DNA of 64,000 bases, taken from the NCBI RefSeq assembly GCF_027924405.1, contig NZ_AP026978.1, positions 2,418,001 through 2,482,000 on the forward strand, in the 5' to 3' direction. Shown piece after piece: positions 1 to 64,000 of the stretch. Position 1 is the first letter of the stretch. Each line of letters begins with the position of its first letter. Under the pieces are notes generated by a model. The model was not told where the DNA came from, made no database searches, and saw nothing but the letters and a program-made list of their open reading frames with translations. Made by a program: the position numbers and the translations under genes. This DNA comes from Nocardia sputorum. Lineage in GTDB: Bacteria > Actinomycetota > Actinomycetes > Mycobacteriales > Mycobacteriaceae.

Positions 1-997
1 CGTCCCGCGGTGGTCGGTGGACACTCCGTTCCAGCGGGTCGCCAAGTCGATCGAGTTCCCGGTGTACGCCATCGCGCTCGGCTTGATCGGCAACGTGGTG
101 CTGACCAAACTTGCGCTGCGCGATCGGCTTTCGGCGGGCTTCCGCACCGAGTTCTTCATCAAGACCGGTGTGGTGCTGCTCGGAGCGTCGATCAATCTGA
201 AGATCCTGGTCACCGCGGCGGGCCCGTCGATTCTGCAAGCGCTGCTGCTGATCACGGCCGTGTTCGGCTTCACCTGGTGGCTGGGCGGGCGCCTGGGGCT
301 GGACGACAAACTGCGCGCGCTGCTGTCCTCGGCGGTGTCGATCTGCGGCGTCAGCGCGGCGATCGCCGCGGCGGGCGCGGTGCAGGCCCGGCGCGAGCAG
401 ATCGCCTACGCGGCCTCGCTGGTGATCGTCTTCGCGCTGCCCTCGATCTTCCTGCTGCCCTGGCTGGCGGGGGTGCTCGGGTTGCCGGACGCGGTCGCGG
501 GCGCCTGGATCGGCGGCAACATCGACACCACGGCGGCGGTCGCGGCCTCCGGCGCGATCGCGGGGGAGAAGGCGCTGCAGATCGCCACCATCGTCAAGAC
601 CACGCAGAACGCCCTGATCGGCGTCGTCGCGATCGCGCTGACCGCGTACTTCACGCTGCGCGTCGAGCGGACGCCGGGAGCGGCGCGGCCGTCGGCTCGG
701 CAGTTCTGGGAGCGATTCCCGAAGTTCGTGCTCGGCTTCGTCGCCGCCTCGATCATCGGCACGCTGTACCTGCAGACGGCGGACAAGAAGTCCGGCGCCG
801 CGCACATCGCGATCGTCAACGATCTGCGCACCTGGTTCCTGATCTTCGCGTTCGTCTCCATCGGCTTGGAGTTCTCGCTGCGCGGCCTACGGGAAGCGGG
901 CTGGCGACCGGTCGTGGTGTTCGGGTCCGCGGCGTTGGTGAATCTCGCTGTCGGCCTGGGACTTTCGGTGCTGTTGTTCCACAACTTCACCGTCTGA
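1..997 (+). CDS. YeiH/UPF0324-family putative sulfate exporter, 5' end cut by window
   Basis: Integral membrane protein of the UPF0324 (YeiH) family, annotated as putative sulfate exporters; the substrate is not proven. The reading frame is open to the first base of the window, and the first residues already sit just before a membrane helix, so the true start lies upstream; a GTG at 17 is only an internal candidate. The visible 330 residues contain about nine hydrophobic helices. Family hallmarks are visible: the glycine/serine-rich ICGVSAAIAA segment near residue 120, and the GAWIGGNIDTTAAVAASGA stretch near residue 170 followed by KTTQNALIG. The C-terminus ends in a hydrophobic helix just before the stop. 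Family membership is confident, substrate is not. Confidence 0.85.
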   Translation, partial: VPRWSVDTPFQRVAKSIEFPVYAIALGLIGNVVLTKLALRDRLSAGFRTEFFIKTGVVLLGASINLKILVTAAGPSILQALLLITAVFGFTWWLGGRLGLDDKLRALLSSAVSICGVSAAIAAAGAVQARREQIAYAASLVIVFALPSIFLLPWLAGVLGLPDAVAGAWIGGNIDTTAAVAASGAIAGEKALQIATIVKTTQNALIGVVAIALTAYFTLRVERTPGAARPSARQFWERFPKFVLGFVAASIIGTLYLQTADKKSGAAHIAIVNDLRTWFLIFAFVSIGLEFSLRGLREAGWRPVVVFGSAALVNLAVGLGLSVLLFHNFTV

Positions 998-1107
998 GTT
1001 GCGCTGATGGGCGCGGCCGAATACCGGCTGCGGCGGCGAGCAGTTGCATCGACCGGATGCGCGGTTCGGCTCGAAGACTCCGAAGCCGATCGGGAAGACT
1101 GTCAGGC

Positions 1108-1338
1108 GTGCCGGAGAGCATCGACGACGAGAAGACCGAGACGAGACCGGGCAGCCGAGCGACCGCCCCGGCGGCGGCGCGCGGAGTCCCCGAGCGGGGC
1201 CCCACGTGGACGCGATTGCGGAACCTGCTGATCATCGCGGGCGACGCGGTGCTGGTGGCCGTTCTGATCGGAACGATCGTCCTGCTGGGCGAGCGCGGCA
1301 CGTCCTTGGACTTCCTGGTGGCCGCCCGAGGCCACTAG
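1108..1338 (+). CDS. Small single-pass membrane protein, unknown function
   Basis: A 76-residue protein read from a GTG at 1108. The first 45 residues are charged and proline/arginine-rich. They are followed by one clear membrane helix (about residues 40-62, NLLIIAGDAVLVAVLIGTIV) and a short tail. No family recognised. It sits 110 bases after the YeiH-type gene on the same strand and ends 3 bases before the convergent nuclease gene, which fits a real gene filling the space. No strong ribosome site precedes the GTG, so the start is uncertain. The alternative is that only the hydrophobic part is coding by chance. Confidence 0.5.
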   Translation: MPESIDDEKTETRPGSRATAPAAARGVPERGPTWTRLRNLLIIAGDAVLVAVLIGTIVLLGERGTSLDFLVAARGH

Positions 1339-1341
1339 CCG

Positions 1342-3162
<1,821 letters not shown>

Positions 3163-3199
3163 GCGCGGCCCGGGCGGGTGCGCGCGGCGCTCGGCCCGC

Positions 3200-3712
3200 T
3201 CAGGCCGGGACGCAGGGCGCCTGCGCGAAGCCGAGCAGCAGGCAGCCGCTGGCGTCCGACAGCTTCCAGGTGCCGTCGACGTTCTCCCAGCTCAGCGGCA
3301 CGGCGGGCGCGGCGCCGTGCGGGGAGGTGATGGTCACCTGCGCGTTCGCGGTGGTGCCCTGGACGGTGAGGTCGGCGACGGTGAAGGTGAGCGTGTAGCC
3401 CTGCAGGCCCTTGTTCATCTGGTCGATGTTCGCGGTGCGCTGCTCACCGTTGACGATCAGCTTGGACTTCTCCGCGGTGGGTACATTCGAATCGGCGAAC
3501 TTGCCGAGCATCGCCTGCAAGCTCTCGGCGGTCGGCGCGGCGGTCGCATGGTCGCCGTGATCGTGGGTACCCGAGGCGGCGGCGCTGGTGGTGGCCGAGG
3601 TCGCCGTAGCGGAGTCGTTGTCGGATCCGCAGGCCGCCAGTGCGCCGGAGATGGCCAGCGCCGCGGCGGCGGTGGCAAGGGATACACGCAGGGTTCTCGC
3701 GGGAAGGAGCAT
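3200..3712 (-). CDS. lppK: LppK/MTB12-like lipoprotein with His-rich segment
   Basis: A 170-residue lipoprotein. The N-terminus is a signal peptide with lipobox LAAC (Cys about residue 24). A Ser/Thr/Ala-rich linker follows, containing the short His/Asp cluster GTHDHGDH. The globular domain, roughly residues 60-165, has MTB12/CFP-2-type hallmarks: LQAMLGKFADSNVPTAEKSK (compare the 'ADPNV' segment of MTB12), then a beta-rich NTF2-like half. It lies divergent from mpa exactly as lppK (Rv2116) lies beside mpa in M. tuberculosis, so the symbol is given by synteny plus domain type. A DtxR/IdeR-like iron box lies 50 bases upstream. Role unknown; metal binding by the His cluster is inference. Confidence 0.75.
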   Translation of the reverse strand: MLLPARTLRVSLATAAAALAISGALAACGSDNDSATATSATTSAAASGTHDHGDHATAAPTAESLQAMLGKFADSNVPTAEKSKLIVNGEQRTANIDQMNKGLQGYTLTFTVADLTVQGTTANAQVTITSPHGAAPAVPLSWENVDGTWKLSDASGCLLLGFAQAPCVPA

Positions 3713-3761
3713 GGTCGGCAACCTTTCGGCTCGGGTGGCGGGCGGGCTCGCCAGGGTCGGG

Positions 3762-3780
3762 TTAGGGCAGGCTAACATGG
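3762..3780 (-). promoter_or_regulatory. Probable DtxR/IdeR iron box
   Basis: TTAGGGCAGGCTAACATGG matches 14 of 19 positions of the consensus iron box TTAGGTTAGGCTAACCTAA, including the core AGGCTAAC half. It lies in the divergent gap between the lppK-like gene (start 3712) and mpa (start 3892), 50 bases from the former and 112 from the latter. It therefore more likely controls the lipoprotein. Binding is not shown; this is a pattern match. Confidence 0.5.
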
Positions 3781-3891
3781 TGGTCCGGCCGCCGATCGCG
3801 GCCCAGATGTGATCACCACGAAACCATGTCGGAAAGCGAGAACGGGTCGCGCCCGGTAGCGTTGATAGACCGGGACTGGGAGGAGCAGCAC

Positions 3892-5652
3892 ATGAGCCCC
3901 ATCGAGAATTCGGATTCGGCGGCCTGGAGAGAGCTCGAGGCGGTACGCGCCGAGGCGGCTGCACTCCGAAGGCAACTCGCCGACTCGCCAGATCGCACAC
4001 GGGAATTGGAAGCCCGCATCGATTCGCTGACCATTCGCAACACGAAGCTGATGGACACCCTCAAGGAAGCGCGCCAGCAGCTGGTGGCGCTCCGTGAGGA
4101 GGTCGATCGGCTGGGTCAGCCGCCGAGCGGATACGGCATCCTGATCGGTGTGTACGACGATCAGACGGTCGACGTGTTCACTTCGGGTCGCAAGATGCGG
4201 TTGACGTGTTCACCGAACATCGAGACCTCGACGCTCGAGTACGGTCAGACCGTCCGCCTCAACGAGGCGCTCACAGTCGTCGAGGCCGGGCACTACGACG
4301 CGGTCGGCGAGATCGGCACCCTCCGGGAGATCCTCGACGACGGACGTCGCGCCCTGGTCGTCGGTCATGCCGACGAGGAGCGCGTGGTGTGGCTGGCAGG
4401 CCCGCTGGCGAAGGTCGCCGAGATGGACGACCTGGACGACCCCGATTCCCCCATTCGCAAGCTGCGGCCGGGCGACTCGCTGCTGGTGGACTCGAAGGCC
4501 GGTTTCGCCTTCGAGCGCATCCCCAAGGCCGAGGTCGAGGACCTCGTGCTGGAAGAGGTGCCCGACGTCGACTACGGCGACATCGGCGGTCTCGGCAGGC
4601 AGATCGAGCAGATCCGCGACGCGGTGGAGCTGCCCTTCCTGCACAAGGACCTGTTCCGCGAGTACGCGCTGCGCCCGCCGAAGGGCGTGCTGCTCTACGG
4701 TCCGCCCGGCTGCGGTAAGACGCTGATCGCCAAGGCGGTGGCCAACTCGCTGGCCAAGAAGATCGCCGAGGCGCGCGGTGAGGATGCCAAGGAAGCCAAG
4801 TCGTACTTCCTGAACATCAAGGGCCCGGAGCTGCTCAACAAGTTCGTGGGCGAGACCGAGCGCCACATCCGGATCATCTTCCAGCGGGCGCGTGAGAAGG
4901 CGTCCGAGGGCACGCCGGTGATCGTGTTCTTCGACGAGATGGATTCGATCTTCCGCACCCGCGGCTCAGGCGTCTCCTCCGACGTGGAGACCACGGTGGT
5001 GCCCCAGCTGCTGTCGGAGATCGATGGCGTCGAGGGCTTGGAGAACGTCATCGTGATCGGCGCCTCCAACCGTGAGGACATGATCGATCCGGCGATCCTG
5101 CGGCCGGGCCGCTTGGACGTGAAGATCAAGATCGAGCGGCCGGACGCGGAGTCCGCGCAGGACATCTTCTCGAAGTACCTCACCGAGGAGCTGCCGCTGC
5201 ACGACGACGATCTGGCCGAGTTCGGCGGCGACAAGGGCCTGTGCATCCGCGCGATGATCGAACGGGTCGTCGACCGGATGTACGCCGAGAGCGAGGACAA
5301 CCGCTTCCTGGAGGTCACCTACGCCAACGGTGACAAAGAGGTCCTGTACTTCAAGGACTTCAACTCCGGCGCCATGATCCAGAACATCGTGGACCGCTCC
5401 AAGAAGTACGCCATCAAGGCGGTGCTCGACACCGGCAATCCGGGCCTGCGGATCCAGCATCTCTACGATTCGATCGTGGACGAGTTCTCCGAGAACGAGG
5501 ACTTGCCCAACACCACGAATCCGGATGACTGGGCGCGCATCTCGGGCAAGAAGGGCGAGCGGATCGTCTACATCCGCACGCTGGTCACCGGCAAGAACGC
5601 CAGCGCCAGCCGCGCCATCGACACCGAGTCGAACACCGGTCAGTACCTGTAA
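3892..5652 (+). CDS. mpa: Proteasome-associated AAA+ ATPase Mpa/ARC
   Basis: A 586-residue hexameric unfoldase that recognises pupylated proteins and feeds them to the 20S proteasome. The N-terminal coiled coil (about 10-75) binds Pup. Two OB folds follow (about 80-230), then the AAA+ module with Walker A GPPGCGKT at 270-277, Walker B IVFFDEMD at 344-351, and an arginine-finger region ending [10 protein letters not shown]. The extreme C-terminus is QYL, the conserved tail that opens the proteasome gate. The ATG at 3892 follows GGGAGGAG at 3878-3885; the frame stays open 22 codons upstream but has no better site. In M. tuberculosis the next genes are dop and pup; here a terminator and a convergent sigma-factor gene follow instead. 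Confidence 0.97.
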
Positions 5653-5668
5653 GGTTCCGCCGGACCAC

Positions 5669-5702
5669 GAAGGGCCGCGTCTCTCCGGAGGCGCGGCCCT
5701 TC
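5669..5702. terminator. Hairpin between convergent mpa and sigma-factor genes
   Basis: An 11-base perfect stem (GAAGGGCCGCG, 5669-5679, with CGCGGCCCTTC, 5692-5702) around a 12-base loop lies 16 bases after the mpa stop. It has no long T-run, as is common in high-GC actinobacteria. It could serve both converging genes. Confidence 0.7.
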
Positions 5703-5743
5703 GCCGTTCGTGCAGGAGCCAGGTCGCCGTCGGCTCGTGCCGG

Positions 5744-6754
5744 TCAGGCAGGCGGCGGGCCGTCCGGCAACCGGTCGGGCAGGCCGAACCTCGGGTAGAG
5801 AGCGTCGAGGTGGAAACGGGTGATCCTGCCGATGCGGTCGCCCGCTGGTGTGAGCACGATCAGGCCGGCTGGAGTCGCGACCGGGCGCACCGCGTCGTCG
5901 AGATAGGCGCCGAACGCGGGCAGGCCGTTGGCTCCGGTCGGCACCAGGTGGACGCGGCGCTCGCCACTGTAGGCGAAGGAAGCGGACAGGAATTCCGCGA
6001 TCGCGGCCGGACCGTGGTACTCGTGTGGCGCGGGCGGCATCGAAAGCCACGCGTCGTCGGTGAGCAGGGCGATCACGCCTTCGACGTCGCCCGAGAGGTA
6101 CGCTGCGGCGAAACGACTTGCGAGAGCGCGTTCTTCGGGAGCGGCCCGGCGCGGAAACGTTCGGCCCCGATGCCGGTCGAGCGACGCCCGTGCGCGTTGC
6201 AGATGTCCCTTGACCACGGTGGGCGTGACGCCGAGGAGGTCGGCCACCTCGGCGACGGGGAAGCCGAGGACGTCGCGCAGCACCAGGGTCGCGGCTTGGC
6301 GCGGCGGCAGCCGCTGCAACCCCATGACGAAGGCCAGCTCGACCGCTTCGGTGGCCGCGTAGCGGGCCTCCGGGCCGGGCGCGGGATCGGCGATGTCGAG
6401 CTTGCTGTCGGGATATGGCTGCAACCAGCGCAGTTCGTCCCGGCGGGTGGGTTCGGGCGGCGAGAACGGGGGCACCGGCTCGGGCGGCACCCGGCGGCGG
6501 GCGTCCCGCAGCGCGTTGAGGCACCGGTTGGTGGCGATGCGGTACAGCCACGAGCGCAGCGACGACCGTTGCTCGAAGCCCGGCAGGCCGCGCCAAGCCG
6601 CCAGCAAGGTCTCCTGCACCATGTCCTCGGCATCGGTCATCGAGCCGAGCAGGCGGTAGCAGTGCAGTTCCAACTCGCGCCGGTACGGGTCGGTGAGGAC
6701 CCGAAACGCCGACTCGTCGCCCGCACATGCCCGTTCCAGGGTCGTCTGCTGCAC
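5744..6754 (-). CDS. ECF sigma factor with C-terminal SnoaL-like domain (SigG/SigX5 type)
   Basis: A 336-residue sigma-70-family factor. Region 2 spans about residues 8-80 (AFRVLTDPYRRELELHCYRLLGS, then DAEDMVQETLLAAWRG). Region 4 spans about 140-195 (LPPRQAATLVLRDVLGFPVAEVADLLG, helix-turn-helix). From about residue 205 a SnoaL/NTF2-like domain follows, the layout of SigG/SigJ-type ECF factors in which the extra domain tunes activity; no anti-sigma gene is adjacent. The start is GTG at 6754; no in-frame ATG is near. It is divergent from an NTF2-like protein gene, which may be its target or partner. Signal unknown. Confidence 0.88.
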   Translation of the reverse strand: MQQTTLERACAGDESAFRVLTDPYRRELELHCYRLLGSMTDAEDMVQETLLAAWRGLPGFEQRSSLRSWLYRIATNRCLNALRDARRRVPPEPVPPFSPPEPTRRDELRWLQPYPDSKLDIADPAPGPEARYAATEAVELAFVMGLQRLPPRQAATLVLRDVLGFPVAEVADLLGVTPTVVKGHLQRARASLDRHRGRTFPRRAAPEERALASRFAAAYLSGDVEGVIALLTDDAWLSMPPAPHEYHGPAAIAEFLSASFAYSGERRVHLVPTGANGLPAFGAYLDDAVRPVATPAGLIVLTPAGDRIGRITRFHLDALYPRFGLPDRLPDGPPPA

Positions 6755-6858
6755 GCCGTCGATGGTGCCAGTTCGTCGTCGGGCGTTCCATCGGGCCCGT
6801 TCTCGGTGTCACTACCTACAGCACGGCGAAGCGCCGATGCTCACCGGAAGGAGACACC

Positions 6859-7224
6859 ATGTCCGAACCCATCGCTCTGCGGACTTCGCTCGCGTTCTAT
6901 CGCGCCTGGACCGGTCACGATTTCGCCGACGCCATGACCTACGTCGCCGACGACATCATCTGCGACGCCCCCGCCGGGCGAATCACCGGAGCCGCGGCGT
7001 TCCGCGATTTCCTCGAACCGTTCAGCCGGATCCTCACCGACTCGACCTTGCTCGCCTCATTCGGTGACGACCGCACTGCGCTGCTGATGTACGACACCGT
7101 GACCGTTCCGGTTCCGAACGCACCCGGCGCGGAATGGCACAAGGTGATCGACGGACGGATCACGTATGTCCGGATCATCTTCGACCGTGCGCCGTTCGAC
7201 GCGGCTCGGGCCGCCGCGCGCTGA
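6859..7224 (+). CDS. NTF2/SnoaL-like small protein
   Basis: A 121-residue single-domain protein of the NTF2-like superfamily (SnoaL-type cone fold): ALRTSLAFYRAWTGHDFADAMTYVADDI at the N-terminus, then RITGAAAFRDFLEPF and a beta-rich half ending DGRITYVRIIFDRAPFD. Such proteins are ketosteroid-isomerase-like enzymes or ligand-binding modules; this one cannot be assigned a substrate. The ATG at 6859 follows GGAAGGAG. It shares a 104-base divergent promoter region with the SnoaL-tailed sigma factor, so co-regulation is plausible (inference). Confidence 0.82.
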   Translation: MSEPIALRTSLAFYRAWTGHDFADAMTYVADDIICDAPAGRITGAAAFRDFLEPFSRILTDSTLLASFGDDRTALLMYDTVTVPVPNAPGAEWHKVIDGRITYVRIIFDRAPFDAARAAAR

Positions 7225-7245
7225 ATCGGCGTAGACCGCTCGTGC

Positions 7246-7273
7246 TAATATTTGGCCATGCGGCCAGAAAATA
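7246..7273 (+). promoter_or_regulatory. Leaderless promoter with operator over the tetR start codon
   Basis: A good -10 element TAATAT (7246-7251) ends 6 bases before the ATG at 7258, so transcription should begin at or within two bases of the start codon. The same spot carries the inverted repeat TGGCC-ATGC-GGCCA (7253-7266), whose arms extend imperfectly to TAATATTTGGCC / GGCCAGAAAATA (9 of 12 pairs). This is a probable TetR autoregulatory operator; binding is inferred. Confidence 0.6.
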
Positions 7274-7893
7274 GTACGGGCGGTCAACGGAGGTCGTTCA
7301 TCGAAGAGGCGCGGCGGCGGCAGATCATCGCCGCGGCGGTGGAGGTGATCTCCGAAGTCGGGTACGCGAATGCTTCGCTGGCGCGGATCGCCGAGCACGC
7401 GGGCATCTCCAAGGGCGTCATCTCCTACCACTTCGAGGGCAAGGACGACCTGATGACGCAGCTGGTGATCCAGCTGTACGTCTCGGCGGCGGAGTACATC
7501 GCGCCACGGGTGGGCGCGGCCGTCGGCGCGCGCGAGAGCCTGCTGGCCTATCTCACATCGAACCTCGGCTTCATCGAAGCGAATACGACCTACGTGGCGG
7601 CGCTGGTGGAGGTCGTGACGAATCTGCGCGACGCGGAGGGCAAACCGAAATTCGCCTCCGCCGACGGGGAACGTGACATCATCGCGCCGCTGGTCGGCAT
7701 CATGACCGACGGGCAGCGCACCGGTGAGTTCGGCGAGTTCGATCCACTGTTGATGGCCAAGTCGATCCGCGACGCCATCGACGGCGCGGCGGGACGCGCC
7801 GTGCGGGAGCCGGATTTCGCGATGGAGGCCTACGCGGCGCATTTGTGCAGGCTGTTCGACACGGCGACACGCAAGGTGAGCGAGCATGACTGA
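7258..7893 (+). CDS. TetR-family transcriptional regulator
   Basis: A 211-residue TetR-type repressor. The DNA-binding helix-turn-helix is in the first 65 residues (RRQIIAAAVEVISEVGYANASLARIAEHAGISKGVISYHFEGKDDLMTQLV), followed by an alpha-helical ligand domain. It overlaps the next gene, a GT39-type membrane protein, by 8 bases, so the two are co-transcribed and the regulator probably controls both through the operator over its own start. The ligand is unknown. The mRNA is probably leaderless: there is no ribosome site before the ATG, and a -10 element sits directly upstream. Confidence 0.93.
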   Translation: MRPENSTGGQRRSFIEEARRRQIIAAAVEVISEVGYANASLARIAEHAGISKGVISYHFEGKDDLMTQLVIQLYVSAAEYIAPRVGAAVGARESLLAYLTSNLGFIEANTTYVAALVEVVTNLRDAEGKPKFASADGERDIIAPLVGIMTDGQRTGEFGEFDPLLMAKSIRDAIDGAAGRAVREPDFAMEAYAAHLCRLFDTATRKVSEHD

Positions 7894-9409
7894 AGTGCTG
7901 AATCCCGCACGGCGGCAGACGGATCCCGGCGAACCGCGACCACCGTTCGCCCTCGGCGGAGTGGGCGCGGTGGCGGCGCTCGGTGCGCTGGCGCTGCTGG
8001 TCTCGATCGGGAGGTATGGATTCTTCGGCGACGAGCTGTATTTCGTCGCCGCGGGGCGCAGGCTCGCCGTCAGCTATGCCGATCAGGGGCCGTTGTTGCC
8101 GGCCATCGCCAGGGTGATGGATCTGCTCGCCCCGGGCTCCCTGGTGGCGTTGCGCCTTCCGGCTGTGCTCGTCACCGTGGCCGCGGTGGTGATCACCGCC
8201 CAGATCGCCCGGGAGTTCGGGGGCGGCTGCGCGGCGCAGATGCTGGCCGCGGCCGCCTACGCCACCTCGCCGTTCCTGCTGGTACAAGGTGATCAACTCG
8301 CCACCAACACGATCGACACGGCCCTGTGGGTAGTGGTGAGCTGGCTGGTGGTCCGCTGGGTCCGCACCCGCCGCGACGGCCTGCTGGTGGCGGCTGCGCT
8401 GGTCACCGCGGTGGACATGCAGGTCAAGTGGCTGATCCCATTCTTCTGGATCGCCCTCGTGATCGGGGTGGCGAGCTACGGACCGCGTGAGCTGCTGCGC
8501 CGCCCCGCGCTGTGGTGCGGCGGCGCGGTAGTCGTGCTGACCATGGTGCCCAGTCTGGTGTGGCAGGCGACGCACGGGTGGCCGCAGTTACGACTGGGTG
8601 GGACGGTCGCCGCCGAGCAGGCCACGATCGGCGGTCGCTACGTCTGGCTGCCGCTGGCGCTCGCCGCCGCCGGCCTGATCGGCGGCCTGCTGCTGGTCTA
8701 CGGAGTGTGGACGCTGTTGCGGGCGGAGTCCTGGCGGCCCTACCGGTTCCTCGCACTGCTGCCGATAGTGCTGGTCGTGGTCTTCATCGCGACGAACGGA
8801 CGTCCGTACTACGCGGCGGGCTGCTACGGAGTGCTGATCGCGGCCGGGGCTGTGCGGTGGACCGGGAACCGGCGTCGCTCGCGCGCGATCGCCACCGTCC
8901 CGTTGCTCGCGCTGTCCGTCGCGCTGGTGATGTTCTCCCTGCCACTGCGTCCGGAGTCCGCTGTCGAGCCGGTCGACACGCAGGCTCAGGCGGGCCTGGA
9001 GATCGCGATCTACGGGCGATTCGGCTGGTCGGAACTCGCGGCGGGGGCAGCGGCGGCCTACCGTGCCCTGCCGGAGCCGGAGCGTTCGTCGGCCGTGGTG
9101 ATCGCCGACTCCTATTGGCAGGCAAGCGCTTTGGACGTCGATCGGGCCGAGTACGGCCTGCCCGCCGTCTACAGTCCGAATCGTGGTTTCGGCTACTTCG
9201 GCACCCCGCCGGACACGGCCACGACAGTGCTCTGGGTGGGCGGCACCGAGGCCGACGTGCGCGCGCACTGCGCCGAGGTCACCGCGGCGGGGCAGGTCGA
9301 CGCGCGGCTGGGGTATCCCGGTGTCACCCGCGGCGTCACCATCTGGCGCTGTGCGCAACCGCGTGCGCCGTGGTCGCGATCCTGGCCGGACATGTTGCGG
9401 CTGAACTGA
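7886..9409 (+). CDS. GT39/ArnT-like membrane glycosyltransferase
   Basis: A 507-residue GT-C fold protein with about 11-12 membrane helices. The first loop has the family acidic pair in RYGFFGDELYFVAAGRRLA (Asp49, Glu50), and a second conserved loop contains DQGPLLPAIAR. The soluble C-terminal part (about 370-507) contains YSPNRGFGYFGTP. GT39/PMT-like enzymes transfer sugars from polyprenyl-phosphate donors onto proteins, lipids or wall glycans on the outer membrane face; donor and acceptor cannot be told here. The start overlaps the end of the tetR gene by 8 bases (ATGACTGA), indicating translational coupling. The gene converges on the acyltransferase gene 10 bases beyond its stop. Confidence 0.88.
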   Translation: MTEVLNPARRQTDPGEPRPPFALGGVGAVAALGALALLVSIGRYGFFGDELYFVAAGRRLAVSYADQGPLLPAIARVMDLLAPGSLVALRLPAVLVTVAAVVITAQIAREFGGGCAAQMLAAAAYATSPFLLVQGDQLATNTIDTALWVVVSWLVVRWVRTRRDGLLVAAALVTAVDMQVKWLIPFFWIALVIGVASYGPRELLRRPALWCGGAVVVLTMVPSLVWQATHGWPQLRLGGTVAAEQATIGGRYVWLPLALAAAGLIGGLLLVYGVWTLLRAESWRPYRFLALLPIVLVVVFIATNGRPYYAAGCYGVLIAAGAVRWTGNRRRSRAIATVPLLALSVALVMFSLPLRPESAVEPVDTQAQAGLEIAIYGRFGWSELAAGAAAAYRALPEPERSSAVVIADSYWQASALDVDRAEYGLPAVYSPNRGFGYFGTPPDTATTVLWVGGTEADVRAHCAEVTAAGQVDARLGYPGVTRGVTIWRCAQPRAPWSRSWPDMLRLN

Positions 9410-9419
9410 TCGCCGCGGT

Positions 9420-11525
9420 TCACCACCAGCCGAGGATCGGCGACAAGTGCCTGCCGAGTTCCGGCGCGAGCGAGCGTGCATAACTGGCGGTGAGGTGGTG
9501 CTCGTCGTGGTAGATCAGGACGTTGCCCTCGGCGGCCGCGCATACGTCGCGTTCGCACAGCGCATCGGATAGGTCCAACGGGAACACGTTGGGGAACGCC
9601 GCGGTGAACTCCAGCGCCGGGTTGACCTCGTCCAGTGCCTCCGCGCGCGGCATTCCGCAGCTGATCCGGTCGCCCTGCTGGGCAAGGCAGTCGATGGCCC
9701 GGTACCGCACGCCGTCGCGGCGCAGCCATGGCGTGTCGCGGATGGCGAGCACGTTGAGGCCGCGGTCGGCCAGCCGCGTCCAGACGTCCAGATAGTCGGC
9801 TGGGGTCTCGTCGCCCGCGCCGTCGCGCGGGCGGGTCGCCGTGGTGAAGACCCACTCCGGGCGTTCGACGCCCAAGCGGTCGATCACCTCCACCGACCAG
9901 TCGCGGCAATCGGGGTTGGCCTCGCCCTTGTACATCGGTTCCGCCGCCACGGTCAGCGGGCAGCCCATTTTCAGATAGACCTCGACCCGGAAGGCGTGCT
10001 CGCGGGCGAGCAGGTCGAGCGCGGGCACCCAGTGCTCGGCATGCGAACTGCCCACCACCGCGACGGTGCGCTGCGCGCCCGCGTCCCCGTAGGTGCAGGT
10101 GATGACCTCGCGGGTGTCCCAGTCCGCGATGCAGCCGTCGCGCGAAGGGTAGGCGGCATCCGCGGGCGCCTCGTATACGGACGGACGCATCGCGGCCTCG
10201 GGCGTGCTCGCGCCGCTGACCAGCGCCTCCGCGCCGGGATAACGCAACGAGTCCAGCGACGCCACCGCCCGAGGCGGATTCGCTCGGGTGGCCACCTGCT
10301 CGCCCACCGAGGCGGCGAGCACCGCGATGCCCAGCACGGCGACCAGCCGGCTGGTGCGGACGGCGCGGGCAGGTGTCTCCGCGGCCGGACGGCCGGAGCG
10401 CATCCGCAGCGGCTCCTCGACGAAACGGTTCGTCAGGTGGGCGAGCGCCAGCGCCGCCGCGATGACGCCCAGGCCGACGCCCAGCCCCGCGGTCGCGGCT
10501 CCGGTCCGCGCCAGCACGAAGATCAAGATCGGCCAATGCCACAGGTACAGCGCGTAGGACAGTTCGCCGAGCCGCACCGCGGCCGGTGCGCCGAGCAGCC
10601 GATTGGGCAGCGGTTGCCGGTCGGCGGGCAGCCCGGCGCCCGAGACGATCAGCGCCAGCGCGGCGCCGACCGGCACCAGCGCCGCCGGACCGGGAAACCG
10701 GTCGGCGCCGTCGATCCACCACCCGCAGGTGAGCACCGCGACCGAGCCGAGGACGGCCGCCGCGACCCGCACCACGCGCGGCGGCGACAGCCAGGGCGCG
10801 ACGACCGCCAGCAGCGCTCCGGCCAGCAGTTCCCAAGCGCGGGCGAAACTGTCGTAGTAATTCCAGCCCTGATGCGCCGCGGCGCCGTGCGCGGCGTAGA
10901 GGAAGGAGGCCGTCGCGCCCACGGCGAGCGCGACGGCCATGACGGGACGCAGCGCCCCGGGGCGCGCGAAACACCGGCACAGGGCCGCCGCCGACGCCAC
11001 GCCGAGCAGCGCCAGGAGGTAGAACTGCGCCTGCACCGCCATCGACCACAGGTGCTGGAGCGGGCTCACCGACGGATCGGCGGCCAGGTAGTCCGACCAG
11101 GACAGCGCCAGGTACCAATTCTGGTAGTGCAGCAGCGACGCCAGGGTCTGCGCGGCCATCTCGCCCCACTGGGTGAACGGGCGCAGCAGCACGGTCGCCG
11201 CGACCACGGCGGCCAGGAGCGTCACCAGCGCGGGGAGCAGCCTGCGGGCGAGTCTGCGCGCGGTGTGCGCGACGCGGACCGTGCCGGCGGACTCCGCGCC
11301 GCGCAGCAGCGAGCCGGTGAAGAAGAAGCCGGACAGCACCAGGAACACGTCTACCCCGCCCGACACCCGGCCGAACCAGATGTGGAACGCCACGACCAGC
11401 GCTATCGCCACGCCACGCAGGCCGTCCAAGTCGTGCCGGTGCGCTCCGGCCGTCCGCGGAGGGGCCGCGGCGGTGGCGACCGCACCTGGTGCGCGGAAGC
11501 GATGCACCGCTCGGGCGACCGTCAC
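9420..11525 (-). CDS. Acyltransferase-3 (OafA-like) membrane protein with SGNH domain
   Basis: A 701-residue O-acyltransferase. Residues 31-48 carry the family signature HDLDGLRGVAIALVVAFH, and the N-terminal half has about ten membrane helices. From about residue 430 a periplasmic SGNH/GDSL-type hydrolase domain follows, with VAVVGSSHAEHW near 490 as the nucleophile block and DEHHLTASYA near 680 as the Asp/His block. The layout equals OafA, in which the membrane part moves acetyl groups outward and the SGNH part places them on cell-surface sugars. The likely target is a wall or envelope polysaccharide. The start GTG at 11525 is the first in-frame start; no clear ribosome site precedes it. 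It is divergent from the khtT-like gene. Confidence 0.9.
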   Translation of the reverse strand: MTVARAVHRFRAPGAVATAAAPPRTAGAHRHDLDGLRGVAIALVVAFHIWFGRVSGGVDVFLVLSGFFFTGSLLRGAESAGTVRVAHTARRLARRLLPALVTLLAAVVAATVLLRPFTQWGEMAAQTLASLLHYQNWYLALSWSDYLAADPSVSPLQHLWSMAVQAQFYLLALLGVASAAALCRCFARPGALRPVMAVALAVGATASFLYAAHGAAAHQGWNYYDSFARAWELLAGALLAVVAPWLSPPRVVRVAAAVLGSVAVLTCGWWIDGADRFPGPAALVPVGAALALIVSGAGLPADRQPLPNRLLGAPAAVRLGELSYALYLWHWPILIFVLARTGAATAGLGVGLGVIAAALALAHLTNRFVEEPLRMRSGRPAAETPARAVRTSRLVAVLGIAVLAASVGEQVATRANPPRAVASLDSLRYPGAEALVSGASTPEAAMRPSVYEAPADAAYPSRDGCIADWDTREVITCTYGDAGAQRTVAVVGSSHAEHWVPALDLLAREHAFRVEVYLKMGCPLTVAAEPMYKGEANPDCRDWSVEVIDRLGVERPEWVFTTATRPRDGAGDETPADYLDVWTRLADRGLNVLAIRDTPWLRRDGVRYRAIDCLAQQGDRISCGMPRAEALDEVNPALEFTAAFPNVFPLDLSDALCERDVCAAAEGNVLIYHDEHHLTASYARSLAPELGRHLSPILGWW

Positions 11526-11732
11526 CGGGCCCGCATGGCGCGGTCGCTGCGGGAACGGAAGGCAACGGCTGGGCGACGGGGTGATGTACGGGACACGTCA
11601 TCTCTCTTATCACGCACGGTGAATCCCGGTCCAACTCACAAGGCGGCGGTGTGGTGCGGAAACGACCGATTAATACGGACAATTCGGTCACCTGCCGACC
11701 GGGCGTCGTCCGCCGGTCGTTAGGGTGGAGTC

Positions 11733-12215
11733 GTGAACGTTGAGGTGACACCCTTGCCGGGTATCGGTGTGCGTAAAGATTTTCCGCTGACCAATAGCCG
11801 ACGCCGGATCGGTGTGATCGACCACCGCGACGGCACGATGGACCTCATCGTGAGCAAAGCGGACGACCCCGACGAGACCGAACAGGTGCCCCTGACGGGC
11901 AAGGAGGCGGCCGTGCTGGCCAGCCTGCTCGGTGCGCCGCAGCTGGTCGAACAACTCCGTGAGGAGCACCGGGCGTTCACCGGTTTGACCACCCGTCAAT
12001 TGTCCATCCCGGACCGGTCCCGCTTCGACGGGCGCAGGCTGGGCGAGACCCAGATGCGCACCCGGACGAAGGCGTCCATCGTCGCGGTGGTGCGCAGCGG
12101 GCAGCCGATTCCCTCGCCGGGGCCGGACTTCACCTTCACCGCCGGGGACGTACTCGTCGTCGTCGGCACCGTGGAGGGCCTCGAGGCCGCCGCCAAGATC
12201 CTGTTAGACGGCTGA
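11733..12215 (+). CDS. KhtT-like TrkA-C regulatory subunit of K+/H+ antiporter
   Basis: A 160-residue cytosolic protein. The N-terminal half (VEVTPLPGIGVRKDFPL) resembles KhtT/YhaT, and residues 85-158 form a TrkA-C (RCK-C) ligand-binding domain (RLGETQMRTRTKASIVAVVRSG, then GDVLVVVGTVEGLEAAAKIL). KhtT gates the potassium/proton antiporter KhtU in response to nucleotides and pH. The GTG start at 11733 is 2 bases after GGTGGAG. It lies 5 bases upstream of the antiporter gene, so they form an operon. Confidence 0.88.
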   Translation: MNVEVTPLPGIGVRKDFPLTNSRRRIGVIDHRDGTMDLIVSKADDPDETEQVPLTGKEAAVLASLLGAPQLVEQLREEHRAFTGLTTRQLSIPDRSRFDGRRLGETQMRTRTKASIVAVVRSGQPIPSPGPDFTFTAGDVLVVVGTVEGLEAAAKILLDG

Positions 12216-12220
12216 GCGGC

Positions 12221-13402
12221 ATGGTGGCACACGAGACCGCGCTCGCGCTGATCCAGCTGGGCGCGGTATTTTTCGGCCTCGGCCTGCTCGGGCGGATCGC
12301 CGCACGCATCGGCATGTCGCCCATCCCGCTGTACCTGATCGGCGGGCTGGTCTTCGGCACCGGCGGCCTGGTCGAGTTGCGGCAGGTGGACGACTTCATC
12401 CACCTCGCCAGCGAAATCGGCGTCGTGCTGCTGCTGTTGCTGCTCGGCCTGGAATACAGCGCGCCGGAATTGGTCACGGGCATGCGCCGATCGTGGGCCG
12501 CGGGTGTCATGGACATCGTGCTCAACGCGACGCCGGGCGTGCTCGTCGCGCTGGGGCTGGGTTGGGGGTTCACCGGCGCCATCGCCATGGCCGGGGTCAC
12601 CTATATCTCGTCCTCGGGCATCGTCGCGAAGGTCCTCAACGATCTGGGCAGGCTCGGCAACCGCGAGACGCCGGTGATCCTGTCCATCCTGGTGTTCGAG
12701 GACCTGGTGATGGCCGGATACCTGCCGGTCCTGACCGCGGTGCTGGCCGGTGTCGGCTTCCTGGCCGGGCTGAAGACGCTGGCCATCGCCTTGGTGGCGG
12801 TCACCGTCGTGCTGATCGTCGCGCTGCGTTACGGCCGCTACGTCTCGGCGATCGTCGACAGCGCCGACCGCGAGATCTTCCTGTTGAAGCTGCTCGGCTC
12901 CGCCTTGCTGGTGGCGGGCGCGGCCTCCGCGGTCCAGGTGTCCGCCGCGGTCGGCGCGTTCCTGCTCGGCATCGCGATCTCGGACTCGACCGCGCACAAC
13001 GCGACCAAGCTCCTGGAGCCGCTGCGAGACCTGTTCGCCGCGCTGTTCTTCGTGCTGTTCGGCTTGAGCACCGATCCGGCGAGCATCCCGCCGGTGCTGG
13101 GGTGGGCGTGCCTGCTGGCGCTGGTCACCACGGCCACCAAGATCGCCACCGGATGGTGGGCGGCCAAGCGAGCCGGTGCGGGCCGCTTGGGCCGGGCACG
13201 CGCGGGCACCGCCTTGGTCGCGCACGGCGAGTTCTCGATCGTCATCGCGGGACTCGCCGTCGCGGCGGGCGCGGTCCCCGCGGAATTCGCCGCGCTGGCC
13301 ACCACATACGTGCTGCTGATGGCGGTGCTCGGCCCGATCGCCAGCCGGTTCGTCGAACCGGTCATGGCGCTCGTGCTGCGGCGGCGCGCCGGCGTGTCCT
13401 GA
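12221..13402 (+). CDS. KhtU-like CPA2 potassium/proton antiporter
   Basis: A 393-residue CPA2-family cation:proton antiporter with about 12-13 membrane helices. Recognisable pieces are ISEXGVVLLLLLLGLEYS-type helix 3 (here SEIGVVLLLLLLGLEYS, about residues 64-80), the SSSGIVAKVLNDL loop near 130, and LVFEDLVMAGYLPV near 152 with the family Asp. A C-terminal TrkA-N domain like that of KefB/C is absent, which matches KhtU whose regulator is the separate upstream TrkA-C protein. Role: potassium efflux in exchange for protons, pH and ion homeostasis. It converges on the cyclophilin gene with a hairpin between. Confidence 0.9.
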   Translation: MVAHETALALIQLGAVFFGLGLLGRIAARIGMSPIPLYLIGGLVFGTGGLVELRQVDDFIHLASEIGVVLLLLLLGLEYSAPELVTGMRRSWAAGVMDIVLNATPGVLVALGLGWGFTGAIAMAGVTYISSSGIVAKVLNDLGRLGNRETPVILSILVFEDLVMAGYLPVLTAVLAGVGFLAGLKTLAIALVAVTVVLIVALRYGRYVSAIVDSADREIFLLKLLGSALLVAGAASAVQVSAAVGAFLLGIAISDSTAHNATKLLEPLRDLFAALFFVLFGLSTDPASIPPVLGWACLLALVTTATKIATGWWAAKRAGAGRLGRARAGTALVAHGEFSIVIAGLAVAAGAVPAEFAALATTYVLLMAVLGPIASRFVEPVMALVLRRRAGVS

Positions 13403-13456
13403 CCGACACCGACCTTCTCTGGGAGGTCGTCTACTTCGAGGACCGAGCGGCTGAAC

Positions 13457-13492
13457 CCGCGGTGGCGACGCCGGATCGCACCGCCACCGCGG
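13457..13492. terminator. Hairpin between convergent antiporter and cyclophilin genes
   Basis: A perfect 11-base stem CCGCGGTGGCG (13457-13467) / CGCCACCGCGG (13482-13492) with a 14-base loop. An imperfect outer extension (CTGAAC... / ...ATTCAG) continues the pairing. It lies 54 bases after the antiporter stop and 7 bases from the cyclophilin stop, so it can end both transcripts. Confidence 0.6.
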
Positions 13493-13498
13493 CGGGAT

Positions 13499-14230
13499 TC
13501 AGTTCCGCCCGACGGCGACGGAATTCAGCACGACCTCGACGGCGGGCTCGCCGTCGGACGAGCCGTCCTTGACACCCGCGGTGGCGATGGACGACAGAAC
13601 ATCCATGCCCGCGGTGACTCGCCCGAACGGCGTGTAGTCAGGCGGCAGCGGCGCGTCGCGGTAGACCAGGAAGAACTGGCTGCCGTTGGTGCCGGGCCCC
13701 GCATTCGCCATGGCGACCGTTCCGGCCGGGTAAGTGGCCCCCGCCAGGTTCTCGTCGGGGAAGAAGTAACCGGGGCCGCCCATGCCGGTGGCGGTCGGGT
13801 CGCCGCACTGCAGGACATAGATGCCTTCGGTGGTGATCCGGTGGCACTTCGTGTGGTCGAAGAACTGCTCACCGGCCAAGAACGCGAACGAGTTGACCGT
13901 GCGCGGGGCGCGTGCCGCGTCCAGGGCGATGGTCACGGTGCCACAGCTGGTGGTCAGCGTTGCCGTGTATCCGGCGTTGGCGTCGATGGTCATACCGGGT
14001 TCGGCGGGCCATTGCTTGCCGTTCGGCTGGCCGGCGGCCGGTGCGCCGCAGCGGGCCGGTCCCTGCTCGCGAGCCGGCGCGGGGGTCGCCGAGACGACAC
14101 CCGCCGCGGACGCCACCAGCGTCACGCCGACGGCGAGTACCCCGAGGATCCGCAGCGATCGCCACGGTAGGCCCCGGCGCCCCGCGCGCCGGCCGTTGAC
14201 GAGTTCTCGCGCTTGCACTTCGCTGCTCAC
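13499..14230 (-). CDS. Exported cyclophilin-type peptidyl-prolyl isomerase
   Basis: A 243-residue protein that catalyses cis-trans isomerisation of proline bonds. Residues 24-48 form one hydrophobic segment after an arginine-rich start, so it is membrane-anchored or secreted. The cyclophilin domain spans about 90-240 with CHRITTEGIYVLQCGDPTATGMGGPGY (in two blocks, Arg131 catalytic) and MANAGPGTNGSQFF at 174-187. The usual Phe of the FHR motif is Cys here (KCHRI), and a third residue of the QGGDP block is Cys (QCGDP), so a disulfide in the exported form is possible. Length and layout match actinobacterial PpiB-like exported isomerases. Confidence 0.92.
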   Translation of the reverse strand: MSSEVQARELVNGRRAGRRGLPWRSLRILGVLAVGVTLVASAAGVVSATPAPAREQGPARCGAPAAGQPNGKQWPAEPGMTIDANAGYTATLTTSCGTVTIALDAARAPRTVNSFAFLAGEQFFDHTKCHRITTEGIYVLQCGDPTATGMGGPGYFFPDENLAGATYPAGTVAMANAGPGTNGSQFFLVYRDAPLPPDYTPFGRVTAGMDVLSSIATAGVKDGSSDGEPAVEVVLNSVAVGRN

Positions 14231-14394
14231 CGCTGAAAATCTCCTTCACTCGGGGTTGCGCACCGGACGATGCAGCGCGAATCATTCCATCTCCCCCGGC
14301 GTGGTGGGTGCGTACGGCGCGATTACCCGTGTGCGCGGTCCGATGAAGGGGGACCGCGATGGCCGCAGATCGGCCACAAAATGTTTCCGGCAAC

Positions 14395-14432
14395 CTGTTG
14401 GACAACAGAATTGGTTCCCGGTGACGTATAAC
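14395..14432 (+). promoter_or_regulatory. Operator palindrome and -10 element of the pyrimidine operon
   Basis: The perfect palindrome CTGTTG-GA-CAACAG (14395-14408) lies 29 bases before the ureidopropionase ATG (14438). TATAAC (14427-14432) lies 5 bases before the ATG and has -10 form, so the mRNA may be leaderless. Repressor unknown; a GntR- or PucR-type pyrimidine regulator would fit but none is adjacent. Confidence 0.5.
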
Positions 14433-14437
14433 AAAGC

Positions 14438-15274
14438 ATGGGAATCGTTCGAGCGGCGCTGGTCCAAACGAACTGGACCGGCGACAAGGAGTCGATGCTC
14501 GAGGCGCACGAGGCCTACGCGCGCCGGGCCGCCGCGGAGGGGGCCGCGGTGATCTGTTTCCAAGAGCTGTTCTACGGGCCCTACTTCTGCCAGCGGCAGG
14601 ACACGGAGTTCTACGGCTACGCCGAATCGGTCCCGGGGCCGACGACGGAGCGGTTCGCCGCACTGGCGAAGGAATTGCGCCTGGTGATGGTCCTGCCGGT
14701 GTACGAGCAGGAACAGCCGGGCCTGTTGTACAACACGGCCGCGGTGATCGACGCCGACGGCAGTTATCTCGGCAAGTACCGCAAACACCATCTGCCGCAC
14801 GTGCACGGATTCTGGGAGAAGTTCTACTTCCGGCCGGGCAACCTCGGCTGGCCGGTGTTCGATACGGCGGCCGGCAAGGTCGGCGTGTACATCTGCTACG
14901 ACCGGCACTTCCCGGAGGGCTGGCGGGCCCTGGCGCTCGCCGGGGCCGAGATCGTGTTCAACCCGTCGGCCACGTCGCGAGGCCTGTCCGGCTACCTCTG
15001 GAAACTGGAGCAACCGGCGGCCGCGGTGGCCAACGAGTATTTCATCGGCGCGATCAACCGGGTCGGCGTCGAAGAATACGGCGACGACGACTTCTACGGC
15101 ACCAGCTATTTCGTCGATCCCGAAGGCCGGTTCGTCGGTGATGTCGCCTCCGACACCGGCCCCGAACTTGTCGTCCGGGACCTGGACATGGATTTGATCA
15201 AGGTGGTGCGCGAGCGCTGGGCCTTCTACCGCGATCGCAGGCCCGACGCCTATGGGCCGCTGGTGGCCCCCTGA
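14438..15274 (+). CDS. Beta-ureidopropionase/N-carbamoyl-amino acid amidohydrolase (nitrilase family)
   Basis: A 278-residue carbon-nitrogen hydrolase. The Glu-Lys-Cys triad is visible: Glu43 in CFQELFYGPYF, Lys116 in KYRKHHLPH and Cys153 in YICYDRHFPEGWR. The FYGPYF and HLPHVHGFWEKFYFRPG segments are typical of beta-ureidopropionase (PydC), which splits N-carbamoyl-beta-alanine to beta-alanine, ammonia and CO2, the last step of reductive pyrimidine breakdown. An N-carbamoyl-D-amino acid hydrolase is the main alternative. It is the first gene of a three-gene operon with dihydropyrimidinase 16 bases downstream. No ribosome site is seen; a leaderless start is likely. Confidence 0.88.
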   Translation: MGIVRAALVQTNWTGDKESMLEAHEAYARRAAAEGAAVICFQELFYGPYFCQRQDTEFYGYAESVPGPTTERFAALAKELRLVMVLPVYEQEQPGLLYNTAAVIDADGSYLGKYRKHHLPHVHGFWEKFYFRPGNLGWPVFDTAAGKVGVYICYDRHFPEGWRALALAGAEIVFNPSATSRGLSGYLWKLEQPAAAVANEYFIGAINRVGVEEYGDDDFYGTSYFVDPEGRFVGDVASDTGPELVVRDLDMDLIKVVRERWAFYRDRRPDAYGPLVAP

Positions 15275-15290
15275 GACGGGGAGAACGACG

Positions 15291-16712
15291 ATGGCGCGTA
15301 CTTTCATCCACGGCGGCACGGTCGTCTCCGCCACCGGATCGCAACTGCTCGACGTGCTCATCGAGGGCGAGACCATTGTCGCCGTCCTCCAGCCGGGCTC
15401 CGCAGCGCTGGGTGCGGACCTCGCCGCCTCCGCGGACCGGGTGCTCGACGCGACCGGCAGATACGTGATCCCCGGCGGCGTGGACGGCCACACGCACATG
15501 CAGATGCCCTTCGGCGGGACCGAAGCCTCCGACACCTTCGAGACCGGCACCCGCGCGGCGGCGTGGGGTGGCACCACCACCATCGTCGACTTCGTCGTCC
15601 AGCGGCCAGGGGAGCGGGTCCAGGACACCCTGGCCGCTTGGCATGCGAAGGCCGCCGGGCAGTGCGCGATCGACTACGGCTTCCATCAGATCATCGGTGC
15701 GGTCGATGACGAATCCTTGAAGGCCATGAGCGAATTGGTGGCCGAGGGCGTCACCAGCTTCAAACTCTTCATGGCCTATCCCGGTGTCTTCTACTCCACC
15801 GACGCGCAGATCCTGCGCGCTATGCAGTCCGCGGCGGATCTGGGCGCGCTGCTGATGATGCACGCCGAGAATGGGATCGCCATCGACGTGCTGGTCGAGC
15901 AGGCGCTCGCGCGCGGGGAGACCGCGCCGTATTTCCACGGCACGACCAGACCGTGGCAGCTGGAGGAGGAGGCCACCCACCGCGCGATCATGCTGGCCGA
16001 GTTGACCGGTGTGCCGCTGTACATCGTGCACGTGTCGGCGAAGCAGGCGCTGGCCCGGATCGCCGTCGCCCGCGACGCCGGGCGCAACGTCTTCGGCGAG
16101 ACCTGCCCCCAATACCTGTACCTCTCGCTCGAAGACCAGCTGGGCGCACCGGGTTTCGAGGGCGCGAAATGGGTGTGCTCGACACCGCTGCGGGCGAAGG
16201 CCGAGGGACATCAGGACGAGCTGTGGCGCTACCTGCGCACCGGTGACGTCACGACGGTCGGCACCGACCACTGCCCGTTCTGCCTGAAGGACCAGAAAGA
16301 GCTGGGGCTCGGCGACTTCAGCAAGATCCCCAACGGCATCGGCGGCGTCGAACATCGGATGGACCTGATCTTCCAGGGCGTCCGGTCCGGCCGGATCCCG
16401 CTGGAACGCTGGGTCGACGCGTGCTGCACCGCTCCGGCCCGGATGTTCGGCATGTACCCGCGCAAAGGGGTGATCAGCCCGGGCGCGGACGCCGACATCG
16501 TCGTCTACGACCCGGACGGCCACACCAGCATCGGGCTCGGCAAGACCCATCACATGAATATGGACTACTCGGCCTACGAAGGATTCGAGATCGACGGGCA
16601 CGTCGACACGGTGCTGTCCCGGGGCCGGGTGGTCGTCGACGACGGCGTCTATCTGGGGCACGCCGGACACGGCCGGTTCGTCAAGCGTGAACTCTCGCAG
16701 AACCTGATCTGA
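15291..16712 (+). CDS. hydA: Dihydropyrimidinase/hydantoinase
   Basis: A 473-residue zinc amidohydrolase that opens dihydrouracil or hydantoin rings to N-carbamoyl-beta-amino acids. Metal ligands are in place: GGVDGHTHMQMP (His67, His69), carboxylated lysine Lys158 in GVTSFKLFMAYPG, His191 in MMHAENG, His247 in YIVHVSA and Asp326 in VGTDHCPF. The length and the PFGGTEASDTFETGT block equal bacterial dihydropyrimidinases. The ATG at 15291 follows GGGGAGAA. It lies between the ureidopropionase gene and an F420-type oxidoreductase gene and would supply the substrate of the former. Whether the natural substrate is dihydrouracil or a hydantoin is not decidable here. Confidence 0.93.
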   Translation: MARTFIHGGTVVSATGSQLLDVLIEGETIVAVLQPGSAALGADLAASADRVLDATGRYVIPGGVDGHTHMQMPFGGTEASDTFETGTRAAAWGGTTTIVDFVVQRPGERVQDTLAAWHAKAAGQCAIDYGFHQIIGAVDDESLKAMSELVAEGVTSFKLFMAYPGVFYSTDAQILRAMQSAADLGALLMMHAENGIAIDVLVEQALARGETAPYFHGTTRPWQLEEEATHRAIMLAELTGVPLYIVHVSAKQALARIAVARDAGRNVFGETCPQYLYLSLEDQLGAPGFEGAKWVCSTPLRAKAEGHQDELWRYLRTGDVTTVGTDHCPFCLKDQKELGLGDFSKIPNGIGGVEHRMDLIFQGVRSGRIPLERWVDACCTAPARMFGMYPRKGVISPGADADIVVYDPDGHTSIGLGKTHHMNMDYSAYEGFEIDGHVDTVLSRGRVVVDDGVYLGHAGHGRFVKRELSQNLI

Positions 16713-16746
16713 CGACGCATCTCGATCCTCGAACGGAGAGTGCCGC

Positions 16747-17793
16747 ATGGACATCGGTCTGGTGCTGCAATGCACGCCCCCGGCCGCGCGGGTGATCGAA
16801 CTGGCCAGGCTCGCGGAGACCTACGGGTTCTCCCACGTCTGGACCTTCGACTCGCATGTGCTCTGGCAGGAGCCCTACGTCATCTACAGCCAGATCCTGG
16901 CCGCTACCCGCAAGGTGATGGTCGGTCCGATGGTGACCAACCCGGCCACCCGGGACTGGACGGTGACCGCCTCGGCCTTCGCCACGCTCAACGAGATGTT
17001 CGGCAACCGCACGCTGTGCGGGATCGGCCGCGGTGACTCGGCTGTCCGCACGCAGGGCGGCAAACCCGCGACCTTGGCTACGCTGCGGCAAGCGGTGGAG
17101 GTGATCCGGGAGCTGGGCAACGGGCGCAGCGCGCGAATAGACGACACCGTGGTCCGGCTGCCGTGGGCGGCCGATTCGCGGCTGGAGGTATGGGTAGCGG
17201 GCTACGGGCCGCGTGCTCTCGACCTGACCGGTGCGGTCGCGGACGGATTCATCCTCCAACTGGCCGACCCGGACATCACCGCCTGGACCATCGCGCGGGT
17301 GCGCGCGGCGGCCGAGCGCGCGGGCCGGGACCCGGCAGCGGTGCGGATCTGCGTCGCCGCGCCCGCTTACGTCACCGACGGGACGGACGCGGCGCTGGCG
17401 CACGCACGGCAGCAGTGCCGATGGTTCGGCGGGATGGTCGGCAACCACGTGGCGGAGATCGTCGCCAAATACGGCGCGCACAGCGACATTCCGGCGGCGC
17501 TCACCGACTACATCGAAGGCAGGCGCGGCTACGACTACAGCCAGCACGGCCGCGCGGGCAACGTCCACGCCGAATTCGTGCCCGATGCCATCGTGGACCG
17601 CTTCTGCCTGCTGGGCACGCCCGACGACCAGTTGATCCGCTTACGCGAACTGGCGGGGCTCGGCGTCGACCAATTCGCCGTCTATCTCCAGCACGACGCG
17701 AAGATCGCGACTCTGGAGGCGTACGGTGAATCGGTGCTGCCTCGTCTCGATCCCCTCCTGACCGCGACCCAGCCGACCGAAGGGGGCGTCTAG
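16747..17793 (+). CDS. F420-dependent luciferase-like oxidoreductase (TIGR03842 type)
   Basis: A 348-residue TIM-barrel protein of the bacterial luciferase/F420 reductase family. Features include MDIGLVLQCTPPAARVIELAR at the N-terminus, FSHVWTFDSHVLWQEPYVIY (about 28-47), GPMVTNPATRDWTVTASAFATL and GIGRGDSAVRT. This subfamily is known to sit beside dihydropyrimidinase genes, as here (34 bases downstream of hydA; ribosome site GGAGAG). No classical PydA/PydB dihydropyrimidine dehydrogenase is in the window, so this enzyme could provide the redox step for a pyrimidine or hydantoin-like compound; that is inference. The operon ends here at an abrupt change to a gene-poor stretch. Confidence 0.85.
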   Translation: MDIGLVLQCTPPAARVIELARLAETYGFSHVWTFDSHVLWQEPYVIYSQILAATRKVMVGPMVTNPATRDWTVTASAFATLNEMFGNRTLCGIGRGDSAVRTQGGKPATLATLRQAVEVIRELGNGRSARIDDTVVRLPWAADSRLEVWVAGYGPRALDLTGAVADGFILQLADPDITAWTIARVRAAAERAGRDPAAVRICVAAPAYVTDGTDAALAHARQQCRWFGGMVGNHVAEIVAKYGAHSDIPAALTDYIEGRRGYDYSQHGRAGNVHAEFVPDAIVDRFCLLGTPDDQLIRLRELAGLGVDQFAVYLQHDAKIATLEAYGESVLPRLDPLLTATQPTEGGV

Positions 17794-17980
17794 CGTGGTC
17801 GATCACGTCTTCCGACTCGCTGATCGGGGTGAACTCGCCTCAGGTGCGTGTTCATGGGGTCAGAGGGGCCCTTAGGTAAAAGGCTGTGGTGGCGTGCAGT
17901 CCGTGCTGAGAGTGGTTCGGCGCCGACTTCGCTGGCCGCCGAATCTGCTGTCGCTACTGGCGGATTCCTGAGGAGAGACG

Positions 17981-18131
17981 ATGAACGTCTACAGCGGAGT
18001 GCAGCGCCTGGCGTTCGCGTGAGCTGCCGGTCGCTCGAGAAGGTAGTTCGCGCCTGATGTGCACGCACCAGTGGCGCAGTGTCGAGATCACCTCCATCGC
18101 AACTGTCGACACCGTGGTTGCGGTGGAATGA
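17981..18131 (+). pseudogene. Possible frameshifted small gene
   Basis: A strong ribosome site (GAGGAGAG) precedes the ATG at 17981, but the frame stops after 13 residues (MNVYSGVQRLAFA). Shifting one base near 18014 opens a second frame that runs 38 codons to a TGA at 18129 and reads like real protein (RELPVAREGSSRLMCTHQW..., ending TVVAVE). The joined product would be about 50 residues. Family unknown. Chance cannot be excluded, and the end overlaps the minus-strand ORF below. Confidence 0.22.
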
Positions 18132-18363
18132 GTTTGCTCCAGAAGTCGTGGCGTACTGCGTCCCACAACGTGGCCATTTCCGGAAGGAGTTCTCGTGCTT
18201 GTGCGAGATCCGGAAAGTCCTCGGGGCCGAAGGATACGATCGGCGTGGCACTGGATGTCTCGTGGACTGCGACGATCGAGATCAGGTGGTTCTGAAACGG
18301 CTGCCACGTCGCGCGCAGTCCGCCGGCTTCGGTTCGCCGCATATCATCCATTTCTGTTTCCAA
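18088..18363 (-). CDS. Hypothetical protein, doubtful
   Basis: A 91-residue ORF with plausible amino-acid composition (GLRATWQPFQNHLISIVAV, then FGPEDFPDLAQARELLPEM). That composition differs from the arginine/proline-rich junk of most antisense frames here. No clear ribosome site before the ATG at 18363 and no family recognised. It could be a gene remnant in the low-GC stretch. Confidence 0.28.
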   Translation of the reverse strand: METEMDDMRRTEAGGLRATWQPFQNHLISIVAVHETSSATPIVSFGPEDFPDLAQARELLPEMATLWDAVRHDFWSKLIPPQPRCRQLRWR

Positions 18364-18611
18364 CTCGTAGACTTTGTTCGAGATCTATTTCGACCGCTGC
18401 CGGGTCGACTTTCCGCTGGTTCTGTTGCGCGTTTTTCCACCGACCGGCTCCGGTGCGGAAACCGGTAGAAAATGTAGAATTCCCTCGTTTGCGAAGCGTA
18501 GGCGTACCGGGCCGTAAAATACTTCGATCGGCGGCGCTCTCCAGCGCGTGTAATGCTGTTCTGCGGCGGGAACGGTGGACGCTGATCGACCGGAGTAATT
18601 CCGCGCCCTGT

Positions 18612-19883
18612 TTACCTTCGGTAAGTGCGGGCAACCAATGCCGAACGGAGATGCCACAGCCCGCTGGCCATGGTGGGATCGAATCCGGTCAGCTGACCGA
18701 TCCGCTTGAGCCGGTGGTCCACGGTGTTGGTGTGTACGTGCAGTAGCCGCGCAGTGCGCTGGCGGTTCAGGTTGTGCGCGATATGGACCTGCAAGGTATC
18801 GAGCAGTTCGGGGTGCTCGTCCAGTGGATCGAGCAGCGATCCGAGATGCTCACGGGCGGCACCGGGGCGGGTGAGCTGGTATTCCAGGGCCAGATCGTCG
18901 AAGTGGTACAGGTCCGGCACCGACCGCAGCCGGGTGACCATGTCGAGTAGTTCGTGGGCTTGATCGGCAGCGGTGGGCACAGCGTCGGTGGTGGCGGTGA
19001 CCGCTGCGGCGGTGATGTGCACGCGGGCCGCCCGCGACAGATGCCCGATCAGGTCCTTCGAGGCGCCCTTGGTGATGTGATCGGCGGGGATGAGCAGGGT
19101 GCCGCCGTCGACCGACAGCAGCGACAGCACTGTGTCGTCGCAGCGGGTAGCCAGCTCCGCCTGTACGCGCCGGAGTTTGCGGCGGGCAACGACTTTCGCG
19201 TCCAGCATCGGGTTGGACTCGTCCGGGTGGGGTGGAATGGCAAGGGCTATGACGCGATAGCGGTCGGAGATGTCGATGCCACACTCGCGGGCCATGGTGG
19301 AGGTGGGGTGCCCTCCGAGTAGCGCCGAGGTGAGCGTGTGCACCGCGGTGTGGTGCTCGGACACGACCGCGCGCAGTTCGCGCACATAGGCCACCGAGAC
19401 CGCCGTGGTCATGGTGTCGAGCATTTCGACGACGAGTTTGGCGCCATCGAGGATGTTTTGATAGTCGGCCAGGCTGGGAGTGGGCATCGGATCGATGTGG
19501 GCTGAGTCGGCGGTACGCCGACGGGCCGAGGTGGCGGACACCACCAGGTCGAAGCCGATCTTGAAGCCCTCGTGGATGGCGTGGTGAATGGTACCAATAG
19601 GTACGCCCTCGCGAGCCCACTGGGCTGCGGCGTCCTCGAGTTGTTCGGTCTTCTCCGGAATGTTGCTGCCGTCCAGAATGCTGACTGCCAGTTCTAAGCA
19701 CACACGGGTGATGACGGTGATGTCGCCGTGGATCGCATCGCCGGGCAGGGTGCCGCAGGGGGCGACGGTTTCGACGAAATGCCCCACCATCTGCCGCGAT
19801 AGGGCGCGTACATCCTTCAGTGGCAACGACATGGGCTGGCCGGAGACCGTGAGCCCTTGTCGGCGCGGGGCAGTGACAGGCAT
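18612..19883 (-). CDS. PucR-type helix-turn-helix regulator, copy 1
   Basis: A 423-residue regulator. Residues about 25-160 are an all-helical sensor-like domain (LPLKDVRALSRQMVGHFVETV, GVPIGTIHHAIHEGFKIGFDLV). A middle GGDEF-like/CdaR-type region follows (about 185-330, LLSVDGGTLLIPADHI). The C-terminal PucR helix-turn-helix is about 360-415 (LDTLQVHIAHNLNRQRTARLLHVHTNTVDHRLKRIGQLTGFDP). The ATG at 19883 follows GAAAGGAAG; a GTG at 19916 is in frame but lacks such a site. It is a clear paralogue of the protein at 27167-28393, sharing domain order and long identical stretches. Neither sits next to an obvious purine or pyrimidine target gene. Effector unknown. Confidence 0.88.
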   Translation of the reverse strand: MPVTAPRRQGLTVSGQPMSLPLKDVRALSRQMVGHFVETVAPCGTLPGDAIHGDITVITRVCLELAVSILDGSNIPEKTEQLEDAAAQWAREGVPIGTIHHAIHEGFKIGFDLVVSATSARRRTADSAHIDPMPTPSLADYQNILDGAKLVVEMLDTMTTAVSVAYVRELRAVVSEHHTAVHTLTSALLGGHPTSTMARECGIDISDRYRVIALAIPPHPDESNPMLDAKVVARRKLRRVQAELATRCDDTVLSLLSVDGGTLLIPADHITKGASKDLIGHLSRAARVHITAAAVTATTDAVPTAADQAHELLDMVTRLRSVPDLYHFDDLALEYQLTRPGAAREHLGSLLDPLDEHPELLDTLQVHIAHNLNRQRTARLLHVHTNTVDHRLKRIGQLTGFDPTMASGLWHLRSALVARTYRR

Positions 19884-20127
19884 AGCCGAACTTCCTTTCA
19901 CCCCCGTTAACTGCACTATTGCTCCAGGGTAACCAGAACGAGATTCATAGGGACGGTTTACTCCGAGTAACGTGAATTTCCGGGGGAGTGATCAGCAAGC
20001 GGTAGTGATAGTTCACAACGACGGTCGGTTCGAGCCTCCCCGGATCTGCCGACGGGCCGGTGGGCTGCGCAGCGCACCTATCGGCAGTGCGCTCGCCTGC
20101 TACCGGCGGGTGCGCGGCGTGGATGGA

Positions 20128-20577
20128 TCACCCGTAGGCCATTCTCTCCAGCAGGTCCAGCGCTTCGTGTACCTTGCTCAACTCGTCGGTCGGCAAGTTC
20201 TCCGACAGAACTCGCGCGAGAGCGTTGTTGAGTGACTCCTGTTGCCCGCAGACCCAGGCCAGGCCGTCGTCGGTGAGCATCAGGTTCACGCGGCGTCCGT
20301 CGATGGGGTCGCGGACGCCGGCGATCAGCCCTTGATCTCGTAACCCGTCGACGACATTGCGCATCGTCTGCGGGCGCAACATCTCCAGGCGAGCCAGATC
20401 GACAGCGGCCATGGCTCCGCATCGGTGCAAGCGTCCCAGCACCGCCCATTGCGTCGCGGACAATCGGCACTCGTTCGGATCCCTCCGGATGCGGCGCAAA
20501 ATCACGGTCAATGCAATGCGCAGGCGCGTCGCCGTGGCGGCCAGCGCTGCGGCGTCCGCGGCATCAACTGCCGACAT
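20128..20577 (-). CDS. MarR-family transcriptional regulator
   Basis: A 149-residue winged-helix protein. The recognition region is LSATQWAVLGRLHRCGAMAAVDLARLEMLRPQTMRNVVDGLRDQGLI (about 40-86), followed by the wing GVRDPIDGRRVNLMLTDDGLAWV, all classic MarR. AGGAG lies 5 bases before the ATG. It lies upstream of the PucR copy 1 gene on the same strand but 244 bases away, so they need not be one operon. MarR proteins typically repress efflux or detoxification genes in response to phenolic ligands; the target here is unknown. Confidence 0.9.
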   Translation of the reverse strand: MSAVDAADAAALAATATRLRIALTVILRRIRRDPNECRLSATQWAVLGRLHRCGAMAAVDLARLEMLRPQTMRNVVDGLRDQGLIAGVRDPIDGRRVNLMLTDDGLAWVCGQQESLNNALARVLSENLPTDELSKVHEALDLLERMAYG

Positions 20578-20939
20578 GCAACTCCTGATTCACTTGACGG
20601 GAAGCTATTTGTGGGTGGGTTCGGTATCGACACTGCCTGTCGGGTGCTTGGCCACCGGAGGTCGATGCGCCGGCCCAGGCGGCCCTCATTGCGCTGCTTG
20701 GTGACCGTGCCGGTGGGCGGGCTGTTCGGCCTGTGGCGCCGACGTGGCCCTTCGGCGCCCGACAGGCGAGGGGTGGTGTCCGACGCGCAGTCGCTGGTGC
20801 GCCATGCCCGCAGCCGCTCAGCCGGCCGGCCGCTGTTCGATCTTGTTGCGCGGGCTGTGCGGCGGTGACGGCTTCGAACTGGAAAGCGCGCCGTTGTGCT
20901 CACCCTGGACCATGCCGCCACCGCCGCGTGCCGCTCGAG
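20578..20939. other. Gap with no supported gene
   Basis: Short ORFs on both strands are arginine/proline-rich frames of high-GC DNA without ribosome sites. A -35/-10 pair for the MarR gene is expected here but none is convincing. Confidence 0.4.
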
Positions 20940-21122
20940 TCAGCCGATAGGCAGACAGAAGGTGTTCTCGGCCGAGCCAAGGGGGATGGGAATGCACAAT
21001 TCCACCGAGCCCGCGACGGGGGCGGCCGCGGACGCATCCGCTGCGGCCGTGCCGACACCGAGGGCGGTGGCCGATAGTGCGAATGCGGCCACGGCGAGCG
21101 GGCGGATAATCCTCGAGTTCAT
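20940..21122 (-). CDS. Short secreted peptide with two cysteines
   Basis: A 60-residue protein with a full Sec signal peptide (RIIRPLAVAAFALSATALG, cleavage expected after VGTAAADA near residue 30). This leaves a mature peptide of about 30 residues ending ELCIPIPLGSAENTFCLPIG. The two Cys residues are 12 apart, so a disulfide loop is possible. The ATG at 21122 follows GAGGA. Signal peptide and start are convincing; function unknown. Small secreted peptides with this Cys-X-Pro tail recur in Nocardia genomes (from memory). It lies alone in an otherwise empty stretch. Confidence 0.7.
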   Translation of the reverse strand: MNSRIIRPLAVAAFALSATALGVGTAAADASAAAPVAGSVELCIPIPLGSAENTFCLPIG

Positions 21123-21711
21123 ACAGACATCCTCAGTCGTGTTCATGGGGAATTCCCGGGTTCGGGACGGAACGATCAGATCACGAACTCGAAGGTCCTT
21201 GCACGGCTTTTTCCAGAGTTTGGATTTCTAGATCAACTCGATACGGAGTCGTCGTAGATCATCACAGTAACCAGTGGCATCAACACTAACTGTGACCCGA
21301 ATGCACACGATAGTTCTGCTCATTGCCTGTGGCATTTCGTCGCCCGGCATCGGATACGCCGACGTCGACCATGAGTGCCTGCCGTGCTGCACCCGTGCCC
21401 TGCGCTGTCGGTAACCTCTGAGCAGTGGCGTGTCCGCCGTTTCAGGAAAACTCATTTCTGAAGCAAATTTCCCGGTGGGCGCTGTGAAGCCGAGTAAGAC
21501 GCTGCCCCCCGGAATAGTGCCGGTCACAAACATTCGTTCGTCCTGTTTTTCGCTTCGCCATTGCCAGTACGTTGAGATCGGAAACCCCCCATGCCGGAGA
21601 GGCTGCCGGACGCTGATATCTCGGAACCGTCGTCGTTCCGCGGCTGCTTTCGATGCCTGGAGAATATGTTCGACCGACCGGACCGGCCTGTTGGCCTGGT
21701 GAAGGAGAAAT
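21123..21711. other. Long leader/intergenic stretch before the SulP-CA gene
   Basis: About 590 bases without a credible gene; the ORFs on both strands lack ribosome sites and family features. It must contain the divergent promoters of the secreted peptide (minus) and of the SulP-carbonic anhydrase gene (plus). I could not single out a promoter or riboswitch. Confidence 0.4.
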
Positions 21712-23967
21712 ATGTCCACCGACACCGATGCGACCCGTGTTTCGGCCGCTCCACCGGGGAGCCTCTGGTCCGATCGGCTTTCGTCGATCTCCCGCCATGA
21801 TCTGCCCGCCTCGATCGTGGTGTTCCTTGTCGCCCTGCCGCTGTCGCTGGGCATTGCCATCGCCTCGGACGCCCCGATTGCCGCCGGCCTGATCGCGGCC
21901 GCTGTGGGCGGCATCGTGGTCGGCTTCCTCGGTGGGAGCCCGCTACAGGTCAGCGGGCCTGCGGCCGGCCTCACCGTGGTGGTCGCCGAGATCATCCACC
22001 AGTTCGGCTGGAAGACAACCTGTTTCATTACGGCAGCGGCTGGCCTCTTGCAGATCGTGTTCGGTTTGAGCCGGATCGCGCGCGCCGCGCTGGCGATAGC
22101 GCCGGTCGTCGTGCATGCCATGCTCGCCGGTATCGGTGTCACCATCGCGCTGCAGCAGGTGCACGTGCTGCTGGGCGGGGCGTCGCGCAGCTCGGCCTCC
22201 GAGAACATCACCGAACTCCCCGGCCAGCTGCTGAACGCGCACGGTGACGATTTCGTCATCGGCGTGATCGTCATCGGCATCATCGTCGCCTGGCGCCGGG
22301 TACCCGAGAAGGTTCGCCTGATCCCGGGCCCGTTGGTCGCGGTGCTGGTGGGTACGGCGCTGTCGCTGGCGCTACCTGGTGATCCGGACCGTATCAAGAT
22401 CGACAGCTCCCTGTTCGACGCCATCGGCCTGCCCGCACTGCCCAGCGGCAACTGGGGCGGAGTAGCGCTGGCGGTGCTTACGATCGCCTTGATCGCCAGT
22501 GTGGAGAGTCTGCTGTCGGCGGTGGCCGTGGACAAGCTGCACACCGGCAAGCGCACCGACTTCGACCGCGAGCTGATGGCTCAGGGCACGGCCAACATGG
22601 CCTCCGGCATGCTCGGTGGACTTCCGGTCACGGGCGTGATCGTCCGCAGCTCCACCAACGTGGCCGCCGGTGCGCGCACCCAGTCCTCGGCGATTCTGCA
22701 CGGCGTATGGATTTTGGTGTTCTCCCTCGCGCTCGTCGGCGTCGTGCAGCAGGTCCCGAAGTCCGCACTGGCCGGGTTGCTCATCGTGGTGGGCGTCCAG
22801 CTGGTGAAGCTGGCCCACATCCAGCTCGCCCATCGCACCGGCGACCTGGCGGTATACGCGGTGACCATGGTCAGCGTGGTGTTCCTGAACCTGCTCGAGG
22901 GCGTGCTGATCGGCTTGGCTATGGCGTTCGCGATGCTGCTGTGGCGAGTGGTGAAGGTATCGATGCAGGTCACACCGGTGCCAGGCACCGACCGCTGGAT
23001 CGTCCGCGTCGAGGGCACGTGCACGTTCCTGGCATTGCCGAAGCTGACCAAGAAACTGGCCATGGTGCCGACCGGCGCCGACGTACTGGTCGAGCTGACC
23101 GTCGACTTCCTCGACCACGCCGGCTACGAGGCCATCCACGACTGGACTCGCCAGCACGAAAGTACAGGTGGCGCTGTGGAATTCGTCGAGATCGGCACCG
23201 CGCGCATGGAACATGCCATGACCGGACCACCCCGGCGCGGCCGGGCACGCGGCATGCTCGACGAGGTACTCGGCCCGTGGCGCGAGCGCAGTGGCGACGC
23301 GGTCGCAGCGGGCGTGGTCGCCTACCATCGCAGCCACGCCCACGTGATCCGGCCGCACCTGGATCAGCTGCGTGACCGGCAAGATCCGCACTCGCTGTTT
23401 CTCACCTGCGCCGACTCGCGCATCGTGCCCAATGTGATCACCAATAGCGGTCCTGGTGACCTCTTCACCGTCCGCAATGTCGGCAACCTCCACCCCGCCG
23501 ACGGATCGGACGCCTCGATCGAGGCGGCCCTGTCCTTCGCGGTGGACCACCTGAAGGTGCGCGACGTGGTGGTGTGCGGCCATTCCTCCTGCGGCGCCAT
23601 GCAGGCCCTGCTGACCGGCGCCTCCACCGGACCGGGACTGGACAACTGGCTCGCCCATGCCCGCCCGAGCCTGGATGCCTACCGTGCGGGGCACCCGGTG
23701 CGGGCGTCCGCGGCGGCCGCGGGTTATGACGAGACCGCCCAGTTGAGCATGGTCAATGTCGCCGTTCAGCTCGAGATTCTGCAACGCCACCCGGTGGTCC
23801 GTCAGGCCGCCGCTGCCCGCGGCCTGACGGTATCGGGCCTGTTCTTCGACATCTCCACCGCCTGCATGCTCGAGATCACCACCGACGGCGTCAACGAATT
23901 CACTGACCGGGTCGCCGAACCGGTCATGGTGACCGGTCGGGGGCGAGTTCGCCGGTCCGCCCGATGA
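21712..23967 (+). CDS. SulP transporter fused to beta-carbonic anhydrase
   Basis: A 751-residue fusion. Residues about 25-420 are a SulP/SLC26 anion transporter with 12-14 helices (DLPASIVVFLVALPLSLGIAIAS, then GGSPLQVSGPAAGLTVVVAE). Residues about 430-500 are a short STAS-like remnant. From about 520 a complete beta-carbonic anhydrase follows: Cys566-Asp568-Arg570 in TCADSRIVPN, and His624/Cys627 in CGHSSCGAM. All three zinc ligands and the Asp-Arg dyad are intact. The likely role is bicarbonate uptake or export coupled to CO2 hydration; Rv3273 of M. tuberculosis has the same layout. The ATG follows GAAGGAG. No operon partner. Confidence 0.93.
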   Translation: MSTDTDATRVSAAPPGSLWSDRLSSISRHDLPASIVVFLVALPLSLGIAIASDAPIAAGLIAAAVGGIVVGFLGGSPLQVSGPAAGLTVVVAEIIHQFGWKTTCFITAAAGLLQIVFGLSRIARAALAIAPVVVHAMLAGIGVTIALQQVHVLLGGASRSSASENITELPGQLLNAHGDDFVIGVIVIGIIVAWRRVPEKVRLIPGPLVAVLVGTALSLALPGDPDRIKIDSSLFDAIGLPALPSGNWGGVALAVLTIALIASVESLLSAVAVDKLHTGKRTDFDRELMAQGTANMASGMLGGLPVTGVIVRSSTNVAAGARTQSSAILHGVWILVFSLALVGVVQQVPKSALAGLLIVVGVQLVKLAHIQLAHRTGDLAVYAVTMVSVVFLNLLEGVLIGLAMAFAMLLWRVVKVSMQVTPVPGTDRWIVRVEGTCTFLALPKLTKKLAMVPTGADVLVELTVDFLDHAGYEAIHDWTRQHESTGGAVEFVEIGTARMEHAMTGPPRRGRARGMLDEVLGPWRERSGDAVAAGVVAYHRSHAHVIRPHLDQLRDRQDPHSLFLTCADSRIVPNVITNSGPGDLFTVRNVGNLHPADGSDASIEAALSFAVDHLKVRDVVVCGHSSCGAMQALLTGASTGPGLDNWLAHARPSLDAYRAGHPVRASAAAAGYDETAQLSMVNVAVQLEILQRHPVVRQAAAARGLTVSGLFFDISTACMLEITTDGVNEFTDRVAEPVMVTGRGRVRRSAR

Positions 23968-24306
23968 ACTCGTGCCCCATAGCGATGGCAACACCATCGC
24001 GACTACACGTCGACCGCCGAATCGCGGTGCACGCCGCTGCAAAGAGTGAATCCAACCGCTACGGCGGTGCTCCGGCCAACGCGCCCGGTCGGATCTGCTT
24101 CGGTAATCGCATCGCTTTCGCGGTTTCCTGGCGGTGCCCTTCGGAGTCCGGGCTGAACTGCTATGCGTGACCATCTCCCCACTGCCCCCGCCGGTGTGAC
24201 ACACCACGAGCGCGTGGCACCGCCCGTCGCCGTCTGTCGGCCGAAAACATCGGCGAAGGTGGGTCGAGAAGCGGATCAACGTCTCCGGAGTTGGATGATG
24301 GCCTGG
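23968..24306. other. Gap between convergent genes, no supported gene
   Basis: About 340 bases between the converging SulP-carbonic anhydrase and ABC1 kinase genes. I see no gene, no strong hairpin and no repeat; GC is slightly below the flanks. Confidence 0.4.
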
Positions 24307-25704
24307 TCAGCGGTGGGAAGGAGGTCGCGACAGTCGCCTGGCTCGCCACCGTGCTGTTGCCCGTCCGATCTCGGTTGCTGGGGGCTCGCCGTAGAGCCAT
24401 TCACGGGCCAGTCGATGCCAATTGTTGGTCGCGACGAGCTGACCGAGGGCGGCGAAGGTGAACAACTCCGCACGCTTGGAGAACACGTGCTCAGCCGGAA
24501 GCAGCTGATGCCGCATACCACGGAATTCGTCCGCTCTCGGATCGACGGCGAGCACCACTGCCGCGGTGGCGAGTTCGGGGGTGATCGTGATCTCCTCGTC
24601 GAGCAACTGCCAACCCGAGGCTGCCCACACGTACTCCAGGCATTCCTGCGGTGTGACGTCCGCGTCCGGGTCGATGATGCCGCGGCCGACCCACGCCTGG
24701 TACAGATCCTCGGCCCGGTGTTCCCCGGCTGCGAGCAGGGACGCGCGCTCGAACTCGACGTCCGCGGGGTTCATCCGGGAATAGAGCCCGAAATCCACGA
24801 AGGCGAGGCGACCGCCCCCGTCCAGAAGGATATTGCCGGGATGTGGGTCGCCGCAGAACTCGTAGTCGGAGAACAGCGAACCGATGTAGAAGCGGTAGAT
24901 CAGCTCACCGATCCGGGCTCGGTCGGCGCCAGGCAGCGCCCGAATCTCTTGGAAGGGCCTTCCTTCGACGAACTCTGTCACAAGAACGTGGTGCGTGCAG
25001 TGTTCTCCGACGCTGTCGGGCACGGTGATGAACGGATGTTCGTGGAAGCGCGAGGCGACTTCGTGCTGCGTCCGCGCTTCGCGCAGGTAGTCGAGCTCAC
25101 CCCCGACGTTGCGTGCGATCTCGTCCAGCACGGCGGCGTCGGCCGCGCTCGGCAGCACGGATCTGCACAGCTTGGCGAACAACTGCAAGTTACGCATGTC
25201 GGCCCGGACGGCCTCGTCCACACCGGGGTATTTCACCTTCACCGCGACCATGCGCCCGTCACGCAATCTCGCCCGATACACCTGGCCGATCGAGGCTGCG
25301 GCCACCGGCGTCTCCTCGAAATCGGCGAACACTCGCGCCACCGGTCCGAGATCGGCCTCGATGACCCTCCGCATCGCACTGAACGGAACCTCCGGTGCGC
25401 GATCTCGAAGTTCGGCCAGCTTCACCCGAAACAGTTCACGGTGGGACTCGGGAACGAGGTCGACATCGAGAACCGACAGCATCTGGCCCAGCTTCATCGC
25501 CGCGCCCTTCATGCCGCCGAGTACTGTGACCATTTGCTGCGCGGCTTGCAGAGCGGACCGCTCGGCGAGTATCTGCCGAGCTTGGTCCGGCCGGCCGATC
25601 ATAGCCAACCGCGTCCCGACTCCACGCGCAGCTTGCCCGGCGACGAGTCGGCCCAGCCGAGTGCCCCGCACCAGTCGACCTCTGGGCAGCTGACCGCCCG
25701 CCAT
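24307..25704 (-). CDS. ABC1/UbiB/ADCK-family atypical kinase
   Basis: A 465-residue protein-kinase-like protein. Family blocks are in order: MKLGQMLSVLD (KxGQ motif), ETPVAAASIGQVYRA (Ala-rich nucleotide loop), VAVKVKYPGV (lysine), VTEFVEGRPF, FCGDPHPGNILLD (catalytic loop) and LAFVDFGLYSRM (metal-binding Asp). Members support quinone or other lipid metabolism through ATPase-like activity. The ATG at 25704 was chosen because GGAGG lies 5 bases upstream; the frame continues to a TTG at 25785 without ribosome site. It is divergent from a TetR gene with an operator palindrome between, so it may be that regulator's target. Confidence 0.92.
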   Translation of the reverse strand: MAGGQLPRGRLVRGTRLGRLVAGQAARGVGTRLAMIGRPDQARQILAERSALQAAQQMVTVLGGMKGAAMKLGQMLSVLDVDLVPESHRELFRVKLAELRDRAPEVPFSAMRRVIEADLGPVARVFADFEETPVAAASIGQVYRARLRDGRMVAVKVKYPGVDEAVRADMRNLQLFAKLCRSVLPSAADAAVLDEIARNVGGELDYLREARTQHEVASRFHEHPFITVPDSVGEHCTHHVLVTEFVEGRPFQEIRALPGADRARIGELIYRFYIGSLFSDYEFCGDPHPGNILLDGGGRLAFVDFGLYSRMNPADVEFERASLLAAGEHRAEDLYQAWVGRGIIDPDADVTPQECLEYVWAASGWQLLDEEITITPELATAAVVLAVDPRADEFRGMRHQLLPAEHVFSKRAELFTFAALGQLVATNNWHRLAREWLYGEPPATEIGRATARWRARRLSRPPSHR

Positions 25705-25834
25705 CAGCACCTCCGTGGGCTGGCCCATGACCTGCATCGCGTACCGCTGGTGTCGGCTGTTCCCCAACGTCGGCCGTCGATTCAACGGTCTAACAACTTA
25801 CAACAAGCGGCAGTGATAAACGACAGCCGAAGTT

Positions 25835-25855
25835 AAAGTGAGCAAAGCTCATTTT
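25835..25855. promoter_or_regulatory. Probable TetR operator
   Basis: Inverted repeat AAAGTGAGC-AAA-GCTCATTTT, with arms of 9 bases and one mismatch; the core TGAGC-AAA-GCTCA is perfect. It lies 24 bases before the TetR copy 1 start and 131 bases from the divergent ABC1-kinase start. The half site with AAAGTGAGCAAA recurs at 26889-26900, upstream of PucR copy 2. Confidence 0.55.
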
Positions 25856-25878
25856 CAGCGCGAAGACAGGGAAGTGTG

Positions 25879-26541
25879 ATGCCGCGCAAGGCCGCCCGAC
25901 AGCGACGTCGTCCGACTCAGCGGCGCGCGAAGGAAACGAGGGAGCGGATACTCGATACCGCAGCGCAGTTGTTCGGCGAGTGTGGAATCGCTGCAACCTC
26001 GACGAACCGGATCGCGGCGGAGGCCGGGTTGAGCATCGGCACGGTCTATCGGTACTTCCCCGATCGGACCGCGATCGTCGATGAGCTGCTCGAGCGCCTT
26101 CTCGAAATCGCGGAGCGGCGCTTCACGCACTGGGTGTCCGACTTGTCGCAGCGCCCGATTACCCAACTGGACCCCTCGGTTCCGAAGGTATCCACCGAGA
26201 TGTTGGATCAGTTAGCCCAGGAGTTGGTCGCCAATGCGCATCTCGTACGCGCGCTGGGCGGCGAAGTCCAATCCCATGGCAGCCGCATTCCCGAGTTCGA
26301 ACTACGTCTGCGTCCGCTGGTCAAGGTGCTGTTGATCCAGCTCCTCGGTCCGGGAGACGATGACAAGTATGACGTGATGGCATACGTGCTGATCAATATC
26401 GGCTTCGCGGCGGTGCTGCGCACAACGGCCCGGGAGGTCGACGACCACAAACGCCGCGAGGCCATCGCGATGACCGCTCAGATGATCGGCGCATGGCTCG
26501 AAACCGAAGTACGGGCAGTTCGACTGACGTCGCGACCCTGA
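25879..26541 (+). CDS. TetR-family regulator, copy 1 of three paralogues
   Basis: A 220-residue TetR regulator. A basic N-terminus precedes the DNA-binding domain (TRERILDTAAQLFGECGIAATSTNRIAAEAGLSIGTVYRYFPDR, about 22-65). The C-terminal domain (ELVANAHLVRALGG... then KVLLIQLLGPGDDDKYDVMAYVLINIGFAAVLRTT) is shared with copies 2 and 3 at 28520-29870. The GTG at 25876 is directly before the ATG at 25879. A palindromic operator lies just upstream. The likely targets are itself and the divergent ABC1 kinase gene (inference). Confidence 0.92.
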   Translation: MPRKAARQRRRPTQRRAKETRERILDTAAQLFGECGIAATSTNRIAAEAGLSIGTVYRYFPDRTAIVDELLERLLEIAERRFTHWVSDLSQRPITQLDPSVPKVSTEMLDQLAQELVANAHLVRALGGEVQSHGSRIPEFELRLRPLVKVLLIQLLGPGDDDKYDVMAYVLINIGFAAVLRTTAREVDDHKRREAIAMTAQMIGAWLETEVRAVRLTSRP

Positions 26542-27166
26542 GCCCTGCTGCCAGGACTGTGTGCGTGTCCTGCGAGCAGCCCCAGGAGGGCGTGACGATC
26601 GGCCAGGAATCGTAGGTGGCCGGGTCGGCCAACTCGTCCGGCCGCACTCGCGGGTTCGGTGTGCAACCAGTTCGAGCGCCCCGTCTGCGCTGGTGGGGTG
26701 GCAACAGATCCGTCCAACGGCGTCCATTGCCAACCGCTCGATCTTCGATCTGATGGACGGTCTGGTCGGCACCGAATCGGTCGTTCCGCCCGGCCCGGAC
26801 TGCGGCGACCGGCGTCCACGGCTGGATCCAGTGGCAGCAGGATTGCCCACTCCTGGCCGACGTTCGGTGCGCGCTCGACTTGTGAGCGTTTATGGCAAAA
26901 AGTGAGCAAACGTCTGACGTAATCGCCGCAGAATTTCTACGACTGCCGGGGCGAACGGTGCTGTGCCGCAGGTTACTGCCGTGATTCACCGGCGTCGAGA
27001 GGTGGGGCAAAGAAGAGTGGAAGGTGAGTTCGACATCCTCTTATCGTTGGACCGACCGATCATGGACCGCAGGTCGAATGCGTGCGGCGTGGGAGTTCTG
27101 CCGCGCGGCGGCCGAACGCACCATCGGCCAGTAGAGCCGCAGCAACTGGGCGGAAGGGAGTCGACG
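26542..27166. other. Gap, possibly containing a decayed gene
   Basis: About 620 bases between TetR copy 1 and PucR copy 2. On the minus strand (about 26550-26900), protein-like pieces appear in different frames (RPSIRSKIERLAMDAVGR, then LADPATYDSWPIVTPSWG), as if a gene of about 120 codons had frameshifts. I cannot name a family. Near the right edge AAAGTGAGCAAA repeats half of the TetR operator, and the promoter of the PucR gene should lie at 26900-27150. Confidence 0.35.
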
Positions 27167-28393
27167 ATGACAACCAACGGGGCACTTCGGAATGGATCGA
27201 CCGTCTCGGGCGAACCCGTGGCGTTACCCGCACGGGGCGTGCAGGGGGTGTCTCGGCAGCTGGCCAGGTACTCCATCGACAATGTGTCGACCGCCGTGCT
27301 GCCCGGTGACGATATCGCCCGGGTCTGCCTCGAGCTTTCGGTCAGCATGCTGGACGGGCAGGATATTCCGGCGAAGACCGGTCGGCTGGCCGATGCGGCA
27401 ACCGAGTGGGCCCGGGAGGGCGTGCCGATCGACACGATCCTGCATGCCATCCATGAAGGATTGAAGCTGGGCATGGATCTCGTCTTCTCGAACGGGGCGG
27501 TGAAGGACTACGCCAATCTGGTGGACGGCATGAAACTGGTTGTGGAGACGCTCGACATCATGAGCGCCACTGTCGCCCGCGCTTACGTCCGTGAATCCAA
27601 GGCGGCGGTGAGCGACCACCACACCGCCGTCCACACGCTGACCTCCGCGCTGCTGGGGGGATACACCACCGCCGCAATGGTCCGCGCAGACGGAGTGGGC
27701 ATCGCCGAGGAGTATTCGGTACTGGCGGTAGAAGTTCCGAAACACCCGGACGAGCAGCATCCGATGCTCGACGGCAAGGTCGTCGCCCGCCGCAAACTGC
27801 GCCGCCTGCAGGCCGAACTCGCTACCCGCTGCGGCGAGCACGCGCTCGCGCTGCTCAGTGTGGACGGCGGTACGATCCTGATCCCGACTGCGACGCTGAG
27901 CGACGAGCGCCTCGACGAACTGCTCGCCCAGCTGTCGGCGGCCGCGCGCGTACCGGTGACGGCGGTCGTTGTCACAGCGTCGGCTGCGTTGGTGCCCGGC
28001 GCAGCCGACCGCGCTCACGAACTGCTCGACACGGTGCGTCGGCTGCAATACGCCCCCGGTCTGTACCGTTTCGCCGATATGGCGCTGGAATACCAGCTGA
28101 GCCGGCCGGGTCCGGGTCGTGAAGCTCTCGGGTCGCTGCTGGACTCCCTCGACGATCATCCCGAGCTGTTCCAAACCTTGCGGAGCTATATCAGCAACAA
28201 CCTCAATCGCCAACGCACCGCCCGCTCGTTGCAGATCCACACCAACACCGTCGACTATCGGCTCAGGCGCATCAGCCAAGTCACCGGACTCGATCCCACC
28301 ACCACGTCGGGTGTGTGGCAGCTACGTTCGGCGCTCATCGCCCGCACGTTCACCAAGCGCAGCCATCCCGATTCCCATATCGACGCCGTGTGA
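27167..28393 (+). CDS. PucR-type helix-turn-helix regulator, copy 2
   Basis: A 408-residue paralogue of the regulator at 18612-19883. Shared blocks include ALSRQ/GVSRQ near residue 27, VCLELSVSMLDGQDIPAKT, EWAREGVPIDTILHAIHEGLK, VVARRKLRRLQAELATRCG, LLSVDGGTILIP and the C-terminal helix-turn-helix NLNRQRTARSLQIHTNTVDYRLRRISQVTG. It is 15 residues shorter mainly because an insert near residue 130 of copy 1 is missing. The ATG at 27167 follows GGAAGGGAG. The stand-alone gene position suggests control of distant genes. Effector unknown. Confidence 0.9.
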   Translation: MTTNGALRNGSTVSGEPVALPARGVQGVSRQLARYSIDNVSTAVLPGDDIARVCLELSVSMLDGQDIPAKTGRLADAATEWAREGVPIDTILHAIHEGLKLGMDLVFSNGAVKDYANLVDGMKLVVETLDIMSATVARAYVRESKAAVSDHHTAVHTLTSALLGGYTTAAMVRADGVGIAEEYSVLAVEVPKHPDEQHPMLDGKVVARRKLRRLQAELATRCGEHALALLSVDGGTILIPTATLSDERLDELLAQLSAAARVPVTAVVVTASAALVPGAADRAHELLDTVRRLQYAPGLYRFADMALEYQLSRPGPGREALGSLLDSLDDHPELFQTLRSYISNNLNRQRTARSLQIHTNTVDYRLRRISQVTGLDPTTTSGVWQLRSALIARTFTKRSHPDSHIDAV

Positions 28394-28519
28394 ACCCCAG
28401 ACGGACATACTCGCCCTCTTCATCGGCCTGCCTCTTGTCGTGAGCAGGTTCGCGCGCGGCGTCAGTCGCTGAATGTGACCGCGACGCAGCCGAGCGGACA
28501 GTTTGCCAGCTGGGGTGCC

Positions 28520-29164
28520 TCATGGCGGCGGTGATACGGAGCTCGACGATGCCGCGATTTCGGCTTCGGCCCCTGCCGCGATCAGACGGGCGGTCATGAC
28601 GATGACTTCTTGGCGCTCGCCGGTGTCGGCGTCGAGTAGCGCGGCGCGGACCGCGGCCGCGAAACCGACGTTTATCAGAACGAACGCTATCGCGTCCTGG
28701 CCGTTTTCATTCCCGGAGCCGAGTACCCGGATCAGCAGGACTTTCAGTAGCGCGCGCAGGCGTGGTTCGAATTCCGGGAGAGCACTGTTGTAGTAGGCCA
28801 GCCCTCCCGCCAGCGCCCGCACCAGTGGGGCGTTGGCCACCAATTCGTCGGTGATGGACTCGAGGATGGTGATGGCCAGTTCGAGAACGGTACTGCCGGC
28901 GGAATCGGACACGCTGTGGATGAGGTGCTGTTCGATATTTTCCAGCAGCCTTTCCAGCAGTTCGTCGACCATGACCGCACGGTCGGCGAAGTGCCGGTAG
29001 ACGGTATTGACGCTCACCCCGGCCTCGGCGGCGATCCGGTTGGTCGAGGTATTGGCGATCCCGTGTTCCCCGAATAGGTGTGCGGCAGTGTCGAGAATGT
29101 GCTCTCTGGTGGCCTTCGCACGGTCCTGTATCGGACGACGAGTCGTTTTCTTCGCCGGGGTCAC
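28520..29164 (-). CDS. TetR-family regulator, copy 2
   Basis: A 214-residue regulator whose DNA-binding half (TREHILDTAAHLFGEHGIANTSTNRIAAEAGVSVNTVYRHFADR) and ligand half (ELVANAPLVRALAGGLAYYN, KVLLIRVLGSGNENGQDAIAFVLINVGFAAAVRA) are close to copies 1 and 3. The GTG at 29164 was chosen because AGGAG lies 8 bases upstream; an in-frame start at 29296 overlaps copy 3 and adds only arginine-rich sequence. It follows copy 3 on the same strand with an 82-base gap, so the pair looks like a tandem duplication. Confidence 0.88.
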   Translation of the reverse strand: MTPAKKTTRRPIQDRAKATREHILDTAAHLFGEHGIANTSTNRIAAEAGVSVNTVYRHFADRAVMVDELLERLLENIEQHLIHSVSDSAGSTVLELAITILESITDELVANAPLVRALAGGLAYYNSALPEFEPRLRALLKVLLIRVLGSGNENGQDAIAFVLINVGFAAAVRAALLDADTGERQEVIVMTARLIAAGAEAEIAASSSSVSPPP

Positions 29165-29246
29165 GTACCCGCTCCTGTCTGCCGACGCAGGAGGCCCGGC
29201 GTTGTGCGATCTGACGGTGCGTCGATTGCCAAGCGTTCGACCTGCG

Positions 29247-29870
29247 TCATGCCGAGCCTTGCGGGCGTTCGGATTCGATCCACGCGGCGACCGCACGCGC
29301 GGTGACGCTGAGAGCCTGCTGACGTTGCGAGTTGTCGATTTCGAGCACCGACGCGCGGAGCGCCGCCGCGATCCCGGTGTTGATCAACACGATGCTCATG
29401 ATGTCGTATTTGTGGTCGTCGCCCGGTCCGAGCAGCTGGATGACCAGCACCTTGGCGAAAAGGCGTAGACGGAGTTCGAGTTCGGGGATACCGGTGTCAT
29501 AGAACGAGACGCCGCCCGAGAGCGCACGTATCAGCTGGGCGTTGGCCATCAGCTCGTCGGTGATGACCTCCAAGATGGACGCCATCAGCTCTGCGGTGGT
29601 TTGCCCGGTGAGGCCGAAGACATGCTGAGTGAAGCGTTCTTCGGCATTTTCTACGAGCCGCTCGATCAGCTTGTCCACCATGACCGTGCGGTCGGTGAAG
29701 TACCGGTAGACGGTGCCGACGCTCACTCCGGCCTCGGTGGCGATCCGGCTGGTCGAAGTCTCGGCGATCCCGTGTTCTCCGAACAGGCGTGCGGCACTGT
29801 CGAGGATGTGCTCGCGGGTTGCCTTCGCCCGTTCCTGTGCCGGACGACGGGGCCCACTGTTCGGCGGCAT
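29247..29870 (-). CDS. TetR-family regulator, copy 3
   Basis: A 207-residue regulator, third of the paralogous set: TREHILDSAARLFGEHGIAETSTSRIATEAGVSVGTVYRYFTDR in the DNA-binding part, then ELMANAQLIRALSGGVSFYD and KVLVIQLLGPGDDHKYDIMSIVLINTGIAAALRA. The C-terminal half matches copy 1 more closely than copy 2 (LLGPGDD..KYD), so the history is more than one simple doubling. The ATG at 29870 follows AGGAG with 7-base spacing. Upstream lies 500 bases with no gene. Confidence 0.9.
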   Translation of the reverse strand: MPPNSGPRRPAQERAKATREHILDSAARLFGEHGIAETSTSRIATEAGVSVGTVYRYFTDRTVMVDKLIERLVENAEERFTQHVFGLTGQTTAELMASILEVITDELMANAQLIRALSGGVSFYDTGIPELELRLRLFAKVLVIQLLGPGDDHKYDIMSIVLINTGIAAALRASVLEIDNSQRQQALSVTARAVAAWIESERPQGSA

Positions 29871-30378
29871 GAGATACTCCTGCCTGCTGTCGCCGGGAAG
29901 GTCACCGTCGTCAACCCTACGGTCTTGTACCAGCGGCCCGGAACTGCCGCAACGAAGCGACGACTGGGGCGGGTGCTCCGACTCCGCGACGGACAAGTCC
30001 AACCGGAGGGGCACCTGCATAGGGCCAATAATTGCGTGAGGCGGGTGTGGGCCCACAAGCCTCGGTCTGCCCCACCACCCGAGCAGGCTGGATTCCGGCA
30101 ACAGCTTCCCGATTGCCCATCCGTGTCCGGACGCGACTTCACCCACGCGAATCGGCACTCGTTTCCAGATCAGGGCAGGAACGCAAGAGGCCCACTTCCG
30201 GGTGCCCTCAGGTGAGGGTAGTGACCTCCAGAGTGCCGTCGTGGAAGGCGGCTCGCAGCTGCTTCTTATCGAACACCCACGACGATCAAATCGCGGCTGT
30301 ACGGGGCGGGGATGGCGCGGATGAGACCGGTCATGCGATGTCCGGGTGGACTCCGGGGCACAGTAGGGGGTTCGGCCG
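29871..30378. other. Gap with a possible gene-end remnant
   Basis: About 510 bases. On the minus strand 30208-30282 reads SSWVFDKKQLRAAFHDGTLE and then VTTLT and a stop, which looks like the true C-terminus of a protein. The frame is closed just upstream and no start fits, so it may be the tail of a deleted gene. The rest shows nothing I can support. The TetR copy 3 promoter must be at the left edge. Confidence 0.3.
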
Positions 30379-31956
30379 TCAGGAGCGCAGCACTCGCAAC
30401 GGGTCGATCCGCATCAATTCGCCGGCGCGGATCATGCGGTCGATCATGCCGTCGGATGGTATTCCGGCCTGGAAGCACGCGCGGGCTCCGGCCAGGTCAC
30501 CGTGGGCGGCGGCGACCTGCAGCAACTCTCTCGAATGATTGGCGAACAGCCGGGCTGCTGTGCCGCCGTGTTCGGCGGCGTATTCCGCTCGTGCCAGCCA
30601 CGCGTCGAACGTGGGGTACGGGTAGTGCAGGATCATCGGGGCGGTCACCACGCCGCGGCGTCCGGCGTATCCGGTGAACCCGTACCTGTCCACGGGGGTC
30701 ACTGCTGGGCCGAGCCGGACGACGCTGCGGTTGGCCGGCGTGTCGAGGAAAGGCGACCGACCGCTGACCCGGAATACGGTGCAATCCCGGATCGGGTCGG
30801 CCACCGGAGTCGGCGATGGCACCGCTTCGTGTCCGAGGAAGGTCACCTGCCCCGCGCCGGGAATCTGCCAGCGCCGTCGGCCGTCGTCGTAGAAGACTTC
30901 GTCCGGGCCGAGTGGAAGCAACCAGGTCATGCCCGCCGCGCTAGCGGTCGAGACCGCGGCGGCGATGTTGGCGACCTCCTGATCGGTCGGGCCGCCGGGG
31001 GAGGATTCGTGGTCGCATACGACCACGGGATGCCCCTCGGCCAACCTGCTCAGCGCGGCTCGCGCAGCGGTGTCGTCGGTGTAAGCGATGGTCAGATCCA
31101 TTTGGGCGGAATGGAACTGGATCCAGGCGTCCAGGTCGGGACGCCATCGGTCGATGGTGACGCACAGCGCGGTCGGTTCGCCGTTGCCGCTGCCCCGGCC
31201 CGACGTGTCGACGCCGCGGAGGACCCGTGTCGTCAGATCGGTGATGTCGTGGTTGGCCAGATAGTGGCAATACTCGGTGTAGGGATCGACCCCGGTCGCG
31301 CGCGCCGCCGTCAGGTTCGGGCCGCCGACCGGGCGCGTGTGCCGGACCGTCACCGCGTCGATGATGGCGAGCGCGGACGGATGCGGGGCCAGGCGCGGCC
31401 AGTGGAAGTCCAGACCCCACCCGGTCTGGGTGGTGTCGAAGGTCGGTAGGCAGCGCCGGAGGAACTCGCGGCTGAAACACGGCGCCATGATCTCGACGAA
31501 GTTCGTGTATCGCAGGTCGAACCGGCGATCGACCAGCGTTATCTCGTGGGTGAAGTAGCTGTCCTCGGTCAGCGCCGGTTGCGCCAGCGACAGTCGATAG
31601 CATGCCGTGTACTCGAACAGGGCGTTGATGGCATCGGTGTCGCACGCGAGATCGTCGTCGGGCAGCCAGACATAGTCGTAGCGATCGAGCACGTCGGCCA
31701 GGTCGACGGTTAGCGCACGGTGCAGCGCGGGCCATTTCGGACCCTTGTGGTCGATCCGGGTGACATCCTCGGCCCGGTAGCGATCGGGGTCGTCGCCGAA
31801 GTAGCTGATCACCAGATCCCAGGTGCGCGGCAGCCATCCGCTCAGCCACTGCTCGTGCAGCGACGCGTCACCGGCCCGGAGTACGACCAGGTTCCGCCGT
31901 GGTGTCGCGGCCGAGGCGGCGTACTCGGTGCGCGGTCGCAGCAGTGTTCTCGTCAC
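30379..31956 (-). CDS. DUF707/GT92-like putative glycosyltransferase, two domains
   Basis: A 525-residue cytosolic protein. Residues about 20-250 form a DUF707-type GT-A domain: RNLVVLRAGDASLHEQWL, WDLVISYFGDD, the HKGPKWPALHRAL block, then YDYVWLPDDDLACD (acidic DDD at 100-102, the expected metal/nucleotide-sugar site) and WGLDFHWPRL. A second domain (about 265-470) resembles GT92-type transferases (DRWRPDLDAWIQFHSAQMD, TWLLPLGPDEVFYDDGRR). The GTG at 31956 follows AGGAGG with 5-base spacing. The gene starts 9 bases after a GT4 gene stop, so the two form an operon building some glycan; substrate unknown. Confidence 0.8.
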   Translation of the reverse strand: MTRTLLRPRTEYAASAATPRRNLVVLRAGDASLHEQWLSGWLPRTWDLVISYFGDDPDRYRAEDVTRIDHKGPKWPALHRALTVDLADVLDRYDYVWLPDDDLACDTDAINALFEYTACYRLSLAQPALTEDSYFTHEITLVDRRFDLRYTNFVEIMAPCFSREFLRRCLPTFDTTQTGWGLDFHWPRLAPHPSALAIIDAVTVRHTRPVGGPNLTAARATGVDPYTEYCHYLANHDITDLTTRVLRGVDTSGRGSGNGEPTALCVTIDRWRPDLDAWIQFHSAQMDLTIAYTDDTAARAALSRLAEGHPVVVCDHESSPGGPTDQEVANIAAAVSTASAAGMTWLLPLGPDEVFYDDGRRRWQIPGAGQVTFLGHEAVPSPTPVADPIRDCTVFRVSGRSPFLDTPANRSVVRLGPAVTPVDRYGFTGYAGRRGVVTAPMILHYPYPTFDAWLARAEYAAEHGGTAARLFANHSRELLQVAAAHGDLAGARACFQAGIPSDGMIDRMIRAGELMRIDPLRVLRS

Positions 31957-31965
31957 GGTGACCTC

Positions 31966-33045
31966 CTATGTCATGTACCAGCCCTCGCCCCACAACGTCA
32001 GCAGGCGTTCGAAGTACGCCTCGTATTGCGGGGCAACGACATCGGTGGAGAATTTCGAGATCGCGTAGTCGCGAATCGCCCCGTAGTCCAGCTTGTCGAC
32101 CGAGTCGGCGGCCACGCAGAACTCCCGGAGCGTCCGGCAACGGAAACCCTGCGCACCCTGCTGCACGGTCTCGGTGAACACCCCCCAGTCGGTGGTGATC
32201 ACGGGAGTGCCACACAGCATCGCCTCGGCGTGCACCCCGCCGAAGGGCTCGAGGTAGAGCGTCGGCACGAAAACCGCACGGGCCCGGCGCATCAGCTCGC
32301 CCCGGCGGACATGGTCTACGATGCCGACATACTCGACGCACTCGGCGTCGGGGACGTCGCCCGCGCCCGCCACTACCAGCTTCGCCCCGAGCCGCGTGCA
32401 GGTGTCGATCGCGACCTGGATACCTTTGGCCTCCACGACCCGGCCGACGTACAGGAAGTAATCGTCCTTCTCCGCGGAGAACGGGAAGTCGGTGACTTCG
32501 TAGTAATTCGGGATCACGGCGTCGTAGAACTGGCCGCGTGTGCTCATGACACCGGGGACGGTGGTCCGCGAGCCGTAGACGGCGTGCATCCAGGCGTAGC
32601 TTTCGAAGACCCGGTAGTTCGCGAACACGCCGCTGTAGCCGATCCCGTACTCGACGGTCATCAGCTCCGGGAACAGGTCCGCGATGGGCTTCTGGCAGCT
32701 GCCGCCGAGGACCCCGATGAAGTCCCGTTCTCGTTTGCGTGCCGCGATCTCGGTGATGGCTCGCTCGTTCGAGGTGAGCCAGTGCGGGTCGTAGGGGTTC
32801 CACGTGAGATTGATCGGGTCTTTGTACACATCGTTGCCGCCGAACCATTCGGCTTGCTCGGCTTTCGTCACGATGGGAACGAACTCGGTGCACGCGGCGT
32901 CGTTTTCCTCACCGCCGTACAGGAACACTTCGTGCCCACGATTCGTCATCATCTCGGCGAAGCGACGGTTCTTCTGGGTGTACGCGCACGGCTGATAGTG
33001 TTTGGTGGTCTGGGTATTCGGAAAATTGACGATATGAAAACGCAT
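31966..33045 (-). CDS. GT4-family glycosyltransferase
   Basis: A 359-residue GT-B glycosyltransferase. The N-terminal half begins MRFHIVNFPNTQTTKHYQPC. The C-terminal Rossmann half shows DYFLYVGRVVEAKGIQVAI (donor-binding start) and the E-x7-E motif EPFGGVHAEAMLCGTPVI (Glu266, Glu274) that holds the nucleotide sugar. The ATG at 33045 was chosen because the frame upstream is antisense of the ESX substrate gene. It is followed by the DUF707 protein gene, 9 bases apart. Donor and acceptor sugars are unknown. The pair abuts the ESX locus (34 bases from the substrate gene stop), so read-through from that gene is possible. Confidence 0.9.
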   Translation of the reverse strand: MRFHIVNFPNTQTTKHYQPCAYTQKNRRFAEMMTNRGHEVFLYGGEENDAACTEFVPIVTKAEQAEWFGGNDVYKDPINLTWNPYDPHWLTSNERAITEIAARKRERDFIGVLGGSCQKPIADLFPELMTVEYGIGYSGVFANYRVFESYAWMHAVYGSRTTVPGVMSTRGQFYDAVIPNYYEVTDFPFSAEKDDYFLYVGRVVEAKGIQVAIDTCTRLGAKLVVAGAGDVPDAECVEYVGIVDHVRRGELMRRARAVFVPTLYLEPFGGVHAEAMLCGTPVITTDWGVFTETVQQGAQGFRCRTLREFCVAADSVDKLDYGAIRDYAISKFSTDVVAPQYEAYFERLLTLWGEGWYMT

Positions 33046-33079
33046 CGAGCTCACGTTCGTCTCGGGGGCAGAGTGCTGC

Positions 33080-34897
33080 TCAGCGGTCGATGATGGGCCG
33101 GACCGACAGCGGATCGTCGCCCACGGCCTCCTCCAGGTGTTCGGGTCCGTCGAGGTAGGCCGCGCGTTTGCGCTCCTGCTGCTGTTGCCCCTGGCCGCCC
33201 ATACCGCCGCCCATGCCACCCATCGGATACCCGCCCATTCCCATCGGATAGGCACTGCTCAGGGCGGCCGAGTCGCTGATCTCGGCCCGGGTAGTGGTTC
33301 CCTCGGATCGTGGGTTCGGGGATGTGGTGCCCGCCCGGGGGAACAACTTGTCGTCGATGGGGCTGCCCAATCCGGCACCGCCCCCGACCGATCCGCCGGC
33401 TCCGCCGACGCCCGCGGGGTCGACGAACCCGAGTGGTCCTGATGTTCCCCACGGTCCGGACGCACCCCACGGTCCCGAAGCGCCGAGCGCGCCGGACGCA
33501 CCGAACAGTGACCCGGAACTCATGTTCGCCAGCATGTCGGCGAGAGCCGACAGCGGCCCGGTGGCGCCGCTCGTCGAGTTCATGGCGCCGGTGGGTGTCG
33601 TGTTGACCGAGGAGGGATCGACTGACCCGCTGGGTGTCGACGAACGCCAGTTGCCGCTGGGAGACGAGCCGCCACTGCCGAGGCCGGAATGTGAACCCTC
33701 GCCGTTTCCGTTTCCGCCGTTGTTGTTGCCGTTGTTGCTGTTGTTGTTGTTGTTGTTTCCGCCGGTGCCGCCGCCGTTGTTGTTGTTTCCGCCGGTTCCG
33801 CCGGTGCGGGTGATGGGGTCGGTGAAGAGGGGGATCATCGCGGCGAGTTGTGTGAAGCCGTCGACGTAGCCTTTGGCGCCGCCGCTTTCTTTGCCCTCCC
33901 ACCAGGTCTGGACACCGGCGAGTGCTTCGGCGGCTTTCCAGTTGTTGACGTCTTTGACTTCTTTTCCGGTGTAGTGGAACTGGCTGTATCGGGGCAGGTG
34001 TCCCCACGAGTAGAGGTTGAAGTCGCCGGTGGCGGCGAGGACTTCGGCCATGGCATCCATGGCATCCTGCAGGTCGGCGGCCGATTTCAGATAGGACTCG
34101 ATGTAGGCGGTTGCTTTGTCCGCTCCGGCGCCTTGCCAGTGGTTCTCCTTGAAGGTCGGCTGCAGGTTCATGCCGAAGGTCTGAACCGTGGAGTTCCATA
34201 TCTTGGCCAGGGTGTCCCACCGGCCGGCCATCTCCCAGATCTTGCCGTCGTTGCGGTCGAACAGCTCGGCCACGTTCGCGAAGTCGAAATGAATCATCTT
34301 GTAAGCGTTTTCGATGGAGCCCTCGAGGGCCGCCTTGGCCCGGCCGTCGAAACTCACCCCGGACGCCCCCTTGGTCGGAGCAGGCGGACCGTGGGTCCAC
34401 TCACCACCCGAGATCGGGTTGGCATTGCTCACCCGATCGGTCAGCCCGGTGATCCGGCCGGCCAGATCGCCGTCACCGGGCAGCTTGAAACTGTTCTCGT
34501 TCTCGCCCTCGGTGACGGCATACCGCTTGTTCGCGGCAGTGAACGTATTGCCCATGTCGGTCACGGTCGCCTGGTGCTTGCGCAGCACCGACGCCAGTTC
34601 AACCGCCTTGTTCCGGAATTCGGTGAACATCATCTGCATGCTGCCGAGCGTCGTCGTGTGCGGCCGCGCCGCGGGCCACGCCGGCTGGTTGTAGTAGGTC
34701 CAATCCATCAGGGGATTCCACGGCAAAGCCTCGATCGCCTTGATCAGACCCATCGTGTCCACCACCAGATCCTCGCAACCGGTGGTGAGCTTCTTCAGGG
34801 TCGCACCGTCCACATTGACCAGCTGCAGATCACCCTGTTGGGCATTCTTCAGCAAACCAGACCAATCCGTTTGGCCGCTTCCCGTCGCGCCCACCAT
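33080..34897 (-). CDS. PE-PPE-like ESX substrate, copy A (minus-strand partner of inverted repeat)
   Basis: A 605-residue acidic, non-membrane protein. Residues 1-140 form a PE-like helical hairpin ending in the type VII signal YAVTE (Tyr126, Glu130; YxxxE). Residues about 180-330 form a second helical module with WQG (Trp254-Gly256; WxG). A Gly/Asn/Thr-rich low-complexity linker follows (about 370-410), then a Ser/Gly-rich region and a tail KRAAYLDGPEHLEE ... SVRPIIDR like that of the protein at 38277. Residues 1-370 are identical to the divergent copy on the plus strand; the rest differs. No EspG gene follows it. The start follows GGTAGGAGCAC. Family call is by motif and context. Confidence 0.8.
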   Translation of the reverse strand: MVGATGSGQTDWSGLLKNAQQGDLQLVNVDGATLKKLTTGCEDLVVDTMGLIKAIEALPWNPLMDWTYYNQPAWPAARPHTTTLGSMQMMFTEFRNKAVELASVLRKHQATVTDMGNTFTAANKRYAVTEGENENSFKLPGDGDLAGRITGLTDRVSNANPISGGEWTHGPPAPTKGASGVSFDGRAKAALEGSIENAYKMIHFDFANVAELFDRNDGKIWEMAGRWDTLAKIWNSTVQTFGMNLQPTFKENHWQGAGADKATAYIESYLKSAADLQDAMDAMAEVLAATGDFNLYSWGHLPRYSQFHYTGKEVKDVNNWKAAEALAGVQTWWEGKESGGAKGYVDGFTQLAAMIPLFTDPITRTGGTGGNNNNGGGTGGNNNNNNSNNGNNNGGNGNGEGSHSGLGSGGSSPSGNWRSSTPSGSVDPSSVNTTPTGAMNSTSGATGPLSALADMLANMSSGSLFGASGALGASGPWGASGPWGTSGPLGFVDPAGVGGAGGSVGGGAGLGSPIDDKLFPRAGTTSPNPRSEGTTTRAEISDSAALSSAYPMGMGGYPMGGMGGGMGGQGQQQQERKRAAYLDGPEHLEEAVGDDPLSVRPIIDR

Positions 34898-34918
34898 GTG
34901 CTCCTACCGTCGATTTCC
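33787..34918 (-). repeat. Left arm of 1,132-base perfect inverted repeat
   Basis: I compared this arm with 35268-36399 line by line and found no mismatch, including wobble positions. It begins 21 bases before the ATG (the common leader GGAAATCGACGGTAGGAGCAC) and ends within the Gly/Asn linker. Past the end a 15-base indel and about 30 more similar bases follow before divergence. No transposase or terminal repeats of an insertion sequence are present. Confidence 0.97.
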
Positions 34919-35267
34919 GTGCATCGCTTGCGTTTCTAGCATCGCCGTGCCGCGTCGGCCCGCGGCCGCGCAGCCGCGGCTTTGCCCGTACACCCTGCGT
35001 TCACCGTCGACCGCCATCGCGCATGCCGCGCCGGCCCCACGGACGCACCGGACCGCCGCCCGGGATCCCCGCAGTCAAGCAGCGGTCGTCGTGGCGAAAT
35101 ACGTTCCCGGCCAGTACTTCTCCCAATACTGCCGGGGTGCGCCCACGACCGGTGGATCGCCGGCGTCACGCGCCGCGCCGGGTGAACCTCCGGTGACCGA
35201 TCGACGATCGGGACCGTCCGGGAGCGAACGATGAGTTCCGGCCGTGCTTAGGTGTCGGGCAGCGAGT
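34919..35267. other. Spacer of the inverted repeat with divergent promoters
   Basis: A 349-base spacer holding no supported gene; it must contain the promoters of both divergent genes. The two ends are not alike: outside the shared 21-base leader, the -10 regions differ. Crossing-over between the arms would flip only this segment and so exchange the two promoters between genes A and A'. I see no recombinase site or site-specific recombinase gene. Confidence 0.6.
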
Positions 35268-36399
35268 GGAAATCGACGGTAGGAGCACATGGTGGGCGCG
35301 ACGGGAAGCGGCCAAACGGATTGGTCTGGTTTGCTGAAGAATGCCCAACAGGGTGATCTGCAGCTGGTCAATGTGGACGGTGCGACCCTGAAGAAGCTCA
35401 CCACCGGTTGCGAGGATCTGGTGGTGGACACGATGGGTCTGATCAAGGCGATCGAGGCTTTGCCGTGGAATCCCCTGATGGATTGGACCTACTACAACCA
35501 GCCGGCGTGGCCCGCGGCGCGGCCGCACACGACGACGCTCGGCAGCATGCAGATGATGTTCACCGAATTCCGGAACAAGGCGGTTGAACTGGCGTCGGTG
35601 CTGCGCAAGCACCAGGCGACCGTGACCGACATGGGCAATACGTTCACTGCCGCGAACAAGCGGTATGCCGTCACCGAGGGCGAGAACGAGAACAGTTTCA
35701 AGCTGCCCGGTGACGGCGATCTGGCCGGCCGGATCACCGGGCTGACCGATCGGGTGAGCAATGCCAACCCGATCTCGGGTGGTGAGTGGACCCACGGTCC
35801 GCCTGCTCCGACCAAGGGGGCGTCCGGGGTGAGTTTCGACGGCCGGGCCAAGGCGGCCCTCGAGGGCTCCATCGAAAACGCTTACAAGATGATTCATTTC
35901 GACTTCGCGAACGTGGCCGAGCTGTTCGACCGCAACGACGGCAAGATCTGGGAGATGGCCGGCCGGTGGGACACCCTGGCCAAGATATGGAACTCCACGG
36001 TTCAGACCTTCGGCATGAACCTGCAGCCGACCTTCAAGGAGAACCACTGGCAAGGCGCCGGAGCGGACAAAGCAACCGCCTACATCGAGTCCTATCTGAA
36101 ATCGGCCGCCGACCTGCAGGATGCCATGGATGCCATGGCCGAAGTCCTCGCCGCCACCGGCGACTTCAACCTCTACTCGTGGGGACACCTGCCCCGATAC
36201 AGCCAGTTCCACTACACCGGAAAAGAAGTCAAAGACGTCAACAACTGGAAAGCCGCCGAAGCACTCGCCGGTGTCCAGACCTGGTGGGAGGGCAAAGAAA
36301 GCGGCGGCGCCAAAGGCTACGTCGACGGCTTCACACAACTCGCCGCGATGATCCCCCTCTTCACCGACCCCATCACCCGCACCGGCGGAACCGGCGGAA
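35268..36399 (+). repeat. Right arm of 1,132-base perfect inverted repeat
   Basis: Partner of 33787-34918 in inverted orientation; coordinates map as 70186 minus position. It covers the shared leader and codons 1-370 of the plus-strand substrate gene. Confidence 0.97.
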
Positions 36400-37133
36400 C
36401 CGGCGGAACCGGTGGCAACAACAACGGCGGCGGCACCGGCGGAAACCACAACAGCAACAACAGCAACAACAACAGCAACGGCAACAACACCGGCGGAAAA
36501 GGAAACGGCGAAAGCGGAAACAACAACAGCGGAAACAGAAACGGAAACGGCGGAAACGGAAACGGAGGCGGCACCGGAGACGGCAGCGGTAGCGGCGGCG
36601 CCAGTGGTAGCGGGGGTGGCACCGGCGGTAGCGAGTCGCACCCCTCGGGGCCGACCGGGAGCTCGGGCAACGGCACCGGCCCGGCGTTCGGACCGAGCGG
36701 CATGACCGGCGCGGGCACCAGTGGCGCACTGAGCGGTACCGACCTGCTCAGCCTCTTCTCCGAGGTGCTGCAACTCATCTCTTCCGCCATACCGACGCTC
36801 GTGCAACTGGGCAATCAACTCGCCGCTCAGCTCGGTCCCGGACTGCAGGCGCTGGCCAAATCCGTCGAGGACGGGGCGACGACGGTGAAACAGGCGCTGG
36901 CGGATGCGGCCGAGCTCATCGAGGACGAATTCGAGGAGTTCGAGGACCTGGTGGGCCCGCCTGGTGCGAGCGGGCCGGTCACCTTCGCCATCGTGCCGGA
37001 GATCGGCCGGGCCGGCGGCAATCAGCCGGAGTTCTTCGTGGACTTCACCTCGACGAGGTCGACCGACGCGGTCGCCGGCACCGAGGTCACGACGACCGGA
37101 GCACCTGGCATCAGTGCGGAGGGAGACCGATGA
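35289..37133 (+). CDS. PE-PPE-like ESX substrate, copy A' with different C-terminus
   Basis: A 614-residue protein. Its first 370 residues equal the minus-strand copy A: PE-like hairpin, YAVTE at 126-130, WQG at 254-256. Then comes a longer Gly/Asn linker (about 370-455, AAC/AGC-rich at DNA level). The C-terminal domain is new: an amphipathic helical stretch LLSLFSEVLQLISSAIPTL to LADAAELIEDEFEEFEDLV (about 480-560) and a short tail. The KR...SVRP tail of copy A and of the 38277 protein is missing. ATGA overlap joins it to the EspG gene. Likely secreted through the ESX apparatus; role unknown. The swapped end may be a different effector module. Confidence 0.82.
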   Translation: MVGATGSGQTDWSGLLKNAQQGDLQLVNVDGATLKKLTTGCEDLVVDTMGLIKAIEALPWNPLMDWTYYNQPAWPAARPHTTTLGSMQMMFTEFRNKAVELASVLRKHQATVTDMGNTFTAANKRYAVTEGENENSFKLPGDGDLAGRITGLTDRVSNANPISGGEWTHGPPAPTKGASGVSFDGRAKAALEGSIENAYKMIHFDFANVAELFDRNDGKIWEMAGRWDTLAKIWNSTVQTFGMNLQPTFKENHWQGAGADKATAYIESYLKSAADLQDAMDAMAEVLAATGDFNLYSWGHLPRYSQFHYTGKEVKDVNNWKAAEALAGVQTWWEGKESGGAKGYVDGFTQLAAMIPLFTDPITRTGGTGGTGGTGGNNNGGGTGGNHNSNNSNNNSNGNNTGGKGNGESGNNNSGNRNGNGGNGNGGGTGDGSGSGGASGSGGGTGGSESHPSGPTGSSGNGTGPAFGPSGMTGAGTSGALSGTDLLSLFSEVLQLISSAIPTLVQLGNQLAAQLGPGLQALAKSVEDGATTVKQALADAAELIEDEFEEFEDLVGPPGASGPVTFAIVPEIGRAGGNQPEFFVDFTSTRSTDAVAGTEVTTTGAPGISAEGDR

Positions 37134-37957
37134 TCGAGCGAACCTGGCGCCTGACCGGGCTGGAGTACCTGGTGATGCGCGAGCGGCTGGTCGGGCGCAG
37201 GATGAACTGGCCCTTCGCCTACCGCTCCGACATCCATGGGCATTACGACTTCCAGTTCGCCAAAGCCAGGGTCTGGGGCGAGCTGCAGGCGAGCTGGGAT
37301 GCCGCCTTGGCCGATGTGCTGGTGAAATCGCTGCGCGCCGATATCCGCATCGCGCTCCAGGCGGTGGACCACAGCGCGCTCGAGGCTCTGGCTGGCCGAA
37401 AAGTACTGGCTGCGAAGCTATTCAATGACCGAGCGGTCCTTATCGAAGGATTCCACACCACGACCTTCGACAGCCACGACGAGCTCGAGATCACCGAGTG
37501 CACCGCCACCGCGCTGCCACGGCTGATCGTGGAAAAACTGCCGCCGGAACCGGCGGGTACCCAGTCCCGCGTGGAATTGCTGAACTCGGACACCGAAGCC
37601 GGGTTCGACCACTGGCACGGCCGCAACTCCCTCTACGACGAGGGCGATCGGGATATCGACCTGCGCGGTCGCCGATGGCAGGCCGCGCAGAAGGGGTTCG
37701 TGGGCGCCATGCAGATCACGCACGGCCACTCGACTTTCGGTCCGCGCGGACAGGTCACCAGGTGGATCATCTGGGAGGATCATCCCGGTGACGGACGTTA
37801 TCTGATCGACCCGGGGCCGCCGGTCGCCGCGGTCGCCGTCGACGCGGACGGGCTGGGCAAGCTGATCGAGCGGGAGTGCGCGGAACTGATGCTCGTGCGC
37901 GACGACGAGTCGCGGCAGGGCGTCGCGCGGGCGAGTGTCTACGACGATGAGCTCTGA
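37130..37957 (+). CDS. espG: EspG-family ESX chaperone 1
   Basis: A 275-residue cytosolic protein of the EspG family, which binds PE-PPE substrates and keeps them soluble for secretion. Family marks: RTWRLTGLEYLVMRERL at the N-terminus, ERPFAYRS-like segment (NWPFAYRSDIHGHYD), the STFGPRGQVTRWIIWEDHPGDGRYLID strand and a C-terminal helical part. It overlaps the A' substrate by 4 bases (ATGA), strongly suggesting it serves that protein, and is the first of three EspG genes in the locus. Divergence from the others suggests each recognises its own substrate. Confidence 0.9.
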   Translation: MIERTWRLTGLEYLVMRERLVGRRMNWPFAYRSDIHGHYDFQFAKARVWGELQASWDAALADVLVKSLRADIRIALQAVDHSALEALAGRKVLAAKLFNDRAVLIEGFHTTTFDSHDELEITECTATALPRLIVEKLPPEPAGTQSRVELLNSDTEAGFDHWHGRNSLYDEGDRDIDLRGRRWQAAQKGFVGAMQITHGHSTFGPRGQVTRWIIWEDHPGDGRYLIDPGPPVAAVAVDADGLGKLIERECAELMLVRDDESRQGVARASVYDDEL

Positions 37958-38239
37958 TATGGCAGCTCCCAACGATCGCCTGCGCAGCGAGGCCGGTTCG
38001 TCGACGTGTTCTGGTCGCGGTCGATGCCGACGGTGTGCTGATCGATGTCGAGTTCGCGGCGACCATCGGCGCACTGGATCACGCCGCGATCACCGCTGCC
38101 TCGCGTGTGGGCGGTCGCCGGGATCGGCCCGCGAGGTCGTCGAGCTGTACGCGACCGAGCGTCCGGTGACCGGACGCCCTATCCCGGCCCGGCGGCGACG
38201 CCGGCTTGCGTCGACTGGTTCCGCGACCAACTGCGCTGA
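37947..38239 (+). pseudogene. Degraded YbaB/EbfC (EspL-like) gene
   Basis: Protein-like pieces run in changing frames over 290 bases: MSSDMAAPNDRLRSEAG from an ATG overlapping the EspG stop, then VLVAVDADGVLIDVEFAATI and GALDHAAITAAS in another frame, then AREVVELYATERPVTG. Together they read as the beta-strand plus helix core of YbaB-type proteins, the same type as the intact genes at 40677 and 41171. Position after an EspG gene also matches those. The frame changes suggest at least two frameshifts. Sequencing error is the alternative. Confidence 0.5.
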
Positions 38240-38276
38240 CCACAACGAAGTTCATCGACCAGTACGGAGGGCACAC

Positions 38277-39902
38277 ATGGCACTCGACCCGAACGTCGCG
38301 GACCCCACGGCATGGTCTGTGCTACCGAATCTGGCCGGCGACGGGCATCTGCGGCTCGAGGCCGGCGCGGCGCACCGCTGCGCCCGATATGTCGACAACA
38401 TGCTCGATCTCGTTGTCGGAGTGCACACCTGGATCGATCAGAACGTTTCGCTGGCGAGCCCGACCATCGCCGCCTCGGTGTCGGGTCAGTTGCTGTGGAC
38501 GGTCTTCAACGTGAAGTTCGGCACCGAGTTGCAGGAGCGGATGGACCGGCATCGCAACATCCTGACCAATATGGGCAACACGTTCGTCTCGGCGGGAAAA
38601 CAGTACGAGCGAACCGAACACGAGTCGACGGTGAGTTTCGACGACCTCTCCTTCCACAGTCCCTCCGGAACCCCACCGCCCGGTACGCCGAAACCGGTGG
38701 CGGTTCCGGTCCATCCGACCAAGCCGGACTCGACAACCCAGTACGACTCGTACGGGTTCGGTCCCGAACTGGGGAGCCAGCTCGGGTGGGAGACCCTATG
38801 GGTGATCGGCAATTCGATCGATGCCCAGGCGGTCGCGACCGCGGCGGGAGTGTGGCAGTGGCTGTCGGAGACCTTGGATACGGGGTTCACCACGCTGCGC
38901 ACGAATATCTCGGGGGTATCGGATCAGTGGGAGGGGGCGGGTGCCGAGGCTGCGATCGCCGCGACGACACACTATGTCGGAGTGTCCCAGCAGCTCACCA
39001 AGGACATGTCCCTGCTCAGTGATTCGTTGCTCTACACCTCGGGCTGGCTCCAGCAGACCAAGCAGTACGCCACACCGCCGACACCGTCCCCACCGCCCGG
39101 CGACAGCATCTCGCAGCAGATGCAGAACGAGCTGAACCTGATCCGGCTGCAGGAGAATTTCCAGACGTACTACTCCGTGAACTACACCAACACCCTGACC
39201 CGCATCGTCGCGCTGCCCCAGCCCGATGACGTGGCGACCCCGGCGCTCGACATCGGCGACGACAACGTCCCGATCGGAACGCCGACCGACGCCCACAACG
39301 ATGACGACACCGGTGGCAACCATGGTGACCCGTCGACCGGCGACGGCGGCGGTCAGCACGGCAGCGACCCCGGCGAGGACGATCCGCTCGGCAACCGTTC
39401 GCCCGGCGGCGACGGCGACGACACCCCGATCGGATCGTCCGACACGGAGACGAATACGCCGAATCTTTCCGAGGCGCTGAAGGATTCCCCCTTCTCCTCG
39501 CCCGCCGACCTCCTCGAGGAGCTGACCTGGCAGGACCCCGGAAACAACCCGCTGCTCGTGAACACCGCGCTGCTGCCCCCGACGAACAACGCCTTCGGCG
39601 GTGTGGGCACGGGCGGGATCAGCGGGCGTGGCGGACTCGGGCGCGCGCTCGCGCTCAGCCCGCTCGCGAACCAGGATCCCAAGCTGTTCCCCCGTGTCAC
39701 GAAGGTACCGGGGGAGAAGCTGATCGGCCGCGCGGGTCCGGGGCTCGGCCGGGATCCGATGATGCCCTTCGGCGGTTATCCCGCACGTCCGGGCACCGAA
39801 GAGCGGGAGAAGAAGCGCTCGGAGCTGCTGAACTCGACCGAACACCTCGACGACGTACTCGGCGGGCCGGGGCGCAGCGTGCGGCCGGTGCTCGATCGGT
39901 GA
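38277..39902 (+). CDS. PE-PPE-like ESX substrate B
   Basis: A 541-residue protein with the same plan as the A/A' proteins. The N-terminal helical hairpin ends in YERTE (Tyr110, Glu114; YxxxE), and a second helical module carries WEG (Trp218-Gly220) in SDQWEGAGAEAA. An Asp/Gly/Pro-rich linker follows (about 340-405), then a Gly-rich part, and the tail KKRSELLNSTEHLDD ... SVRPVLDR matches the tail of copy A. Sequence identity to A is low outside motifs. Start ATG after ACGGAGGG. GTGA overlap links it to a second EspG gene. Secreted effector or surface protein; function unknown. Confidence 0.82.
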   Translation: MALDPNVADPTAWSVLPNLAGDGHLRLEAGAAHRCARYVDNMLDLVVGVHTWIDQNVSLASPTIAASVSGQLLWTVFNVKFGTELQERMDRHRNILTNMGNTFVSAGKQYERTEHESTVSFDDLSFHSPSGTPPPGTPKPVAVPVHPTKPDSTTQYDSYGFGPELGSQLGWETLWVIGNSIDAQAVATAAGVWQWLSETLDTGFTTLRTNISGVSDQWEGAGAEAAIAATTHYVGVSQQLTKDMSLLSDSLLYTSGWLQQTKQYATPPTPSPPPGDSISQQMQNELNLIRLQENFQTYYSVNYTNTLTRIVALPQPDDVATPALDIGDDNVPIGTPTDAHNDDDTGGNHGDPSTGDGGGQHGSDPGEDDPLGNRSPGGDGDDTPIGSSDTETNTPNLSEALKDSPFSSPADLLEELTWQDPGNNPLLVNTALLPPTNNAFGGVGTGGISGRGGLGRALALSPLANQDPKLFPRVTKVPGEKLIGRAGPGLGRDPMMPFGGYPARPGTEEREKKRSELLNSTEHLDDVLGGPGRSVRPVLDR

Positions 39903-40684
39903 GCCGCTCCTGGCTGCTCACCGACATCGAGCTGATCGCGTTGTGGGACAACCTGTTCAAGGATCGGCTGCCCGCGCCGCTGTTCTGCCTGTATCGCGGC
40001 GAGAGTGCTGCGGAGTGGTCGCGCCTGGCCGACGCGGCGCTGGACGGACTCGCCGAGGACGAGGACGGTGCTCTGCACGACGCGCTCGGACGTATCGCGC
40101 ATGCTGACATCCGGGTCACCGTGGCGGCCTTCGATCCACGCAGTCCGAATGATCCGGCCGGCAGGGTGCGCGCGGTGGGCGCACGTCAGGGCGCGGTGGC
40201 CTCGCTGATCCGGCAGCTGCCCGGTGAAACCTGCTGGCACAGTGCCGGATTTCAGGTCAGCACCGGCGCCGCCGAGCGGCTGCCGGGTGCGCTGGTCGGG
40301 GTGCTGCCCGAAGGCGCCGCCGGCCGGCTACCCGACATTCCGCTGGTGACGGTGCCGACGGTTGCCGATGTCGACCATCACTTCGGGCGGTCCCCGGTAT
40401 ACGACAGCTTCGGTGAGGCGGACCGGGCCAGCGCATCGTGGCTGCGCCACCCCGTCGAGCGTCGAGGCCTGATCGAAACCAGTTTGGGGAGATCGATATT
40501 CGGGCCGCGCGGGATAGCCCGGCGCCGCATCGATTGGCGCGATCTGGTCGGCGACGGCCGCTACGCCGTGACGGCCGCCGCCGCACCGATCGCGACGGCC
40601 GTCGACCGTGCGGCACTGGCGGCGCTGGTGGCAGCCGATATCGAGACCGTACGACATACCATGGAGGACGAACGACGTGCGTGA
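39899..40684 (+). CDS. espG: EspG-family ESX chaperone 2
   Basis: A 261-residue EspG-like protein: WLLTDIELIALWDNLFKDRLPAPL at the N-terminus, then a helical and strand-rich core with SLGRSIFGPRGIARRRIDWRDLVGDGRYAV (compare STFGPRG...DHPGDGRYLI in EspG 1). The GTG at 39899 overlaps the stop of substrate B by 4 bases, so it should be the chaperone of that protein. The 3' end overlaps the next gene by 8 bases. Recognition is by motif and order; similarity to mycobacterial EspG is distant. Confidence 0.85.
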   Translation: MSRSWLLTDIELIALWDNLFKDRLPAPLFCLYRGESAAEWSRLADAALDGLAEDEDGALHDALGRIAHADIRVTVAAFDPRSPNDPAGRVRAVGARQGAVASLIRQLPGETCWHSAGFQVSTGAAERLPGALVGVLPEGAAGRLPDIPLVTVPTVADVDHHFGRSPVYDSFGEADRASASWLRHPVERRGLIETSLGRSIFGPRGIARRRIDWRDLVGDGRYAVTAAAAPIATAVDRAALAALVAADIETVRHTMEDERRA

Positions 40685-41174
40685 ACGACAGGGCGGTACC
40701 GACTCCGCGAACAGGTGGTCCGCGGACTCGATGTTCGGTGCAACCATCCACGACGATCCGGTCTATCAGGGCGGCGACCTGGTCGAAGACCCGGTGGATC
40801 AGCGCGTCGACTCCGGCGTTGGCTCCCCGGATTTCGCCGCCTGGTCGGTCGGCGAAGCAGCTCTGCGCGGTGGGGACATCGTGGTGAGCGCGACCGATTC
40901 CGGACTGCCGCTCGCGCTCCGGGTCCGACCCGACCAGCTCCGGCGCGATCCCGCCGAGCTCGGCGACGACATTCTGCGGCTGTGCCGACAGGCCGCCGGC
41001 CGGGCCGGCCTGCTGCGACGTGAGTACCTGAGCGGTCTCGGCGTACCGGACTCGGCCCTGGACCTACTCGCACTTCCATCCCGGCTCCAGGTCGAGGCGG
41101 ACGAACTCACCGGAGAATCCGAGCACGGCTACGAACCACGCAGCTGGCTGGACCGGGAAGGAGACCGCTGGTGA
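40677..41174 (+). CDS. YbaB/EbfC-like (EspL-type) protein
   Basis: A 165-residue protein. The recognisable core is VVSATDSGLPLALRVRPDQL followed by an alpha helix DPAELGDDILRLCRQAAGRAG, the strand-helix pattern of the YbaB/EbfC nucleoid-associated family, to which mycobacterial EspL belongs. The N-terminal 70 residues are acidic and unlike the family. GTG start (GGAGG 10 bases upstream) overlaps EspG 2 by 8 bases; the stop overlaps the next YbaB-like gene. Such proteins accompany ESX loci; a role in substrate stability or regulation is inferred. Confidence 0.75.
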   Translation: MRERQGGTDSANRWSADSMFGATIHDDPVYQGGDLVEDPVDQRVDSGVGSPDFAAWSVGEAALRGGDIVVSATDSGLPLALRVRPDQLRRDPAELGDDILRLCRQAAGRAGLLRREYLSGLGVPDSALDLLALPSRLQVEADELTGESEHGYEPRSWLDREGDRW

Positions 41175-41458
41175 CCGACTTCGCCGCCCTCGAGTCGGGT
41201 GCGCTGACGCAATTGGATCGAATGCGCGGACTCGCGGCCGACCTGGAAGCGATCCGGGTCGAGCACACCGATCCACGCGGGAACGTCACCGTCGGTGTCG
41301 ACGGTATGGGTCGTCTGGTGAAAGTAGTTCTTGCCCAAGGTGTTTCACAGCTCTCGCCGCGAGAGTTCGAACACGCGGTCGTCGATACCGCGGCGGCCGC
41401 GGCGCGGCAGGCGCTGGCGACGCGGGCACGGCTGATCGAGGAGTTCAACGGCGGGTGA
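41171..41458 (+). CDS. YbaB/EbfC-family protein (EspL-like)
   Basis: A 95-residue protein with classic YbaB form: helix ALTQLDRMRGLAADLEAIRV, then VTVGVDGMGRLVKVVLAQGV (the DxxGxxxxV strands), then helix FEHAVVDTAAAAARQAL. GTG start overlaps the previous stop (GTGA). Tandem YbaB-like genes end this substrate module. In mycobacterial ESX-1 the EspL protein (same family) stabilises EspE/F/H; here a comparable job is inferred. After it comes a 255-base gap with a new promoter. Confidence 0.85.
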   Translation: MTDFAALESGALTQLDRMRGLAADLEAIRVEHTDPRGNVTVGVDGMGRLVKVVLAQGVSQLSPREFEHAVVDTAAAAARQALATRARLIEEFNGG

Positions 41459-41713
41459 ACAGATGACGTGCGGGGTGGGCGCCCCGCTCCGATGGTATCG
41501 CGCGAGGGCGCGAATCCCTGTCCGCCCGCCGCTTCGGTGCAGGTCAGCGCGCTGTACACACCACGTCGACCCGCACGATCAACGCCCAGGTGAACAGTAG
41601 GTTCTGCCACTCGCACACCGCTTGCAGACCGTCCGGCGCTCATTACATTTCTGACCTGAGCCGGCCAGGCATCCGATTCCAGAGTTCACAGATCAGCCCA
41701 GGAGGGCACCGTG

Positions 41714-42034
41714 ATGAACGTACTCAATGTGCAGCCGCAGACTTTCCGACGGTACGGCGAGATTTCCGACGGGATGGCAGCGACGGTCGCCGCGGCGGGG
41801 GTGGTCGATCAGGCCGCGGTCATCGCGGCTGCGGTCCCGGTGTTCGGTCTGATCGGACAGGAGTTCCTGACCAGCTTCGCCTACGCCCAGGCGAACCACT
41901 TCACCGCACTGGCCCAGCTGGTCGACATCCTCACCGCAACCGCCGACACCGCACGGGGCGCGGCGGCCTCCTACGAACTCACCGAGCAGCACAGCGCCGC
42001 TGAGTTCGTTCCGCCGGCCGGGAACAACGCATGA
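41714..42034 (+). CDS. EspC-like secreted ESX protein
   Basis: A 106-residue protein with two long helices, matching the EspC/EspF fold: LNVQPQTFRRYGEISDGM at the start and the export signal YELTE (Tyr87, Glu91; YxxxE) near the end (SYELTEQHSA). EspC of M. tuberculosis has the same LxVQPE opening. ATG after GGAGGG (41701-41706). It overlaps the next gene by 4 bases, like the EspC-EspA or EspF-EspE pairs. Begins a seven-gene operon running through the esx genes. Confidence 0.85.
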   Translation: MNVLNVQPQTFRRYGEISDGMAATVAAAGVVDQAAVIAAAVPVFGLIGQEFLTSFAYAQANHFTALAQLVDILTATADTARGAAASYELTEQHSAAEFVPPAGNNA

Positions 42035-43395
42035 CGGCCGAACATCTCGCGGCGCCGCTGTCCCCGTCCGTGCTCGACGCTCTGCACAACACTCCCGTCG
42101 CGCCGCTGCTCGATCAGTCCGCCCAGCAAGTGCTGGCCGGTATCGGCCTGCCCGCACTGCCGCAGCTGTCCGCCCTGCCGCCCTTGCCGGGCCTGCCCGC
42201 ACTGCCGCCACTGGATCCGACGGCACTGATCAGGCCGGTGACCGACCTCTTCAGCGGCTTCGGCAGCGGTGATCTGGCCACCGACGCCGGGCTCAATCCG
42301 CAGACTGTGCTGCAGCGGGTCACCGACGCGGTCGGCACTGTGATCCAGTTGGCATCCTCGGGGATTCAGCTGCTGCAGTCGATGGAGAGCAGTGGGGTGA
42401 CCGCGGCGACCTCGGCCGCGCTCGACACGGTCGCGACGTCGGCGTCGATCTCCGAGCAGGCGACCCGGATCAATCTGGTGACCGGTGGCGCGGCCGCAAC
42501 CGTGGCCACCGGCTATGCCGAAATGGCGGCGCTGGCAACCAGGTTCGCGCTCACCACGGCGGCGCTCGGCCCCACTCTGGTCACCCCGCCGGGGCAGGCG
42601 GCTCTGCTGGCGACCGCGATCGAAGCCGGTACCGAGGCCACCGCGATCACCGCCCGGACCAAGGCCCAGTTGTTGGGGCAGTCGGCGGAGATGGCCGAGG
42701 CGGGCGAGCCGGTGCCGACCCGGGTACCCAAGCGCGCCGACCCGGGCAAGGTACAGCGATCACTGGCCCGGAGCGCGTCGACGGTGAGCGGATCGGTGCC
42801 CGAAACATCGATGATCACCAGGGGCTCGGCTACGGCGACCACCGGTGGCGCCGGGTCGGCGGGTTCGGCGGGAACCTCGAGGCAGTCCTCGCTCACCCAA
42901 TTGCTGTCGCAGGTGCAACAACTGGTGACGCCGCTGATCTCGTTGGGACAGACAGTGGGCAAGGAGGCCGCCGCGCAGCTCTCGGCCAAGCCGGTTGCCG
43001 AGACCTCGACACCGGCGGCCAACCGGCCGACGTCCGTGTCGGGGCTGTCCGCGGCTTCGGTCCCGGGCACGGTCGCGGCCGTGACACCCGCGGCCACGGT
43101 GCTGGGCGGATGGCAGGCCGAAGGGATCGTCACGGCGGCGCCGACGAGTCAGGTCGCCGCCGTCGGCATTCCGATCACGACGTCCACCTACTCGCACGAG
43201 ATGCTGCCGCCGCTGGTCCCCGGCGCGGCCCTCACCGATGGTGACGGTCGCGCGCGGCCGTCGGGCAGTGCCCCCGCACAGCTGGCGGACACGCGCTACG
43301 TCGACGAGTTGATCGGCAGCGGACAGCAGGACATCGCAGCACCCGTCATCGGTCTCGATTCGACCGATGACCCGGATACCCCGTTCAGTCTGTAG
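42031..43395 (+). CDS. EspA/EspE-like ESX-associated protein, putative
   Basis: A 454-residue Ala/Pro/Thr-rich protein without signal peptide or membrane helix. A proline/leucine-rich stretch (LPPLPGLPALPPLDPT, about 52-67) precedes a helical core (VLQRVTDAVGTVIQLASSGI to AEMAALATRFALT, about 92-190), then a low-complexity Ser/Thr/Ala region and a short end. ATGA overlap with the EspC-like gene suggests they function as a pair, as EspA does with EspC. I cannot name the family from sequence; the call rests on position and composition. Confidence 0.6.
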   Translation: MTAEHLAAPLSPSVLDALHNTPVAPLLDQSAQQVLAGIGLPALPQLSALPPLPGLPALPPLDPTALIRPVTDLFSGFGSGDLATDAGLNPQTVLQRVTDAVGTVIQLASSGIQLLQSMESSGVTAATSAALDTVATSASISEQATRINLVTGGAAATVATGYAEMAALATRFALTTAALGPTLVTPPGQAALLATAIEAGTEATAITARTKAQLLGQSAEMAEAGEPVPTRVPKRADPGKVQRSLARSASTVSGSVPETSMITRGSATATTGGAGSAGSAGTSRQSSLTQLLSQVQQLVTPLISLGQTVGKEAAAQLSAKPVAETSTPAANRPTSVSGLSAASVPGTVAAVTPAATVLGGWQAEGIVTAAPTSQVAAVGIPITTSTYSHEMLPPLVPGAALTDGDGRARPSGSAPAQLADTRYVDELIGSGQQDIAAPVIGLDSTDDPDTPFSL

Positions 43396-43408
43396 AAGGA
43401 GAATTCGC

Positions 43409-43714
43409 ATGAGTCGCATCGCGATCGACAACGAACTGGCCGTGCTCGCCGCCGGACGGCTGGAATCAGTCGCCGACGGTCTCGAGTCCGGGTTGCGGCA
43501 GCGGGGTGCGGCCCTGCGACCAACCGCGGCGGCCGCGGACGCGGTCTCGCGGCACACCTCACAGACGCTGGGGCAGGTCGGCTGTTCGTTCGAGGAGTCG
43601 TACCTGGGTGGTGTCGGCGAGCTGCGCAAGATCGCCGCGAACCTGCGGTCCCATGCCGACCTCGTCGTGAACTCCGACGACGACGCCGTGCAATCGTTCC
43701 GGTCCCTGATATAG
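43409..43714 (+). CDS. PE-family-like protein
   Basis: A 101-residue helical-hairpin protein of PE type: NELAVLAAGRLESVADGLES (helix 1), then LRPTAAAADAVSRHTSQTLG and LRKIAANLRSHADLVVNSDDD (helix 2). ATG follows AGAAGGAG. It directly precedes a PPE gene, the usual pair order. Oddly the C-terminal YxxxD/E export signal is not visible (no tyrosine after the hairpin), unlike other substrates here, so the signal may lie on the partner. Confidence 0.75.
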   Translation: MSRIAIDNELAVLAAGRLESVADGLESGLRQRGAALRPTAAAADAVSRHTSQTLGQVGCSFEESYLGGVGELRKIAANLRSHADLVVNSDDDAVQSFRSLI

Positions 43715-43744
43715 CACCGCCCGGCGGAGACGAGGAGTGACGCG

Positions 43745-44782
43745 ATGGCACAACCGGCACAGGTCGGTTTCACGGGCACGATCTGGGAGGCTGTGCCGCC
43801 CGAACAGCTGGCGGGCGAGCTGACCACGGGGCCCGGCGTGACGCCGATGGCCGAGGCGGGCCTGGCCTACGCCGCCCTCGCGGTCGGTCTCGGTGAGGCG
43901 GGGGCGGAGTTCCGCGCCATCCTGTCCGTTGTCGGCGAAGCGTGGGGCTCGGAATCGAGTGAAGAGGGGATCGCGCAGCTGGCGCAGCTGGCCGACTGGT
44001 TCGACGACATCACCACCGCCGCACGACACAACGCCGCCGCCGCGGCGCAGCAGGCGGCATCGTACGAGCTCGCACAGCTCACGATGCCGCATGTCGGTGA
44101 GGTGATCGACGCGATACGAACGGCCGAGCAGATGGTGGCGGGCTCGCTCCTCGGCGCACCGCTGACAGGTCTGTTCGACGCCGCCGAGAATCAGGTCGAC
44201 GCGCTCCGTACCCACGCGGCTCAGGTGATGCGGTCGTATGAGGCGGGCAGTGAACCGCTGGCGGTCGCGTGGGAGCAGGAGCCGGCGCCCGCGGTCTCCG
44301 CCGGTGCCGCCCTGCTCGCCGAACAAGCGTCCGCACCCTCGGTGGGGGATGCCCTTGGGCCCGCCCTGGACGCACATGTCGTCGCACCGCCGGTACTGAC
44401 CTCGCTGCCCGCGCCGGATCTCTCGGCGCTGACCGTCGCGCCGACCCCGACGGTGATGGTCGGGAGTGAGTCGCTGGTTCTTTCGCCCGTCCTGTCACCC
44501 GCCGTGCCGGTGGTGGCGGGGTCGCCCGGTCCGCCCGTGGTCGCCGCGGCAGCGTCGCCGGTGGCGGCACCGCCACCGCCCTTGGTGGCGCCGACCGCGG
44601 CCCCGGTGACGCTGTCGGCGCAGTCCGGCCCGCGCGCGGTTGCCGCCGCGGCCGCCGATCTCGATGGCCGGATCGGCGTGGACGCCGGATTCCCCACCGC
44701 ACCAGCGGTTCTCGGCGGTGGTGTGGTGGCGCAGTCCCGATCGGCTCCGTCGGTCGAGAGCACCGGGAGCGATCCGCGATGA
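43745..44782 (+). CDS. PPE-family protein
   Basis: A 345-residue protein. The N-terminal 170 residues are a PPE domain (IWEAVPPEQLAGELTTGPGVTPM, the PPE motif in VPPEQ; GSESSEEGIAQLAQLADWFDD in place of WxG; helices with ARHNAAAAAQQAASYELAQL). The C-terminal half is Pro/Ala/Val-rich and disordered-looking. It pairs with the PE gene 30 bases upstream and is coupled (ATGA) to EspG 3. Exported with its PE partner; function unknown. Confidence 0.88.
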   Translation: MAQPAQVGFTGTIWEAVPPEQLAGELTTGPGVTPMAEAGLAYAALAVGLGEAGAEFRAILSVVGEAWGSESSEEGIAQLAQLADWFDDITTAARHNAAAAAQQAASYELAQLTMPHVGEVIDAIRTAEQMVAGSLLGAPLTGLFDAAENQVDALRTHAAQVMRSYEAGSEPLAVAWEQEPAPAVSAGAALLAEQASAPSVGDALGPALDAHVVAPPVLTSLPAPDLSALTVAPTPTVMVGSESLVLSPVLSPAVPVVAGSPGPPVVAAAASPVAAPPPPLVAPTAAPVTLSAQSGPRAVAAAAADLDGRIGVDAGFPTAPAVLGGGVVAQSRSAPSVESTGSDPR

Positions 44783-45564
44783 CGATCCTGACCACCGACG
44801 GCACTCTGACCGTCGCAGGCGCCCTCGGCGTGCAGACCCTGCCACCTGTGCTCGCGCTGCGTCCCCAGCACATCGACCACGCCGGCTTCCTCGCCGCGCG
44901 GACCGCCACCCTGGCCGAGCTGCGCGCCGACGGTGTACTCGACCACGACGGTAACGTGCTCGACGACGAGCTCGCCGCGGCGCTGTTCGTGCTGGCGAGG
45001 CCGGAACGGCAACTGGTGCTGCGGATCCGGCGCGACGGCGCGGTGCGCCGCGTCTGCCTGGCCCGGCGAGGTTTCGACCACGCGGTGGCGGTACGAACCG
45101 ACGACGAGGTCGACGTACGCACCGTGTGGGGCGACGAGGACCCGGTGGCACTCGCCCGGCCGCTGCTGGTGGCGCTGGGCAAGTGCCCACCGGCTGATGT
45201 TCCCGTGCTCACCGCACCCACCGCGGAACTGCGCCGCAGGCTCGACGACTCGCGCATCACGCCGGCCAGCGCCGTCTACCGGACCGGGATGTCCGAGTCG
45301 GACGCGATCACGCTGGGAATGGCCCTGCGCCAGTGCAGTTCGATCGCCGAGCTGGTCTGCTACGGCTACCGGGACGGCAGCGCCCGCCGGGCGCATGCCG
45401 CGGCGGCCGTGTACGACACCGCCGAGGGCCGGATCATCGCCGGTGGCCGTGCCGCCACCGACGGACAGGACTGGACCACTCTCGCTCCCGGCAGCGATCG
45501 CCGGTTCGCCCACGTCGTCGGGGCCTTGATCGAATCGCTGCCCGAAGGCCGCTGGATGCCGTAA
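44779..45564 (+). CDS. espG: EspG-family ESX chaperone 3
   Basis: A 261-residue EspG-like protein: LRPQHIDHAGFLAARTATLAELRADGVLD near the N-terminus and REIVCYGY-type strand (ELVCYGYRDGSARRAHAAAAVYDTAEGRIIAGG) near residue 200, as in EspG3/EspG5. ATGA overlap with the PPE gene marks it as the chaperone of the upstream PE/PPE pair. Closest of the three EspG genes to the canonical mycobacterial type. Confidence 0.88.
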   Translation: MTILTTDGTLTVAGALGVQTLPPVLALRPQHIDHAGFLAARTATLAELRADGVLDHDGNVLDDELAAALFVLARPERQLVLRIRRDGAVRRVCLARRGFDHAVAVRTDDEVDVRTVWGDEDPVALARPLLVALGKCPPADVPVLTAPTAELRRRLDDSRITPASAVYRTGMSESDAITLGMALRQCSSIAELVCYGYRDGSARRAHAAAAVYDTAEGRIIAGGRAATDGQDWTTLAPGSDRRFAHVVGALIESLPEGRWMP

Positions 45565-45642
45565 CCGGCGCGATTTTTCCAGATGTCCGGGGTATCTCCC
45601 CGGAATTCCCAACACATCACCACTTCGAGAGAGGATATCTCC

Positions 45643-45960
45643 ATGTCCGGCACAGGTCCGCTTCATCTCGACTTTGCCATATTCCAGAAGTACGCGAATG
45701 CATACGCCGACGTGATTCCGCCCATCGACAAGAGTGTCGATAATCTGGAGACCACGGTGATCGCCGCGAAGAAGGACTGGGAAGGTGACGCCAATGCCGC
45801 ATTCACCCGATTCGCGGACGAGCTGCAGCTCAAGATTCGTAAAGTGAATGTCGACCTCGGTCTGGTTTCGGACGCACTGCGTACCGGCGAGACCAAGGTG
45901 GCGCAGACGGAAGACGAAAGCATGAGCGGTTTCACCACCCTGAACTCCAACTACCTCTGA
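45643..45960 (+). CDS. WXG100 protein (EsxA/EsxB type), first of pair
   Basis: A 105-residue WXG100 protein: helix AIFQKYANAYADVIPPIDKSV, the WEG turn (Trp46-Gly48) in KDWEGDANAAF, then helix RFADELQLKIRKVNVDLGLV. The end TEDESMSGFTTLNSNYL lacks the exact YxxxD/E spacing. ATG after GAGAGGA. The first gene of the esx pair, 38 bases before the second; they should form a heterodimer exported by the EccC ATPase. Confidence 0.92.
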   Translation: MSGTGPLHLDFAIFQKYANAYADVIPPIDKSVDNLETTVIAAKKDWEGDANAAFTRFADELQLKIRKVNVDLGLVSDALRTGETKVAQTEDESMSGFTTLNSNYL

Positions 45961-45997
45961 ACAGACCGGACAACACTCCAGAACGGAAACACCCACT

Positions 45998-46291
45998 ATG
46001 TTGTACAACCCGCCCGGCGTCCTGCGCCTGATCGGTGATATGGACAAATACCACGCCGATATCACGGCCGAACGCGAGAATGCCGAGAACGCGGCCACGC
46101 TACTGGTCCGGGACGGCTGGCAGAGCGGTGAAGGCGGCGCCGCCGGCGCCTTCCTTGCCAAGCACAAGACCCTGATCACCGACCTGGACGACCTGCTCGG
46201 TCTGCTGAAGAAGGGGCGCGACAACGTTCAGGCCGCGCTCGATAAGGCGCGGGCGACTGATCAGCACGTCGCCGACGACTTCATCTGGTAG
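45998..46291 (+). CDS. WXG100-like protein, second of pair
   Basis: A 97-residue helical-hairpin protein. The turn is WQSG (Trp41, Gly44) rather than strict WxG: RDGWQSGEGGAAGAFLAKH. Length and helix pattern fit EsxA/EsxH. It ends DDFIW without a YxxxD/E tail. The pair is followed at once by a strong terminator, so these are the last genes of the substrate operon. Partner of the upstream WXG100 protein. Confidence 0.88.
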   Translation: MLYNPPGVLRLIGDMDKYHADITAERENAENAATLLVRDGWQSGEGGAAGAFLAKHKTLITDLDDLLGLLKKGRDNVQAALDKARATDQHVADDFIW

Positions 46292-46307
46292 CAACGACAC
46301 GAACCGG

Positions 46308-46343
46308 CCAGGGGCCCGCTGCCGATCGGCAGCGGGCCCCTGG
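46308..46343. terminator. Bidirectional terminator, perfect 18-base stem
   Basis: CCAGGGGCCCGCTGCCGA pairs perfectly with TCGGCAGCGGGCCCCTGG, with no loop beyond the turn. It lies 16 bases after the second esx gene and 2 bases from the converging eccE stop. The strongest hairpin in the window. Confidence 0.85.
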
Positions 46344-46345
46344 TC

Positions 46346-48121
46346 TCATGCCGACTGTAGTTCCGGTTCGGGTTCCGGTTCCACCTCGGGGGATGGCGTG
46401 GCTTCGCCGAGGAAACCGGCTTCCTCTGGGATCGATACGACCCGCACGGCCAGCTCTTCGCCGGAACAGCGGATGAGCACACGGCCCGGTTGTGCGGCGA
46501 ATTCGATCAACGCGACATCGGCGCCCATCAGGGAGGTGGTGCACTCCCCGGTGGAACGGACGTGCACGGCAGTCGCCTCCAGTACCTGACCGGCGGACGC
46601 CACCCCGTCGTAGACGATCATCGTGGCCGCGGCCGCGTGCTGGGAAGCGTTCTCCGGCGTGGGAACGGACAGGGCGGCGGGTGCGGCGACCGCCTCCACG
46701 AGACCTGCCCATTCCTGTGGGCGGCTGCTGTGCACGATCACCTGTGCGCCCACCGCGATCGCCCGCAGCACCATCAGCTGGGTCAGGCGCAGCGAACCGA
46801 CGATCTCCACCCGCCGGACCGTGGGTCCGAACAGCGGCACCGCGACGCCGAGACCGTCGTCCGTCGCCCCGATCACCTGGCCGCAGCCGGACACCGGCAC
46901 GCTGAACTGCGTCAATGCCGCGGGGATCGCGTGCCGCGCAACACTGGGGCCCAGGTCGCCGTCGTCCAGCAGTACCTGCCGCTGCCGACCGGACAGGAGC
47001 AGATGGCCGAGGTCGGCAGGCGTGTTCTGCGCCTCGTGACGGCCGACGCCGGCCAGATCCTGGCGCACCAGCGCAGTGAGCGCCACCGCGTTCCCGCGCC
47101 GCGCCAGCCCCTCCGAATCCCCGGCCGGGGTCAACCGCAACCGGGTCAGCATCGATCGGCCCGAAACCGCCCACACGCCGGCGAGTGCCGCCGGATCGAG
47201 ACGATGCGGCCGGATCGCGTAGCCGGCCAGTTCGATGCCGCCGCTGCGGAGGGTGCTCCAGTCCTCGCTCCACAGCGCCGGATCGGTCTCGTGCAGCGCC
47301 GCCGACTCCGCCGCGGCGAGTTCGGCGGCGGTCATCAGCGACACACGGACACCCCGGGTGGCCAGGCGGCCCGCCACGCGACGGGTGGCGACCAGCGCGG
47401 TGCGGACAACGCCGTCCTGCCCGCTGCCCCTGTTGTCGATCGCTCCGACATTGTCGAGCGGGTCGAATCGCAGGACCAGCCGGACGCTCTGATCCGCGGC
47501 CGCGGGCAGCGGCCCCAGCAGCTTCTCGTAGTGCGGCACCACGGTGTGTGGGCCCCGCGTGCGTACTCCGAGAGTGACGACGTCGACGGCGGCCAACCGG
47601 ATGTCGAACTGGGCCAGGCACCGCGCCACATCGGCCAGGCAGATGGCCGAGCCGGCCCGGATCCGTGTCGCGCCGAGCATGGTCGGGCGCACCGAGGTCG
47701 GGCCGAGGCGCAGCATCGTGATCAAGTGCTCACCGTCCCACCGCATTCCGCACCGCTCGCCACCGGATCCGGGGATATCGACATCGAACGGCTCGGTGCG
47801 GGACGAACTAGCACCGATCCGCCGATTACGCCACTTCAGGGCGATTCGCATTCCCAGAATTCTCCATATGTTTGTACGGCGCACGCGGGCGCTGCCGATC
47901 AGTGCAATTCCGATTCCTACCGCGACGGCTATCCGAACCGACCCGCCCAGGGCGATAACAGCGGTGGCGGAGGCGGCACCCGCACCGGCCGACGGCAGCA
48001 CCACCGCCATCGGCATGCGGGTGAAAATGTCGCGGCGCACCACGCCGGGCGCGGGTGTGCGGGATGTTTCCTCCGTTTTCTCCGGAGGCGTTGTCTCGTT
48101 ATTCATCCGATTCATCTCCAT
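46346..48121 (-). CDS. eccE: EccE, ESX membrane component
   Basis: A 591-residue EccE-family protein, peripheral-side subunit of the ESX membrane complex. Two membrane helices are near the N-terminus (MPMAVVLPSAGAGAASATAVIAL and VRIAVAVGIGIALIGSA, about 37-80), followed by a large soluble domain (RWDGEHLITMLRLGP at about 125, then WSTLRSGGIELAGYAI). The start is chosen at ATG 48121 after GGTGAG; ATGs at 48115 and 48106 are also possible. It is divergent from eccB (92-base gap) and converges on the esx genes. Confidence 0.9.
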   Translation of the reverse strand: MEMNRMNNETTPPEKTEETSRTPAPGVVRRDIFTRMPMAVVLPSAGAGAASATAVIALGGSVRIAVAVGIGIALIGSARVRRTNIWRILGMRIALKWRNRRIGASSSRTEPFDVDIPGSGGERCGMRWDGEHLITMLRLGPTSVRPTMLGATRIRAGSAICLADVARCLAQFDIRLAAVDVVTLGVRTRGPHTVVPHYEKLLGPLPAAADQSVRLVLRFDPLDNVGAIDNRGSGQDGVVRTALVATRRVAGRLATRGVRVSLMTAAELAAAESAALHETDPALWSEDWSTLRSGGIELAGYAIRPHRLDPAALAGVWAVSGRSMLTRLRLTPAGDSEGLARRGNAVALTALVRQDLAGVGRHEAQNTPADLGHLLLSGRQRQVLLDDGDLGPSVARHAIPAALTQFSVPVSGCGQVIGATDDGLGVAVPLFGPTVRRVEIVGSLRLTQLMVLRAIAVGAQVIVHSSRPQEWAGLVEAVAAPAALSVPTPENASQHAAAATMIVYDGVASAGQVLEATAVHVRSTGECTTSLMGADVALIEFAAQPGRVLIRCSGEELAVRVVSIPEEAGFLGEATPSPEVEPEPEPELQSA

Positions 48122-48213
48122 TCGGCACTCACCCCCGTGGTGCGGTAGCCTCCCACACGCCGTTGGAATATGCATATTCATGCGCGCACTGTTCACGCGT
48201 TGGAGGAGTTGTA

Positions 48214-49623
48214 ATGCCGGCACAGTTGACGACCCGGGCGCAGGTCAATGGTTACCGATTTCTGCTGCAACGGTTCGAGCACGCGCTGGTCCGCCGGGAC
48301 GTGCGCATGTTGCACGACCCCATGCGCATTCAATTCCGGTCACTGATGACCGGCCTGGTACTGGCCGTGCTGGTGACCGTCGGCTGCGCGGTGCTGGCGT
48401 TCCTGCGGCCACAGGGGCAGGTGGGTGATGCCAAGATCCTCATGGGCGCCGACAGCGGAGCGCTCTACGTCATGGTGGACAAGACCCTGCACCCGGCGCT
48501 GAACCTCGCCTCGGCTCGGTTGATCACCGGGAGCAGCGAATCCCCTACGTCGGTGAAGGATTCGAAGCTGGCGTCGCTGCCTCGTGGACCTCTCCTCGGC
48601 ATCCCTGGCGCCCCGGCGTCGCTGCCGGCCCCTGCCGTCCGTGACCGCTCGGAGTGGACGCTGTGCGAGGACGCGACCGACGGGTCGCGCAGCACCGTGC
48701 TCGACGGCGCGCCGCACCTCGGCTCGCAGATACGCGCGAGCGCGCCCGGCGAAGCCCTGCTGGCGTCCCGCGACGGCGCGACCTATCTCGTCTTCGACGG
48801 CAAGCACGCTCGCATCGATATGAACAGCGATGCGGTGGTGGCCACCTTGCAGATCCGTGGCCTGCGGCCGCGGCCGATCGGTGCCGGACTGCTGAACGCG
48901 ACCGTCGCGGTGCCCGAACTCGTCGTGCCGGAGATCCCCGACGCGGGTGCGCCCAGCACGGTGCACGGCGGGAATCTTGTTGTCGGGTCGGTGATCCGGG
49001 TGCAGGGCGTGAACGGCACCCAGCCGTATGTGGTGCTCGCCGGCGGTGTGCAGAAGATCTCCGAGTTCACCGCGGAGGTCCTTCGCGCATCGAATTCTCA
49101 GGGGCTCACGGTGATTCCGCTGCTGTCCCCGGATGCCATCGCCGGGCTACCGGTGCTGGACGCACTGCCGGTCGGCCAATTCCCCGCAGCCGCCCCCACC
49201 ATCATGTCCACCGACACCGACCCGGTGGCGTGCGTGGCGTGGGCTCGCGGAACCGGTGATCAGGTGGCGACCCTGCGGTTGCTCGCCGGCAGACAGCTGC
49301 CGCTGGTCGCCGGCCGGACACCGGTGTCGCTCGTCGCGGGCGACGCGGCACATGCGGTGTACGTTCCCGCGTCCACCGGGGAGTTCGTCCAGGCCACCGG
49401 CATCGAACTCGACAGCACCCGCCGCGACAGCCTGTTCTACGTCACCGACACCGGTGTGCGGTTCGGCATCCCCGACCTCGCCTCGGCGACGGTCCTAGGC
49501 CACACCGAGCCGAAACTCGTCCCGTGGCAGATCATCAGTCAACTGCCCGCCGGGCCGATGCTCGATCGCCAGTCGGCATTGATCGCGCGCGACATCGTCA
49601 GGCCCGCCGGTCCGGTCCGGTAA
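48214..49623 (+). CDS. eccB: EccB, ESX membrane component
   Basis: A 469-residue EccB: short cytosolic N-terminus (TTRAQVNGYRFLLQRFEHALVRRDVRMLHDPMR), one membrane helix (about 45-66) and a large periplasmic repeat-rich domain (GADSGALYVMVDKTLHPALNLASARLI, VSGPYVA-like strands). EccB spans the periplasmic side of the ESX channel. The N-terminal RxxxxRR..M..DP block is diagnostic. ATG follows GGAGGAG. Unlike in most ESX loci, eccC does not follow; an MFS gene comes next and eccC is on the other strand. Confidence 0.95.
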   Translation: MPAQLTTRAQVNGYRFLLQRFEHALVRRDVRMLHDPMRIQFRSLMTGLVLAVLVTVGCAVLAFLRPQGQVGDAKILMGADSGALYVMVDKTLHPALNLASARLITGSSESPTSVKDSKLASLPRGPLLGIPGAPASLPAPAVRDRSEWTLCEDATDGSRSTVLDGAPHLGSQIRASAPGEALLASRDGATYLVFDGKHARIDMNSDAVVATLQIRGLRPRPIGAGLLNATVAVPELVVPEIPDAGAPSTVHGGNLVVGSVIRVQGVNGTQPYVVLAGGVQKISEFTAEVLRASNSQGLTVIPLLSPDAIAGLPVLDALPVGQFPAAAPTIMSTDTDPVACVAWARGTGDQVATLRLLAGRQLPLVAGRTPVSLVAGDAAHAVYVPASTGEFVQATGIELDSTRRDSLFYVTDTGVRFGIPDLASATVLGHTEPKLVPWQIISQLPAGPMLDRQSALIARDIVRPAGPVR

Positions 49624-49884
49624 CCGGTCACCGGAAGTGACGAGCAGGTGAACGGATTGCGCTCGGGTCGCTGGTGCCGAGGCGGCTCGCTATGGTCCGA
49701 GCATGCCGAGGCCGGCCGCAAGGCTCGCGAACTGATGGCGCCGGTCACCAGCGCACGGCGCCACCCCACCCGACAGACAATGGTGGATTGCGGAGCTGCC
49801 GCGGCCCGTCGATTGGCGGGATCGCCTCCGATGGTCGACACTGCCGAGCGGGGGTGGATCGGCTAAGCGAGTTGAGGGCACGGC

Positions 49885-51522
49885 ATGGCAGTCGAGGTCG
49901 TGGGTTCCACAGCGCCGGTACGGTCACGGACCGACCGGCCCGACGCGGCGGTGCCGCTACCACGCGGACGGCGAATACTCGTCCTGGCGTTGATCTACGC
50001 CACCGCGTTTCTGGTGAGCCAGGATGTCTCGCTGCACAGCATCGCCGTGTCGACCCTGCTGCAACAGTTGGGTGACCGCGATGTGCTCGCCTTCTCGCTG
50101 TGGATCCCCAAGGCGTATGTGCTGTCGCTCATCGTGTTCCTGCTCCTGGGCGGTGTGCTGACCGACCGCTGCGGCGCCAAACGCGTACTGATCGGCGGCT
50201 ATCTGACCTTCCTCGCCGGGTTCGCGGTGCACATCGCGTTCGCCTCGACCTCATGGCCGCTGCTCGTGTCCAGAGTGTTCATGGGCGCCGGGATCGCCGC
50301 CATCGTGCCGTCCGCGCTGTCGATCCTCGTGCTCGTGAACGCGGCGGGCAGACAACGATCCAAGGCACTGGTGATCTGGGCGGGCTGCCTCGCGGCCGGA
50401 GTCACCGTCGTTCCGTTGCTGAGCGGGCTGCTGCTGCACAATATGTGGTGGCCCAGACTGGCGCTGGCCGACGCGATTGTCGCGACAGCCTTGCTGATCG
50501 GCGTCGTGAAGGTCGTTCCGCCCTGTCCTGCCGACCCGGAAGCACCGGTCGAATGGCCGAGCGCGGTAGCGGCGATGACCGGCTCGGGCCTGGTGGCGCT
50601 GGGGTTGTTCAAGGCGCCGGACTGGGGCTGGACGGCGCCGGCGGTCATCGCCACGCTGGTGGCGGGCACGTGCCTGCTGGTCCTGGCGGCCACAATCCGC
50701 CGGGGCGGCGAACTGCCCCATGACATCCTGATGCGACCCGAGCCGCGCCTGCGGCTCGCGATGCTCGCGCTGTCGACCGCTGTCGTGGCCGAGTTCGGCA
50801 TCATCTTCCTGACGATCCAGTACCTGCAGGCGGTGCGCGGCTCAGGGCCGATCGCCGGCGGCGCCGCGATCTTCGTGCCCGCCTGTGTGGCTTCCGCCGC
50901 CGGCGCCAAGGCGGGTGTGATGCTGCGGCGTCGGACCAGCGCCACTATTTCGTTGGTCATCGGTTTGACGACGATCCTGGACGGTCTGGCCATCGGGCTC
51001 ACCGCCGACGCCGCGGGCAGCCTGGAGCGGATCGTGGCCATGGTGGCGGTGATGAGCGTCGGATTGGGCATCGTGGCCGCGGTTGGGCTGGACGCGATCA
51101 GCACCGCGATGCCGGTCCGGCGCAACGGCATTCCCTTCGCCGCGCAGTCGGCGGCCGTGCAGATCGGCAGCCTGCTCGGATTGGCGGTGACCGGCGGTCT
51201 GGTGGATCAGGGCTACCGCGCCGGCCTCGTCATTCCGGCCCGGGTGGCGGCGCACGGCGGCATCGTCGCCGACGGTCAGCCGCTGGGCATGAACGTGGCC
51301 ACGGCCACCTCGGCGGGCGACGCGGTCGGTGGGCCGCTCGCGGAGGCCGTGCAGAACGCGTTCCTGGCCGGCTATCGGCACGCCTTGCTCGCCACCATCG
51401 CCGTTGTCGTGGTCGCGATGGTCGTGCTGCTGGTCCTGGCCGCCCGAGGCCTCGGGGCGTCGGACAGGCCGAATTCCGAAGTACTCGCCAGTTCCTCAAG
51501 GAATTCTCAAGAATCTGAGTGA
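49885..51522 (+). CDS. MFS transporter (DHA2-type, 14 helices) inside the ESX locus
   Basis: A 545-residue transporter with 14 predicted membrane helices. The MFS loop 2-3 motif is GGVLTDRCGAKRVLIGGYL (about 83-101), and helix 5 shows the DHA2-like pattern. Such proteins export drugs, dyes or metabolites with protons. Similarity to EmrB/LfrA-like pumps is general; substrate unknown. It lies 261 bases after eccB on the same strand, with a coiled-coil protein and a two-component system downstream. An efflux pump is not a known ESX part, so it is either an insertion or linked to the two-component system. Confidence 0.9.
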   Translation: MAVEVVGSTAPVRSRTDRPDAAVPLPRGRRILVLALIYATAFLVSQDVSLHSIAVSTLLQQLGDRDVLAFSLWIPKAYVLSLIVFLLLGGVLTDRCGAKRVLIGGYLTFLAGFAVHIAFASTSWPLLVSRVFMGAGIAAIVPSALSILVLVNAAGRQRSKALVIWAGCLAAGVTVVPLLSGLLLHNMWWPRLALADAIVATALLIGVVKVVPPCPADPEAPVEWPSAVAAMTGSGLVALGLFKAPDWGWTAPAVIATLVAGTCLLVLAATIRRGGELPHDILMRPEPRLRLAMLALSTAVVAEFGIIFLTIQYLQAVRGSGPIAGGAAIFVPACVASAAGAKAGVMLRRRTSATISLVIGLTTILDGLAIGLTADAAGSLERIVAMVAVMSVGLGIVAAVGLDAISTAMPVRRNGIPFAAQSAAVQIGSLLGLAVTGGLVDQGYRAGLVIPARVAAHGGIVADGQPLGMNVATATSAGDAVGGPLAEAVQNAFLAGYRHALLATIAVVVVAMVVLLVLAARGLGASDRPNSEVLASSSRNSQESE

Positions 51523-51635
51523 TTCGCATTTTCTTACAAATTGTTTGCAAAAATCTCGGCCGGATATTGGTCGGCCCCGGAAAGGCGCGCATAATTCTTG
51601 CCGGACAATCCGATCATCGAAAGGCTGGGGTCGCC

Positions 51636-51998
51636 ATGGAAAAGGTCGACGACGGCACTCCCGCGCGCCGCCGCACTCCGAAACGTTGTGCCGCCGCGCG
51701 AACCTCCCCGTCGCGGACATCGGCCGAGGAGATCTTGGCCCGGTCGCGAGCCGAGCGTGCGCAGCTCGAACAGGGCAAGCTGTTCCAGGCCCAGCTCGTC
51801 GATGAAGCCGAACAGCTGCACGAGGAGATTCGGGCCTTGCACGAGGAATTGCGCGAGGTCTATCGGCAGATCGGCAATCTGCGCAAACGGTTCTCCAGTC
51901 TGCCGCCCGTGCCCCGGCTCGCCGGCTACGCGCCCGTGGTCGTCGCGGCGCCCGCGCAGCACGCGGTGCGCGCCGCTGGTAACCGGGCCACCGCGTGA
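51636..51998 (+). CDS. Small coiled-coil protein
   Basis: A 120-residue protein. Residues 30-85 form a long coiled coil (AEEILARSRAERAQLEQGK, then DEAEQLHEEIRALHEELRE and VYRQIGNLRKRF), followed by SLPPVPRLAGYAPVVVAA. No signal peptide or family. The start ATG at 51636 is preceded by a weak GGGG; the frame is open further upstream to 51519. It lies between the MFS gene and the response regulator; function unknown. Confidence 0.6.
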   Translation: MEKVDDGTPARRRTPKRCAAARTSPSRTSAEEILARSRAERAQLEQGKLFQAQLVDEAEQLHEEIRALHEELREVYRQIGNLRKRFSSLPPVPRLAGYAPVVVAAPAQHAVRAAGNRATA

Positions 51999-52046
51999 GG
52001 GCTGGTTCCGGCGTGGAACGGACTGCTGCGCAGGGTATCTCACATA

Positions 52047-52116
52047 CCGTCACCTGACGGCATAGACCATTACCTGTTGTAGTCTCACCTATTGTCCAGA
52101 CGGTTCGAATCTGGAC
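52047..52116 (+). promoter_or_regulatory. Regulatory leader of the two-component operon
   Basis: The 135 bases before the response-regulator GTG carry a perfect palindrome CCGTCA-CC-TGACGG (52047-52060), two near direct repeats TTACCTGTTG (52070) and TCACCTATTG (52085), and an inverted repeat GTCCAGA / TCTGGAC (52094-52100, 52110-52116). These are candidate binding sites for the OmpR-type regulator that follows, i.e. autoregulation. Binding not shown. Confidence 0.5.
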
Positions 52117-52134
52117 GGTAGGAAGGACCGGGTC

Positions 52135-52794
52135 GTGCGGGTAGTGGTGGTGGAAGACGACGCAGGCGTGGCCGACGCGGTCGTCGACGGCCTCCGGGCT
52201 CATGGTTTCGCGACGGTCGACCACCTTTCGCACGGTCTGGACCTGCTGACCGGCCACACCGCCTACGACGCGGTCATCCTCGATCTCGGTCTACCCGACG
52301 TCAACGGGTATCTGGTGCTGCGTCAGCTCCGCAAGGTGAGCGCGGTGCCGGTGATCATGCTTACCGCCGAGGGCGACGAGCTGGCCGTAGTGTCCTGCCT
52401 GCGCGCCGGGGCCGACGACTACATGGTCAAACCGCCCAGAGTCGGGGAACTCGCCGCGCGCTTGGAAGCGGTGGGCCGGCGCCGCGGGGAAGCCGAGTCC
52501 TGTCCCGATGTGGTGGTCACCGGCGACGTCACCGTGAATTTGGCGGCCCGGCACGTCGAGGTGGCCGGGCTGCCGGTGCAGCTGACCCAGAAGGAATTCG
52601 CGGTCGCGCGGGTGCTGGTGGAGCAGGCCGGAGTCGCGGTGCGGCGCGACAAGATCATGGACGAGATCTGGGGGGAGAAGACCGCGTCCACCTCCCGTTC
52701 ACTCGACGTCCACATCGGTGCGCTGCGGGCGAAATTGCAGCGCCCCGGCCTGATCACGACCATTCACGGCTTCGGATACCGCTGGGCCCGGTGA
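52135..52794 (+). CDS. OmpR-family response regulator
   Basis: A 219-residue two-domain regulator: receiver (about 1-118) with acidic pocket Glu7-Asp8-Asp9, phosphorylated Asp50 in VILDLGLPDVNG and the MLTAEGDE and YMVKPP blocks; then a winged-helix DNA-binding domain (about 125-218) ending IHGFGYRWAR. GTG start; GGAAGGA lies upstream. It is followed after 9 bases by its histidine kinase. Its place between eccB/MFS and eccC suggests control of the ESX locus or the pump (inference). Confidence 0.94.
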   Translation: MRVVVVEDDAGVADAVVDGLRAHGFATVDHLSHGLDLLTGHTAYDAVILDLGLPDVNGYLVLRQLRKVSAVPVIMLTAEGDELAVVSCLRAGADDYMVKPPRVGELAARLEAVGRRRGEAESCPDVVVTGDVTVNLAARHVEVAGLPVQLTQKEFAVARVLVEQAGVAVRRDKIMDEIWGEKTASTSRSLDVHIGALRAKLQRPGLITTIHGFGYRWAR

Positions 52795-52803
52795 CATCGC
52801 CCG

Positions 52804-54207
52804 ATGCGAGTTCGGCTGGTGAGCACGTTCACGCTCCTCGCGACGATCTGCATGACCTGCTTTGCCATCGGCATCGGCTACCAGGTCGCGGCGACCCGCA
52901 CCCAGGGCCTGCTCATCGATCGGATCCAGGACGCCAACCGCTTCGCGGCGATGGCCTCGTCGAATCCGGCCGGTCTCGACGACGCCGCGCAGACCTACTA
53001 CGAGCAGACCGGTAACGGAATCCTGGTGATCGCCAACAGCGGTCGGCTCATGGTCGATCTGGGCGTCGATCGTGGCAATGCCCGGGTCGCCGCGGTCTCG
53101 AGAAACGCGCACCAGTTCGTTCCGCCGGACATGCTGTATCCGTGGAGCACCCATCCGATGATCGTGGCGCAACCCATCGGGACCTGGCCGCAAGCCGGCG
53201 GTGTGGTGGTCATCGTCATCTCCACCGCGGCGACCCGCGGCGGAATCGCCGACAGCTGGATCCAGCTCGGCTGTGCGACCGCGACCGCGCTGCTGGTGTT
53301 CTGCGGGGCGGCCCTCGCGGTGTCGGGATGGATTCTGCGCCCGGTGTCGGAGCTGCTGCGCGATGTCGACGCGCTGACCTCCACGCTGCCGGTGGCCGCG
53401 GTCGAGCCGCGGCGGTCCGGCTCGCTCAGGCACGGCCCACCGGAGATCGTCGAACTCGCCACCGGTGTCCAGGCGGTGACCAGAGCGGTCGCGGACCTGG
53501 CCGCCGCGGAGCGTCAGCATGTGGTCGACACCGCCCATTCACTGCGTAATCCGCTGGCCGCGCTGGCCCTCCGCCTGCAGGCGCTGCAGCCGATGATCGC
53601 CCACGACCACGCGGCGGCGACGTTCGTCGGCGTCGTGAGCGAGGTCGACCGGCTCACCGAACTGCTCGACGGATTGCTGAGCGCGGCGGTCGTGGAATCC
53701 GAGGTCGCGCGGCCGGTCGCGGCGTGTGATGCGGTGACGGTGGCCCGGGAGCGGGTCGAGTCGTGGCACGCCGCCTTCGCGCAAGCGGATATGACGCTGA
53801 CCCTGGAGGCGCTCACCGATGTCGCGGCCGCGGCCGTTCCGGCCGGTGTGCTGACGCAGATCCTCGATGTGGCACTGAGCAATTCCGCCCGGTATGCCGG
53901 GCGGGACGCGCAGACCACGATCACCGTCGGCCACGAATGCGAGTCGGTCGTCGTGTCCGTCCGGGACGACGGCGTCGGGGTACCGCCGGACGAACTCGAT
54001 CAGCTGACCACGCGATTCTTCCGCGGAACACAGTCCGGCACCGGCGGTTCCGGTCTCGGGCTGCCGATCGCGGCGACCATGGTGGCCCAGTACGCGGGGC
54101 TGTTCTTCATCGAGGCGGCTGATCCCCGCGGTCTCGTTGTCACGGCGGGATTCCCGTCCGCCGATCGGGCGATGTTGCCGGTAGGTGAACAACTGAAGTC
54201 GCGGTGA
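52804..54207 (+). CDS. Sensor histidine kinase with HAMP domain
   Basis: A 467-residue membrane kinase. The first helix is at about 8-28 and the second at about 157-180, flanking an extracytoplasmic sensor domain of about 125 residues. After a HAMP-like linker, the H-box DTAHSLRNPLAAL has phospho-acceptor His245. The ATPase part has N-box ALSNSARYAG, G1 DDGVGVPP and G2 GTGGSGLGLPIA. Pairs with the response regulator 9 bases upstream. The ligand is unknown. It converges on eccC with a hairpin between. Confidence 0.94.
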   Translation: MRVRLVSTFTLLATICMTCFAIGIGYQVAATRTQGLLIDRIQDANRFAAMASSNPAGLDDAAQTYYEQTGNGILVIANSGRLMVDLGVDRGNARVAAVSRNAHQFVPPDMLYPWSTHPMIVAQPIGTWPQAGGVVVIVISTAATRGGIADSWIQLGCATATALLVFCGAALAVSGWILRPVSELLRDVDALTSTLPVAAVEPRRSGSLRHGPPEIVELATGVQAVTRAVADLAAAERQHVVDTAHSLRNPLAALALRLQALQPMIAHDHAAATFVGVVSEVDRLTELLDGLLSAAVVESEVARPVAACDAVTVARERVESWHAAFAQADMTLTLEALTDVAAAAVPAGVLTQILDVALSNSARYAGRDAQTTITVGHECESVVVSVRDDGVGVPPDELDQLTTRFFRGTQSGTGGSGLGLPIAATMVAQYAGLFFIEAADPRGLVVTAGFPSADRAMLPVGEQLKSR

Positions 54208-54229
54208 ACTCCGTTGTCGTGACGCGCGC

Positions 54230-54271
54230 CGGGTGCGTCGGCACACGTCATCCTGTGTGCCGACACACCCG
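54230..54271. terminator. Hairpin between convergent kinase and eccC genes
   Basis: A 17-base stem, CGGGTGCGTCGGCACAC with GTGTGCCGACACACCCG, has one G-U type mismatch and an 8-base loop. It lies 23 bases after the kinase stop and 26 from the eccC stop. Confidence 0.7.
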
Positions 54272-54296
54272 CTCAGGTGAGTCTGTTCGGACCCGG

Positions 54297-57200
54297 TCAC
54301 AGCGGTGGTAGACGGCAGATCTGGACGAGTTCGCGGCCCCGGGTGCGCGAGACCAGCATGCCGCGGCCGGGCGGATACTGTGCCGCCCGCACATCACCGA
54401 GCAGGACGCCCTCGTCCTTGGGTGTGCTCATCAGCAGCCCGTCCACCGACATGTCCTTCAGCGGCCCGAGCACCGAATCGTATAGCGCGCGCGAGGCACC
54501 ACCGGAGCGCCGGGCGATGATCACATGCAGGCCGATATCTCGAGCCTGCGGGAGCAGATCCATCAGCGGGAGTAGCGGATTGTTGGACGCCACCATGTCG
54601 TAGTCGTCGACGACCACATACACCTCGGGGCCGGTCCACCAGCTGCGGTCGCGCAGCTGTGCCGGGGTGATGTCGGCTCCCGGCATCCGCTGCGACACGA
54701 AACCCGCGACCTCTTTCAGCGTCGGGACCGAGGTCTGCGCCGAGGTCGAGTACCCGGCCAGGTGCGGGCCCTCGATCGCGCCGAGCATGGTGCGCCGATA
54801 GTCGACGAGAATGATGCGGGCCTCGTTCGGGGTGGAGTTCTCGACGATGCCCTGCGCGATATTGCGGAGGAGGGTGGTCTTGCCGCAGCCCACGTCGGCG
54901 AAGACCAGCAGGTGCGGCTGCTCCTCGAAGTCGAGCACCATCGGCGCCAGCTCGGACTCGCTCAACCCGATGAGGACCCGTTTGTTGTCGAGCCGTAGCC
55001 GCTGTGCCCGCGCGGTCTCGAGCACGGGGGCGCGGTCCAGTTCCAGGGGGAGCTGACGTACCGCCGGTGCGCGCCGCTCGCCGTAGAGCTCGGCCAGGAC
55101 CTCCTTCGCGGCGGTGACACCTTCGGCGAGGGTGGCCGGGTCGACATCGGTGTCCAGGCGCGGCAGCGCGATCAGCATGTGCAGCCGGTCGGCCGTCATG
55201 CCGCGGCCCGGCCTGTTGATCGGAACACCCACGGCGGCCCGGCGATCCATCTCCGAGTCCGACGGGTCACCGAGACGGAGCTCGATCCTGGTACCGATCT
55301 GGTCCTTGACCACCGGACGGATCTCGGCCCACCGGTTGGCGCCGAGGACGAGGTGGATGCCGTAGGACAGGCCCCGCGCGGCCAGGGCGAGCACCTGGCC
55401 CTCGACGATGTCGAACTCCTCGCGGAACGCCGCCCACCCGTCGATGACGAGGAATACGTCGCCGAACAGGTCGCTCGCGAGTGGGTGCGCCTCTTGCTCC
55501 GCGGCGGGCAGCTCGGCGAGATGCGCCTTCACCTTGCGGAAATCGCGCATGTTCTCGATGCCGAGGTCGAGGAAGCGGCGTTCGCGCTGACGCAGCAGCA
55601 TGCTCAGCTCGGCTACCGTGCGCCGAACCCGATCGCCTTGCAGGCGGCCTGCCGCCGAACCGACATGCGGGAGTCCCGCCAGGGCGGCCAGGGCGCCACC
55701 ACCGAAATCCAGGCAGTAGAACTGCACCTGCTCGGGGGTGTGGGTGGCGGCGGCGGACATGATGATGGTGCGCAGGGCGGTCGATTTCCCCGACTGTGGC
55801 CCGCCGACTACCGCGATATTGCCCTGGGCGCCGGCCAGATCGATGGTGAGGACATCGCGCCGCTGCTCGTAGGGTTTGTCGACGATGCCGATCGGCAGCC
55901 ACAGCCGGCCGTTGCGGTTGTTCGCCGAACGCCAATCCTGATCGGGCAGCAGCATGTCCACGGTCGGGGTGATGTCCAGGGGCGGTAGCCACACTTGGTG
56001 CGCCGGTCGGCCGTGGCCGGTCAGCCGGTCGACGACCACCTGCAGCAGCGATTGTTCGTGGGCGGTCTCGGATTCGGTGCCGCCGAGCAGTTGGCTCAAG
56101 TCCGGCAGCTCGACCTCGATCGGAGGTGTCTCGCGGACGGCCACGGCCGCGGCGGTGAACAAGTCGACCGTGCCCGCGGCGCCGGTTGCCGGTCCGCTGG
56201 CGGGCCCGCCGTCGACCGGGGCCACGTAGGGACCGGAGACGTAGGTAGCGTTGAACCGCAGCGGGTCGGAGGAATCGCTCTTGAGGTATCCGGCACCGGG
56301 CTGGCCGGGCAGATGGTAGGCATCGGTGATGCCGAGGACCTGGCGCGATTCTCCGGCGGAGAAGGTGCGCAGGCCGATCCGGTAGGACAGGTGCGAGTCG
56401 AGACCGCGCAGGCGATTCTCCTCGAGGCGCTGCGAGGCCAGCAGAAGGTGCACCCGCAGGGAGCGGCCCAGCCGGCCGATCATCACGAACAGCTCGGCGA
56501 AATCCGGTTTCTGCGAGAGTAATTCGGAGAACTCGTCGACGATGATGAACAGCGCGGGCAGCGGATCGAGCTGTGCGCCGTTGGCCCTGGCCTTCTCGTA
56601 CTCGGTCACGTTGGCGAAATTGCCTGCGGCTCGCAACAGTTCCTGCCGTCGGGTCAGCTCGCCCGCCAGCGCGTCACGCATCCGGTCGACCATCGAGAGT
56701 TCTTCCTCGAGGTTGGTGATGACCGCGGACACATGCGGCAGCGGGTCGAGCCCCAGGAAGGTCGCGCCCCCTTTGAAGTCGACCAGGACCAGGTTGAGCA
56801 GGTCGGGCGAGTGCGTGGTGACCATCGACAGCACCAGGGTGCGCAGGAATTCCGATTTGCCCGAGCCCGTCGCGCCGATGCACAGACCGTGCGGGCCCAT
56901 GCCGTTCTCGGCCGATTCCTTGATGTCGATGTCGACCGGAGTGCCGTCGGGGGTGACGCCGATCGGCACCCTGAGCCGTTCGCGGGAGGACCGGGGCCGC
57001 CACACGGTATCGGGATCGATGCGCGCCGCGTCCGGAATCGCGAGCAGCGACATCAGACCCGGGTCTCCGCTGACATCCTCGCCGAGGTTGACGATCTGCG
57101 CGGTGGTGGCGATGCGATAGCGCGCCGTCGCGCGGGCGAAAGTCGCCGCGACCTCCGGGCTCACCCGGTCCGGGCCCGCGAAGTTCTCCACCGATCCGCC

Positions 57201-58325
57201 GGTGCGCGCACCGATCACCTCGTCCTCGGCCACCAGTTGCAGGCCGCGCCGCACCGCGAGCCCGGTCTGCGGGGCGGTCAGGTCGAGCACGGTGACCGAG
57301 TCCAGTCCCGCGTCGCTGATGGTGCGTTCGGATCCGCTGACGTAACCGTCATCGATCACGACTACGACATGTGGGCGGCCGGGCGTCGGTGGAGCGTTGC
57401 GCAAGAAGCGCCCGCGTTCGAGCAGGTCCTCGTTCAGCGCGGTCTCGAGTTCCGAGAGTGATTCGTACAGCATGCGGGCGGAGCCGACTCCGTCGCGGTC
57501 GCGCGGATGCTGCAGGTGTGGAAGCCATTTCGTCCAGCGCCAGGCGTCGCCGTCGGGATCGCCGGTGACGACGGCGAAGACGAGGAAATCGGGACCGTGA
57601 AAGGTGGCCAGCTCCATCAGCATCGACCGCACCAGCGCGCGTCCGTGCTCACGCGGACCCTCGATGTTGACCGCCGGGAACGCCCGCAGCGAGATGGCGG
57701 TAGGCAGGCCGTGGACCACCGAGTGGGTGCGTACGAACCGGCGCAGCGCTACAGTCGCCACCGGTTCCAGGTCCTCGAGCGGGCCGGTTTCGGGCCGCGA
57801 CAGCTTGGTGGCGATACGGTGGCTGCCGATACCGATGCGCACGTGACCGAAATCCGGGTCGCCGGGCCTGCGTTCCCACATGCGGCGGGTGCCGATCAGC
57901 GCGTGCAGGTCGGCCGGGTGTGGGTGACTCCATATCAGCGCCGCACGCTGCGCTGCGCCGGTACCGCGCACATCGCGGCGCAGCTGGTCGAGGTAGCGGA
58001 AATAGTCCTTGCGTTCCTCGTTGAGCTCGGCGGCCTTCTTGCCACCGCCGCCGGCGCGGCCTGCGAACATGCCGACCATCGACATCAGCATCATCATCGG
58101 GAACATGATCGCCATGGGGTTGGTCAGCGCGGCCTTGCCGCTCATGGTGAACATCAGCGCCATCATGCCGACCATGGCGACCACCATGACCAGCGGCAGT
58201 AGCCGCTGCCACAGCGGCGCGGGCACCGGCGCGGTGATCTCCGGCGGGGCGTTGAGGACGACTTCGCCGCCGGGCGGGCGCGGCGGCGCGATCCGGGCCA
58301 GCCGGATGAAACCCTGTGTCGTCAT
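54297..58325 (-). CDS. eccC: EccC, ESX FtsK/SpoIIIE ATPase motor
   Basis: A 1,342-residue single-chain EccC, the motor that binds substrates and drives export. Two membrane helices are at about 40-85. Three FtsK/SpoIIIE domains follow with Walker A motifs GATGSGKS (Lys490), GGPQSGKS (Lys847) and ADVGCGKT (Lys1149). Walker B-like VLVDFKGG lies in the first domain. One chain, not split EccCa/EccCb as in ESX-1. ATG at 58325; the frame is open upstream but has no ribosome site, and the ATGA overlap with mycP supports this start. Transcribed after mycP and eccD, with eccD first in the operon. Confidence 0.97.
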   Translation of the reverse strand: MTTQGFIRLARIAPPRPPGGEVVLNAPPEITAPVPAPLWQRLLPLVMVVAMVGMMALMFTMSGKAALTNPMAIMFPMMMLMSMVGMFAGRAGGGGKKAAELNEERKDYFRYLDQLRRDVRGTGAAQRAALIWSHPHPADLHALIGTRRMWERRPGDPDFGHVRIGIGSHRIATKLSRPETGPLEDLEPVATVALRRFVRTHSVVHGLPTAISLRAFPAVNIEGPREHGRALVRSMLMELATFHGPDFLVFAVVTGDPDGDAWRWTKWLPHLQHPRDRDGVGSARMLYESLSELETALNEDLLERGRFLRNAPPTPGRPHVVVVIDDGYVSGSERTISDAGLDSVTVLDLTAPQTGLAVRRGLQLVAEDEVIGARTGGSVENFAGPDRVSPEVAATFARATARYRIATTAQIVNLGEDVSGDPGLMSLLAIPDAARIDPDTVWRPRSSRERLRVPIGVTPDGTPVDIDIKESAENGMGPHGLCIGATGSGKSEFLRTLVLSMVTTHSPDLLNLVLVDFKGGATFLGLDPLPHVSAVITNLEEELSMVDRMRDALAGELTRRQELLRAAGNFANVTEYEKARANGAQLDPLPALFIIVDEFSELLSQKPDFAELFVMIGRLGRSLRVHLLLASQRLEENRLRGLDSHLSYRIGLRTFSAGESRQVLGITDAYHLPGQPGAGYLKSDSSDPLRFNATYVSGPYVAPVDGGPASGPATGAAGTVDLFTAAAVAVRETPPIEVELPDLSQLLGGTESETAHEQSLLQVVVDRLTGHGRPAHQVWLPPLDITPTVDMLLPDQDWRSANNRNGRLWLPIGIVDKPYEQRRDVLTIDLAGAQGNIAVVGGPQSGKSTALRTIIMSAAATHTPEQVQFYCLDFGGGALAALAGLPHVGSAAGRLQGDRVRRTVAELSMLLRQRERRFLDLGIENMRDFRKVKAHLAELPAAEQEAHPLASDLFGDVFLVIDGWAAFREEFDIVEGQVLALAARGLSYGIHLVLGANRWAEIRPVVKDQIGTRIELRLGDPSDSEMDRRAAVGVPINRPGRGMTADRLHMLIALPRLDTDVDPATLAEGVTAAKEVLAELYGERRAPAVRQLPLELDRAPVLETARAQRLRLDNKRVLIGLSESELAPMVLDFEEQPHLLVFADVGCGKTTLLRNIAQGIVENSTPNEARIILVDYRRTMLGAIEGPHLAGYSTSAQTSVPTLKEVAGFVSQRMPGADITPAQLRDRSWWTGPEVYVVVDDYDMVASNNPLLPLMDLLPQARDIGLHVIIARRSGGASRALYDSVLGPLKDMSVDGLLMSTPKDEGVLLGDVRAAQYPPGRGMLVSRTRGRELVQICRLPPL

Positions 58326-59749
58326 GGCTGTTCCATTTCTCGGTCGTCGCCGGGCAGGGCCAGCGGTGTGTGCCGGTCGCGCCGGAAGGGAATCGAGAGG
58401 GTCGACAGGATGGCCAGCACGGTCAGGCAGGCGGCCGCGCCCGTCAGCCCGATGCGGCGGGGCCACGGGTTGACCGGCGTCGGCGGTGTCGGGCCCGCGA
58501 TCTGTGTGCCCGCGGCCGGATCGCGGCCCGATTCGGCAGGCAGGACGGCGGTGAGCGCCGCGACCGGGTCGATCATGCCCGCGCCGAGCCGCGAGTCGTG
58601 ACCGTCGCCCGGCGCGTGGGCGGTAGCGATGATCCTGGTCATCACCTCACCTGCCGACAGCGCGGGATGGCGGGCGCGGACCAGCGCGGCCAGGCCCGCG
58701 ACATAGGCACTGGAGAAACTGGTTCCCGCGACGGGGGACACCCCGCCGTCGGCCTGCGGGGTGCCGTTGACGAGTCCGGTGCCACCGGGCTTGCTGTCCA
58801 GCGACATCAGGTTGTCCCCGGGTGCGGCCACCCCGACCCACGGTCCGTACAGCGTGAACGACGACGGTGCCCCGTCGGGCTCGACCGAGGCCACCGACAG
58901 CACATACTGCGAGAACCAGGCGGGCGTCGCGATGGTGCGGACCGCATCCCACCCCGAGGTGCCGTTCTGCTCCTTGCACGCCCCCTGGGACTGCAGATTG
59001 CCCGCGGCGGCGACCACGACGACATCGTGGTCGTAGGCGTATTTCAAAGCGGCGCCCAGCATTCCGTCCACCGGGGGAGACCCGGCGGGCTGGCAGGACA
59101 CTTCGGAGATATCGATGACCGACGCGCGCAGGTCCACCGCGCGGACCACGGCGTGCGCGAGCGTGGCCACCGTGCCGTAGCCACCGGCCGACATGCCACC
59201 GGGCCGGTCGCTGCCGTAACTGTTCTTCGCCTGGTAGGCCAGACTGGTCTGGCGAATCGTCAGCACCGTGGCGGCGGGCGCGACCCCCGCGAAACCGTCG
59301 CTGCCGTCGGAGGACGGGTGGGCAGCGATGATGCCCGCGACCATGGTGCCGTGCCCGTCGCAGTCGGCGGTGCCGTCGGAATCGGAGACGTAGTCCCCGC
59401 CGGCCTCGACGGTCAGGCGCGGATGCCGGTTGACTCCGGTGTCGATCACGGCGACGAGTTGTCCTTCGCCCCGGCTGAACTCCCAGGCGTCGGCGAGCGC
59501 GAGCGCCTTCTGCACCGCGGGCACGCCCACCGGCGCGGGACCCGACCAGCGAGGTTCCGAGCACAGCAGCCGCTGCTGCGAGGGCTCCGGAGGCGCCACC
59601 GGGGCGTCGGTGACCAGCGCGCCGGGATCGACTCCGGGTGGTGCGACGGCCGCCGCCGGACCGGCGGGGGCCAATGCCGTCGTCGCCACCAGGGTCGCGG
59701 CCGCCGTCCCCACCGCGGCTGATCTGGCCACCCGCAGGTACTCACGCAT
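58322..59749 (-). CDS. mycP: MycP, ESX-associated subtilisin-like mycosin protease
   Basis: A 475-residue secreted, membrane-anchored serine protease of the mycosin family. It has a signal peptide (about 1-35), catalytic Asp103 (VAVIDTGVNRHP), His133 (DGHGTMVAG) and Ser344 (GTSFSSAYVAG), and a C-terminal membrane helix (about 433-452) with short basic tail. Mycosins stabilise the ESX membrane complex and cleave some substrates. Two Cys pairs typical of the family are seen (CSEPRW, CDGHGT). ATGA overlap with eccC, and 8-base overlap with eccD upstream, make a tight operon eccD-mycP-eccC. Confidence 0.96.
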   Translation of the reverse strand: MREYLRVARSAAVGTAAATLVATTALAPAGPAAAVAPPGVDPGALVTDAPVAPPEPSQQRLLCSEPRWSGPAPVGVPAVQKALALADAWEFSRGEGQLVAVIDTGVNRHPRLTVEAGGDYVSDSDGTADCDGHGTMVAGIIAAHPSSDGSDGFAGVAPAATVLTIRQTSLAYQAKNSYGSDRPGGMSAGGYGTVATLAHAVVRAVDLRASVIDISEVSCQPAGSPPVDGMLGAALKYAYDHDVVVVAAAGNLQSQGACKEQNGTSGWDAVRTIATPAWFSQYVLSVASVEPDGAPSSFTLYGPWVGVAAPGDNLMSLDSKPGGTGLVNGTPQADGGVSPVAGTSFSSAYVAGLAALVRARHPALSAGEVMTRIIATAHAPGDGHDSRLGAGMIDPVAALTAVLPAESGRDPAAGTQIAGPTPPTPVNPWPRRIGLTGAAACLTVLAILSTLSIPFRRDRHTPLALPGDDREMEQP

Positions 59750-61196
59750 TGCGCGCCATGGCGTACACGTCGACGATCCAGAAGATCAGTGGCCCGATCA
59801 GGCAGATCATCAGATACTCCAGCAGTTCGCCCGCGCGCTGCACGACCGGCGAGATCTCGAGCTCGGGCCCGGCCACACCGATCAGCAACGCCAGCGCCGC
59901 CACCCCGAGCAACGCACCCGCCGCGGGCAGGGCCGCACCCGTGATGTGCACGCCCAGCAGCACGATCGGCGGGATCAGTGCCGCGCATCCGCCTGCCACC
60001 ATCATCGCCGCCTGGGTGAGGTCGGAGAAGGCGCGTCCGCGCCGGGCGAGCACGATCCCCACCGCCACCGCGAGCAACGCGGTTTGCCAGAGATGGTCGA
60101 TGGCCGCCGCGACGACCACGATCGTCGCCGTCACCGTCACCGTCACAATGCCGGCGATCATGCCCGACTGATAGTCGTTGGCGAGCCGGGATCGCTCGGC
60201 CAGACCGGCGGCCGACGGGATCGTGGTCGCGCCGATCGCGCCGATGCCCTCGATGGTCGGTCGCGGCTCGTGGTCGCGCGGGTCGATCACCCCGCCCGCG
60301 GTCGGCACCGGCGGGACGGGCAGGCGCGCGGCGGCCACGGCGATTCGCGGGGCCAGGGTGATGCCGAGCAGGGCGACGAAGACGACGCACGCCGCGATCT
60401 TCGACGGGGACGCCTGCCACAGGGTCGCCGTGCCCGCGGCGCCGGTGCCGAAGGCCGCGACCGTGATCACCGCGGTGAACATGGTGGGGCGCACGGCGAT
60501 CCCCCGCATCGCGATCACCGCCAGCAGCACGATGGCGGCACAGCTCAGCAACAGATGCGGAGCGCCCAGCGGTCCGGGAACCAGCGCGCCGGCGCCGGCG
60601 CCGCACAGCAGCAGCCCACACAGTGCCACGGCGGTGGCGGCCAGCGGCGCCGCGTACATCCGTGCGATCACCGCAGCCCCGACCAGGGACAGCAGCCCGG
60701 TGGCGAGGCCGGCCGCGCCCGGAAGGCCGCCGCCGACATCCGCGGCGGCGAACAGTAACAGCACGCACGCGCCCACGACCGCGGCGACCGCGCCACCGAG
60801 CCCTGCCCAGCCGGCCGACTCCGCGGTCCATCCGCGGAACGAACTGTCCGTGAGCCGGGCCACCGCATCGATGACGTCGTCGAAGAGCGCGGGCGACTCG
60901 ACCGAATCCACCGCGCCCAGCACCAGCAGATCGCCGTCGAAGACGTCGGCCTCGGTCAGGGTGCGCACCGGATCGATCGCAGTCTGCCCCAGCCGCGACA
61001 GTGTCCAGTGCTGCGCGGTCACCGGCCCTTCCTCCTCCTGCTCGGACAGGTCTGGATTGTGAGAAGCGATGAGTGCCACCACATCCGGAATGAAATTCGC
61101 GATCGGCACCGTTGCGGGCAGGACTACATCGACCTGGGTGTTCCCGCCGATCACCGAGACCCGGCACAGTTGCGGCTCGACCGCCGTTGACTCCAT
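59742..61196 (-). CDS. eccD: EccD, ESX membrane channel component
   Basis: A 484-residue protein with a ubiquitin-like cytosolic N-terminal domain (about 10-95, CRVSVIGGNTQVDVVLPATVP, LTEADVFDGDLLVLG) and 11 membrane helices from about residue 120 on, ending at IWIVDVYAMARNA. EccD dimers line the ESX pore. First gene of the operon eccD-mycP-eccC; the 231-base gap to eccA (divergent) holds both promoters. Start ATG at 61196. Confidence 0.95.
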   Translation of the reverse strand: MESTAVEPQLCRVSVIGGNTQVDVVLPATVPIANFIPDVVALIASHNPDLSEQEEEGPVTAQHWTLSRLGQTAIDPVRTLTEADVFDGDLLVLGAVDSVESPALFDDVIDAVARLTDSSFRGWTAESAGWAGLGGAVAAVVGACVLLLFAAADVGGGLPGAAGLATGLLSLVGAAVIARMYAAPLAATAVALCGLLLCGAGAGALVPGPLGAPHLLLSCAAIVLLAVIAMRGIAVRPTMFTAVITVAAFGTGAAGTATLWQASPSKIAACVVFVALLGITLAPRIAVAAARLPVPPVPTAGGVIDPRDHEPRPTIEGIGAIGATTIPSAAGLAERSRLANDYQSGMIAGIVTVTVTATIVVVAAAIDHLWQTALLAVAVGIVLARRGRAFSDLTQAAMMVAGGCAALIPPIVLLGVHITGAALPAAGALLGVAALALLIGVAGPELEISPVVQRAGELLEYLMICLIGPLIFWIVDVYAMARNA

Positions 61197-61426
61197 AACG
61201 CTGAGAACTCCGACTCTGTGGGTTGCGACGTTCGCCGAACGTAGCCACCTCGCATCAGTGGTGACAGGGTGCGCCGGCGGAGTTCGCCTCGCCGTAACCG
61301 TCGAACGACTCCGACATGCGGTTTTCGGTGAAGGCGGGCGAGTGCAGGTGAACCGCCGATGAATGCCCGGTGGGAACCGAGAGAGTCCACCGCGCCGCGC
61401 GCGGAAGCCCGGGTTACGTTGCGGAC

Positions 61427-63247
61427 ATGTCAGCCATTCGGCAAGCGCAACAGATCTTCGACGCGGGCGTGCTCTCGCTTGGTCTGATGGTCGACGGCCA
61501 GCAGGCCGCCAAGAATCTCGAGTACGCCAAGGTCGCGTTCCGTCGAGCCACCGAACTCGATCCCGACATGTGTGATGCCTGGCTCGGGCGGGCGGCAGCG
61601 GGCGACGTCACCCAGGACGTGCTGCGCAATCTGCATCGCACCTCCACCACGTCGCTCCTGCGCGAGCAACGTCGCCTCGGGCTTCCGTCGCGACAGCTCG
61701 CCGGCCGGTTCCAGATCGGGCAGTACATCGACTATCCGATCGCGAGCCTCACCGAGATCTGGCTCGCCCAGGCTATGCACCTGCTCGAGGACGGAGATTA
61801 CGACGAGGCTGAACGGGTGCTCGATGAACTCGATCAGCGGCGCGGCCGGCTCGTCGACGATCCCGATCGCGCCATCGACGACAAGATCTGCGCCTATGCG
61901 CGCGGCGTCCTGTATTTCACCGGGCAACTGTGGCCCGATGTGATGGCAGTACTGGCCGGCTCCGCCGAATGGCAGGACCAGTACATGGCTGCGGGCGCCC
62001 ATGTCATGGTCGGCACCGCCTGCGCCCACCTCGGCCTGTTCGGCGAGGCGACCCGGCGGCTGGAACTGGCTGAGCGAGGGCCGATTCCGGCGGCGCGCAC
62101 CGCCGCGATGTACTGCCGCGGCCTGGCACTGCGCGAGCAGGGCCACGAGGACGAGGCGCGGGCGTTGTTCGAGACCGTCTACACCCAGGTGCCCGGGTTC
62201 GCGTCCAATGCGACCGCGATGCGTGACCCCAAGTTCCGCATCATGGTCACCACCAAGGATCAGATCGACGCGCGCACGGATCGGTGGGATCCGGCGTCGG
62301 CGCCGTCGCGGGCCGAGGCGGCCGAGGCGGAGCAGCATCACCGGGCCGAGATGATTCTCGCCGCGGCCCGCCGGGAACTGGAATCCCAGATCGGCCTCGG
62401 GGCGGTGAAGGTTCAGGTCGCCAAGCTCCAGTCCTCGGCGACGATGGCCAAGATCAGGGCCGAGAAGGGGCTCAACAGCATGCCGCGGGGCCAGCATCTG
62501 GCCTTCACCGGCCCACCCGGCACCGGCAAGACGACGATCGCGCGGGTGGTGGCGAAAATCTACTGCGGGCTCGGCCTGCTCGAGACCGACAAGGTCGTGG
62601 AAGCCAAACGTGCCGACTTCGTCGGCCAGCATCTGGGCTCCACAGCGATCAAATCCAACGCGCTGATCGACTCGGCGATGGACGGCGTGCTCTTCGTCGA
62701 CGAGGCATACACCCTGATACAGGCGGGCCTGTCCGGCGGTGACGCGTTCGGGCGTGAGGCCGTGGACACCCTGCTCGCGCGGATGGAGAACGACCGCGAT
62801 CGGCTGGTCGTCATCATCGCTGGCTACGACGGCGAGATCGACCGCTTCCTGGCCAGTAACGACGGCCTGTCCTCCCGCTTCGCCAAGCGGGTCAAATTCG
62901 ACTCGTACTCGCCCGAGGAGCTGTGCGAGATCGGACGATTCATCGCGGCCCGACGCGATTCGGCGGTGTCGGACGAGGCGGTCGAGTTGTTGCGCCAGGC
63001 GTGTGCGGAGCTGTACGCCAGCGAAGGCACCGATCAGAGCGGCCTGCCCCGCCGCGGTGTCGACCTCGCGGGTAACGGCCGGTTCATTCGCAATGTTATC
63101 GAAAGTGCCGAGGAAGAACGGGAATACCGCCTCGCGATGGACGACAGTCTCGACCTCCGCGCGCTGGACGAGAATACGCTCATGCGCATCGAGTCCGACG
63201 ACATGCGCAAAGCGCTCGATGCGGTACTGGCGACGCTCGTGTGCTGA
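61427..63247 (+). CDS. eccA: EccA, ESX-associated AAA+ ATPase
   Basis: A 606-residue cytosolic AAA+ of the CbxX/CfqX class. Residues 1-280 are TPR-like helical repeats (VDGQQAAKNLEYAKVAFRRATELDP). The AAA+ domain spans about 330-600 with Walker A GPPGTGKT (362-369), Walker B GVLFVDEAYTL, sensor-1 VVIIAGY and the arginine region SSRFAKRV. EccA acts with EspG on PE/PPE substrates before export. ATG at 61427; a GTG at 61370 is in frame but the codons between are unlike EccA. Divergent from eccD. Confidence 0.95.
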   Translation: MSAIRQAQQIFDAGVLSLGLMVDGQQAAKNLEYAKVAFRRATELDPDMCDAWLGRAAAGDVTQDVLRNLHRTSTTSLLREQRRLGLPSRQLAGRFQIGQYIDYPIASLTEIWLAQAMHLLEDGDYDEAERVLDELDQRRGRLVDDPDRAIDDKICAYARGVLYFTGQLWPDVMAVLAGSAEWQDQYMAAGAHVMVGTACAHLGLFGEATRRLELAERGPIPAARTAAMYCRGLALREQGHEDEARALFETVYTQVPGFASNATAMRDPKFRIMVTTKDQIDARTDRWDPASAPSRAEAAEAEQHHRAEMILAAARRELESQIGLGAVKVQVAKLQSSATMAKIRAEKGLNSMPRGQHLAFTGPPGTGKTTIARVVAKIYCGLGLLETDKVVEAKRADFVGQHLGSTAIKSNALIDSAMDGVLFVDEAYTLIQAGLSGGDAFGREAVDTLLARMENDRDRLVVIIAGYDGEIDRFLASNDGLSSRFAKRVKFDSYSPEELCEIGRFIAARRDSAVSDEAVELLRQACAELYASEGTDQSGLPRRGVDLAGNGRFIRNVIESAEEEREYRLAMDDSLDLRALDENTLMRIESDDMRKALDAVLATLVC

Positions 63248-63472
63248 AGGGCTTCGCTTGCGTTCGCAGCACATCGAGGCAGGAATCGGCCTGCGGCGAC
63301 ATCGACAGCACCGATTCTCGGTCTGGCTGCCTTGGCATCCCTGTCGTCGAGGGCACCCCGACGCGAGTTGCTCAACGCGAGCTGAGATCAGGTACGGCGT
63401 TGCGCGCAGGCGATTCGCTGCCGGGCCGCGTAGTGCCGAGTCGGCCTCGCGCAGAGCCCGCTTCTCAGCCGG

Positions 63473-63841
63473 TCATCGGAGCGTGTCGCCTGGCACCACG
63501 TCGATGGCGGATCGGTAGACCATCGGCCGCGCGATGACATCCAAGTCGGGGTCGTCGATCATCCGCCGGATCGATTGCTGCCACTGCGGGTCGGTGCGCG
63601 CCGCGTCCAGGGCGGTGCCGCTTTCCCATTCTGCGACGTTCACGAAGGTGAGCTCCGCCTGGTCGCTGACAGCTTGGAGCATGCGGGCCTGGATGAACCC
63701 CGGCGCCGATGCCATGCACCGCGCGTTGTCCTTCCAGCGGTCGAGGAATCGGTCCTTCTGCGACATCGGCACCGAGAAGGCGTTGATGAGAGTCACGGGC
63801 TGTTCGGTACGGGCTGTGACATGTCCGGTAGGCAAGCTCAT
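63473..63841 (-). CDS. Antibiotic biosynthesis monooxygenase (ABM)-fold protein
   Basis: A 122-residue ferredoxin-like alpha/beta-barrel protein: VTLINAFSVPMSQKDRFLDRWKD (strand-helix), SAPGFIQARMLQAV, ELTFVNVAEWES, all typical of the ABM/dimeric alpha-beta-barrel group. Such proteins are small oxygenases or haem-degrading-like enzymes, or have lost activity. ATG at 63841, divergent from a MarR gene across 46 bases, so it is probably the MarR target. Substrate unknown. Confidence 0.85.
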   Translation of the reverse strand: MSLPTGHVTARTEQPVTLINAFSVPMSQKDRFLDRWKDNARCMASAPGFIQARMLQAVSDQAELTFVNVAEWESGTALDAARTDPQWQQSIRRMIDDPDLDVIARPMVYRSAIDVVPGDTLR

Positions 63842-63887
63842 AATGTCATATTAGAAGACAATCTCATTAAATGGCTATACTGATCGT
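63842..63887. promoter_or_regulatory. Divergent promoter between ABM and MarR genes
   Basis: AT-rich against the surroundings. TATACT (63876-63881) ends 6 bases before the MarR GTG (63888), a strong -10 with leaderless spacing. The remaining 30 bases must hold the ABM promoter and the MarR operator; TTAGAAGACAATCTCATTAA (63851-63870) is the likely operator area. Confidence 0.55.
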
Positions 63888-64000
63888 GTGCTGAATCCGT
63901 CATTGGACGATCGTGGGGCCTTCCTGCTGTCTCAGCTGGGGCATCACGTTTCGCACAGGTTCACCGAGCGGCTCGTCCCGCTCGGGATCGAGCCTGCCCA
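63888..64000 (+). CDS. MarR-family regulator, 3' end cut by window
   Basis: First 37 codons of a MarR regulator: LNPSLDDRGAFLLSQLGHHVSHRFTERLVPLGIEPA, the first helix and start of the winged helix as in MarR/OhrR types. GTG start with a -10 six bases upstream and no ribosome site, so leaderless. Divergent from the ABM-fold gene. The rest lies outside the window. Confidence 0.72.
   Translation, partial: MLNPSLDDRGAFLLSQLGHHVSHRFTERLVPLGIEPA

Follow-up and report, generated by a model that had tools for sequence, protein, structure and literature searches.

A Nocardia ESX substrate pair with heads that appear to evolve in concert on two unrelated tails and a probable flip of the leaders between them

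Results

Organization of the locus

Two divergent genes encoding ESX substrate-like proteins, A and B (the latter named A' in the earlier note), lie in the window, that is, the whole 64-kb stretch of Nocardia sputorum DNA analysed here, in an ESX locus context comprising EccA, EccB, an FtsK-type ATPase, EccD and an S8 protease (Table 1). Substrate-like genes are found there beside both espG-like chaperone genes. GT1, the family 1 glycosyltransferase gene next to A, is 74-89% identical in relatives of this locus class and the espG behind B is 64-71% identical; GT1, DUF707 and espG hold their positions in both the inverted and the direct layouts of the class. The proteins had been described in the earlier note as differing in their tails, and this was found to be so, as the A tail resembles that of the third substrate and B ends in another domain; the helicity ascribed to the latter comes from sequence reading and weak apolipoprotein-type Pfam matches.

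In the N-terminal part common to A and B (the head), a YxxxD/E motif (Y126...E130) and a WxG motif (W254-x-G256) were identified; Y126, W254 and G256 were invariant in 8/8 rows of alignment A1 and conserved in at least 90% of the 13 rows of alignment A2, and position 130 was E or D in all eight rows of A1. Gene B scored below the curated Pfam cut-offs for both PPE (15.4 bits, 26 needed) and WXG100 (15.2 bits, 27.3 needed), and at E<=1 nine of the 13 aligned members gave some WXG100 match and four some PPE match. The PDB sequence search with alignment A2 returned mainly low-complexity matches, none of them relevant for the head, and that with the third substrate returned EsxB alone (E 0.23). 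On the sub-cut-off matches, the motifs and the gene context, A and B are putative EspG-dependent PE/PPE-type ESX substrates.

Table 1. Features of the locus, with positions in the window
Feature	Position	Strand	Description	Basis or remark
DUF707 gene	30379..31956	-	downstream of GT1; glycosyltransferase-like by its place	Pfam PF05212 and synteny
GT1	31969..33045	-	glycosyltransferase family 1 gene, downstream of A	Pfam PF00534; start codon position provisional
Gene A	33080..34897	-	605 aa, ESX substrate-like, A-type tail ending KR...DPLSVRPIIDR	ORF; A tails compared in 13 genomes
Arm 1	33787..34918	-	gene A codons 1-370 and the 21 leader bases ahead of the ATG, including the ribosome-binding site	no third genomic place
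Spacer	34919..35267	.	349 bases, containing two divergent leaders; orientation opposite to that in three relatives of inverted layout (G112, G120, G105)	local alignment scores
Leader motif GCTAGAAAC	34932..34940	-	precedes gene B in relatives, gene A here	
Operator-like 11-bp direct repeat GTACACC-N4-GTTCACC	34988..35005	+	108 bases ahead of gene A start	
Operator-like 11-bp direct repeat GGTCACC-N4-GTTCACC	35181..35198	-	108 bases ahead of gene B start	
Leader motif TTAGGTGTC	35248..35256	+	precedes gene A in relatives, gene B here	
Arm 2	35268..36399	+	gene B codons 1-370 and the 21 leader bases ahead of the ATG	perfect match to arm 1
Gene B	35289..37133	+	614 aa, head as in gene A, B-type tail	ORF; B tails compared in 13 genomes
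espG-like chaperone gene	37130..37957	+	overlaps end of B	Pfam PF14011, E 3e-10
Third substrate	38277..39902	+	541 aa, PPE/WXG100-like (below cut-offs), ends SVRPVLDR	
Second espG-like gene	39899..40684	+		Pfam PF14011, E 3e-16
Two-component system	52135..54207	+	response regulator 52135-52794 and histidine kinase 52804-54207	Pfam

The heads are carried on a perfect inverted repeat

Comparison of the two arms gave no mismatch over 1132/1132 bases, the identity ending exactly at the inner and outer edges listed in Table 1, and 187/187 fourfold-degenerate sites were identical, which confirmed the earlier report of perfect arms around a 349-base spacer and of identity reaching the wobble positions. 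A repeat finder called the arms 1200 bases at 98% and listed no other repeat of 120 bases or more in the window. Across the whole genome, which is one contig of 7,431,165 bases, the arm matched these two places only, and a plasmid collection queried with the arm gave no match.

Heads evolve in concert, unlike the tails

Head matches were obtained in 98/150 genomes, the own genome included, and 16 relatives (19 regions) were taken for study; these are 16 of the best 18 by E-value, G135 and G006 being left out. Protein searches by whole protein, alignment A1 and head region gave 10, 10 and 8 matches among the ~8000 candidates sharing most words that were scored, and low-complexity linkers may have masked relatives in them. 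Scanning the contigs of the genomes with gene B as bait gave no relative; the GT1 gene served better. The A/B pair was present in the 12 Nocardia genomes compared, in several layouts, copy A with the ...SVRPIIDR tail and copy B with the helical tail followed by espG. These 12 include G007, whose copy B is without its first codons at a contig edge, and exclude four genomes whose second copy is divided over contigs (G016, G072, G147 and G102, the last also containing a run of N) as well as G077, where A alone was found.

The tails form two separate families of 13 sequences each, A and B being unrelated and each being alignable between species, whereas the heads cluster by genome. Within-genome head nucleotide identity was 99.9-100% in six of the 12 genomes (100% in N. 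sputorum, hereafter G000, and in G007, G022, G032 and G073; 99.9% in G111), and all fourfold-degenerate sites compared were also identical in the latter five; in the other six it was 88.1% (G008), 87.6% (G105), 83.4% (G112), 78.6% (G120), 77.7% (G081) and 77.4% (G127). Between genomes, head identity was 33-94%. In the head tree, same-genome copies were identical or sisters in 8/12 genomes (G008 with support of only 91/88), two (G112 and G120) were without clear placement, and two (G081 and G127) were grouped by paralogue; a single clade of all A heads was rejected (p-AU 9e-8). The pattern of concerted evolution, with greater likeness within than between genomes and non-converted parts alike between species, was thus found for eight of the 12 genomes. 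The close species N. ninae (G081) and N. suismassiliense (G127) show no conversion since their split, so that conversion appears to be episodic.

Collectively, these comparisons strongly support gene conversion as the process by which the heads evolve in concert, although some lineages depart from the pattern. The earlier suggestion that the arms are kept identical by gene conversion is borne out by tails alignable between species and heads homogenised within genomes, G081 and G127 excepted, and its alternative of a duplication made very recently is contradicted by the pair in the 12 genomes. As for the proposed exchangeable ends, the heads are indeed copied but the tails stay fixed, and a copied head on two fixed tails is the better description.

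Leaders and orientation of the spacer

Six relatives of this locus class carry A and B on a single contig, and in all six A is preceded by the motif TTAGGTNTC (type 1) and B by GYTAGAAAC (type 2); relative to them, the leaders of A and B are exchanged in G000. Supportively, the G000 spacer gave local scores of 74, 46 and 61 against G112, G120 and G105 when reversed and of 21, 26 and 20 as it stands (300 shuffles each: mean about 19, maximum 31-37), and the pairwise leader scores agree with the whole-spacer scores on the exchange. The leader matrix has weak spots: for the A leader of G000, the best shuffle reached 28, above three of the six values obtained with B leaders (24, 26, 27) and below one value obtained with an A leader (29).

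The leaders are exchanged in the same way in the draft of N. arizonensis (G016), whose contig begins within the second arm; ~55 bases of that arm are readable, and the arms are identical as far as readable. All three relatives of inverted layout whose heads have diverged (79-88%) have the spacer in the ancestral orientation. The evidence for the exchanged orientation comes from one single-contig assembly and this draft. Leader and spacer comparison favours the promoter swap by crossing-over between arms that had been proposed earlier, with the caveat that identical arms would also allow a misplaced spacer in the assembly.

The operator-like repeat, a pattern derived from these same leaders, gave two matches in the window against 0.11 expected (<=1 mismatch) and three in the genome, two of them here. 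In the passages cited, similar elements are the Streptomyces PHO box GTTCACC (PMC9019756) and the MtrA site (PMC5650626); identity with either is not claimed. The two-component system of Table 1, a linked homologue of which (77-83%) was found in 7/12 genomes searched, is a candidate regulator of these repeats.

The first-leader pattern, with two mismatches allowed, matched in 73/150 genomes, mostly away from these loci. Beyond the known loci it added one candidate, a contig-edge match with one mismatch in N. tenerifensis (G129).

Discussion

The concerted heads, the tails alignable between species, the conserved flanks and the spacer lying opposite to that of relatives in this assembly suggest, with a probability of about 0.78, that A and B are an old ESX (type VII) substrate pair whose heads have been repeatedly homogenised by recombination between the copies, the unrelated tails and operons remaining unchanged, and whose spacer has flipped. 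Homologous recombination would make the N-terminal export head common to both proteins identical through non-reciprocal events (gene conversion), and the flip of the 349-base spacer would stem from reciprocal crossing-over of the inverted arms. After such a flip, A and its glycosyltransferase genes would stand behind the relatives' B leader, and B and espG behind the relatives' A leader. The identical head may be the part that a common EspG chaperone and the ESX machinery recognise, as might the partner copy if the two form mixed oligomers; heads kept alike would thus let one export route serve two tails.

The flip also has another reading. Because the arms are identical over 1132 bases, an assembler can misplace the spacer between them, in which case head conversion would stand and there would be no promoter swap. 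Both genomes with exchanged leaders, G000 and G016, have arms identical as far as readable, the second arm of G016 being cut by the contig start, and the inverted relatives with diverged heads all keep the ancestral orientation. However, a genuine crossover needs near-identical arms too, so this association fits artefact and flip alike; moreover, G000 is one 7.43-Mb contig, suggesting but not proving long reads, and the whole repeat unit of only 2.6 kb is easily spanned by such reads. We regard a wrong placement as a serious but somewhat unlikely explanation. A regulated reversible switch, in which frequent inversion toggles the expressed tail in antigenic or functional phase variation, is improbable, even though inverted identical arms surround both leaders, at least one flip is indicated, and systems of similar design are known in Campylobacter fetus (sap) and Lactobacillus acidophilus (slp). 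Each gene has a leader whichever the orientation, both G000 leaders carry the same operator-like repeat, and the direct-repeat layout of G032, unable to flip its spacer by crossing-over, also has identical heads, so homogenisation does not need a switch. The expression switch of the earlier note, taken as a regulated or frequent toggle, is not shown by these data, one orientation only being seen in this genome, and the shared operator-like repeat makes it more likely that an inversion would alter the dose of each tail than silence one.

A short invertible promoter segment is typical of site-specific invertase systems, but a Pfam scan of 17 window proteins revealed no recombinase, and the repeats here are coding arms of kilobase length and not short recognition sites, with an inner edge that in G000 falls where the unlike leaders begin; a dedicated invertase flipping the spacer is accordingly very improbable and was set aside. 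If one substrate gene had recently been duplicated in inverted orientation and one copy had then received a new tail, without conversion, arms identical down to their silent sites would be explained, yet the pair and its A and B tails recur in the 12 Nocardia genomes in several layouts, and such an event would need repeating per species, always joined to the same two tails. This reading, contradicted by the recurring tails, was set aside as highly unlikely. Purifying selection alone could act on the heads, as both proteins presumably have to be compatible with the same export machinery; however, the heads differ strongly between species, and selection at the protein level does not hold silent sites, which are identical in G000, G007, G022, G032, G073 and G111. 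Contradicted by this identity, it is scarcely credible and was likewise set aside.

Inverted homologous arms flank the leaders here, as in a cassette of the sap/slp type. At the sap locus of Campylobacter fetus a single promoter moves by inversion, whereas here both genes keep a leader either way. S-layer phase variation is described for that species in the cited text (PMC3887049). The L. acidophilus slpA/slpB genes are, according to the passages cited, likewise surface or secreted protein genes so arranged that inversion can change which is expressed, but slpB is silent there (PMC7858073), and here neither orientation leaves a gene without a leader. In Mycobacterium tuberculosis, the cited part of the source describes gene conversion among PE/PPE and esx paralogues as diversifying antigens through short tracts with a median of 101 bp (PMC13061034). 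Type VII secretion substrates are frequent partners of intragenomic gene conversion there as here; in contrast, the Nocardia case concerns a dedicated pair that becomes identical over a single kilobase-scale export domain, with unrelated tails, genus-wide recurrence and a probable spacer flip. EspB, as characterised in the passages cited, is a single polypeptide that adopts a PE-PPE fold, carries WxG and YxxxD/E motifs and uses EspK without depending on EspG1 (PMC9811218); the Nocardia proteins resemble it, by sequence, in a single chain with YxxxE (Y126-E130), WxG (W254-G256) and a long tail, but the A/B pair sits with espG genes. For SIGLEC11/SIGLEC16, conversion is described in the text cited as maintaining similar extracellular domains in an inhibitory and an activating receptor (PMC5701461); these are mammalian receptors, and the analogy is of evolutionary pattern only.

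The locus offers a natural experiment, repeated across the genus, on a secreted protein that is homogenised in one domain but not in the adjoining one. Tentatively, it may be a two-tailed secretion cassette, in which recombination between inverted or direct copies would keep a fast-changing head the same on two effector tails for a common chaperone and channel, perhaps in a mixed oligomer, and the inverted layout would periodically exchange the operon promoters (A with the glycosyltransferases, B with espG) and so reset the tail ratio within a population; we hold this wider scheme to be speculative and rather doubtful. It is predicted that flips of the leader region can occur, that many Nocardia draft assemblies lose or scramble this locus, and that the same head is required on both tails; the last would point to a common interface for export or assembly in type VII secretion. 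A contig edge lies inside the linker or arm of A in 8/12 close GT1 loci, and in six of seven A-tail/B-tail contig pairs both contigs start at the same linker or arm point; such breaks at the arm edge in drafts of further species are the behaviour of near-identical repeats. Four arm-only partial proteins were located on contigs of 1232-1330 bases.

Heads of the two substrates change in concert and tails follow orthology

The perfect inverted repeat previously read from the sequence was confirmed, as its two arms aligned with 0 mismatches (1132 vs 1132 bases), with both arm ends sharp and a spacer of 349 bases, and each arm proved to hold 21 bases 5' of the start codon and 370 codons, which encode the shared head of substrates A and B. 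The arm pair was the sole repeat of ≥120 bases that the repeat finder reported in the window, and the arm sequence matched just two places, both at this locus, in the single 7,431,165-base contig of the window's genome (G000). The head motifs YxxxE (Y126; last place D or E) and WxG (W254) were both conserved in the head alignments, and matches of the head to Pfam PPE and WXG100 were under the curated cut-offs. A and B both have long linkers rich in Gly, Asn, Ser and Thr. The SVRP(I/V)(I/L)DR end, common to A and the third substrate, is perhaps a common C-terminal signal; further A-tail-like ends were seen elsewhere in five Nocardia genomes searched.

Features of the substrate locus in the window
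Feature	Position	Strand	Remark
GT1 (family 1 glycosyltransferase), then DUF707 gene	30379-33099	minus	downstream of A
Gene A	33080-34897	minus	reading frame, 605 aa
SVRP(I/V)(I/L)DR end of A	33080-33200	minus	
Gene B	35289-37133	plus	reading frame, 614 aa
espG			downstream of B
Third substrate	38277-39902		after espG
SVRP(I/V)(I/L)DR end of third substrate	39800-39902		
Second espG			after third substrate
OmpR-type two-component system	52135-54207		inside ESX locus
EccB, FtsK/SpoIIIE ATPase (EccC-like), S8 protease, EccD, EccA			elsewhere in window

When 150 Nocardia genomes (G000 included) were searched with the head, 98 had matches at E ≤ 0.001, mostly weak or partial. The sample of relatives comprised 19 regions from 16 genomes, which were 16 of the 18 best-ranked by E-value. 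Among 401 genomes of the bacterial family, representing 31 genera, a profile search with a threshold of E ≤ 1e-20 detected the protein family in 3, all belonging to a single genus. Both copies were present in 12 genomes, the window included, B of N. albiluteola (G007) being without its first codons. Within a genome, the A and B heads were 100% identical in G000, G007, G032, N. aurantia (G022) and N. macrotermitis (G073) and 99.9% in alder85J (G111), and all fourfold-degenerate sites compared in these six pairs were identical; the values were 88.1% in G008, 87.6% in SYP-A9097 (G105), 83.4% in the MAG RYN_116 (G112), 78.6% in NBC_01503 (G120), 77.7% in N. ninae (G081) and 77.4% in N. suismassiliense (G127). 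From genome to genome, head identity was 33-94%.

A tree of the heads (26 rows) showed same-genome copies as identical or sisters in 8 of the 12 genomes (G008 with support 91/88); those of G112 and G120 stood without resolution, and those of G081 and G127 grouped by paralogue. A single clade of all A heads was rejected (p-AU 9e-8). The tails formed two families, 13 of A and 13 of B, and among the matches listed the A-to-B hits were short, with E-values no better than 0.015. Clear between-genome matches were found for each tail type in the window's locus class; in a second class the A end was recognisable in all and the B tail was more distant, and the window's B tail as query at E ≤ 1e-8 did not reach G008, G073 or G111. 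Since the heads are concerted and the tails are alike across species, the A/B pair is old and its heads have been homogenised by copying, which upholds the claimed gene conversion and, with both copies in 12 Nocardia genomes, disposes of the alternative that the pair was made very recently. This homogenisation is episodic, because the G081 and G127 pairs have gone without conversion since the split of those species.

The substrates lie in an ESX locus of two classes

The window contains an ESX locus that encodes substrates of its own, since EccB, the EccC-like ATPase, the S8 protease, EccD and EccA accompany the espG and substrate genes. Within the window's class, the layout is inverted in G000, G112, G120 and G105 and direct in G081, G127 and G032 (gene order A, GT1, DUF707, B, espG); the neighbour genes are alike, and GT1 and DUF707 lie downstream of A in both layouts. 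Together with the Gly/Asn/Ser/Thr-rich linkers, the position of these two genes beside A makes glycosylation of the substrates a possibility. In the second class (G111, G022, G008, G007, G073), B, espG and A all run the same way, and neither GT1 nor DUF707 lies between them. N. albiluteola apparently has both locus classes (L075, L046, L140), with one A/B pair in each. Two adjoining genes on the minus strand (28520-30158) look TetR-like on sequence reading, with very similar N-terminal parts.

The leaders are exchanged in the assembled window

In all six relatives of the window's class that carry A and B on a single contig, TTAGGTNTC precedes A and GYTAGAAAC precedes B; the window has these motifs the other way round. 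With five A leaders the window's B leader scored 74, 61, 37, 32 and 32; the A leader of G120, which loses its motif by trimming, gave 23, and B leaders gave 17-24. For the window's A leader, the scores were 41, 45, 38, 27, 26 and 24 with B leaders and 17-29 with A leaders. Because 500 shuffles reached 25 at 99% and 28 at most, the exchange is clear for the B leader and for the A leader in part only. Supportively, the whole spacer scored 21, 26 and 20 against those of G112, G120 and G105 in the same orientation vs 74, 46 and 61 reversed (shuffle mean ~19, maximum 31-37), and comparing these three with one another gave 90, 197 and 97 in the same orientation vs 18-25 reversed. Direct-layout genomes had the ancestral assignment wherever it was readable, for both leaders in G081, G127, G032 and, on split contigs, N. 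xishanensis (G147), and for the B side in N. lijiangensis (G072) and N. tenerifensis (G129), whose A-side motif is a one-base variant. In the draft of N. arizonensis (G016), an A-type leader stands before B and a B-type leader faces the other arm. The spacer there (L041 72-1440), at ~1.4 kb, is ~1 kb longer than the others.

Of the earlier suggestion that crossing-over swaps the promoters, the exchanged leaders and the reversed spacer thus stood in the assembly. Among five inverted genomes, the leaders were exchanged in the two with identical readable arms and not in the three with diverged arms, but five genomes do not suffice for a test, and the same association would arise from misassembly. 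Contigs of a number of draft genomes break in the linker or arm. With GT1 as bait, 12 close loci (≥78%, L066-L077) were found in the named collection, four with both copies whole and eight with a contig start in A's linker or arm (reading frames were read for six of these). Of the 150 genomes, 17 had B tails; a contig end in the linker or arm preceded the tail in seven (G006, G011, G072, G096, G098, G129, G147), the second arm was cut by a contig edge in G016, and nine copies were resolved. Several species are common to both lists. Six of seven A-tail/B-tail contig pairs share their start point, with first letters the same or nearly so, N. tenerifensis and N. lijiangensis being among those with a short shared stretch; N. 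amamiensis/G011 and N. rhizosphaerihabitans/G096 were paired by sequence alone, on the assumption of the same species. In some of these genomes identity at the sequenced ends was only partial, with 87-89% near both ends in N. xishanensis and 99.6% over 456 bases in N. lijiangensis, and four arm-only partial proteins lay on 1232-1330-base contigs (N. beijingensis, N. salmonicida, NPDC005366, N. amamiensis). Such contigs, presumably from short-read drafts, indirectly suggest a collapsed repeat.

The concerted heads, the tails alike between species and the exchanged leaders, which are visible in the comparison and the assembly, would fit RecA-type recombination of the two copies with each other, for the most part non-reciprocal (conversion) and probably at least once reciprocal (inversion). 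A single export head would thereby be kept on two tails, with EspG and the ESX channel recognising the head. Inversion between surface-protein genes occurs in C. fetus. For domain-limited concerted evolution in ESX substrates the case is well supported, promoter exchange by inversion is probable, and an on/off switch is hypothetical. For M. tuberculosis, gene conversion has been documented among PE/PPE and esx genes (PMC13061034), and for L. acidophilus, inversion between surface-protein genes (PMC7858073). Among the papers listed on PPE/type VII or Nocardia gene conversion, Nocardia ESX/EspG, Nocardia inverted repeats and paralogue concerted evolution, in a library with few subscription journals, none described this locus in its title or abstract start.

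An operator-like repeat precedes the substrates of the window's class

An 11-base direct repeat, GKWCACC-N4-GTTMACC, was found on the opposite strand 106-112 bases before the start codon in 11 of 15 copies of the window's class (A and B of G000, G032, G112 and G127, B of G016 and G081, A of G105), the copies without it being A and B of G120, A of G081 and B of G105. None of 11 second-class copies carried it, B of G007 among them lacking upstream sequence. The pattern was derived from these leaders, so that its rarity, and not its presence there, is the test: two matches were found in the window vs 0.11 expected, and three in the G000 genome vs one for the reversed control pattern. The sole other perfect genome match (L200 1501-1518, G000:C1:5496121) lies upstream, by ~400 bases, of an ORF reading like a secreted protein. 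The spacing resembles that of OmpR-type regulator sites, examples being the PHO box of Streptomyces (PMC9019756) and MtrA sites (PMC5650626). In the 12 genomes searched, the response regulator of the window's two-component system was found linked at 77-83% and ~17-33 kb off in seven (G120, G105, G081, G127, G032, G016, G147) and at 72% on another contig in G007; the best matches were 48-59% in G022, G111 and G073 and 40% in G112, whose locus is at a contig edge. This candidate regulator may bind the repeat.

Between the window and its relatives the head is less alike than its neighbours

Between the window and relatives of its class, the head was 36-50% identical vs 64-71% for EspG and 74-89% for GT1, so that in this comparison it is not simply conserved and is less alike than either; the exception is the A copies of G081 and G127, with 97.3% for the head and 96.0% for EspG. 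In N. aurantia vs alder85J (L044, L042), dN/dS was ~0.7 for the head, 0.24-0.44 for the tails and 0.30 for EspG, a value which exchange between species may confuse, because the head dS was below that of the tails and EspG. The heads of these two genomes hint at fast change or at exchange between species. Head dN/dS was 0.05-0.26 in the three remaining genome pairs.
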